A stretch of 32,969 bases of DNA. Source: a virus. Shown one piece after another: positions 1 to 32,969 of the stretch. The position numbers were made by a program, and so were the translations under genes. The notes beneath the pieces are model-generated. The model saw only the letters and a list, made by a program, of their open reading frames with translations. It ran no database searches and was not told the origin of the DNA. The DNA is taken from positions 1-32,969 of the IMG/VR virus record IMGVR_UViG_3300030380_001818; one strand, 5' to 3'. The first letter of the stretch is position 1; the number at the start of each line of letters is the position of its first letter.

Positions 1-1057
1 GAACAGGTTTTTGACACTGATGGTAAATCTTCTTGGAAATTAGAAAAAATTGAGGAAATTTTATATAAAAGTGGTCCAATAAATTTTAGTGAAATAAAAT
101 CTATAACTCGCCCTAGTCAATTACAATCAGTATATGATGTTTTATTAGAGTTAGATGATGATGAAAAAGAAGCACTTGCTAAAGAAATAGGAGAAAGAAG
201 AAGTGCTCTTTCAAGAGTAGAATCTACAGAAAAAAATAGTCAAGAAACATTACTAAGACAAAGAATTAATGGTATTTTAGATGATGATATCGATTTTAAT
301 AAAATTGATTTACAACGTATTATTTTTAAAATTAAAGGCTCTAATATAGATTCAAGAATACAAGATACATTAGTTGGAAGAGCAGAAGAAACTTTTGTAA
401 CAAGATCAATTAGAGAAGCTGAAAGAATATCAAACGCATCTTTAGATGATTTAGAGTATACTCTTAATAAAATAGATTCTGATAAGATTGATATAGGAGC
501 AAGTAAAGAAGCTGCTCAGTTACATACATTATATAGAAAAGCATATAAGATAAATCCTTCAACCGTAACTCGTGAACTTAATACAAGAATCAATGGAATA
601 AAAAATAATACACAGAAAGTAATTGAAACAACTAGATTACAAACAATAGAAGATGCAATAAAAAATAAAATTTCTGTATCTGAAAATGATAAAAGTTTTT
701 ATTTTGATGAAAAATTAAAAGGTCAAGTTATTACTACTAACAATATGTTTGAGTATCCTTCTATTGTAATGGCATTAAATGCTGGCGTTATGCCTAAGCA
801 AACAGTTATTGCGATGGAAAGCACATTAAATAGTAATGATGAAGAGCAAGTGAAAAGCGCATTACAAGTCTTTGAGCAATATTCTAACCTTGATGCTCGA
901 ACAAATGACGGACGAGTAAGCAAGTTTGATTTAATGCGTCAGTCACTTTCGCCAACAGCTTATGCTTTCTACTCTGCGCTAAGTGTTGTTGCTAGAGATG
1001 AGCGAGTTGAGCCTCTTTCTATTGCTTTAGAGTTCAGAGCATACGAGGGAAATATAT
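1..1057. repeat. Left copy of divergent terminal overlap
   Basis: Homologous to 31907-32969 in the same reading frame. The copies differ by many substitutions at the left, with about three quarters of bases matching by eye in the first 120, and by one two-codon indel near 494. They converge to the right and are identical over the last 98 bases (960-1057 against 32872-32969). This fits wrap-around of a circular genome assembled from two co-occurring variants better than a true terminal repeat, which should be identical. Confidence 0.85.
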
Positions 1058-1950
1058 TAGAAGATATAAAACAAGACCTTGGCAAAAGTCTAAACTCAAA
1101 GTTATCAGAAACTCCAATGAGTGATAACTATAAAAAAGAAATTAGTGCTTTTATTCAAATGAAAAAAGTAAGAGGTAATTTAATTACTGATGATCTTATT
1201 AATAATTTAATTGATAATTATACTTCTAAAATGGAAATAGATGAATCTGTAACTGGTAGTTTTGTTGGTGATAAAACTGTTTATGCTAGGAATTTATTTT
1301 ATAGTGATGATGAAATTGTAAAAAATAGAATACTTCTAACAGATACACTGGCTGATTCTGGTCAGTTTGATGATTTGCTTAGAGGTGGAACTGTTGCTGA
1401 TCAATTTATTTCTCAGTTAGGTGCTATCTTGGGTGGAGATATGCTTTTAAGAAGTGAGTCAGTTGTTGAAGCTTTTACTTCTGGTGTTGCTGCAACTGAA
1501 GAACTAAGTGATAGAGTTCGAATGAGAGCTGGTATGAAAACTCTTAATTTTGATTTAGCTTATAGACCTGTTGTATCTGCTTTTAATGAAGGTGAGCCTG
1601 TTTATGAAGTAGGTTACTTTAACAGAGGTGGTGGATTTATGCCAATTATAATTAATGGCGATCCATTTTTGTTGCAAAAAGAAAGGGAGCAAGAAGATTC
1701 TAAGGCTGCTTTAAGAAACTCAGCTTACAAAAATTATACTGTAGCTTACAATGCTCAAGCACCTTCTAAAGATAGAGCAAGAGCTGAAATTAAATATCTT
1801 GCAACATTAGAACATATGACTGAAGAGTTTTTTGTATCTGGTAAACCATATGGAAAATTTGAAAGAATATTTGGAGATAGCACTACTGCACTCGAAATAT
1901 ATAAAGAGCAACGCAATAAGTATTTAGGTTTTGAGGAGCTTGATAATTAA
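1..1950 (+). CDS. Internal virion (ejection) protein, gp15-like, 3' part
   Basis: The frame is open from base 1 to the stop at 1948-1950, so this is a 5'-truncated gene. An ATG at 745 is only an internal Met. The missing start is the gene at 30821 at the other end: bases 1-1057 match 31907-32969 in the same frame. Joining them predicts about 1013 residues. The product is hydrophilic, rich in Lys/Glu/Asn, with no signal peptide and no recognised catalytic motif. Position between a gp14-like and a gp16-like gene suggests the second ejection protein, which in T7 helps build the DNA-injection conduit. That role is inferred from gene order and size, not from a motif. The stop overlaps the next start (TAATG). 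Confidence 0.7.
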   Translation, partial: EQVFDTDGKSSWKLEKIEEILYKSGPINFSEIKSITRPSQLQSVYDVLLELDDDEKEALAKEIGERRSALSRVESTEKNSQETLLRQRINGILDDDIDFNKIDLQRIIFKIKGSNIDSRIQDTLVGRAEETFVTRSIREAERISNASLDDLEYTLNKIDSDKIDIGASKEAAQLHTLYRKAYKINPSTVTRELNTRINGIKNNTQKVIETTRLQTIEDAIKNKISVSENDKSFYFDEKLKGQVITTNNMFEYPSIVMALNAGVMPKQTVIAMESTLNSNDEEQVKSALQVFEQYSNLDARTNDGRVSKFDLMRQSLSPTAYAFYSALSVVARDERVEPLSIALEFRAYEGNILEDIKQDLGKSLNSKLSETPMSDNYKKEISAFIQMKKVRGNLITDDLINNLIDNYTSKMEIDESVTGSFVGDKTVYARNLFYSDDEIVKNRILLTDTLADSGQFDDLLRGGTVADQFISQLGAILGGDMLLRSESVVEAFTSGVAATEELSDRVRMRAGMKTLNFDLAYRPVVSAFNEGEPVYEVGYFNRGGGFMPIIINGDPFLLQKEREQEDSKAALRNSAYKNYTVAYNAQAPSKDRARAEIKYLATLEHMTEEFFVSGKPYGKFERIFGDSTTALEIYKEQRNKYLGFEELDN

Positions 1951-4900
1951 TGGAAATTACTGTTCCTAAAGCTTTACCATTTAATACTGGTGGTCGTCTT
2001 CCTAAAACAGAAGCGCCAACTTTGGGTGAAACTGGTAATGCTCAGTATGGAAAAATTTTTAATCCAATAAAAAATCAGTTAAATTTTTATACTAGAACAA
2101 GTACTTATGATCCTGATTCTCAAGAAAGAATTGAGGACTTTATAAAAGTAAATGAATTAAATGAAAATGATGCTCGTTATTTAAGAAGTTTTGGGATTGG
2201 TTCTCCAGAAAACTTTTCTGCTGCACTTAAATTTATTGAGAATAGAAGAAAAAATTATAGTGTTTTAAATAGGTCAACAGGTTTAAATTTATTTGTTACT
2301 GATCCTAGTTTGCATGTATCATTGGGAATTCCTGCTGGTGGAATACTTGCTTCAAAGTATTTAAAAAGTACACTTGCTAATGTAAGTCAAGCTGCAAGCT
2401 TGGCAGAGCGTTCTTATTTTGCTTATCCAAAGCATGCTTCTTCAATTTTACAAGATGCTGCTCGAGCTAAATTAATTCTAAGAAATGCTCCAGTTGATTT
2501 AGCAAAGCTTGGTGCATTGGATGCTGCTGTTGTAGAAGGAAGTATAAGTCTTACTGACGCATTAAGCGAAATAAGTGAGGGTGAAGACCCAGTAGAAGAG
2601 CTTACTAATGCAGCTTTATGGACTATGGGGTCAACAGCTATTGGTGGTACTTTAGGTTATACACTTGGCCTTGCTGTTCCTAGACCGCAAGCAGCTAAAA
2701 CAAGAAAGCAAAACTTTAATAATAATTATAAAGATTATTTAAAGAGCATTTCCGAAAACCCTTTAAATCGTAGTGCAGAATTACAAAAAAGTTATGATGC
2801 AGAAAACATTAACAATAAAAAATTTAATAAAGTTTTTGATGAAATAAAAGAATTAGAAAATCAACTTTCAAAGTTAAATAATGCTTTGCAAGATTTAGAT
2901 ATTGATAAAGCAAAAAAACTTGCAAACAAACAAAAAAAACAACGAAAAAAAATTAAAACAGAAACAAAAAAATTAAAAACAGAATTAGAAAAATATGGAA
3001 AAGAAAATCAACGTATTCTGAAAGAAAGAGAAAATATAAAAGAAAAAAAAGGCAAACAAGACATTTCTTATTCTGGAGATTGGTTTACTAATTCTTGGTT
3101 TATGAAAGCTGTTCCTACACCAGTTAGAACTACAATACAAGATAAAAAATTACCTGACTTTGCAAAAGAAGAAATGCTTGATCTTGGTGGTGATAATGGC
3201 ATGCCATTTATTATGAATCAAATTGGTAAAAGTGCTGGTAACTCTGCTTTTACTGAAATTGGTCGTAGACAAGGTGATTGGTTTCAAGCTCTTGATGTTA
3301 TTAATAGAGATTATAGAAAAGTAAGTCCTAGAGGTTTTGCTGAGTTTTTTAATGTGCCAGTTGGTGAGTATTATGAGCGTATTCGCCGCAAAATAGGAAA
3401 AGATAGTTTTGCTCCTGATGAATGGTACACTCGTATTGGTCAGCTAATGATTGATGAAGTTCCTTATGAAAAGATGACTCCAGAAGAAGCCAGCTCGGTA
3501 CAAGCTGCACGTACCTTCTTTGAAAAGTATGCAAAAGAGCTAGAAGAAGAAGGCTTAATAAATGCAAAGGATGTATTTGAAGACAGCTATTTAAAGAATG
3601 TTGGTCGTCAAATGAAACTTCAAAGCGTAACTCAAAGTATTATTGCACAAAATAAAAAATGGATGACTCCTCAGCGAGACAGTCTTGCAAAAGATATAGA
3701 GAAAGTAACAAACAAACTAAAACAACTAAATAGAACAGCAACAACAAAAGGTCTTACAAAGGATCAGGTTAAGTTTAAAAAAGATTTAGAAGATGAACTT
3801 GTTATGAAGCAAGATGTTATTGGTAAGTTTGATGATGCTTTTGACAAAATTAATAATGCTAAAGATGTAGAAGAACTTGCTTTGCTTTATAACCAGCTTG
3901 ATTTAACGCCTCTTATGAGGTCTGCATTAAAAGATATTTCTAAAGCTATAGATGAAACAAGAGGTCGAATAGACAATGCTCTTGAGCTTTTAGAACGTGG
4001 CGTTAGCAAAGAATCTACTGGTAATTATTTAATGAGAATATTTAACCGTAGAGCTATTGAGGCTGATCGTGATGGTTTTAAAGCTATTTTGTATAAATGG
4101 TTTAAAGAAAACAATGAAGTTATTGTAAAAGGTGATGATGGATTATTTAAGTTTCAAGAGCTTTCTACTGAACCTGCTGCTGTTGAGCGAAGAGTTAATG
4201 AAACTATAGAGAATATTTTAGGTGAAACTGATGAAGATGCTATTGATGCAATCTTTACAGGTTTTGGTCGTAGTGGTCCACTTGTATCAAGAAGATTAAA
4301 TATTCCTAATGCTTTAGTAAAAGATTTTATTGTGACAGACATTAAGGAATTAATGATTGCTTACACCAATAGAGTTGCACCTAGAATTGAATATCATAAA
4401 CGGTTTCGTAATCCAGAAACAGGTAAGATAATGACACTTGAGGCTCGGCTAGATTACTATCGAACTAGGCTACAGAATGAAGGCGTTGACGAAAAAACAA
4501 TAAATAAATTTATTAAGAACTTTGTTGCAGTTTATGATCAGGTTGTAGGAACAAAGTTAAAGCGTCCTGATGCTATAGATACAAAGATTGCTGATTTTCT
4601 TAGAACAGCTACAAGTTGGACATTTTTAGGTGGCTCAGGTTTTGCTGCTGTTGCTGACTCTGCATCAATACTTATGGATCATGAGCTAAATGCTATTGGT
4701 CGTACTTTCTTAGGAATGATGGATGATCTTTCTTTGAAGATGGCAAAGAGAGAACTTAACCTTGCTGGTGAAGCTTTAGAATTTGTCCGAGGAACTACTC
4801 ATTTAAAATATATGGAAAGCCTTACTAATGATGTATTTAGTAAAACTATTCCAGATAAGCTAAACAATGTTTTCTATACTTTTAATGGACTTGGGCCAGT

Positions 4901-5840
4901 AACAGTTGCCATAAAGACTTTGGATGGTTTGCTTCGAGGTCATACTATTATTGATTCTTCTTTGCGTCTAGTTGCTGGAAAGCCAACAAAGTTTGATACT
5001 GAATTTTTAGCTAGGTATAATATTACTCCTGATCTTGCTAGACGTATTACAGAATCACCTTATGAGCAGAGTCAAGGTAAGCTATATTTACCAAACACAG
5101 AAGCTTGGACTGATGAAGAAGCAGTAAAGGCATTTCGTAATGCTTTGAACTCTGGTGTTATGAATAGGGTTATTATGGGTACACCTGCTGATAAACCTAT
5201 TGTTATGGGTGGCGTTGCATATATTCCAGAAAGTTTAGCAAGGACTTTACCTTTTGATTTACCTATTGACCCAAGGGTTCAAGGATATAGGCGTGTAGAG
5301 AGTGGTCTTCTTTCTTTGCCTTTTACTTTTTACAGTTACACAATGGGTGCTTTGAGTAAGATAACAGCAAATCATGCGTCTGGCTCAGTGCGTAATCGTT
5401 TGTCTCATGTGGCTGCTGCTATGGGTCTTGGCTATATGATTGTAAGTGTTCGAACTCCTAACTGGGCTTGGGATGATATGGATATAGAAGACAAAATTAT
5501 GCGTTCTTTTGACTTCTCTGGGCTTGCAGCAATTTACAGTGACATGGGTTACAGGGCGCTTGCTATGTATAGTGAAATGGGTTTTGAAAATAACTTTCCT
5601 ATTCAGCCTAAATTCCAAGCTGATCCTGATCCATTAGGGGCTTTAGTTTCTATTGGTGGTTCACCTGCTGATTGGAGTTATGAAGTAATAACTTCTCTTG
5701 GGCAAATGATAAAAGGTGATGTTCAAGATGGAGCAAAGGGTTTAATTAAGGTAACTCCTTTAATTGAGACTCTTGTTACTGGTGATATTATTAAAGATAC
5801 AGCGAAGGATGCCGTAGGCTTTCTTCCTAATAGGCCGTAA
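1950..5840 (+). CDS. Large internal virion protein, gp16-like ejection protein
   Basis: 1296 residues, close in size to the T7 gp16 class, starting with TAATG overlap to the previous gene. A Lys/Glu-rich coiled coil is clear at about residues 290-370. Hydrophobic glycine-rich stretches near residues 118-145 and 225-245, and more between about 880 and 1170, could insert in membranes. I see no soluble lytic transglycosylase motif at the N-terminus, unlike T7 gp16. It is followed directly by the tail fibre gene, as expected for the last ejection protein. Expected role: leaves the virion early in infection and forms part of the channel that carries DNA across the cell envelope. The function is inferred from position and length; no enzyme activity is claimed. 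Confidence 0.72.
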   Translation: MEITVPKALPFNTGGRLPKTEAPTLGETGNAQYGKIFNPIKNQLNFYTRTSTYDPDSQERIEDFIKVNELNENDARYLRSFGIGSPENFSAALKFIENRRKNYSVLNRSTGLNLFVTDPSLHVSLGIPAGGILASKYLKSTLANVSQAASLAERSYFAYPKHASSILQDAARAKLILRNAPVDLAKLGALDAAVVEGSISLTDALSEISEGEDPVEELTNAALWTMGSTAIGGTLGYTLGLAVPRPQAAKTRKQNFNNNYKDYLKSISENPLNRSAELQKSYDAENINNKKFNKVFDEIKELENQLSKLNNALQDLDIDKAKKLANKQKKQRKKIKTETKKLKTELEKYGKENQRILKERENIKEKKGKQDISYSGDWFTNSWFMKAVPTPVRTTIQDKKLPDFAKEEMLDLGGDNGMPFIMNQIGKSAGNSAFTEIGRRQGDWFQALDVINRDYRKVSPRGFAEFFNVPVGEYYERIRRKIGKDSFAPDEWYTRIGQLMIDEVPYEKMTPEEASSVQAARTFFEKYAKELEEEGLINAKDVFEDSYLKNVGRQMKLQSVTQSIIAQNKKWMTPQRDSLAKDIEKVTNKLKQLNRTATTKGLTKDQVKFKKDLEDELVMKQDVIGKFDDAFDKINNAKDVEELALLYNQLDLTPLMRSALKDISKAIDETRGRIDNALELLERGVSKESTGNYLMRIFNRRAIEADRDGFKAILYKWFKENNEVIVKGDDGLFKFQELSTEPAAVERRVNETIENILGETDEDAIDAIFTGFGRSGPLVSRRLNIPNALVKDFIVTDIKELMIAYTNRVAPRIEYHKRFRNPETGKIMTLEARLDYYRTRLQNEGVDEKTINKFIKNFVAVYDQVVGTKLKRPDAIDTKIADFLRTATSWTFLGGSGFAAVADSASILMDHELNAIGRTFLGMMDDLSLKMAKRELNLAGEALEFVRGTTHLKYMESLTNDVFSKTIPDKLNNVFYTFNGLGPVTVAIKTLDGLLRGHTIIDSSLRLVAGKPTKFDTEFLARYNITPDLARRITESPYEQSQGKLYLPNTEAWTDEEAVKAFRNALNSGVMNRVIMGTPADKPIVMGGVAYIPESLARTLPFDLPIDPRVQGYRRVESGLLSLPFTFYSYTMGALSKITANHASGSVRNRLSHVAAAMGLGYMIVSVRTPNWAWDDMDIEDKIMRSFDFSGLAAIYSDMGYRALAMYSEMGFENNFPIQPKFQADPDPLGALVSIGGSPADWSYEVITSLGQMIKGDVQDGAKGLIKVTPLIETLVTGDIIKDTAKDAVGFLPNRP

Positions 5841-5851
5841 TTTGTGCGTTG
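5841..5851 (+). promoter_or_regulatory. Late-block motif TTTGTGCRTTG, copy before tail fibre
   Basis: TTTGTGCGTTG begins immediately after the stop of the ejection gene and is followed by a T-rich stretch and the tail fibre RBS. The same 11-mer (R = A or G) occurs at 19055, 22656 and 25876, each ahead of a late gene block. No clear sigma70 -10 box lies at standard spacing, so it may bind an activator or mark RNA processing. TTGTG here can also pair with CACAA at 5872-5876. Confidence 0.5.
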
Positions 5852-5895
5852 ATCTTTTTTTATTTTTAAAACACAAGGAAATAACGAGGTGACAT

Positions 5896-8800
5896 ATGGC
5901 TATTTCTTTATCTGATAACGATCCAAGAGTAAGGTACACAGCAACTAGCGGTCAAACTGTGTTTGCTGTACCTTTTGAGTTTTTTGACAATGATGATCTT
6001 GATGTGTTCGAAGAAGATACATCTGGAACAGTAACGCAAAAAACATTAACAACGCATTACAGTGTTAGTGGTGGCAGTGGCTCAACAGGTAATATTACCT
6101 TTGGAACTGGTATTACTTTAAATCACATTATAACTATTGTTAGAAACATTGACATTGAGCGTGTTACTGATTTTACTGGTGGTTCTGCAATTAACAGAGC
6201 TGCATTGAATGAGCAGCTTGATAAGTTAACAGCAATTACTTCTGATATTAAAGATGTAACAACAAGAACATTGCGTCTTGCTGACTCTGATGCTGATGCA
6301 AGTTTAGTTCTGCCAAATGCTAGTTCTCGTGCTAATAAATTATTTGGGTTTGATGCTAGTGGAAACTTAGTTGTTTCTAGTGGTGCTGATTTTGATCTTA
6401 CTATTGATGATATGGTAGTTGATACATTTACTATTGCTTATTCTGGGAGTCCAGGGGCAGGAACTTTTTTTAGAGTAAATGCAGATACAGATTCTCAATT
6501 AATTTCTGAAAATGGTGTTGCAATTCTTCAATCTAATAAAGGTTCTGGTGTTGGTAAAATATTATTAGATGGTAATACAACTCATGTTGTAGATATTATT
6601 GCTACTGGTGGTAGCACTAGGCTTACTTCTGGTGATGTTTTAGTAGACTCTTCTGGAGATATTACCTTAGATGCTGATGGTGGTGAAATATTTTTAAAAG
6701 ATGGTGGCTCAACTAAGTTTACATTTAGGGTAAGTGCGGCAGGGAACAGAATACTTGCTGATAGTGGTTTAACTATTGAAACTAGCGTAGGGCCTATTAG
6801 TCTTAAACCACAGTTAAGTTATGTAGATTTTTTAACAAACTCTGGCGCTCAGTCTATTCAGTTGCAATCTACAACTACTCCTGAGATTAGATTTTATCAG
6901 AATAGTAATACTTTAGATTTAGCCGTTGATACTCTGGATGGAACTAGAACTCTTACCTTACCTAATGCTACTGACACATTAGTAGGTAAGGCAACAACAG
7001 ACACACTTACAAACAAGACGCTTACAAGTGCTGTGTTAAATACTGGTGTATCTGGTACAGCTATAAAAGATGAGGATAATATGTCCTCGAACTCTGCAAC
7101 TCATTTAGCAACACAACAGTCAATTAAAGCTTATGTTGATTCTCAAGTAACGGCTAGTGGTGATATTAGTGGGGTGACTGCTGGTACAGGTTTATCAGGC
7201 GGTGGTTCAAGTGGTATAGTTACGTTAAATATTGATTCAACTGTAACAACGTTAACAGGAACACAAACACTTTCTAATAAAACATTAGCTGCCCCTGCAA
7301 TGACAGGAACTTCAACATTTGGTGGAACGGACGGAGTAAGTATTTCTCAAGGTGCTATATCAATTAAGAATGGTGGCGCACAATCTTATGTAGATTTTTA
7401 TTGTGAGTCTAGCAATGCTCATCGTGCTAGAGTTCAAGCCCCTGCTCATTCTGATTTTAGTGGCAACATTACACTTACGCTTCCTGCTACTACAGATACA
7501 CTTGTAGGTAAAACAACCACAGATACGCTTACTAACAAAACACTAACATCAGCCGTTTTAAATACTGGGGTAAGTGGAACGGCAATCAAAGACGAAGATA
7601 ACCTTGCTTCGAACAGTGCTACGCATTTAGCTACTCAACAAAGTATTAAGGCTTACGTTGATGCTCAGGTTTCAGGGGGTGGCGCAGGAAACTTATCTAC
7701 TGTTCTTGGCATTGGTAATACTACTAGTGGTAATAATATTGTTTTTGGTGATAGCTCTGGAGCTTCTGATGATAGATTAGTTTTTGGGGCAGGGTCAGAC
7801 TTACAGATTTACCATGATGGTAATTCAAAGATAGCTGACGTTGGCGATGGCAAGCTAGAGCTTCATTCGAACGGAACTGGTGTGTTTATCCAAAAGGGTG
7901 CAACTGAATATATGGCTCAGTTCCTTACTGACGGTGCGGTTAAACTTTACTACGATAATTCTAACAAACTTGAGACTACATCTTCTGGCATAACTGTAAC
8001 TGGCAACATAGCTAATGCTTCTGGTGACCTTACTCTTGATATAGCAGGGGATTTAGTTTTCAACGCTGATGGCGGTAATTTTGTATATCAAGATGGTAGT
8101 GATAACATTGGAGAGCTTGCAAATCATAGCGGTGATTTTGGGGTTAATTCACTAGGACAAGATAAAGATATTCTTTTTAAAGGCAATGATGGTGGCTCAA
8201 CTATTACGGCACTGACCCTTGATATGAGTGAGGGAGGAAAGGCTGCGTTCAATGCAGGGGCTACATTTGGCAATCATTTAGAAATAGATGCAGGGTCTAG
8301 TGGAATGATAGACTTTGGCGACCTTAGTGGTGGTTACGGTAGACTTTATGCTGACAGTGGCGGTACATATATTGGGTCTAAAAGTAACGATGATTTAATC
8401 CTAAGAACTAATAACCATGAGCGTGTCAGGATAGATACATCAGGTCGGGTTGGTATTGGAGTAACCCCTTATTCAGATTCAACTGGTTATTCTTTACAAA
8501 TAGGAGGTACATCCCAGTCATTTATTAGTATTCATAATACTACTACAGGAAATACTGTAAATGACGGTTTTACATTAGGTAATGATGCTAATGCTGTTTA
8601 CATAAATAATAGAGAAAACACACCAATAAAGTTTTATACTACCAACACAGAACGTATGCGTATTGATAGCTCAGGTCGTGTACTGGTGGGCAAAACTGCT
8701 ACAAACTATCAAACAGTAGGTGTTGAGGCCAAACCTGACGGAAGCCTATTTGCAACTGCTTCAAATAATGGCCCATTTGTTGCTACAAGAAAATCAAGTG

Positions 8801-9381
8801 ATGGCAATATTGCTTCTTTTTATAAAGACAGCACTTTAGTGGGAAGTATTTTAACTTCTGGCGGTACTACTGCGTACGCAGGAAATTCACACGGTATCAT
8901 GTTAAATGGTTCAACTGTTGCACCTTCTAATAACTCAGGTAGTCGTGTTGATGCCACTATGAATGTAGGCTCCTCATCTTATAGATTTCATACTGGTTTT
9001 TTCTCAAATGGTACATCAAGTTCATCTGACCAAAATGAAAAACAAAACATTGCAGAGTTAACAGCGACAGAGCTTGCAGTATCTAAACGACTAGCAAAAA
9101 CATTTAGAACTTATCGAAGAATAGATGCTGTTGAGGTAAAGGGTGACAATGCTCGAACACACACAGGTACAATAGCGCAACAAGTTCATGCAGCATTTGC
9201 AGCTGAGGGTTTAGATGCTGCTAAATATGGTATGTACATGTCTGACACTTGGACTAATGACGATGGCAATGAACAAACAAGACTGATGATTAGATACGAA
9301 GAACTGCTTTCGTTTATTAGCGCAGGGGCAGACCAAAGATTAACAGATATTGAAACAAGACTAGCAGCATTAGAAGGATAA
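5896..9381 (+). CDS. Tail fibre with T7-type N-terminus and S74 chaperone
   Basis: 1161 residues. Residues 1 to about 130 resemble the T7 tail fibre N-terminal domain (opening MAISLSDNDPRVRY), which attaches the fibre to the tail. The middle is Gly/Ser/Thr/Asp-rich, as in beta-structured trimeric fibres, and contains a 59-residue segment present twice (360-418 and 534-592). From about residue 1044 (SDQNEKQNI...) to the end is an intramolecular chaperone of the peptidase S74 family, which in relatives helps the trimer fold and then cuts itself off. The C-terminus (ETRLAALE) looks like a short coiled coil. The start is supported by GAGGTGA upstream of ATG 5896. It should act in host-surface recognition; the receptor cannot be inferred. 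Confidence 0.92.
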   Translation: MAISLSDNDPRVRYTATSGQTVFAVPFEFFDNDDLDVFEEDTSGTVTQKTLTTHYSVSGGSGSTGNITFGTGITLNHIITIVRNIDIERVTDFTGGSAINRAALNEQLDKLTAITSDIKDVTTRTLRLADSDADASLVLPNASSRANKLFGFDASGNLVVSSGADFDLTIDDMVVDTFTIAYSGSPGAGTFFRVNADTDSQLISENGVAILQSNKGSGVGKILLDGNTTHVVDIIATGGSTRLTSGDVLVDSSGDITLDADGGEIFLKDGGSTKFTFRVSAAGNRILADSGLTIETSVGPISLKPQLSYVDFLTNSGAQSIQLQSTTTPEIRFYQNSNTLDLAVDTLDGTRTLTLPNATDTLVGKATTDTLTNKTLTSAVLNTGVSGTAIKDEDNMSSNSATHLATQQSIKAYVDSQVTASGDISGVTAGTGLSGGGSSGIVTLNIDSTVTTLTGTQTLSNKTLAAPAMTGTSTFGGTDGVSISQGAISIKNGGAQSYVDFYCESSNAHRARVQAPAHSDFSGNITLTLPATTDTLVGKTTTDTLTNKTLTSAVLNTGVSGTAIKDEDNLASNSATHLATQQSIKAYVDAQVSGGGAGNLSTVLGIGNTTSGNNIVFGDSSGASDDRLVFGAGSDLQIYHDGNSKIADVGDGKLELHSNGTGVFIQKGATEYMAQFLTDGAVKLYYDNSNKLETTSSGITVTGNIANASGDLTLDIAGDLVFNADGGNFVYQDGSDNIGELANHSGDFGVNSLGQDKDILFKGNDGGSTITALTLDMSEGGKAAFNAGATFGNHLEIDAGSSGMIDFGDLSGGYGRLYADSGGTYIGSKSNDDLILRTNNHERVRIDTSGRVGIGVTPYSDSTGYSLQIGGTSQSFISIHNTTTGNTVNDGFTLGNDANAVYINNRENTPIKFYTTNTERMRIDSSGRVLVGKTATNYQTVGVEAKPDGSLFATASNNGPFVATRKSSDGNIASFYKDSTLVGSILTSGGTTAYAGNSHGIMLNGSTVAPSNNSGSRVDATMNVGSSSYRFHTGFFSNGTSSSSDQNEKQNIAELTATELAVSKRLAKTFRTYRRIDAVEVKGDNARTHTGTIAQQVHAAFAAEGLDAAKYGMYMSDTWTNDDGNEQTRLMIRYEELLSFISAGADQRLTDIETRLAALEG
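6973..7149 (+). repeat. 59-codon tail-fibre repeat, copy 1
   Basis: Encodes residues 360-418, from DTLVGK to KAYVDSQV. Copy 2 at 7495-7671 has the same length and 55 of 59 identical residues. The two DNA copies differ at many third-codon positions, so the duplication is old and the protein sequence is constrained. Confidence 0.9.
7495..7671 (+). repeat. 59-codon tail-fibre repeat, copy 2
   Basis: Encodes residues 534-592. Only four residues differ from copy 1 (A/T, M/L, S/A, S/A). The shorter theme TLTNKTL or TLSNKTL also appears between the two copies near 7267-7287, suggesting a modular shaft unit. Confidence 0.9.
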
Positions 9382-9385
9382 CATT

Positions 9386-9688
9386 ATGGCAATAACTTAT
9401 ACTTGGACTATTTCCACAGTTGAAAGAACTACAGCAACGGGCGGTATTGATACAATACATTGGCGATGCAGCGCGGTTGACGGCGACCATTCAACATCTG
9501 TTTATGGCACAGTAGGTTGTACGCCTGACCCATCTGCTTCCGACTTCATTGCTTATGACAAAGTAACAGAAGCTAATTGTATTGCATGGGCGCAATCCGG
9601 TGTTGGTAAGGACGATACTGAAGCTGCACTTGCGGCTGAAATTGCGCTACTGAAAGCGCCAACCCAAGCTACGGGGGTTCCGTGGTAA
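9386..9688 (+). CDS. Conserved small phage protein after the tail fibre
   Basis: 100 residues, start ATG five bases after the tail fibre stop. It opens MAITYTWTIST, has Thr/Asp-rich middle sequence (VDGDHSTSVYGTVG) and ends GVPW. I recognise the overall pattern (YTWTIS at the N-terminus, G-x-PW at the C-terminus) from hypothetical proteins next to tail genes in marine phages. No catalytic motif or membrane segment. It may be a small virion or tail-associated protein because of its position, but this is not shown. Confidence 0.75.
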   Translation: MAITYTWTISTVERTTATGGIDTIHWRCSAVDGDHSTSVYGTVGCTPDPSASDFIAYDKVTEANCIAWAQSGVGKDDTEAALAAEIALLKAPTQATGVPW

Positions 9689-9709
9689 TTTAACTAGAAG
9701 GAGTTAAGA

Positions 9710-9928
9710 ATGACTGAAGAAAAAAAGGTCATGATTGATGACGTAGAATACAAAGAAAGCGAACTATCAGACGAGTCAAAGGTTTGCATAAATCACATTG
9801 GTTCTTTGGACCAGAAGATTGCATCGGCTCAGTTTAATTTAGTTCAATTACAAGTTGGTCGAGATAGTTTTATGGAAAAGCTTTCTAAATCATTAGAGCC
9901 AACAGACGAAACAGAAGTAGTAAATTAA
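9710..9928 (+). CDS. Small conserved phage protein (DUF6447-like pattern)
   Basis: 72 residues with RBS AAGGAG upstream of ATG. It begins with a short beta-type segment (VMIDDVEYKESELSDES) and continues as an amphipathic helix (IGSLDQKIASAQFNLVQLQ). This pattern, IDGVEY followed by a helical part, is common in small phage proteins near lysis genes. I associate it with DUF6447 from memory, so the family name is tentative. Function unknown. It lies between a tail-associated gene and the lysis cassette, co-directional with both. Confidence 0.7.
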   Translation: MTEEKKVMIDDVEYKESELSDESKVCINHIGSLDQKIASAQFNLVQLQVGRDSFMEKLSKSLEPTDETEVVN

Positions 9929-9938
9929 TAGGTATGTT

Positions 9939-10298
9939 GTGGACGGTTTACCAAAAGTAAGTATCGGTATTATTGGAGTGGTAATACTCCAGATCGGTGG
10001 TTTTATTTGGTGGACTGCCCAACAAGCTAGTACCATTTCCACATTAGAAGAGACTGTATCTCAGCTCTCAGCGCAGTCTGAGATACAAGACAAAGTTAAT
10101 ATGCAAAGAGATATATTAGCTAATAGTACAAAATTAAATGATATTGATGAAGAGATTAGTGATCTTTGGGAGGACATTGATTTGGTGTGGGATGATATGG
10201 AAGGTATGTCTTCTCACATGATGGAAATAATTAAGCTGCAATCTCGCGTTGCAATATTAGAAAAGACAGTTGAGTTCACTCGTAACGATGGAATGTAA
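9939..10298 (+). CDS. Membrane-anchored coiled-coil protein, possible spanin or lysis accessory
   Basis: 119 residues from a GTG start. One membrane segment lies at about residues 7-27 (IGIIGVVILQIGGFIWW), followed by a long, acidic, heptad-like region (STLEETVSQLSAQ onward) and a second coiled coil near the C-terminus. An N-terminal anchor with an external coiled coil is the layout of inner-membrane spanins (Rz type), and it sits just before holin candidates and the endolysin. No outer-membrane lipoprotein partner was found, so the spanin reading is only a possibility. A hemolysin XhlA-like accessory role is the alternative. Confidence 0.65.
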   Translation: MDGLPKVSIGIIGVVILQIGGFIWWTAQQASTISTLEETVSQLSAQSEIQDKVNMQRDILANSTKLNDIDEEISDLWEDIDLVWDDMEGMSSHMMEIIKLQSRVAILEKTVEFTRNDGM

Positions 10299-10300
10299 CG

Positions 10301-10756
10301 ATGGACCCATTAACAATTCTTAGCGGTATTAAGTTAGGTCTTCAAACAGGCAAATCCGTAGCTGGTCTCAGCAAACAAATTGGTCAATTCTTTGATGCTA
10401 CTGATGCAGCTAAAAAACAGCTACAAAAAAAAGGTGTTTCAGGTAAGAGTGCAAACGCTACTGCATTAGATCGATGGGCTAAACTTCGTCAAGCTGCTGA
10501 TGCTGAAGAAGAATTAAAAGAATGGATAACTCAAACTTATGGCAGAAGCAAATACTTAGAACTTTTGAAGATAAGAAGAGAGGTTTTAGCAGAAAAGCGT
10601 GAAGCAGAGGCTCAGGCGAGGCGTGAGGCTATGGACAGGCAAGAGCTATACATTACCTTAGCTGGTATCTTTTTCTTACTCACAGCCTCTGCTATTGGCG
10701 CTATAGCTTATTTGCATCATATGGATTGGATTGATGTTAGAGATTGGATTAGGTGA
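10301..10756 (+). CDS. Lysis-region protein with C-terminal membrane segment
   Basis: 151 residues. The N-terminus is glycine-containing and mildly hydrophobic (MDPLTILSGIKLGLQTG). Residues about 60-115 form a charged helix rich in Ala, Glu and Arg (REVLAEKREAEAQARREA). A single membrane segment spans about 116-138, and the C-terminal tail ends WIDVRDWIR. Similar proteins precede holins in marine podophages, to my memory. It could be a C-terminally anchored lysis or structural accessory protein. The gap to the previous gene is two bases, and the next small frame starts inside its stop (GTGA). Confidence 0.65.
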   Translation: MDPLTILSGIKLGLQTGKSVAGLSKQIGQFFDATDAAKKQLQKKGVSGKSANATALDRWAKLRQAADAEEELKEWITQTYGRSKYLELLKIRREVLAEKREAEAQARREAMDRQELYITLAGIFFLLTASAIGAIAYLHHMDWIDVRDWIR

Positions 10757-10905
10757 AGTTAGTAGAAGTTAAGTACAATAGGTGGGTTGTCTATACAGAT
10801 GATAACAAATTACTTATACAAGTAAGTGAACTTAGAATAGCAAGGAAGTTTTTAGATGGTGAAGATAACAGCAAGCGCGATAGATCAGTTGAAGATACTG
10901 CCTAG
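10753..10905 (+). CDS. Possible 50-residue protein in the lysis cassette
   Basis: A GTG at 10753 overlaps the TGA of the previous gene, the same GTGA coupling used elsewhere in this late operon (for example 11415, 20468 and 20932). The frame runs 50 residues to TAG at 10903-10905: MKLVEVKYNRWVVYTDDNK followed by a charged helix. It fills an otherwise empty 99-base gap and overlaps the holin gene start by 50 bases. No family is recognised. The tight coupling and gap filling are the only support. Confidence 0.5.
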   Translation: MKLVEVKYNRWVVYTDDNKLLIQVSELRIARKFLDGEDNSKRDRSVEDTA

Positions 10906-11080
10906 GCTGGCATTTCTCTGTCAGATTATTTTAACTTGGAAGGTTTGTTTGTGGTTTATGACTTTGCCCGATCCAACAACTCAACAGAGCGCATTTGTTT
11001 CGTTGGTCACTGCAATGCTTAGCGCATCTTTCGCATTGTGGTTAGGCAAAGAAGCTAAAACAGATAGGATAGTAGAATGA
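10856..11080 (+). CDS. Putative holin (two membrane segments)
   Basis: 74 residues, with RBS AAGGA upstream of ATG 10856. Hydrophobic segments at about residues 17-37 (LAFLCQIILTWKVCLWFMTL) and 46-63 (AFVSLVTAMLSASFALWLG) are joined by a short turn containing LPDPTTQQ. The charged C-terminus is KEAKTDRIVE. Size, two membrane passes and position directly before another membrane protein and the endolysin fit a class II holin, which forms the inner-membrane lesion that times lysis. The LPDPTTQQSAF linker is a pattern I know from holin-like proteins of marine phages. The stop overlaps the next ATG. Confidence 0.72.
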   Translation: MVKITASAIDQLKILPRLAFLCQIILTWKVCLWFMTLPDPTTQQSAFVSLVTAMLSASFALWLGKEAKTDRIVE

Positions 11081-11418
11081 TTGGGATACTTCAAAGTGTA
11101 GCTGGACTAGCTACAACGTACATCGATAGCAAAGCAAAGGTTAAAGCTGCTGAAGCAGAAACTAAGATGAAGATTGCTACTGGTGAAATTAGCTGGGAGC
11201 AAGCTGCTATTGAGGCTAGTGCTGACTCTTGGAAAGATGAGGCTTGGACAATTTGTTTTATAGCTATTGTTCTGGCAAGTTTTGTTCCTTGGATGCAACC
11301 ATATATGGAACAGGGATTTAAGAACTTGGAGGCTGCACCGCAATGGTTTAGCTGGGCAATGTATGCTTCAATAGCTGCAAGTTTTGGTATCCGTACAATG
11401 AAAGGATTTAAGAAGTGA
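11077..11418 (+). CDS. Second holin-like membrane protein
   Basis: 113 residues, starting ATGA-coupled to the holin candidate. The N-terminal half is an amphipathic, Ala/Lys/Glu-rich helix (SKAKVKAAEAETKMKIA). Membrane segments lie at about residues 59-75 (ICFIAIVLASFVPWM) and 91-106 (FSWAMYASIAASFGI), and the tail ends RTMKGFKK. The W-K-D-E-A-W start of the first membrane segment and the FGIR ending resemble the 3TM or gene-transfer-agent type of holin. It may be the true holin, with the upstream 74-residue protein as antiholin, or the reverse. Sequence alone does not decide. Confidence 0.65.
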   Translation: MIGILQSVAGLATTYIDSKAKVKAAEAETKMKIATGEISWEQAAIEASADSWKDEAWTICFIAIVLASFVPWMQPYMEQGFKNLEAAPQWFSWAMYASIAASFGIRTMKGFKK

Positions 11419-11876
11419 CATTTAAATTAAGTCAAAGAAGTTTAGATCGGCTCGAAGGGGTTGATAAAAGTTTAGTAGCTGTTGCTAAGTATGCAATAGG
11501 AATAACTAGTGTTGATTTTGGTATACCACATTTAGGTGGTCTTCGAACAATGGATCAACAGCGTGAGCTTTTTGAGAAGAAAGCAAGCCAAACCATGAAG
11601 TCAAAACATCTTGAAGGTATTGCTATAGATACTGTTGCTTATGTTGGGCCAAGAGTTTCTTGGGAGCTAAGTCTTTATGATGATATTGCAGATGCAATGA
11701 AAGAAGCAGCTAAAGATATTGGTGTTCATTTGAGATGGGGAGCTGCTTGGCATATTAATTCTATTGGTGAGTATGAAGGCACAATGGAAGAAGCAATGAA
11801 TGAATACATTGATCTTCGAAGATCACAAGGTAGAAGGCCATTCATCGATGCACCTCACTTTGAGCTGAGTGTTTAG
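11415..11876 (+). CDS. Endolysin, M15-type peptidase
   Basis: 153 residues from a GTG overlapping the previous TGA. It shows the zinc-peptidase pattern of the M15 (VanY or L-Ala-D-Glu/D-Ala carboxypeptidase-like) family: GGLRTMDQQ near residues 41-49, S63-K-H65 with D72 (KSKHLEGIAIDTVAY), and a late APHFEL with H148 as a likely third zinc ligand. It has no signal peptide, so it needs the holin to reach the cell wall, where it should cut peptide crosslinks of peptidoglycan. Last gene of the late strand: its stop overlaps the stop of the convergent early gene by four bases. Confidence 0.88.
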   Translation: MTFKLSQRSLDRLEGVDKSLVAVAKYAIGITSVDFGIPHLGGLRTMDQQRELFEKKASQTMKSKHLEGIAIDTVAYVGPRVSWELSLYDDIADAMKEAAKDIGVHLRWGAAWHINSIGEYEGTMEEAMNEYIDLRRSQGRRPFIDAPHFELSV

Positions 11877-12052
11877 ATATTAATTCCTTTTATTCTTAGC
11901 TGAGAAGTAAACTTCTTTAGTTCTTTTCTGGCAACCCAGAGATTTGTTTGCACATTGGGGTGGGCATCTAGTCTGTACAGTTCATCTTGCCATTTATCTA
12001 CTTCTCTTCGAAGAAACTTTAGTTCTGCTTTCTGTGCTTCTGTAATCTGCAT
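11873..12052 (-). CDS. Small helical protein at the end of the early strand
   Basis: 59 residues from the ATG at 12052 (MQITEAQKAELKFLRREV...). A longer frame from 12082 would add ten unlikely residues. It looks like a helical hairpin rich in Lys/Glu/Leu (AELKFLRREVDKWQDELYRL, then VARKELKKFTSQL). No family is recognised. It starts two bases after the stop of the upstream HTH gene, so translational coupling is likely. Its stop overlaps the endolysin stop, making this the convergence point of early and late transcription. Confidence 0.55.
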   Translation of the reverse strand: MQITEAQKAELKFLRREVDKWQDELYRLDAHPNVQTNLWVARKELKKFTSQLRIKGINI

Positions 12053-12053
12053 T

Positions 12054-12335
12054 TTACAAAGAATTAATTTTTTGCACAGCACTGTAGCTTACACCACACA
12101 TGACTGCTGTTGACCTGATATCCCACCCTTTGCTTAGAAAGTATTTAATATCTTCTACTTCTTCATCAGTAAGCTTATCGTTTCTCCAACCATTACCTCT
12201 AGTTTTTGATAGTCCTCTTGTTTTTGATGGACCTCTAGACTCTGTAGCTTCTGGCGTATAGATAACTTTACTGTTTGTTTTTAGTTTAGAGTTACAAACC
12301 TTTGCATCTGCTTTCATTCTTTCGATTGGTGTCAT
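12054..12335 (-). CDS. Small HTH DNA-binding protein
   Basis: 93 residues. The C-terminal third is a clear helix-turn-helix of the homeodomain-like/resolvase type: LTDEEVEDIKYFLSKGWD, then IRSTAVMCGVSYSAVQKINS. The middle is basic and carries a short internal repeat (RGPSKTRG, LSKTRG) before GNGWRNDK, suggesting a flexible DNA-contacting arm. It lies beyond the terminator at 12347, so it is either read through or has its own promoter in 12336-12437. Possible role: regulator acting late in the early programme. The target is unknown. Confidence 0.65.
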   Translation of the reverse strand: MTPIERMKADAKVCNSKLKTNSKVIYTPEATESRGPSKTRGLSKTRGNGWRNDKLTDEEVEDIKYFLSKGWDIRSTAVMCGVSYSAVQKINSL

Positions 12336-12346
12336 TTGTTATTCCT

Positions 12347-12373
12347 AAAAAAAGACGCACCAAAAGGTGCGCC
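12347..12373 (-). terminator. Leftward intrinsic terminator after SSB-like gene
   Basis: Read on the minus strand: stem CGCACC, loop TTTT, stem GGTGCG, then TCTTTTTTT. The stem occupies 12356-12361 and 12366-12371, and the T-run lies at 12347-12353. It would end transcripts coming from the SSB-like gene at 12438-12797. Confidence 0.85.
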
Positions 12374-12380
12374 AGTTAAG

Positions 12381-12421
12381 GGAGGTTCGCAAAACGGACT
12401 TTGAGCAGTGTATGAACCTCC
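12381..12421. repeat. Inverted repeat in 3' region of SSB-like unit
   Basis: Perfect 8-bp arms GGAGGTTC (12381-12388) and GAACCTCC (12414-12421) around a 25-base loop. It sits between the SSB-like stop and the terminator, so it would be a stem in the 3' untranslated RNA. It may stabilise the transcript or yield a small 3'-derived RNA. The region 12336-12437 holds no gene. Confidence 0.6.
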
Positions 12422-12437
12422 AGAGAACATTCTTATG

Positions 12438-12797
12438 TTAGAATGGTATTGCATCTTCTTTCAAGGTATTTTCTGAATCTTTTTGTTGTTTCTCACTAAT
12501 TTGAAAACTCATGTAAGGCTTATCATCTTTCATGCGTCTCCATCCAGCAATACGTTTGTTATCACCAACTGGTCCAGAGTAATCAGGTGCAGCCTCATTA
12601 CCTTTCTTGTCATTAACAAACATTGCTCCCATTTTTGTGTATATCTCAATGATTTCTGTACCATCTCTTGTTTCATCTTTTACTAACATTATTTTGTGGT
12701 CAACACCTTCAACATTTGCCTTGCCTTGAAGTATCATTTTCTGAGTAGGAAATGGTGTAAATGCTGCACCTCTATTTGTATCGTCATATTCTGCCAT
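12438..12797 (-). CDS. SSB-like / DUF736-like protein
   Basis: 119 residues. The C-terminus is acidic and ends KEDAIPF, closely like the DDDIPF tail by which bacterial SSB recruits partners. The central part (NDKKGNEAAPDY, then IAGWRRM-KDDKPYMSFQISE) follows the pattern of DUF736 proteins, small beta-rich proteins often found beside recombination genes. Together these suggest an OB-like single-strand binding protein working with the adjacent annealing protein and exonuclease. RBS AAGGAG lies before the ATG. It has its own candidate promoter (12862-12888) and its own terminator, so it may be expressed separately and strongly. The OB fold itself is not proven. Confidence 0.65.
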   Translation of the reverse strand: MAEYDDTNRGAAFTPFPTQKMILQGKANVEGVDHKIMLVKDETRDGTEIIEIYTKMGAMFVNDKKGNEAAPDYSGPVGDNKRIAGWRRMKDDKPYMSFQISEKQQKDSENTLKEDAIPF

Positions 12798-12825
12798 GCT
12801 TCTGGCTCCTTTGTTTAAGTTAGGT

Positions 12826-12904
12826 GAGGGGTTCTTGGGGGAACCTGCCCCTCGATCAGGCGTTATAATCTCAAAGATTCAGGGTCAATGAGCGCCCCCA
12901 AGAA
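12826..12904 (-). promoter_or_regulatory. Nested, mutually exclusive inverted repeats before SSB-like gene
   Basis: Two foldings compete. Local: GAGG/CCTC (12826-12829 with 12850-12853) enclosing GGTTC/GAACC (12830-12834 with 12841-12845). Long range: a perfect 10-bp repeat TTCTTGGGGG (12832-12841) with CCCCCAAGAA (12895-12904). The outer arm abuts the stop codon of the annealing-protein gene. As leftward RNA it could act as an attenuator or translation switch between the two genes. Confidence 0.45.
12862..12888 (-). promoter_or_regulatory. Candidate sigma70 promoter for SSB-like gene
   Basis: On the minus strand TTGACC (12888-12883) and TATAAC (12867-12862) match the -35 and -10 consensus at five of six bases each. 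The spacer is 15 bp, slightly short. It would give a transcript starting near 12855, about 58 bases before the ATG. Confidence 0.4.
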
Positions 12905-13348
12905 TTACCATTTAGGTTTGCCACTATCAGCAGCATACTTGTTGCCATCCATCTCGCCTAAGAATACATCAGCATTACAGCCAATGTGCGATAGTGCTTT
13001 GGTAAGTCCATCAGTGATAGCCATTTTCGGTGCATCTTCTGCCATACGACCTTTTGCTGCATCGAAGAACTTACGACAGCCTGTGAACGGTCCAAACGAA
13101 TGATGGTTGTCTGTATGCCAAACAGTTACATGCGCTAGTACAGCACTATCTCCGTTGCTAACAGATACAACTTCAGTTGTGTTGAACCAACCCCAACCCA
13201 AACCAATCGGTCCAAACTGTTCGGTCATCATTCTGACTTGGTACTGAGGATCAATGGCTGTAAATGATCTACTGCCAAAGCTGACTTGCTTCAGATATTT
13301 GGGGTCTGAAGCAGCCAGCTTGTTCCAAATGTCTAGTTTATTACTCAT
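12905..13348 (-). CDS. Putative single-strand annealing protein, Rad52/ERF-like
   Basis: 147 residues. It opens with a short helix (DIWNKLAASDPKYLK), then FTAIDPQYQVRMMTEQFGP, then GWGWFNTTEVVS, and ends with a conserved-looking block DAPKMAITDGLTKALSHIG. This order (a helix that samples the template, a FG-x-G-x-GW strand, and a K-x-A-x-TDGLTKAL helix) is that of Rad52-superfamily annealing proteins of phages. It should coat resected strands and pair homologous DNA. Neighbours support this: a YqaJ-type exonuclease directly upstream, overlapping by 8 bases, and an SSB-like gene downstream. The start has RBS GGAGAACAAC. The exact subfamily cannot be assigned by eye. Confidence 0.72.
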   Translation of the reverse strand: MSNKLDIWNKLAASDPKYLKQVSFGSRSFTAIDPQYQVRMMTEQFGPIGLGWGWFNTTEVVSVSNGDSAVLAHVTVWHTDNHHSFGPFTGCRKFFDAAKGRMAEDAPKMAITDGLTKALSHIGCNADVFLGEMDGNKYAADSGKPKW

Positions 13349-14126
13349 TGTTGTTCTCCTGTTTTCTTTTGGTTATTCTAAGCGATCCTTTCTTGTCTCG
13401 CTTGACGGAAAGGTAATCACAGTACACTTCTCTTTCGTTAGCTCCGACCATTCCTTTGAGGTCTTTCTTTGCATTTTCGAAAACTCTGTTCTGCTCATAA
13501 CCTTGTATATATGTGATAGCTGCGTCAACAAACTGGTTGTCTGTTGTTGCGTCTCGTTTGACCATGTTGTCCACCGCAATATAGTCGTGTGACAATTCCT
13601 TGGAGTCAACGCCAATCGGTTCTTCATCGCGTAGCACGTAACCCCAGAAGTCCGACACCACTGCCCACATAGAATTGAAATACTTCTCACTGTATTCGAC
13701 ATATGTAGATTCCCATTTGCTGTTACCAAAGATCACAGACAGATAAGCACCTTTTGCTTTTGCTAAGTGAGCGTACAGTTGTATCTGCGGCATGTATAGC
13801 TTGATAACATCTTCCATTTTATTAAAAGCATTTGTGTGCTTTGCTTCAACAATAGCATCAATTAATCGAGCATCGACAGTACCTATTACTGGAACTAATC
13901 CAATAGTTTCTTTGTATTCATATTGATGATGGCTAAGAATACAATTATTTTGTTGCTCGAACCAACTAAGATTGAAGTCTTCAGTACAGATACCAAGTTG
14001 CACAGCAATGTTGTTTGTCAAATCTTCTGGCATTTCTCTACCAGTTTTGACTTGCCATAATTCCAACCAGTGGCCTTGCATAATTTTTACACAGTCTGAG
14101 CCACCTATGAATCCTTTACGGTTCAT
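13341..14126 (-). CDS. YqaJ-type recombination exonuclease
   Basis: 261 residues. Motifs of the YqaJ / lambda-Exo-like PD-(D/E)XK nucleases appear in order: IGGSD (7-11); LELWQVKTG (21-29); a G-x-x-x-ED around E49; TVD with D85; EAK with E94 and K96; and QIQLYAHL (114-121). These give the metal-binding D-(E-x-K) core plus the downstream Gln. It should resect double-stranded ends 5' to 3' for the annealing protein encoded next. It is preceded by RBS GGAGAACAAG and by a palindromic operator-like site (14157-14174), so this two- or three-gene module may be repressed as a unit. The length is typical for phage members. Confidence 0.85.
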   Translation of the reverse strand: MNRKGFIGGSDCVKIMQGHWLELWQVKTGREMPEDLTNNIAVQLGICTEDFNLSWFEQQNNCILSHHQYEYKETIGLVPVIGTVDARLIDAIVEAKHTNAFNKMEDVIKLYMPQIQLYAHLAKAKGAYLSVIFGNSKWESTYVEYSEKYFNSMWAVVSDFWGYVLRDEEPIGVDSKELSHDYIAVDNMVKRDATTDNQFVDAAITYIQGYEQNRVFENAKKDLKGMVGANEREVYCDYLSVKRDKKGSLRITKRKQENNNE

Positions 14127-14156
14127 CTTGTTCTCCTTTATTTATAATGGTTAGCG

Positions 14157-14174
14157 TACTGCATTAGTGCAGTA
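14157..14174. promoter_or_regulatory. Operator-like palindrome before the exonuclease gene
   Basis: TACTGCATTAGTGCAGTA: 7-bp arms TACTGCA and TGCAGTA around TTAG. The core CTGCA-N4-TGCAG recurs at 15590-15605 and, with one arm changed, at 16859-16874. All three lie just upstream of minus-strand genes. Confidence 0.6.
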
Positions 14175-14177
14175 TGG

Positions 14178-14453
14178 TCAACCAATATTTATACTGCCGT
14201 TAGGTTTGTTATACTTTTCAAAGTCTGATGGTTTGCAGTAGCCAAGTTTAATCAGCTCTTTCTTTAGCTTACCTCGAAGCCAGTCTTCACCAACACGTTC
14301 ACCGTTCACAATGCGATTGGCATTGATGCGGTATCCATCAACGTGATAGTTTGATTTCTTGTATTCTTTGAGAGCTGAGACTGAGCTGTTGGCTTTGGCA
14401 ATGTGGGCATCCCAGACATTTGCTTGGACTGCTTTATGCGTAAGATTCTTCAT
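14178..14453 (-). CDS. Unknown early protein, 91 residues
   Basis: RBS GGAGAACAAC before the ATG. The sequence is basic and mostly helical early (VWDAHIAKANSSVSALKEYKK), then has VDGYRINANRIVNGERVGEDWLRG and a C-terminal segment with CKPSDFEKYNKPNG. No known domain or membrane segment is recognised. It overlaps the upstream gene by 20 bases and precedes the operator-like site at 14157. It is part of the early run of small genes, and no function is proposed. Confidence 0.65.
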   Translation of the reverse strand: MKNLTHKAVQANVWDAHIAKANSSVSALKEYKKSNYHVDGYRINANRIVNGERVGEDWLRGKLKKELIKLGYCKPSDFEKYNKPNGSINIG

Positions 14454-14745
14454 GTTGTTCTCCTTGTATTTCTACTCTTTTCATTTTCTTTATTTTAAAG
14501 AAGCCATCATACTCTGGATGCAGGTGCATAAAGTATCTGGCATACAGCGCAATGTAGTCATTGCTTATTTTGAAATCATCACCCGTTGTTTCAATGCTAG
14601 TTTCCCATCTAATGCGATTGACTACAAGCCATGCGCTTAGTCTATTGTGTCCTCGATTGATTGCTCTGAAAGTAAACTCTTCGAACAATCTAAATACATG
14701 TGGGTTTTGCTTGTGCCACTCCCACCACTTTTGTTTAAGGTTCAT
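14434..14745 (-). CDS. Conserved phage protein (KWWEWHKQNP family)
   Basis: 103 residues. It opens MNLKQKWWEWHKQNPHVFRL and contains FTFRAINRGHNRLSAW, then RIRWETSIETTGDDFKISND, then YARYFMHLHPEYDGFF. I know this order of blocks as a widespread hypothetical family in phages of Proteobacteria, often beside recombination or replication genes. The conserved Trp, His and RIRW residues suggest a compact, possibly nucleic-acid-related fold, but no activity is established. RBS GGAGAACAAA. It overlaps the resolvase gene end by 11 bases. Confidence 0.75.
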   Translation of the reverse strand: MNLKQKWWEWHKQNPHVFRLFEEFTFRAINRGHNRLSAWLVVNRIRWETSIETTGDDFKISNDYIALYARYFMHLHPEYDGFFKIKKMKRVEIQGEQHEESYA

Positions 14746-15061
14746 CTTTGTTCTCCATTAGTTTTATAAATCTGTCACCACTCATGATGACTATTGTTTG
14801 CGGTTGTCCAGTCCGCCTTTTATAGAAAGCAATGTCTCTGCCTTCTAATACTTTGAATGGGCTAGGGAAGTTAGACTTGTCTCTATACTTTACTTCTCCC
14901 ACCAGTTCTTCTCCGTTGAGTTCGAGCTTGATGTCTCCGCTATACTCGCCTCCCAAACTGCCTGAGAGGGGTTGCCTTTTCGCTTTGATACCCGCTTTTT
15001 CGAGCCAGTTAACAAACCACTTTTCGTGGTAAGTTCCTTTGTTTTTGTTACGGTTTGCCAT
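14735..15061 (-). CDS. Hjc-like Holliday-junction resolvase / PD-(D/E)XK nuclease
   Basis: 108 residues. The archaeal Hjc-type active site can be traced: E13 in GTYHEKWFVNWL, D43 in YSGDIKLEL, then E56-V-K58 in GEVKYR, with a following helix containing GRDIAFYKRR. The loop KAKRQPLSGSLGGEYSGD is also typical of Hjc and phage relatives. It should bind and cut branched DNA made by recombination or replication before packaging. The start is fixed by GAGGAAG six bases before the ATG. It lies in the early strand, four genes from the exonuclease/annealing set. A general VRR-type nuclease is the alternative. Confidence 0.78.
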   Translation of the reverse strand: MANRNKNKGTYHEKWFVNWLEKAGIKAKRQPLSGSLGGEYSGDIKLELNGEELVGEVKYRDKSNFPSPFKVLEGRDIAFYKRRTGQPQTIVIMSGDRFIKLMENKDEP

Positions 15062-15210
15062 TTGTCTTCCTCATAACAGTTTAGGCATACATACCAGTGC
15101 TTTTGCATAGTATACCCTGAGTTATTTTTTAGGATAGCAACATACCAATGTGTCTTAGTCTGACATGCTATGCACGTTGCTGCTCTTCCTTTTCGTGACC
15201 TCGATGTCAT
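14890..15210 (-). CDS. Probable zinc-ribbon protein overlapping the resolvase
   Basis: 106 residues from ATG 15210. The N-terminal half has two paired cysteines, C13-x-x-C16 and C42-x-x-C45 (CIAC and CLNC), separated by a Trp/Tyr-rich stretch, a textbook zinc-ribbon spacing. This part covers 15062-15154, which no other gene occupies. The C-terminal 57 residues are read through the resolvase start in another frame and look low-complexity (Ser/Lys/Thr). The real protein may end there, or a sequencing indel may have moved its stop. Possible nucleic-acid or protein binding role. The overlap makes the 3' end uncertain. Confidence 0.5.
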   Translation of the reverse strand: MTSRSRKGRAATCIACQTKTHWYVAILKNNSGYTMQKHWYVCLNCYEEDKWQTVTKTKELTTKSGLLTGSKKRVSKRKGNPSQAVWEASIAETSSSNSTEKNWWEK

Positions 15211-15433
15211 AACCTAAAGCATCCAACCAACAGATTAACATAAACCCAGAGGGAATACGTTTGTGCGCTTCCCACTTATGAATAAGTGAAGAGGTGCAAC
15301 CAATCTTATGAGCTAAAGACTCTTGGCTTAAACCTCGCTCGAATCGAGCTTCTATCAACAGGCTTATTAGCTTCTCGTAGTCTCTTGGTATGCTCACTGG
15401 CTTTTTGTATCGAGTAAAGTTCTTCGATAACAT
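15155..15433 (-). CDS. Cro/CI-type HTH regulator
   Basis: 92 residues. Residues about 22-62 form an XRE-family helix-turn-helix: IEARFERGLSQESLAHKIG, then CTSSLIHKWEAHKRIPS. A short tail (LDALGYDIEVTKRK) follows. Small size and a lone HTH fit a Cro-like repressor. Its 5' end overlaps the next HTH gene by 128 bases in another frame, which is large. The real start may be internal (for example a GTG at 15397), but no RBS clearly decides. It is a candidate to bind the CTGCA palindromes in this strand. Confidence 0.7.
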   Translation of the reverse strand: MLSKNFTRYKKPVSIPRDYEKLISLLIEARFERGLSQESLAHKIGCTSSLIHKWEAHKRIPSGFMLICWLDALGYDIEVTKRKSSNVHSMSD

Positions 15434-15590
15434 TGATGACTTTCACAGCTGTATCATATCTGAGTTCTGTATTGCCATTGATTGTTCTGTAGTATGTTGA
15501 GGTAGGTATCTCAGCACGTTTAAAACATTTGAGCAGGGAGACATCAGCCTCCTCTGCTCGATCTTGCAAATAGTTTAGATATGATTTCAT
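15306..15590 (-). CDS. Small HTH regulator with operator at its start
   Basis: 94 residues if started at ATG 15590 (MKSYLNYLQDRAEEADVS). A longer TTG start at 15626 would overlap the previous stop. The HTH-like core is SLLKCFKRAEIPTSTYYRTI followed by NGNTELRYDTAVKVI, like small phage repressors. The C-terminus is basic (RSSIRARFKPR). No Shine-Dalgarno precedes ATG 15590; instead the palindrome CTGCACTTATGCAG and a further ACTGCA half site lie there. That arrangement suggests autoregulation, with either leaderless translation or the TTG start. It overlaps the XRE gene, forming a two-regulator cluster. Confidence 0.62.
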   Translation of the reverse strand: MKSYLNYLQDRAEEADVSLLKCFKRAEIPTSTYYRTINGNTELRYDTAVKVINVIEELYSIQKASEHTKRLREANKPVDRSSIRARFKPRVFSS

Positions 15591-15620
15591 ACTGCACTTA
15601 TGCAGAAAAATTACTGCACT
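15590..15620. promoter_or_regulatory. Operator-like palindrome plus half site at HTH gene start
   Basis: CTGCACTTATGCAG at 15592-15605 (5-bp arms, CTTA centre) touches the ATG of the HTH gene. A second ACTGCA half site lies at 15613-15618, about two helical turns away. Same core as 14157-14174. Confidence 0.6.
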
Positions 15621-15622
15621 CG

Positions 15623-15844
15623 TCAATAGGTATCACCCCAGTCTTTTCTATCCTCTTCATTGCGCCATCCTTCCCAGTATGCTTCGATTTCGTTTGTTGA
15701 CATTTGCTTTTCATTTGCAAAGTTAATGCCTAAACTATCTAACCACATATGAGGAACAGGTTGACGACCATAGTATCGATCAGCAGCTCCACGTTCAGCA
15801 GCTCTTGCTTCTCGATCCATTACATATGATTTTACTTTGCTCAT
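15623..15844 (-). CDS. Small conserved phage protein downstream of a pseudoknot leader
   Basis: 73 residues, RBS GGAGAAC nine bases before the ATG. It contains REARAAERGAADRYYGRQPV and later TNEIEAYWEGWRNEEDRKDWG. The A-x-R-G-x-x-D-x-Y-Y-GR and EIEAYWxGW pattern recurs in small hypothetical proteins of many phages, as I remember it. It carries no known domain. Its 190-base untranslated upstream region, with a candidate H-type pseudoknot, is unusual for this compact genome and suggests controlled translation. Confidence 0.7.
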   Translation of the reverse strand: MSKVKSYVMDREARAAERGAADRYYGRQPVPHMWLDSLGINFANEKQMSTNEIEAYWEGWRNEEDRKDWGDTY

Positions 15845-16032
15845 TTAGTTCTCCATTATTATTTTAATGGGGCTATTCCCGACCAACCGCCCCTTGTTGG
15901 CTGATAAAACTATTTGATTGATCAGTTCAAATAATTTCTCGGTGAGAGTTCCCAACACACGCTCTCATGGTCCTGCCTTTAACGGGTGGAGTGTCGTCAC
16001 TTAACCCTGTTGGAATACATTTTATTATTCTT
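15845..16032 (-). promoter_or_regulatory. Structured noncoding leader with H-type pseudoknot
   Basis: No gene is visible in these 188 bases. Read leftward, CCAAC (15900-15896) pairs GTTGG (15887-15883), while GGGGC (15893-15889), lying in that loop, pairs GCCCC (15873-15869). This is an H-type pseudoknot of two 5-bp stems. It ends about 17 bases before the RBS of the next gene. Farther upstream are the inverted repeats ATTTGA/TCAAAT (15912-15932) and TGAGAG/CTCTCA (15943-15967). The layout is that of a small riboswitch or a translational operator. I do not recognise a known class. Confidence 0.5.
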
Positions 16033-16257
16033 TTAATAGGGAATTTCATCATCAAAGCTTTCTTTGCTAAGATTATAGTTTTCTTCCCATGCTCGTTCAG
16101 CACGTTCTACAAACTTATCATAGTTGAAGTTTCGATTAGTAGCTTTCAGTTCATCAGCAACATACTTGATTGCTGTTGCCCAGCTAAGATGCGGAGCAAT
16201 CTTATCTGCGATAAACTCATAGTCTCTGCGTGTAAATCTAGGTGTTGATCTAGTCAT
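16033..16257 (-). CDS. Small conserved phage protein (NxNFxxxKF family)
   Basis: 74 residues. It begins MTRSTPRFTRRDYEFIADKIA and continues with an Ala-rich helix (WATAIKYVADELKATN) and NRNFNYDKFVERAERAWEEN. I know this order (TR-x-x-[FY]-x-x-IA, then N-x-x-F-x-x-x-[KR]-F) from small hypothetical proteins in many phage early regions. The end DDEIPY resembles an SSB-type tail, perhaps by chance. The stop/start junction with the next upstream gene shares one base, so the two are coupled. Function unknown. Confidence 0.72.
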   Translation of the reverse strand: MTRSTPRFTRRDYEFIADKIAPHLSWATAIKYVADELKATNRNFNYDKFVERAERAWEENYNLSKESFDDEIPY

Positions 16258-16613
16258 TAGTCCATCCTCACTGCATAATGTTCTGATCCAGTTGGTATTC
16301 CCATCACTGAGTAAGGATAAAAATAAACTGTTCCATCTCTAGTTTCCCAAGTCATGTATGGATACATAGGTTCATCTTCTGGGTATCGATAGACACCTTC
16401 AGCATCTATCTCTCCACCAAGAGGTCTATCTTTTACCGAAAGACCAGCCCTTGATTTGTATGAGTTATCAAGATGATCGAGTAAATTTTCTTCTACACCG
16501 AAAGCATGACGTAGATTCCATTCAACTACCCAAAGAGGTACATAACCACCTGTTGCCCACATATCATGGGTACTCATTTCTGGGTAATGTTTTTTATTAT
16601 ACGTTATCTGCAT
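16257..16613 (-). CDS. Unknown early protein, 118 residues
   Basis: RBS GGAGAACAAA just before the ATG. The sequence is rich in aromatic residues, Pro and Gly (STHDMWATGGYVPLWVVEWN; later YRYPEDEPMYPYMTWETRDG and VYFYPYSVMGIPTGSEHY), suggesting a compact beta-rich domain. No transmembrane segment or recognised motif. It sits in an early cluster with two other small genes and shares one base with the downstream start. I do not assign a function. Confidence 0.7.
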   Translation of the reverse strand: MQITYNKKHYPEMSTHDMWATGGYVPLWVVEWNLRHAFGVEENLLDHLDNSYKSRAGLSVKDRPLGGEIDAEGVYRYPEDEPMYPYMTWETRDGTVYFYPYSVMGIPTGSEHYAVRMD

Positions 16614-16623
16614 TTTGTTCTCC

Positions 16624-16833
16624 TTAGTTTTGTGGCCTTATTTTTGGTCTGATTAATTTTGAAGGTACTTCGCTTACATCACACCATCCAGCTTCAGCAT
16701 TGATTTGGTCATAAAGTGTTTCGTTTTTCAAAAGAACACTCCAACAATCACTTTCGTTTTCAAACCAAATCTTTGCTTCAAGCTGATGTCCGTCAATCAC
16801 ATAAGCTATAGTTAGTAGAGTAAAGAACTCCAT
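16624..16833 (-). CDS. Small early protein with two cysteines
   Basis: 69 residues from ATG 16833 (MEFFTLLTIAYVIDGHQLEA). This start is chosen because AAAGGAA lies six bases upstream; a TTG five codons earlier is less likely. Two Cys (in ESDCW and GWCDVSE) and the ending SKLIRPKIRP recall short phage proteins with one disulfide and a hydrophobic N-terminus that may be exported. The N-terminal hydrophobic stretch is short, so export is uncertain. An operator-like palindrome lies 26 bases upstream of the start. Confidence 0.62.
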   Translation of the reverse strand: MEFFTLLTIAYVIDGHQLEAKIWFENESDCWSVLLKNETLYDQINAEAGWCDVSEVPSKLIRPKIRPQN

Positions 16834-16858
16834 TAAGTTTCCTTTCAAATAGATAGTA

Positions 16859-16874
16859 GTTGCACTTGTGCAGC
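16859..16874. promoter_or_regulatory. Operator-like palindrome, third copy
   Basis: GTTGCACTTGTGCAGC: core TGCA-CTTG-TGCA with one arm mismatch compared with CTGCA-N4-TGCAG. It lies upstream of the 16624-16833 gene. The sequence TTACGTCA, also found in the control region, follows at 16891-16898. Confidence 0.5.
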
Positions 16875-16920
16875 ACTGTCATTTGTTACGTTACGTCATT
16901 TGCTGTCACCTCGTCCTTGC

Positions 16921-17229
16921 TCATAACATGCCATCAGCTATGCACTTTTCTTCATTAATAACATCGTGATCGATCTTTTCTTTGATTTTTGTTAGTGCAT
17001 TAATTAATGAAGTGATATTAGAATTGTATTGCACAGCTTTATAATCATCACCTTGGAATGGAAGAATAGCTATTTCTTCATCTACGATTGGTTCTCCATG
17101 ATCATCAGTCGTAAGAATATTTTGAGCTATTGACACTATTCTTCCATGGTATCTTAAAGTTATGGTATTCATTGGACTCAAAATCTTTTTTTGATCTAAT
17201 ATTTCTTTTGGCAAGTCTGACGTTTTCAT
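16921..17229 (-). CDS. Unknown early protein, 102 residues
   Basis: RBS AAAAGGAA before ATG 17229. It begins MKTSDLPKEILDQKKILSP, then has a beta-like stretch TITLRYHGRIVSIAQNI, an acidic loop (TTDDHGEPIVDEE), and a helical C-terminus (NALTKIKEKIDHDVINEEK). No membrane segment or known motif. It is the first gene after the leftward terminator at 17379, so it probably starts a new transcription unit from the AT-rich stretch 17230-17330. Confidence 0.65.
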   Translation of the reverse strand: MKTSDLPKEILDQKKILSPMNTITLRYHGRIVSIAQNILTTDDHGEPIVDEEIAILPFQGDDYKAVQYNSNITSLINALTKIKEKIDHDVINEEKCIADGML

Positions 17230-17331
17230 TTTGCATTTCCTTTTAAAGAATTTAAATTTCTATTTTTAGTTTCATTTTCGTATGAAAGGTAGCTGCCGCA
17301 AACCTACACATACTCACCCTAGTTAGGCTAG

Positions 17332-17366
17332 AAGCGACCTAGGGGTGGGTGGGTGGCAGGTCGCTT
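17332..17366. repeat. Hairpin with G-rich loop in a noncoding gap
   Basis: Perfect 9-bp arms AAGCGACCT (17332-17340) and AGGTCGCTT (17358-17366) enclose a 17-base loop containing GGGGTGGGTGGGTGG on the plus strand. Three tracts of at least three G plus a GG could form an imperfect quadruplex. The surrounding 188-base gap (17230-17417) has no gene and also holds the terminator at 17379. Confidence 0.65.
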
Positions 17367-17378
17367 AGAATGAAACAT

Positions 17379-17410
17379 AAAAAAAGGGCAGAGGCTATTA
17401 ACCTCTACCC
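17379..17410 (-). terminator. Leftward intrinsic terminator after first early gene
   Basis: On the minus strand GGGTAGAGG (17410-17402) pairs CCTCTGCCC (17394-17386), nine pairs including one G-T, with loop TTAATAG, followed by TTTTTTT (17385-17379). It lies seven bases after the stop of the 17418-17942 gene, making that gene a single-gene unit. Confidence 0.88.
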
Positions 17411-17417
17411 ATTGTTA

Positions 17418-17942
17418 TCAAGAAGCCTTCTTCTTCTTCTTGCTTGGTTCATCATTAGCTGGTTCAGCCATGCCTAGTGCTTCAAGCTGTTGCTGAAGGT
17501 CGGTCGGTATGTCTGACTCAGAGGCGACAGGTACGTTTGACCCCTTGGCTGAACCATACGGCATGTAGTCTTCTCCGTATGATTCGATGTAAGCCTTGTG
17601 TAGTTGACTCGACATGTCGGTTAGTACCGTATGCTTATCGGCTGCTGCTTGGCAGTTAGCGATAGAGCCGCGAAGCCTGATCTCTGAGATTTCGTCTCCT
17701 CGGTACGTCTCTTGTGCGTACTTCACTCTCGCTCTTTGCGTATCAAGGTAGGCTTCGCTACCAGATGGCTTAGTGCTGCTGTTCTTTCCTTTAGTAAGCC
17801 AGTACAGCTTGTCCATCATGGCTTCCATCATGATCTTCCGTGGGAAAGCCATCTGGTCTTCGTGTACCCACTTGTCTTCGTATGAGTTATAGATTTCTGT
17901 ATCTAGTGTAAGATTGATAAGTTCATTGATTAGCTTAGACAT
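17418..17942 (-). CDS. First leftward early protein, unknown function
   Basis: 174 residues, strong RBS AGGAGAACAAA. The sequence is hydrophilic: an acidic N-terminus (MSKLINELINLTLDTEIYNS), a helical middle (YLDTQRARVKYAQETYRGDE, then LHKAYIESYGEDYMPYG) and a C-terminus ending in a run of five Lys (SKKKKKAS). No recognised domain. It is the gene nearest the divergent control region and has its own terminator, so it is likely the first and perhaps the most abundant early product. Its base composition is less AT-rich than that of its neighbours. A host-takeover or DNA-binding role is possible but not shown. Confidence 0.72.
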   Translation of the reverse strand: MSKLINELINLTLDTEIYNSYEDKWVHEDQMAFPRKIMMEAMMDKLYWLTKGKNSSTKPSGSEAYLDTQRARVKYAQETYRGDEISEIRLRGSIANCQAAADKHTVLTDMSSQLHKAYIESYGEDYMPYGSAKGSNVPVASESDIPTDLQQQLEALGMAEPANDEPSKKKKKAS

Positions 17943-18030
17943 TTTGTTCTCCTATATCTGTCTATGTTTTACATACATTCTTCATGTACAGGAATAGGAG
18001 AGGCTAGCGAATCTGTTCACTGCAAGGATC

Positions 18031-18381
18031 GCCAAGACCAGCTTCGCTGGCGGTAGGCTCGTTACGTCATCTTGTATGACGTTACGAACTGCCGTCCTTG
18101 TGGTGGGCTGATTCGTAAGCCCAACTGGAAGTTAGTATTGTAAGATTGTGTGTGAGAGATAGATCAATGATTGAGCGAGTGAGGGATCGCTCAGTTACTA
18201 GGGCTTACTCAGGCAATCGATGGAGTGGACGAGCTTTGCTAAAGCAAAGTCGGGAGTGTAGGCGATTGACCAAGCTAGACATAGAAGCGAGACCTCGCAG
18301 AGCGAGATCATAGTGTCAAGCACTCCTTAGGGAGTGTAGAGTGTGCGGACACTTGGTGAATTAGGGGTCAATCCCCTAATT
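18031..18381. ncRNA. Multi-hairpin noncoding region, candidate structured RNA or packaging/origin site
   Basis: No plausible gene. At least eight inverted repeats lie in a row: CCAGC/GCTGG (18038-18050); an 11-pair stem with one mismatch (18060-18086); TGGGCT/AGCCCA (18104-18123); TGAGCGA/TCGCTCA (18172-18193); CAATCG/CGATTG (18214-18268) enclosing CTTTGC/GCAAAG (18234-18249); CACTCC/GGAGTG (18321-18336); AGTGT/ACACT (18340-18353); and AATTAGGGG/CCCCTAATT (18359-18381). G+C is clearly higher than in flanking sequence. A TATAAT box on the minus strand at 18401 would make it a long 5' leader of the leftward transcript. Confidence 0.5.
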
Positions 18382-18400
18382 AGCCAAATGACCCCACGTA

Positions 18401-18424
18401 ATTATACTAGTGACGTAACGTCAC
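18401..18424 (-). promoter_or_regulatory. TATAAT box beside a TGACGT palindrome
   Basis: The minus strand has a perfect TATAAT at 18406-18401. Directly next to it on the upstream side lies GTGACGTAACGTCAC (18410-18424), 7-bp arms around one base. No good -35 is seen at 17 bp, so an activator or repressor binding the palindrome may control this leftward promoter. Confidence 0.45.
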
Positions 18425-18458
18425 ATATTGACAGGTTAGTACAAACTAGTGTCCAAAT

Positions 18459-18481
18459 GGGGGGAGAGAGGGAGAGGGGGG
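18459..18481 (+). other. Polypurine G-tract upstream of small terminase gene
   Basis: An unbroken purine run with G6, G3 and G6 blocks separated by AG repeats, about 130 bases before the terS start. A second G-rich tract (G6-T-G6) begins in the terS stop codon. G-tracts flanking terS could mark the packaging recognition site, since pac sites often lie in or near that gene. Inference only. Confidence 0.35.
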
Positions 18482-18524
18482 CTAGTAAATGAAACAATGG
18501 TTTAGAGTATCTCAATCCTTCTAT

Positions 18525-18553
18525 TTGAATGACGTCAAACTCTTAGCTATATG
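18525..18553 (+). promoter_or_regulatory. Candidate rightward promoter before terS
   Basis: TTGAAT (18525-18530) and TATATG (18548-18553), spacer 17 bp, each four of six to sigma70 consensus. ATGACGTCA (18529-18537) overlaps the -35. The hairpin CAGCAC/GTGCTG (18562-18581, loop TTAGTTAG) follows in the would-be leader. Confidence 0.35.
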
Positions 18554-18609
18554 TTAGTATACAGCACTTAGTTAGGTGCTGCTTGCAACACTAAGAAGAA
18601 GGATATGAG

Positions 18610-18984
18610 ATGCTTCCAGCTGATAAGAAGTTAACTGATAAACAGATGGCTCTGGTGGATATAATGGTAGCAAAAGGTTTACCAGCAGCTAAAGCCGCTG
18701 TTGAAGCTGGATATGCTGAAGGTAAATCTGGATATGTATCTGCTTACAAAGCATTGAAGACACCTCATGTGCAACAGTATATGATGCAACGAATGAATGA
18801 GGAGTTTGGACTAAGTGCTACCGTAGCGGTTAACACAGTTCGTAGACTCTCTCAGAACGCTAAGTCTGAGTATGTTCAGCTTGAGGCTAGTAAGGATTTG
18901 TTAGATCGCGCTGGGTATAAACCCATCGATCGATCACAGGTACAAGTGGCAGGGGACATAAAAGTTTCCATTGACCTTAGCTAG
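18610..18984 (+). CDS. Terminase small subunit
   Basis: 124 residues, preceded by AAGGA. The N-terminal half has the HTH-type DNA-recognition fold of phage small terminases: KLTDKQMALVDIMVAKGLP, AAKAAVEAGYAEG, SGYVSAYKALKTPHVQQYM. A longer helical part follows, with a C-terminal tail (DRSQVQVAGDIKVSIDLS) that could contact the large subunit. It should recognise the packaging site and load the motor. Unusually, it is separated from the large subunit by ten small genes (about 2.1 kb). It is the first gene of the late strand, next to the control region. Confidence 0.82.
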   Translation: MLPADKKLTDKQMALVDIMVAKGLPAAKAAVEAGYAEGKSGYVSAYKALKTPHVQQYMMQRMNEEFGLSATVAVNTVRRLSQNAKSEYVQLEASKDLLDRAGYKPIDRSQVQVAGDIKVSIDLS

Positions 18985-19033
18985 GGGGGTGGGGGGAAAA
19001 CTACAAGGTCACGCTATGTTACTGGTCCCCCAC
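18984..19033 (+). repeat. G-rich hairpin after terS
   Basis: G6-T-G6 (18984-18996) begins in the terS stop codon. GTGGGGG (18989-18995) pairs perfectly with CCCCCAC (19027-19033) over a 31-base loop. No T-run follows, so it is not a standard terminator. Confidence 0.5.
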
Positions 19034-19054
19034 TCACATTATTGGTAAAAAAGG

Positions 19055-19065
19055 TTTGTGCATTG
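19055..19065 (+). promoter_or_regulatory. Late-block motif TTTGTGCRTTG, copy before the small-gene cluster
   Basis: TTTGTGCATTG, 34 bases before the start of the 19099 gene, followed by an A/T-rich stretch. One of four copies of the motif. Confidence 0.5.
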
Positions 19066-19098
19066 CCAAGAATATTTTTTGTATGCTAAGGGTTTTTT

Positions 19099-19368
19099 AT
19101 GAGACAGGAACACAAAGACCCAGAGGGTGGTTTAACGGCTGCTGGTAGGCGTTATTTTAAGCGTACTGAAGGGGCTAATTTAAAAGCTCCAGTTAAGAGT
19201 GGTACTAATCCTAGGCGTGTTTCTTTTGCGGCTCGATTTGCTGGAATGAAGGGTCCGATGAAGGACGAGAAGGGAAAGCCGACTAGAAAGGCATTGGCAT
19301 TGAAGGCTTGGGGTTTTGGCAGTGTTGAGGCTGCGCGTAATTTTGCAAGGAGGCATAAGAGGAGCTGA
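19099..19368 (+). CDS. Small basic phage protein (KDPEGGLTAAGR family)
   Basis: 89 residues. It contains HKDPEGGLTAAGRRYFKRTE, GANLKAPVK, then a block MKGPMKDEKGKPTRKALALK and a C-terminus rich in Arg/Lys (ARNFARRHKRS). I recognise this as a conserved small family found in cyanophages and other marine phages, domain of unknown function. Strong positive charge suggests nucleic-acid contact, possibly in packaging or in the virion. It is the first of ten tiny genes between the terminase subunits, and follows the late motif at 19055. Confidence 0.8.
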   Translation: MRQEHKDPEGGLTAAGRRYFKRTEGANLKAPVKSGTNPRRVSFAARFAGMKGPMKDEKGKPTRKALALKAWGFGSVEAARNFARRHKRS

Positions 19369-19556
19369 TGTGTTTTAGTGGTCCTAGTGCAGAGAGTATG
19401 TATCAGGAGAAGAAGAAGAGTTTTGGTCCTCTTCCTTCTTTGCTTATGAGTCGGGCTAAGTCTGGTAGAAAGTCTATAGCAAAGCCAGTGTTTCGTGATG
19501 TAAGAATGGGAAGTGAAAGACGTTCATTGTTAAATCCATATAAAGGAGAGATGTAA
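19368..19556 (+). CDS. Small Met-Cys-Phe protein 1
   Basis: 62 residues, ATG overlapping the previous TGA, with RBS AGGAG. It begins MCFSGPSAESMYQEKKKS and is basic afterwards (RAKSGRKSIAKPVFRD). Its start resembles the other MCF protein at 22715 (MCFGPTRAEKQ). A Cys at position 2 can be exposed after Met removal, but no signal peptide is present, so lipidation by the usual export route is not supported. Function unknown. Confidence 0.68.
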   Translation: MCFSGPSAESMYQEKKKSFGPLPSLLMSRAKSGRKSIAKPVFRDVRMGSERRSLLNPYKGEM

Positions 19557-19684
19557 TGCCTATGGGTAAAGCGCCTAAGAAAAAGAAATCTATGTTGACT
19601 AAGAAGCAGAAAACATTGCCAGCAGCTTTGAAGAGAAAGATAATGAAGGCAAGGTCGAGTGGTTCTTCTGGCGGTTCTTATTAA
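19556..19684 (+). CDS. 42-residue Lys-rich protein
   Basis: ATG overlaps the previous stop (TAATG). The product starts MPMGKAPKKKKSMLTKKQK and ends in a Ser/Gly tail (SSGSSGGSY), with about one third Lys/Arg. It fits exactly between two genes with almost no gap, and its predecessor ends in GGAGAG, a usable RBS. A nucleic-acid-binding role is plausible. No family recognised. Confidence 0.6.
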   Translation: MPMGKAPKKKKSMLTKKQKTLPAALKRKIMKARSSGSSGGSY

Positions 19685-19685
19685 G

Positions 19686-19859
19686 ATGGCTAAGAAAAAA
19701 AAGAGTTTGTTAAAATTAACAGATCGTCAGGAAGCAACTATGAAGCGTCACAGTAAACATCATTCTTCTAAGCATATGAAGGAAATGAGAACCGCAATGC
19801 TTAAAGGGTCTACATTTGGTGCTGCTCATAAGATAGCACAAAAGAAAGTTGGCACTTGA
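19686..19859 (+). CDS. 57-residue basic protein
   Basis: ATG 19686 is chosen one base after the previous stop; a longer frame from 19659 lies inside the upstream gene. It begins MAKKKKSLLKLTDRQEATMK, then a His/Lys-rich block (RHSKHHSSKHMKEM) and MLKGSTFGAAHKIAQKK. The K-L-T-x-R-Q-x-x-x-M and H-S-x-x-HM pattern is familiar from small marine phage proteins. Probably nucleic-acid binding. Its TGA overlaps the next ATG. Confidence 0.68.
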   Translation: MAKKKKSLLKLTDRQEATMKRHSKHHSSKHMKEMRTAMLKGSTFGAAHKIAQKKVGT

Positions 19860-20149
19860 TGACTGATCGTTCCCTAGCACCGCTAAAGAAAAGAGCAACT
19901 CTTCTTCGAAAAGAGATGAAGAAACTTGAAGACTCTGCTGGTGTTGGGCTTGTAGAAAAAATGCAGGGTGAAGGTGAGCGTTTTTCTTCTAAGGATAAAG
20001 GGTTTGCTACTAAAGGCATTATGAAGATTTTAAATTTTCTTTTAGAGTCTAGGGAAAATCAAATGGTTTCTAGCCCTCGATACAATCAAATACAAGATCA
20101 GTTAATTGATATTCAGGAGAAGATCAGTGGCAGTAAACGCAGCAGGTAA
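19859..20149 (+). CDS. Unknown helical protein, 96 residues
   Basis: ATG inside the previous TGA (TGATG). It is mostly helical: RSLAPLKKRATLLRKEMKKLE at the N-terminus, then a Gly/Asp-containing loop, and ILNFLLESRENQ followed by YNQIQDQLIDIQEKI. A coiled-coil or helical bundle is likely. Net positive charge like its neighbours. No domain recognised. The next gene starts inside its 3' end. Confidence 0.65.
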   Translation: MTDRSLAPLKKRATLLRKEMKKLEDSAGVGLVEKMQGEGERFSSKDKGFATKGIMKILNFLLESRENQMVSSPRYNQIQDQLIDIQEKISGSKRSR

Positions 20150-20294
20150 CTATACCAAACCTAAAATGAGAAAGACTTTGTTTCAAAGAATAAAAGCAAG
20201 GGCTACACATGGTACGGCTGCTGGTCAATGGTCTGCTCGAAAAGCACAGTTACTTGCAAAAGAATATAAAAAACGTGGTGGTAGTTACAAGTAA
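20127..20294 (+). CDS. Small basic phage protein (NAAGNYTKPxMR family)
   Basis: 55 residues from GTG 20127, chosen over a TTG at 20106 because AGGAGA lies seven bases upstream of the GTG. It begins MAVNAAGNYTKPKMRKTLF and ends GQWSARKAQLLAKEYKKRG plus a short tail. This is a widely shared small family in cyanophages and other marine viruses, in my recollection. It is highly basic with an amphipathic helix, so DNA or RNA contact is possible. It overlaps the previous gene by 23 bases. Confidence 0.75.
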   Translation: MAVNAAGNYTKPKMRKTLFQRIKARATHGTAAGQWSARKAQLLAKEYKKRGGSYK

Positions 20295-20306
20295 AGGAGA
20301 AAACTA

Positions 20307-20471
20307 ATGGCTAAAAACCCTACATTACTTCAACAAAATCTAAAGAAACCATCTTTGGAAGAGTTAATGAAACTTTTCAACAGTGTACCAGATAAAGAAC
20401 TTAAACCATTTTTTTCTAAATCTATGATAAGAAGAATGGAAAAAAGTGGGTTTAAGGTTATTAAAAAGTGA
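20307..20471 (+). CDS. 54-residue protein with AAAGGAGA ribosome site
   Basis: Strong RBS AAAGGAGAAAACTA before ATG 20307. The product MAKNPTLLQQNLKKPSLEEL continues through FNSVPDKELKPFF to a basic end (MIRRMEKSGFKVIKK). It fills the gap between two recognised genes exactly, and the next gene starts GTGA inside its stop. No family recognised. Confidence 0.65.
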   Translation: MAKNPTLLQQNLKKPSLEELMKLFNSVPDKELKPFFSKSMIRRMEKSGFKVIKK

Positions 20472-20704
20472 AGGCTTCACAAAAGTCGTTACTTAACTGG
20501 GGCAAACAAAAGTGGCGCACTAAGTCTGGGAAAAAGTCTAGTGAGACAGGTGAACGGTACTTACCTAGCAAGGCTATTTCTGCTCTTAGTTCTGCTGAAT
20601 ATGCAGCTACAACCAGAGCTAAACGAAAGGGTAAGGCTTCGGGTAAGCAGTTTGTGGCTCAACCGAAAAAGATTGCTAGGAAAGTAAAACAATATAGGAC
20701 ATAA
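20468..20704 (+). CDS. Small basic phage protein (KWRTKSGK/YLPxxAI family)
   Basis: 78 residues from GTG 20468 overlapping the previous TGA. It contains SLLNWGKQKWRTKSGKKSSE, then GERYLPSKAISALSSAEYAA and KQFVAQPKKIARKVKQY. The string of conserved-looking blocks (W-x-KQKWRTKSG, ERYLP, AL-x-x-x-EYAA, QPKKIA) is one I know from cyanophages and marine viruses, a domain of unknown function. Very basic. It likely works with the neighbouring basic proteins, though how is unknown. Confidence 0.78.
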   Translation: MKASQKSLLNWGKQKWRTKSGKKSSETGERYLPSKAISALSSAEYAATTRAKRKGKASGKQFVAQPKKIARKVKQYRT

Positions 20705-20707
20705 ATT

Positions 20708-20935
20708 ATGGGATGGAAATTTAAGAATAATGGTGAGTTATATGAAGGTGAAACTCATGAGCTTGCTGGAACTACCTACTCTGGAAAAACAAGAACCTCT
20801 GATTCAAAGACATTAGAGTGGACTAATGAAGTGCCTAAAAAGCCAGCTAAAAAGAAAAGAGCTAGGGATGAAAAGGGCAGACTTAAAGGAGATGATCCTT
20901 CTACACCAGATATAAATGAGGCTTGGGAAGAGTGA
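20708..20935 (+). CDS. Unknown small protein, 75 residues
   Basis: Starts four bases after the previous stop. The N-terminal half looks beta-rich (MGWKFKNNGELYEGETHEL then TTYSGKTRTSD), and the C-terminal half is charged and probably disordered (KKPAKKKRARDEKGRLKGDD) with an acidic end (NEAWEE). No recognised family. The next gene starts GTGA in its stop codon. Confidence 0.68.
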   Translation: MGWKFKNNGELYEGETHELAGTTYSGKTRTSDSKTLEWTNEVPKKPAKKKRARDEKGRLKGDDPSTPDINEAWEE

Positions 20936-21138
20936 GCTTTATAAATACAATTAAACAAGAAGACTTACAGCTTCTTCGTGGCATTGTACGCAAAGTGCAT
21001 CTTTCTTATGTTGTGGAAAAGTTTGGTGAAAGCAGTCACTTGGTTAGTGATTCTGCTTGCGATAAACTTATTGAAAGTATTGCGCCTGAAGTAGTGGAAG
21101 ATATGATCCGCTTTGGAGTTGATAAAGGTCTTAGATGA
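20932..21138 (+). CDS. Small protein directly before the large terminase
   Basis: 68 residues from GTG 20932 (GTGA overlap); a TTG at 20923 is less likely. Helical sequence: MSFINTIKQEDLQLLRGIVR, then VVEKFGESSHLVSDSACDKL and APEVVEDMIRFGVDKG. Not basic, unlike the preceding genes. Its stop overlaps the terL ATG (ATGA), so co-translation with the terminase motor is likely. It might be a terminase accessory, but no family supports this. Confidence 0.68.
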   Translation: MSFINTIKQEDLQLLRGIVRKVHLSYVVEKFGESSHLVSDSACDKLIESIAPEVVEDMIRFGVDKGLR

Positions 21139-22655
21139 TTGACTTTAAGTACAAACCTGATGGCAGTGTACTAAAATCTTTTATGAAGGATCATACTTTT
21201 TTTCGTGGCATTAGAGGTCCAGTTGGTTCTGGCAAATCTGTTGGCTGCTGTGTTGAGGTCTTTCGCAGAGCTTTAGAGCAGAAGAAAGGTCCAGATGGTA
21301 TTCGTAAAAGCAGATGGGCTATCATTCGAAACACTAATCCACAACTTCGAACAACAACTATAAAGACTTGGCTTGATTGGTTTCCTGAAGCTGATTGGGG
21401 TAAGTTTATGTGGTCAGTTCCGTATACTCATTACATAAAAAAGGGAGACATTGATCTTGAGGTTATCTTCTTAGCTTTAGATAGACCTGAAGATGTTAAG
21501 AAACTTCTATCATTAGAACTAACAGGGATATGGATTAATGAAGCAAGAGAGATTCCAAAATCTATTATTGATGCTTGTACTATGCGTGTCGGTCGTTTTC
21601 CTTCAATGCGTGATGGAGGTCCTTCTTGGACTGGTGTAATAGCAGATACTAACGCACCAGAAGAAGATCACTGGTGGCCTATTATGTCAGGCGAAGTTCC
21701 TATTCCTGATCATATTCCTAGAGAGCAAGCTAAGATGTTAGTTAGACCTGATAACTGGTCTTTCTTTACGCAACCTTCTGCAATGGTTGAAAAGAAAGAT
21801 GAGGAAGGGGAAATTCTTGATTACTTACCTAATAAGGAGGCTGAGAATTGTAAGAACATGCTTGCAAATTATTATTCCAATCTTATTAGAGGTAAGACAA
21901 AATCATGGATAGATGTATATGTAATGAACCGTTTAGGGCATATACAAGACGGAAAGCCAGTATACCCTATGTTTGCACCAGAAGTTCACATTGCAAAAGA
22001 AGAAATACCAGTAGCAGCCAATGTTCCTGTATATGTTGGCGTAGACTTTGGATTAACACCAGCCGCAGTTCTTGGGCAGAAAGTACGAGGTCGATGGTAT
22101 TTGCAATCAGAAATTGTAGCAATAGACATGGGCATCGTTCGTTTTGCAGAAGTTCTTAGGCAAGAACTATCAACTAGGTTTGCTGCTGCTTCTGAGGTAA
22201 TTATTTATGGTGATCCTTCTGGTGACTTTAGAGCGCAAACAGATGAATCAACTCCCTTTCATATTTTGCGCGGTGCTGGCTTGAGGGCGTTCCCAGCGCC
22301 TTCCAACTCTGTTGATCTTCGACTTGAATCGGTATCCTCCCAATTAACGAAGATGGTCGATGGTAAGTCAGCACTTTTAATAGATAGGCGTTGCCCTCAA
22401 CTTATTAAGGGTTTTGAGGGTGGTTATGCCTATAAGCGTATGGAAGTTTCTGGTGAAAGATACGCAGACAAACCAGATAAGAATATGTTTTCTCATGTTC
22501 ATGATGCAGCTCAATACTTGTTTCTTGGTGCTGGTGAAGGTAGAGCTTTATTAAATACACAAAAACCAGCAAGAGCTGTTGTTGCTAGTCGTAACTTTGA
22601 TGTATTTAAGAAAAGTCCGAAGCAGCGCAAACAAAGTGTTTGGGCTAGAATGTAG
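21135..22655 (+). CDS. Terminase large subunit
   Basis: 506 residues. ATPase part: Walker A GPVGSGKS (28-35), Walker B ending GIWINEARE (131-139) and a coupling-type motif ADTNAPEE (170-177). Nuclease part: VGVDFGLTP with D304, YGDPSGDFRAQTDE with D360 and D364, and HVHDAAQY with D457, the RNase H-like metal site that cuts concatemers. It packages DNA into proheads through the portal. Length and domain order are normal for T7-like/P22-like podophages. It starts inside the stop of the previous gene (ATGA) and is followed by the late motif TTTGTGCATTG. Confidence 0.95.
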   Translation: MIDFKYKPDGSVLKSFMKDHTFFRGIRGPVGSGKSVGCCVEVFRRALEQKKGPDGIRKSRWAIIRNTNPQLRTTTIKTWLDWFPEADWGKFMWSVPYTHYIKKGDIDLEVIFLALDRPEDVKKLLSLELTGIWINEAREIPKSIIDACTMRVGRFPSMRDGGPSWTGVIADTNAPEEDHWWPIMSGEVPIPDHIPREQAKMLVRPDNWSFFTQPSAMVEKKDEEGEILDYLPNKEAENCKNMLANYYSNLIRGKTKSWIDVYVMNRLGHIQDGKPVYPMFAPEVHIAKEEIPVAANVPVYVGVDFGLTPAAVLGQKVRGRWYLQSEIVAIDMGIVRFAEVLRQELSTRFAAASEVIIYGDPSGDFRAQTDESTPFHILRGAGLRAFPAPSNSVDLRLESVSSQLTKMVDGKSALLIDRRCPQLIKGFEGGYAYKRMEVSGERYADKPDKNMFSHVHDAAQYLFLGAGEGRALLNTQKPARAVVASRNFDVFKKSPKQRKQSVWARM

Positions 22656-22666
22656 TTTGTGCATTG
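22656..22666 (+). promoter_or_regulatory. Late-block motif TTTGTGCRTTG, copy before portal block
   Basis: TTTGTGCATTG begins right after the terL stop and is followed by a T-rich tract. The gap 22656-22714 ends ACACAAGGAGATA, very like ACACAAGGAAATA before the tail fibre, so the two whole gaps are related, not just the 11-mer. Confidence 0.5.
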
Positions 22667-22714
22667 AGATTTTTTTCTTTTTGTGCTTACGAAAGATAAC
22701 ACAAGGAGATAGTT

Positions 22715-22918
22715 ATGTGTTTTGGTCCAACTAGAGCAGAGAAACAAACGGCTGTAACTCAACGCATGGAGGCTGATGAGGCTCAAAGGCAAGAAGCTGA
22801 AAAACGAGCAATGCAAAAACGTGAAGATATTCAAGAAGCAGTAATGAAAAGACAGGGCAGAACAAGAAGGTCTTTGTTTTCTTCTGGTCGTGGTGGATTT
22901 TTAGGTAGGTTCGACTAA
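22715..22918 (+). CDS. Small Met-Cys-Phe protein 2, before portal
   Basis: 67 residues with RBS AAGGAG. It begins MCFGPTRAEKQ, then a charged helix (AQRQEAEKRAMQKREDIQEA), then an Arg/Ser/Gly tail (RSLFSSGRGGFLGRFD). Short Cys-2 proteins just before the portal gene are frequent in podophages. Resembles the start of the 19368 product. The TAATG overlap couples it to the portal gene. Confidence 0.72.
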   Translation: MCFGPTRAEKQTAVTQRMEADEAQRQEAEKRAMQKREDIQEAVMKRQGRTRRSLFSSGRGGFLGRFD

Positions 22919-24444
22919 TGGATAAAATAGCTAGTCAGTACATTCAGAGTTATCAAAAAGCTAAAGCTTTTCGAGAAAACTGGGTTCCTCTTTTTGAAGA
23001 GTGCTATGAGTATGCTTTACCTCAGAGAGAGTCTTTTTATTATGAAGAGGCTGGTCAGCGTAGAGATGAAAAGATATTTGATGAAACTGCTGTAGTTGGA
23101 ACACAAGAGTTTGCTAGTAGGTTGCAATCTGGAATAGTTCCAAACTTTGCTCGATGGGCAGACCTTACCGCAGGGAGTGAGGTTCCTGTAGAACAGCGCG
23201 AAGAAGTTGATAATGTTCTTGATGAAGTTACAGAGTATGTATTTGAAGTTTTGAATAACTCAAATTTCAGCCAAGAAGTCCATGAGTCATTTATGGATTT
23301 GGCTGTTGGGACTGGTATCTTGTGCGTTGAGGAAGGTGACTCACTTAATCCAATTACTTTTAGCGCAATCCCCTTACCCCATGTTGTACTTGATACTGGT
23401 CCTGATGATAGAATAGATCATGTTTATAGAGAGCGTAAAAAGGTAAAGTTTGATCATTTACCTATTATGTATCCTGATGGAAACTTTGATCAGCGTGTTT
23501 TATCACTAATGGGAGGAGACAGAGAGACTACTGTTCTTGAACTTGTTTGCAGAGATTATTCCAAAAAGAACCAAGAAGCTTACTTACATTTTGCAATATG
23601 CATGACAACAAAGACTTTGTTACATTCAAAAGAGCTTTCAGGCATTGGGTCAAATCCTTTTATTTGTTTTCGTTGGAATAAGTGTGCTGGTGAGATATAT
23701 GGTCGAGGACCATTGTTAAATGCTTTGTCAGCAATCAAAACTACAAACTTAACAATAGAATTAATTCTTGAAAATGCTCAGATGTCTATATCTGGAATCT
23801 ATCAGATGGAAGACGATGGCGTTATAAACCCTGATACAATTAATCTCGTTCCAGGAAGTATTATTCCAAAAGCTATGGGGTCTGCTGGGTTACAACCGAT
23901 TCAAGCTGCTGGTCGTTTTGATGTAGCTCAACTTGTTTTAAGTGATATGCGCTTAAATATTAAACGTGCGCTTTATAATGATATGCTTGGAAATCCTGAT
24001 CGAACACCTGCAACCGCAACAGAAGTTGCCGAACGTATGGCTGATTTATCTCGAAGAATGGGTGCTGCTTTTGGTAGGTTGCAAGCAGAACTCGTGCAGC
24101 CTGTACTTCAACGAGTAATTTATATTTTGAAGAAGCAAGGCCGCATAGAGGTTCCTACAGTAAACGGAAGAGAAGTTAAAGTAAGATCGGTATCTCCTTT
24201 GGCTCAAGCTCAAGCTAATCAGGATATATCTAGTGTTGCAAGATTCTTAGAACTTACTGGTGCTACTTTTGGACCAGAGACTTTGCAGCTTCTAATTGAC
24301 TCAGAACAAACCGCAATTTTCCTTGCTAAAAAATTTGGTGTGCCAGAAAGCTTGATTCGTGATGAAGAACAGCGTAGACAAATAGCTGCAATAGCGCAGC
24401 AAATAGCACAGCAACAAGGAGTACCGATTGGGCAAGAAGAATGA
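22918..24444 (+). CDS. Portal (head-to-tail connector) protein
   Basis: 508 residues, about the length of T7 gp8. The N-terminus (SQYIQSYQKAKAFRENWVPL, then ECYEYALPQRESFY) and the block FASRLQSGIVPNFARWADL match the T7-type head-tail connector family. The acidic helix after it and the Gln-rich C-terminus (IAAIAQQIAQQQGVPIG) are also usual. It forms the dodecameric ring at one capsid vertex through which the terminase threads DNA and on which the tail tubular proteins assemble. Start by TAATG overlap. Confidence 0.93.
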   Translation: MDKIASQYIQSYQKAKAFRENWVPLFEECYEYALPQRESFYYEEAGQRRDEKIFDETAVVGTQEFASRLQSGIVPNFARWADLTAGSEVPVEQREEVDNVLDEVTEYVFEVLNNSNFSQEVHESFMDLAVGTGILCVEEGDSLNPITFSAIPLPHVVLDTGPDDRIDHVYRERKKVKFDHLPIMYPDGNFDQRVLSLMGGDRETTVLELVCRDYSKKNQEAYLHFAICMTTKTLLHSKELSGIGSNPFICFRWNKCAGEIYGRGPLLNALSAIKTTNLTIELILENAQMSISGIYQMEDDGVINPDTINLVPGSIIPKAMGSAGLQPIQAAGRFDVAQLVLSDMRLNIKRALYNDMLGNPDRTPATATEVAERMADLSRRMGAAFGRLQAELVQPVLQRVIYILKKQGRIEVPTVNGREVKVRSVSPLAQAQANQDISSVARFLELTGATFGPETLQLLIDSEQTAIFLAKKFGVPESLIRDEEQRRQIAAIAQQIAQQQGVPIGQEE

Positions 24445-24703
24445 CAATACATCTAATCTTGGTATAGATGGTTTTAAAAGATCGTCTGATTCTGATTTAG
24501 AAATTAGTCAAGTATTAGCTGAGACATTTAAAACTCCGTCAGGAGAAGCAACACTTAAATATTTGAAATCAATAACAATAGATATGATAAATGGTGCGGC
24601 AACATCTAGCGATGAACTACGTCACCATGAAGGTCAAAGATTTATTGTAGGTTTAATACAAGCAAGGATACAACATGCAGCAAGAAACAGAGCAAGCGAG
24701 TGA
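24428..24703 (+). CDS. Bbp19-like small protein
   Basis: 91 residues from TTG 24428, supported by AAGGAG six bases upstream; no other in-frame start suits. The middle FKTPSGEATLKYLKSITID, then DELRHHEGQRFIVGLIQARI, follows the Bbp19-like pattern (F-x-T-x-x-G-x-x-x-L-x-x-L ... H-x-EG-x-R-x-[FL]-V-x-x-[IL]) of small proteins placed between portal and scaffold in podophages. The role is unknown, possibly a head-assembly accessory. It overlaps both neighbours in other frames. Confidence 0.72.
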   Translation: MGKKNDNTSNLGIDGFKRSSDSDLEISQVLAETFKTPSGEATLKYLKSITIDMINGAATSSDELRHHEGQRFIVGLIQARIQHAARNRASE

Positions 24704-25430
24704 TACAGCAGTTGAAGTAGCACAAGCTGATGGTCGTGATTTTGTAACACAAGAAGACGTTGAAAAGGTATCTGAAACTTCTGATCGACCTGAGTGGCTA
24801 CCAGAGAAATTTAATAGTCCAGAAGATTTAGCAAAGTCTTATAATGAGCTATCTCAAAAACTTGGTAGTAAAGATGAAGATATTAGAAATCAAATAATAG
24901 AAGAAATACAAGCAGAGGCTTTTTCTGAAAGACCTGAAAAAGCTGGTGATTATCAATTACCAGAAATGGTTGATGAAGAAATGGCTGTTGATAATGAACT
25001 CCTTCAATGGTGGTCAGATCATTCTTTTGAAAATGGTTATAGCCAAGAAGAGTTTCAAAAAGGCATAGAAATGTATGCTCAGGCAATTAATGGAACTGAA
25101 CCTGATTTAGAAGCTGAGAGTGCTAAACTTGGAGATAGTGCTGAAGATCGTATTCAGGCAGCATCACTTTGGGCAAATAATTTTTTTCCAGAAGAAACTA
25201 TACCAGCAATAGAGCGTTTATGTGAAACATCTGAAGGTATTGTAGCGTTAGAAGCTATAATGGAAAAAATGAAAGATGGTTCATTTGGTGGAGATACTCA
25301 ACCTACTGCTGGTTTATCTGAAGCTCAACTTAGAGAAATGATGTCAGACTCTAGGTATCATGGATATAACAAGGACGCAGAATTTGTTAAACAAGTTGAT
25401 GAAGGCTGGAAACAACTTTACAGAGGTTAA
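24675..25430 (+). CDS. Capsid assembly scaffolding protein
   Basis: 251 residues, strongly acidic and helical, typical of T7 gp9-type scaffolds. It has an acidic N-terminus (QQETEQASDTAVEVAQ), RPEWLPEKFNSPEDLAKSYN (a hallmark WLPEKF-x-[ST]-PEDLAKSY block of phage scaffolds), DYQLPE-type linkers, and a short C-terminus that should contact the coat protein. It guides coat assembly and exits before DNA fills the head. The position between portal and major capsid genes confirms it. Confidence 0.9.
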   Translation: MQQETEQASDTAVEVAQADGRDFVTQEDVEKVSETSDRPEWLPEKFNSPEDLAKSYNELSQKLGSKDEDIRNQIIEEIQAEAFSERPEKAGDYQLPEMVDEEMAVDNELLQWWSDHSFENGYSQEEFQKGIEMYAQAINGTEPDLEAESAKLGDSAEDRIQAASLWANNFFPEETIPAIERLCETSEGIVALEAIMEKMKDGSFGGDTQPTAGLSEAQLREMMSDSRYHGYNKDAEFVKQVDEGWKQLYRG

Positions 25431-25941
25431 GATTATTCAGAGGGGTCAGTATTATCTGACTCCTTTTCAACCTTATCATATTGATGAAGTTGTAGATAAT
25501 CTAAGTTCTGAAAATATAGAAGAGCTTGCTTTGCTTGGTTATACGAACATACGCAAAGCAATAACTGATATGTATGAAACATCTGAATGTTATATAGCTA
25601 GAAAACAGGGGGAAACTTTTCTTGCTGTTGGTGGTCTTTGGTATCATGATGATCAAGATTGCCCACAAATGTTTGCAATGTTTTCTAATAATATAAAGAG
25701 ATCGTTTATTGCTGCTGCTCGTGGTTCAAAGATGGTTGTAGATTTTTTTGATAAGACTCAACCAATGATGACTATGACTATTTTGCAAAGTAATGAGCTA
25801 ATATTAAACTGGGCAGTATGGTTAGGTTTTGATCCTGTAGGTTTTATAGAACAAAGAAATCACAAGTATGTTGAATTTGTGCGTTGCAATCCGAATAAAA
25901 ATAATGTTAGCGATAAGATATTGCAGCCCGTAATACACTAA
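25360..25941 (+). CDS. gp13-like (DUF2833/GNAT-like) protein
   Basis: 193 residues. The core resembles T7 gp13-type proteins with a GNAT-like fold: a helix with IEELALLGYTNIRKAITDMY, strands CYIARKQGETFLAVGGLWY, a middle FAMFSNNIKRSFIAAARGS, and NELILNWAVWLGFDPVG near the end. In T7 this gene is needed for correct virion assembly. ATG 25360 overlaps the scaffold gene by 71 bases; ATG 25399 is an alternative, and neither has a strong RBS. The late motif TTTGTGCGTTG lies inside its 3' end, ahead of the capsid gene. Confidence 0.68.
   Translation: MDITRTQNLLNKLMKAGNNFTEVKIIQRGQYYLTPFQPYHIDEVVDNLSSENIEELALLGYTNIRKAITDMYETSECYIARKQGETFLAVGGLWYHDDQDCPQMFAMFSNNIKRSFIAAARGSKMVVDFFDKTQPMMTMTILQSNELILNWAVWLGFDPVGFIEQRNHKYVEFVRCNPNKNNVSDKILQPVIH
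25876..25886 (+). promoter_or_regulatory. Late-block motif TTTGTGCRTTG, copy before major capsid gene
   Basis: TTTGTGCGTTG within the end of the gp13-like gene, 145 bases before the major capsid start. The only copy inside a coding region; the encoded residues are FVRC. Confidence 0.45.
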
Positions 25942-26020
25942 GAGGCCCGATAGGATACCCTTGTTGAAGTGATAAAGCGGACACCTGTTAGTAACCGTAA
26001 CTTCAATAAGGAACTTATAA
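25942..26020 (+). promoter_or_regulatory. Major capsid leader with inverted repeat
   Basis: 79 untranslated bases. TTGAAGT (25964-25970) pairs ACTTCAA (26000-26006). AAGGA follows, 10 bases before the ATG. This is longer than most gaps in the operon and may stabilise or boost translation of the most abundant virion mRNA. Confidence 0.45.
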
Positions 26021-26830
26021 ATGGCTAATACAATAGACACAGCCTTTATCAAACAGTTCGAAACAGAAGTTCACATGGCATATCAGCGTATGGGTTCTAA
26101 GCTACGGAACACAGTACGGACTGCTAATGTAACTGGATCAACTGTTAGATTTCAAAAGATTGGTACTGCGGAAGCAACTACTAAATCTCGTAATGGTAAT
26201 GTAACTCCAATGGAGCTTGCACATACCAATGTAGAAGCAACAATGGCTGACTTCTTCGCTGCTGAGTACATCGATAAACTAGATGAACTCAAAACCAACA
26301 TCAATGAGCGTCAAGCTGTAGCGCAATCTGCTGCTGCTGCTCTAGGTCGTAAGACTGATAGCTTACTAATTACAGCTATGGATGCTGGTGCTAACTCAAC
26401 TCAAATTCATGATACAAGTTCTGCTGTTGAAAAAGCAGACTTATTGACTGTATTTGAAACATTTGGAACAGCTAATATTCCAGAGGATGGACAGCGTTAT
26501 ATCGCTATGCACCCAAAAGGTTTTGCTGATCTATTTAATATTAATGAGTTTGCATCATCTGACTTTGTTGGACCTCAAAACTTACCGTTTGCTGGTGGTA
26601 TGACAATGAAAGAGTTCTTGGGTTTCAAGATTTTTTCAACTGCTGCTGTCGCTGCTGGTAAGAGTATGTGCTATCACACAACTGCTGTTGGCTTGGGTAT
26701 CAACTCTGATGTTCAAACTGAAGTCAACTATGTTGCTGAGAAAGTATCTCACCTTGCAACATCTATGATGTCTATGGGTGCTGTTGTTATTGATGACAAT
26801 GGTATCTATGAACTATTAGATAATAACTAG
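26021..26830 (+). CDS. Major capsid protein
   Basis: 269 residues, somewhat shorter than T7 gp10A. It begins MANTIDTAFIKQFETEVHMA and contains VTPMELAHTNVEATMADFFA, then RKTDSLLITAMDAGA and RYIAMHPKGFADLF, then FAGGMTMKEFLGFKIF, all typical of the capsid family with the HK97-like fold in marine podophages. It forms the icosahedral shell around the scaffold. It follows the scaffold and gp13-like genes, with its own leader and candidate late motif. Strong RBS AAGGA. Confidence 0.9.
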   Translation: MANTIDTAFIKQFETEVHMAYQRMGSKLRNTVRTANVTGSTVRFQKIGTAEATTKSRNGNVTPMELAHTNVEATMADFFAAEYIDKLDELKTNINERQAVAQSAAAALGRKTDSLLITAMDAGANSTQIHDTSSAVEKADLLTVFETFGTANIPEDGQRYIAMHPKGFADLFNINEFASSDFVGPQNLPFAGGMTMKEFLGFKIFSTAAVAAGKSMCYHTTAVGLGINSDVQTEVNYVAEKVSHLATSMMSMGAVVIDDNGIYELLDNN

Positions 26831-26842
26831 GAGGGTTAGAAA

Positions 26843-27106
26843 ATGGCTTATAGTGCAAGTGGACTAACTCGTATTGGTGGTGATTCAAATGGTAGCTTGT
26901 GGCGATACACAACTACTGATGCCATCGCTACAGTAAATAATGCTGGTTACTTTAACGATGCAGCAAATATGCTTGCTATTCGTGATTTGATTGTAGTGCA
27001 TGATACTAATGTACCAACTACAAATTTTGTAACAGTATTATCTAATACTGGTTCTGTTGTTGATGTTTCAGACGGCACTGCCGTTGCTGAAACTGATGGC
27101 GACTAA
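26843..27106 (+). CDS. Small virion protein, candidate head decoration
   Basis: 87 residues with RBS GGAGGG. The sequence is beta-rich: WRYTTTDAIATVNNAGYFND, then MLAIRDLIVVHDTNVPTTNF, ending acidic (AVAETDGD). The pattern W-x-Y-x-[ST]-x-DA followed by GYFxDAA and L-x-[VI]-x-D-x-I resembles small head-decoration or fibre proteins placed after the major capsid gene. No direct proof. A strong GC hairpin follows it. Confidence 0.6.
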   Translation: MAYSASGLTRIGGDSNGSLWRYTTTDAIATVNNAGYFNDAANMLAIRDLIVVHDTNVPTTNFVTVLSNTGSVVDVSDGTAVAETDGD

Positions 27107-27113
27107 TAAAGGG

Positions 27114-27133
27114 ATGGGGGCTTCGGCCCCCAT
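27114..27133 (+). terminator. Strong UUCG hairpin after capsid genes, no T-run
   Basis: ATGGGGGC, TTCG, GCCCCCAT: 8-bp perfect stem with the very stable UUCG tetraloop. There is no U-tract after it, so complete termination is unlikely. T7 has a partial terminator at the matching place after gene 10, and an RNA-end-protecting or partial stop role fits. It ends six bases before the tail tubular A start. Confidence 0.6.
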
Positions 27134-27139
27134 ACTAAC

Positions 27140-27724
27140 ATGCCAACAATAGCTGATACCGCAGTCAAAATAGCATCTCGCGCATCCATCTTAATTGGTG
27201 GTGATGCGATTCAATCTTTTTCAGATGGAACAACAGAAGCAGATGTTTGTAATAATATCTACGAAGATGTTGCTCAATCTTGTTTAACAAGAACACGCTG
27301 GAGATTTGCAACAAATCAAGCTCAACTAAGTAGGCTTGTTGCTGCACCAACAGGACGTTTTGATGCAGCCTATCAACTTCCTTCTGATACATTGATGGTA
27401 AATGCAATTACTGTTCAAGACTTACCAATAAAATATGATGTTTACGGAAACAAAGCTTTCTGTAATGCAGACAGTGCTGATGTAGTAATTGCTGATTATA
27501 TCTTTCGAGTAGGTGAAGAGAACTGGCCTCCATATTTTATTCTTGGTGTTGAGTTTTTTTTAGCTAGTATACTTGCTATTTCTGTTGCTCGTGATGGGCA
27601 ATTAGGTGCAGCAATGGAATTAAAAGCTGAACAGCAAATGAGAAAATCAAGAACACTTGATTCACAGCAGCAAACAACACGCAAGCTGAATACTTCGAGG
27701 TTTATTGCACAAAGGCGTAGCTAA
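27140..27724 (+). CDS. Tail tubular protein A (gp11-like)
   Basis: 194 residues. It contains VKIASRASILIGGDAIQSF, then NNIYEDVAQSCLTRTRWRFA and RFDAAYQLPSDTLMV, and ends in a Gln/Arg-rich tail (MRKSRTLDSQQQTTRKL). This is the gp11/TTPA family pattern (hydrophobic head, RWRFA, YQLP). It forms the ring below the portal that starts the short tail. The stop overlaps the next ATG (TAATG). Confidence 0.9.
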   Translation: MPTIADTAVKIASRASILIGGDAIQSFSDGTTEADVCNNIYEDVAQSCLTRTRWRFATNQAQLSRLVAAPTGRFDAAYQLPSDTLMVNAITVQDLPIKYDVYGNKAFCNADSADVVIADYIFRVGEENWPPYFILGVEFFLASILAISVARDGQLGAAMELKAEQQMRKSRTLDSQQQTTRKLNTSRFIAQRRS

Positions 27725-30357
27725 TGCAGAGAGTTAGAGTTCCAATTAATAGCTTTCAATTTGGTGAAGTCAGTGATTCTCTTTCAATGAGAGTAGATAG
27801 TCCTGTTTACGCTTCATCTGTTCAAACCTTACAGAACATGATTGTTATGCCAGAAGGTTCTGTAATTAAAAGAGATGGCGCAAAACATATGGCTAAGTAT
27901 GGTGGAATTACTTTTGATGCTAGTAATCCAGAGCAATCTCATTTATTTCCTTTTATCTTTGATGAAAATGAAAAGTATATTGTTGCTATACAGCATGAAA
28001 AAATAAGAGTTCATCAAGTTAATGATACAACTTTAACTCAGCGTTTAAACACAACAACAGATATAAATGGCGCTACTCTTCCTTTTGATAAAGCGCATCT
28101 TCAAGAATATACTGTAGCTCAACTTGGAAATGATATGTTTATCTGTCATTATTTATTTGCTCCAAGAATATTACGCAGAACAAGCGCTACTAGTTTTCAT
28201 GTAAGAACATTTGCTTTTGATCAAAGGGCTGATTCACTTGTTACCTTTCAGCCTTATTCTCGTTTTGCAGATGCAAATGTAAAGCTTGATCCAGAAGCAA
28301 GTAGTGGAAATGACGTTGATTTTAGTATTTACACTACAGATGGCACTACTGACGATACACATTATTTTAATTCAACGAATAGTTCTGGTGCTGGAAACTT
28401 AACTCTTGCGTCTGGTGCTACTGATGCTTTTGATAATGCTGTAGAAATAAGTGTTACATCTACTGGTAATATTAGTGGTGTAACATTTGTTTTTACTGGA
28501 ACAGATCAAGACGGTGTAGCTGTTACTGATTTTACAGATGGTCCTAATAATGGCACTGTGCATATTCCTCGTATGTTTAAATCTATTTCAACTATTCATG
28601 CAAATGGTAATTTTAGCACTACTGTTAAAATTGGTCATACAAACAAAAGAGGAATTACATATTTAGATATTACAGGATCAAAATCAACAGCTCTTAGAAC
28701 AGGCAATTATGCTAATTCAAAACATAAAGATATATTATTAAGGTATCATAAGAATGAATTAAAAATAGATACTGTTTATAATTCTAATCAATTTAGAGCA
28801 GATATTCTTGATTCACTTTCTACAAGATTAGAGATTGAAAATCCTCTTAGAGCTAATGATGGTAGTAATAAAGTTGAGGTAAGTCAGCCATCTCATGGTT
28901 TTGCTGTAGGTGATTCTATTACTGTATCTGAAGCAACTGCTCTTGGTGGAATAAATGCTTCAAATATTAATGGCGCTCGAACAATACATGAAATTATTGA
29001 TGATAATACTTACAGCTTTACGGCTGCTGCTACTGCAAACTCTTCTGCTGATGGAGGTGGTTTTCCTAAGATTGAAAGTCATGCTCCGACAACTGATTTT
29101 GATGAGCAGTCTTTTTCTGATGTTAGAGGCTATCCTGCGGCGGTAGAGTTTCATCAAAACCGTTTGGTATTTGCTGGTACACTAGATGAGCCTGATACAT
29201 TATTTTTTAGCAAGGTAGGTAGATTTTCTAATTTTGATATAGGAGATGCTGCTGATGATGATGCAATACAAGTTACTGCTGCTACTGGTGATGTAAATGA
29301 AATAAGGTATTTGGTTTCTAATAGAGATTTACAAATCTTTGCTGCTGCTGCTGAGTTATATATTCCTACATTTCAAAATCAACCACTTACACCAACTAAC
29401 TTACAGATTAAAAAACAAACACCATTTGGTATTTCTCATGTTGAGCCAATAGAACTTGATGGAGCTACTTTATTTGTTCAACGCAATGGCAAGGTTGTTC
29501 GAGAGTATTTGTTTACAGATGGGGAAGATGCTTATACTTCTGTGCCTGTATCTAGCATAGCTTCACATATGATTGATACTCCAAGATATATGGCTGTTGT
29601 TCATAGCGGTTTTGGTCAACCAGATTCTTATGCGGCAATGACTACAACAGGTAATAATTTAATTGTATTTTCTTCGAACAGAGCTGAAAGAAAAGCATCT
29701 TGGGTACAGTTTAATACCGCAGGTAAATTTGGTTCTGTCTGTGCTATTGAAGATAGATTGTTTGCTGAGATTTACGATACGAGTGGTCAGCTTCATGTTT
29801 GCGAGTTTGCCCCCAAGTCAACTCAAAGTGTAGGTTTAGACATTTGGTTACACAATCTTATTTTAAGCAATGAGGTTGATGTAAGTGCTGCATATAATCA
29901 AAATGATGTTGTAGATGTTATCGCAACTGATGTTATTGATGGGTATCAGCAATACTTGGGGGCATTTACTGTTGATGCTAATGAAAAAATAGATTTATCT
30001 GCTCATTCTGGTTTAGGTCATACTTACGTTTATGTTGGTAAAAAGTTTGATTCTAAAATTATTACTAATGAAATAGATGCTTCTATGGGTGGTGGACCTG
30101 TAACTGGTGAAGTTCGAGGTATTGGTAGAGTTGTTCTTGATGTAAAAGATGCTTTTTCTTTGAAGGTAAATAATAAAAGCATATCTATTTCTAGCAAGAC
30201 AAATCCAGATACACCAACCCAATCAATACTTGATCCATTAGTTGGCAAGAAGGAAATAAGGACAACAGGTTATACTCGTAGTCCTAAAGTTACAATCGAG
30301 CAATCAGAGCCATTACCACTACAGGTTAATGGCTTAGTCGTGGAGTTAATAGTTTAA
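27724..30357 (+). CDS. Tail tubular protein B (gp12-like nozzle)
   Basis: 877 residues. The N-terminus has INSFQFGEVSDSLSMRVDSP, then QTLQNMIVMPEGSVIKRDG, both typical of gp12/TTPB nozzle proteins (F-x-x-G-E ... N-x-x-x-x-P-x-G-x-x-x-R-G). Mid-protein VEFHQNRLVFAGTLDEPDTL, then FFSKVGRFSNFDIG is another block of the family. The nozzle closes the tail tip and binds fibres. Coupled to genes on both sides by TAATG. Confidence 0.92.
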   Translation: MQRVRVPINSFQFGEVSDSLSMRVDSPVYASSVQTLQNMIVMPEGSVIKRDGAKHMAKYGGITFDASNPEQSHLFPFIFDENEKYIVAIQHEKIRVHQVNDTTLTQRLNTTTDINGATLPFDKAHLQEYTVAQLGNDMFICHYLFAPRILRRTSATSFHVRTFAFDQRADSLVTFQPYSRFADANVKLDPEASSGNDVDFSIYTTDGTTDDTHYFNSTNSSGAGNLTLASGATDAFDNAVEISVTSTGNISGVTFVFTGTDQDGVAVTDFTDGPNNGTVHIPRMFKSISTIHANGNFSTTVKIGHTNKRGITYLDITGSKSTALRTGNYANSKHKDILLRYHKNELKIDTVYNSNQFRADILDSLSTRLEIENPLRANDGSNKVEVSQPSHGFAVGDSITVSEATALGGINASNINGARTIHEIIDDNTYSFTAAATANSSADGGGFPKIESHAPTTDFDEQSFSDVRGYPAAVEFHQNRLVFAGTLDEPDTLFFSKVGRFSNFDIGDAADDDAIQVTAATGDVNEIRYLVSNRDLQIFAAAAELYIPTFQNQPLTPTNLQIKKQTPFGISHVEPIELDGATLFVQRNGKVVREYLFTDGEDAYTSVPVSSIASHMIDTPRYMAVVHSGFGQPDSYAAMTTTGNNLIVFSSNRAERKASWVQFNTAGKFGSVCAIEDRLFAEIYDTSGQLHVCEFAPKSTQSVGLDIWLHNLILSNEVDVSAAYNQNDVVDVIATDVIDGYQQYLGAFTVDANEKIDLSAHSGLGHTYVYVGKKFDSKIITNEIDASMGGGPVTGEVRGIGRVVLDVKDAFSLKVNNKSISISSKTNPDTPTQSILDPLVGKKEIRTTGYTRSPKVTIEQSEPLPLQVNGLVVELIV

Positions 30358-30821
30358 TGTCAGCAGAAATAATGATAGCATTAGCAGTTTTAAATGCTGG
30401 AGGTCAAATAATTAGCGGAATAAGTGAAAAGCAAGAGGCTCGATTAAATGCTTTTCAGTTTGGAACTGAAGATAAATTAAATAAAGTAACTGCAATGCAA
30501 CAAGCTCAAGCAAGAAGGCAAGAGTATGATTTAGCAACTTCTGCTAATATTGCAGCGTTTGCTGCTACTGGTCGTGACATTACTACAGACAGAAGTGTTG
30601 AGGCTTTCTTAGAAAGACAAAAAGAAATAGTACGAAAAGATACATCAAGAATAGATCAGCAAGCTCAGTTTCAATCTATGAAAACGTCTTTAGGTCAAAT
30701 GACAGAAAGAAGGCGTGGTCGAAATGCTTTATATTCTTCTTTATTTAGTGCTGCTGGTACTGCTGGCGAAACCATATACAGATTAGATAAAACAAAAGCT
30801 CCTGATGGAAGTGAGGATTAA
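30357..30821 (+). CDS. Internal virion protein A (gp14-like)
   Basis: 154 residues. The short hydrophobic N-terminus (MIALAVLNAGGQIISGI) is followed by a long charged, Gln/Ala/Arg-rich helix (TAMQQAQARRQEYDLATSA), FAATGRDITTDRS, and RQKEIVRKDTSRIDQQAQ. A small helical protein with an N-terminal hydrophobic part, coming straight after the nozzle gene, matches T7 gp14, the smallest ejection protein, which enters the outer membrane. The stop overlaps the next ATG (TAATG). Confidence 0.75.
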   Translation: MSAEIMIALAVLNAGGQIISGISEKQEARLNAFQFGTEDKLNKVTAMQQAQARRQEYDLATSANIAAFAATGRDITTDRSVEAFLERQKEIVRKDTSRIDQQAQFQSMKTSLGQMTERRRGRNALYSSLFSAAGTAGETIYRLDKTKAPDGSED

Positions 30822-32969
30822 TGGCTGTAAGAAGACAAAGAACACAAGTTTTTAATCAGCCAGTAGGTATTGTTCAAACAAGAGCTGGTGGTTCTGACGT
30901 AGGTGCATCAATAAGTAATGCTGCTAGTAGTTTATCTCAGTTTGCTTACAGAGAGGCTGCTATTAATGCTGAAGAAACTGGTAAGAGGGCTGCTTTATCT
31001 CAACCATCAGATAGAATTACTTCATTAAATCCTAAAACAAACCAACCAGAAGCTTTTACTCCTCCAACAAACTTTGGAACAATTGCTGCTAGATCATATC
31101 AAAATATGATTGATAGACGTTTTGAAGAATCTATTTTATCTGAGTTTGAAAGTGTTGGTAAAGAAATAGCAGAAACTTCTGACAGTGCTTTGATATATAA
31201 AGAGCGAATGGCTAAGTATATTGGAGCTATGTATGACGCTGAAGGTGAAGCTACACCTTATAGCACATTTATAAAAGAATCAGGTGATAATTATGTAGCT
31301 TCTACTTACTCTAATTTAGCAATAAAAGAAGCTGAAGATGCAAAAGAATCACTTATTAAAAGTGAGTTAAAAAACTTATTTAAAAATCAAATAAAAATAT
31401 CAGAAATGATTTTTTCTGGTGGTGATACTCAAAGCATTAACGATGGTATTACTTCTGAAAGGGCAAGAGTTGAAGACCTTTTTGAAGCTAATGCTATTAC
31501 TGGTCCACAGTATAGAGATTACCATGATAAACTAGATAGCTTGCAAGCTCTTTCTTCAAATATGGAGTTGTCTGTATTATATTCATTAATGTCAAAGACG
31601 GATCAAGAAACATTCAAAGCAGGTTTACAAAACCCAAAACTAATTAGCGATCTTTCTACAAAGCTTAAAAAACCAAAATTAAAAATTTTAACAGTGCAAG
31701 CATTGAATGGCATGGATGCTAGTAAGCTAGCTACTGGTTTAGATGCTTATACTAAAAATATGGAAAACATTGATAGTATTGCTGAGTCAGAGTTTGTTTC
31801 TAAAAATAAATCTAAGATAAGCCCTTCAATGAGTTCAAGTGAATTATTTTTAATAACAAAAGACCTTTCTAAAGAAAACACAGCTGATTTTTATCTTGAT
31901 TATTTAGAGCAAGTTTTTGACAGTGTTGGGAAAAATTCTCCACAATTAGAAAAGCTTGAAGAAATTTTATATGAAAGCGGTCAAATAAATTTTGATATAT
32001 TACAAACTTTAGTTCCTAGTAATAAATTATCATCAGTATATGATGTTTTATTAGAGTTAGATGATGATGAAAAAGAAGCACTTGCTACAGAAATAGGGGA
32101 AAGAAGAGCTGCCCTTTCTAGAGTAGAGTCTACAGAAAAAAATAAACAAGAGGCATCATTTAGAAAAGAAATTAATAATATTTTAGATGATGCTACTGAA
32201 TTTAATAAAATAAATTTACAAGGTATTATTTTAAGAATTAGAGGTTCTAAAATTGACTCAAGAATTAAAGATACATTATCTGGAAGAGCAGAAGTAACTT
32301 TTGTTACAAGATTAATTAGGGAAGCTGAAAGAATATCAAACGCATCTTTAGATGATTTAGAGTACGCCCTTAATAAAATAGATTCTGATAAGAAAAATAT
32401 AGAAGAAGTTCCAAGTAAAGAAGCTGCTCAGTTACATACATTATATAGAAAAGCATATAAGATAAATCCTTCGACCGTAACTCGTGAACTTAATACAAGA
32501 ATCAATGGAATAAAAAATAATACACAAAAAGTAATTGAAACAACTAGATTGCAAACAATAGAAGATGGAATAAAAAACGGTCTTTCTATATCTGAAAATG
32601 ACCAAAGTTTTTATTTTAACGAAAAGCTAAAAGGCGAGGTTATTACTACCAACAATATGTTTGAGTATCCTTCTATTGTTATGGCTTTTAATGCTGGATT
32701 AATGCCCAAGCAATCAGTTGTTGCTATGGAAAGTGCATTAAATTCTAACGATGAAGAGCAACTAAAAAGCGCATTACAAGTCTTTGAGCAATATTCTAAC
32801 CTTGATGCTCGAACAGATGACGGACGAGTAAGCAAGTTTGATTTAATGCGTCAGTCACTTTCGCCAACAGGTTATGCTTTCTACTCTGCGCTAAGTGTTG
32901 TTGCTAGAGATGAGCGAGTTGAGCCTCTTTCTATTGCTTTAGAGTTCAGAGCATACGAGGGAAATATAT
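30821..32969 (+). CDS. Internal virion (ejection) protein, gp15-like, 5' part
   Basis: Starts MAVRRQRTQVFNQPVGIVQT at 30821 by TAATG and stays open for 716 codons to the window edge, so it is 3'-truncated. The sequence from 31907 matches bases 1-1057 in frame, and the gene continues as the 1-1950 frame to give about 1013 residues. Helical and charged, with no signal peptide and no catalytic motif found. Position after the gp14-like gene fits the second ejection protein. The two ends carry different alleles, so the joined protein may be a chimera of two phage variants. Confidence 0.72.
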   Translation, partial: MAVRRQRTQVFNQPVGIVQTRAGGSDVGASISNAASSLSQFAYREAAINAEETGKRAALSQPSDRITSLNPKTNQPEAFTPPTNFGTIAARSYQNMIDRRFEESILSEFESVGKEIAETSDSALIYKERMAKYIGAMYDAEGEATPYSTFIKESGDNYVASTYSNLAIKEAEDAKESLIKSELKNLFKNQIKISEMIFSGGDTQSINDGITSERARVEDLFEANAITGPQYRDYHDKLDSLQALSSNMELSVLYSLMSKTDQETFKAGLQNPKLISDLSTKLKKPKLKILTVQALNGMDASKLATGLDAYTKNMENIDSIAESEFVSKNKSKISPSMSSSELFLITKDLSKENTADFYLDYLEQVFDSVGKNSPQLEKLEEILYESGQINFDILQTLVPSNKLSSVYDVLLELDDDEKEALATEIGERRAALSRVESTEKNKQEASFRKEINNILDDATEFNKINLQGIILRIRGSKIDSRIKDTLSGRAEVTFVTRLIREAERISNASLDDLEYALNKIDSDKKNIEEVPSKEAAQLHTLYRKAYKINPSTVTRELNTRINGIKNNTQKVIETTRLQTIEDGIKNGLSISENDQSFYFNEKLKGEVITTNNMFEYPSIVMAFNAGLMPKQSVVAMESALNSNDEEQLKSALQVFEQYSNLDARTDDGRVSKFDLMRQSLSPTGYAFYSALSVVARDERVEPLSIALEFRAYEGNI
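31907..32969. repeat. Right copy of divergent terminal overlap
   Basis: Counterpart of 1-1057, 1063 bases here because of two extra codons near 32400. The last 98 bases are identical between copies. Subtracting this overlap gives a genome unit of about 31,906 bases. Confidence 0.85.

Follow-up and report, generated by a model that had tools for sequence, protein, structure and literature searches.

Replication origins that work through an R-loop are the described systems closest in layout to the locus analyzed here. ColE1 requires RNAII together with a guanine-rich stretch, and at the mitochondrial CSBII the G-runs located behind a promoter form a hybrid G-quadruplex R-loop (PMC6317783). T4 oriF is an R-loop origin in which a promoter is combined with an unwinding element (PMC3016281). 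The structured RNA element that we describe, designated type A, resembles ColE1 RNAII in being followed, on the RNA-sense strand, by a guanine-rich stretch, and all three systems in having a promoter close by and an apparently host-dependent replication, likenesses that concern the layout only. As in a ColE1-type origin, no initiator of its own was detected in the phage by PHROG and Pfam scans. Unlike RNAII, to which it shows no sequence relation in Rfam, the type A element occupies a slot that carries exchangeable RNAs, a second promoter box precedes the G-run, and R-loop priming would here be a predicted function.

The window, that is, the whole stretch of 32,969 nt that was analyzed, is a 33 kb virus contig (IMGVR_UViG_3300030380_001818) of a marine podovirus. 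Its nearest isolate is Pelagibacter phage EXVC031P Hodr, with identities of 62% for the head-tail adaptor and 47% for the terminase small subunit (terS). Since the contig ends (31907-32969 and 1-1057) overlap by 1.06 kb with 88% identity, the contig has the look of a complete genome of about 31.9 kb that was assembled as a circle, with ends that come from mixed strains. The early genes occupy 17942 to 12054 of the minus strand, and the late genes are on the plus strand, starting with terS (18610..18984; PHROG terminase small subunit, E 1e-13) and forming an operon of about 25 kb downstream; the structured region is the gap that separates these divergent halves. The first early gene (17418..17942, minus strand, 174 aa) has a relative in 26 of the 26 type A loci with enough flank, and its protein gave no match worth keeping in PHROG, PDB-sequence and fold searches.

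The first-pass annotation had described a 350 nt stretch at 18031-18381 as gene-free, dense in inverted repeats and higher in G+C than its surroundings. Many inverted repeats are indeed present there and just beyond, among them three with arms of 27 nt (18002-18028/18095-18121), 12 nt (18059-18070/18076-18087) and 25 nt (18343-18367/18373-18397). The interval 17943-18609 holds no ORF of at least 60 aa, and 18001-18500 have a G+C content of 0.49, compared with 0.37-0.46 in the left flank and 0.42 in the right flank. When 17980-18420 were folded, the energy on either strand was below that of all 100 dinucleotide-shuffled versions (z of -6.5 for plus and -7.5 for minus). The region held up but its limits did not: covarying helices reach from about 18002 to 18387, and 18002..18390, on the plus strand, are better bounds for the type A element.

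The element starts with a 5' domain (18002..18121, plus strand) that consists of a long stem P1 (18002-18028 with 18095-18121), a hairpin at 18038-18050, a stem formed by 18051-18056 with 18089-18094 and another hairpin at 18059-18087. The distal part of P1 is swapped for another fold in four loci (L020, L110, L108 and L123) that retain the P1 base and the core. The core (18119..18174, plus strand) is mostly unpaired and nearly invariant in the alignments; it starts with GCCCAACTGGAAGTTA. That its first 16 bases are identical across type A loci follows from how the search was built; the remainder is conserved in the alignments. A pairing of 18115-18122 with 18201-18208, seen in the window, was discarded, as by eye it was lost in the relatives and it competes with P1. 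The 3' multi-helix domain (18167..18311, plus strand) is closed by 18167-18172 with 18306-18311 in the plus-strand alifold structure. Two 3' hairpins, at 18320-18337 and 18353-18387 (18320..18387, plus strand), correspond to helices 5, 7 and 8 of the pair count given below, and no U-run was found behind them.

A terS search of IMG/VR provided 80 related loci. Near terS these loci have in common operator-like palindromes, a TTGACA box and a G-run, and farther upstream their DNA changes between different structured cassettes. The core word GCCCAACTGGAAGTTA served to collect the loci that carry the same cassette as the window, type A. About 46 distinct type A loci were found in IMG/VR, all in an identical context between the first early gene (minus strand) and the terS promoter, as judged from the loci whose flanks are long enough to show the early gene at one end and the G-run with terS at the opposite end. 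In all of the distinct loci the element lies ahead of the G-run or terS, at 297-416 nt as measured from the core to the G-run. A relaxed core pattern yielded zero additional loci in viral contigs, the core pattern had no match in bacteria and archaea searched with one genome per species, and the region used as DNA query had no match among isolate phages.

The 5' domain was aligned in 15 loci and the 3' domain in 10. With the structure derived from the window, 94.6% of the cells of the 5' domain can pair and 14 of its 48 pairs are changed on both sides, against 25-39% of cells and 1-4 double-changed pairs when the partners were slid by 1-3 columns; with the alifold structure, the 3' domain shows 94.2% of cells pairing and 16 double-changed pairs out of 77 (12 of them in helices 1-4) against 1-5 in the slid controls, the aligned sequences being related, the structures derived from the same data and the shuffle counts not probabilities. 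Judging from these controls and from the variety of pair types, the covariation is very unlikely to have arisen by chance. A covariance model, built on the plus strand from the 5' domain plus the core, scored the window with 202 bits on plus and 31 bits on minus. The majority of the divergent subtypes reached 73-103 bits, L123 43 bits and the truncated L108 48 bits. The covariance-model search that the first-pass annotation had proposed found the relatives with our own model but no family in Rfam: the window and 15 relatives gave no match at the gathering score (GOLLD, ROOL, OLE, pRNA and RNAI included), and only chance-level matches with E of at least 0.33 at relaxed thresholds. The cassette of another five loci (type B; L011, L014, L026, L071 and L072) is recognized by the type A model partially and with weak scores (E 0.003-0.01), which suggests that it is perhaps a distant homolog with another core. 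The first-pass reading of a large structured noncoding RNA is strongly supported by the homolog covariation, and we have high confidence, as to structure and strand, that a structured noncoding RNA element of about 390 nt, belonging to a new family, is encoded here on the plus strand. It represents a well-supported large phage RNA family that Rfam lacks, carried by a common group of marine phages.

The strand differs from the minus strand originally proposed. When helices were predicted on both strands and the five subtypes were summed, G-U occurred on plus in 24 pair columns versus A-C in 3 (binomial p 5e-5 if columns are independent). This asymmetry and the model score indicate that the RNA reads on the plus strand in the direction of terS. 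The whole-element consensus fold favours plus in every tested subtype (-150 versus -114 kcal/mol in subtype A-i). An unrefined alignment of the 5' domain over all subtypes, with a consensus fold of -6.6 for plus and -8.0 for minus, was of too low a quality to discriminate the strands.

Next to the RNA, the operator-like palindromes TGACCCCACGTAA and TGACGTAACGTCA (18389..18423) recur upstream of TTGACA in many relatives. The TTGACA (18428..18433, plus strand) is conserved in relatives and has a counterpart in Hodr, where TTGACA-17-TATACT is located at the corresponding place; this suggests that it is probably the -35 box of the terS (late) promoter, which would put the G-run near the predicted transcript start. 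The double G-run GGGGGGAGAGAGGGAGAGGGGGG (18459..18481, plus strand) is the same or mirror-symmetric in relatives, and others show two runs of 5-7 G. It is identical in 199 of 222 loci, a proportion that overstates its conservation because an exact G-run search supplied some of the loci; GGGGGGAGAGAGGGAGAGGGGGG is also the majority form among the loci found by terS alone. The variants alter both arms as mirror images (AGA/AGA, AA/AA, AGAA/AAGA, G6/G6 and G7/G7), and other relatives, whose spacers are unrelated, retain only the two stretches of seven or five G. The double G-run looks like a quadruplex-, triplex- or R-loop-forming element. The exact 23-base G-run was also observed in a much larger virus contig of 137 kb (L195), with no TTGACA or terS seen nearby. 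The idea that contig ends near the G-run are genome ends was dropped, as assemblies also break at G-runs.

Given the layout precedents of RNAII, CSBII and T4, the reading that we tentatively prefer, with less than even confidence in the full mechanism, is that the cis-acting plus-strand RNA and the G-runs constitute an R-loop origin that primes replication. A replication origin was also among the roles listed in the first-pass annotation. The structured RNA would be the upstream part, in cis, of a longer plus-strand transcript, which would pass the operator region without terminator and enter the double G-run. There, the G-rich RNA would stay hybridised to the C-rich template strand as an R-loop, possibly with a hybrid G-quadruplex, and host polymerases would start leading-strand synthesis from a processed RNA 3' end that serves as primer. 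How the transcript enters the hybrid would be controlled by the RNA fold, as it is for RNAII at ColE1. Such an origin agrees with the plus-strand covariation, with the position of the RNA ahead of the G-run or terS, which is constant in every type A locus, and with the conservation of a G-run whose variants keep two long G runs; in 37 of 40 loci no terminator-like site was found that would separate the RNA from the G-run. The phage encodes recombination proteins (a RecE/YqaJ-like exonuclease, an SSB, a RusA-like resolvase and another protein, whose PHROG family is named as an exonuclease). The PHROG and Pfam scans, in which remote homologs could be missed, detected neither a polymerase, a primase or a helicase nor an initiator. 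Since no replisome proteins were detected, the phage would have to draw the host replisome to its own DNA. However, no sigma-70-like promoter was enriched upstream of the RNA, the TTGACA sits between RNA and G-run and that promoter alone could serve the G-run, the gap of Hodr is rich in hairpins but has no G-run, and type D, a second large cassette of the same slot, gave an almost even strand count of 26 to 22 in the same kind of G-U/A-C test. Of 36 representative loci, most have structured sequence ahead of the G-run, and the plus fold is the more stable in 32, a comparison that is also influenced by G-U pairs and base composition; different structured cassettes in one slot, most of them more stable on plus, fit a position-dependent role. 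A broader proposal, which we regard as doubtful, is that widespread marine podoviruses free of replisome genes start replication at an RNA-controlled R-loop/G-quadruplex origin beside terS whose pre-primer RNA is exchangeable, unrelated large RNAs replacing each other in the slot. If the origin model were true, ColE1-like initiation would extend to a large virus group. RNA, operators, terS promoter and G-run all lie within 500 bases, so the origin, leader and trans-RNA models are separable.

The orientation of the RNA, co-directional with the late operon of about 25 kb, would also suit a cis-acting leader or regulatory RNA of that operon: transcription started upstream would continue into terS, and the RNA would modify RNA polymerase or gate late expression, in one variant by antitermination like HK022 put. 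Like put, type A is a hairpin RNA of the plus strand located close to where a long phage operon begins, and both the missing terminator and the constant distance to terS are consistent with a leader. Yet the TTGACA promoter box separates the RNA from terS and the upstream promoter such a leader needs was not seen. The known put RNAs are much smaller than the type A element, which lies upstream of the terS promoter box, so that size and position set the two apart. We judge a late leader rather unlikely.

GOLLD and ROOL are carried by phages (PMC12286853), and the element could be a trans-acting large ornate RNA similar to them in kind, discrete and abundant in infection, for which the present location would be a convenient exchange slot. 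With them it shares being a large, elaborate, phage-borne noncoding RNA, and its size, its long conserved unpaired core and the exchange of its domains as modules speak in the same sense. But it measures about 390 nt against more than 600-800, it differs from them in sequence and fold (no Rfam match), and it is always found beside terS and not near tRNAs, a tRNA scan of the window having found none. Its invariant position by the terS promoter and the G-run in all loci makes this explanation unlikely.

That the element serves packaging, as a pac site by terS or as an RNA of the packaging machinery comparable in role to phi29 pRNA, is improbable. Its location directly upstream of terS hints at a possible packaging link of a phage structured RNA, and terS, G-run and promoter remain together across cassette switches, but the block that stays with terS is precisely the G-run and promoter, not the structured cassettes, which swap freely. 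Moreover, unlike a pRNA phage, this one has an ordinary TerS/TerL pair in the profile scan, and Rfam gave no pRNA match. A DNA element that folds as a single strand, such as a site where primase acts or replication initiates on the displaced plus strand, would account for the covariation, which by itself cannot tell RNA from a folded DNA strand. This reading is very improbable in view of the many G-U pairs of the long stems (29 pair columns in subtype A-i), which suit RNA better, and of the large conserved unpaired core. Equally hard to credit is the minus-strand leader of the early operon put forward in the first-pass annotation: its TATAAT exists in the window (18401-18406), early mRNA may well traverse the region and a neighbouring hairpin can cover the ribosome site of the early gene, but by eye the TATAAT is absent from most relatives, and the G-U/A-C asymmetry and model score favour plus.

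In this hairpin, at 17948-18001, the ribosome site belonging to the first early gene (TCTCCTAT...ATAGGAGA) is base-paired, and by eye its inner stem differs in sequence among relatives with the pairing kept; a translational control of the early operon is possible. The type D cassettes were observed in six loci (L002, L009, L067, L161, L168 and L184), about 150-400 nt upstream of the G-run, and have no match in Rfam. In them a 5' hairpin loop (e.g. GGACCACCC, GGCCAACCC or GAACCGCC) is complementary to a 3' segment (GGTGGCC, GGTTGGC or GGTGGTTC), an arrangement that, by eye, resembles a covarying pseudoknot; the output of an automated pseudoknot search was noise and was set aside. Used as DNA queries against isolate phages, the other cassettes matched nothing but Hodr and a few marine phages, and these weakly. 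In the hairpin-rich gap beside terS, Hodr shows a long hairpin (L154, about 3660-3880) with the G-run absent, and this phage offers a cultured system for a possibly related element.
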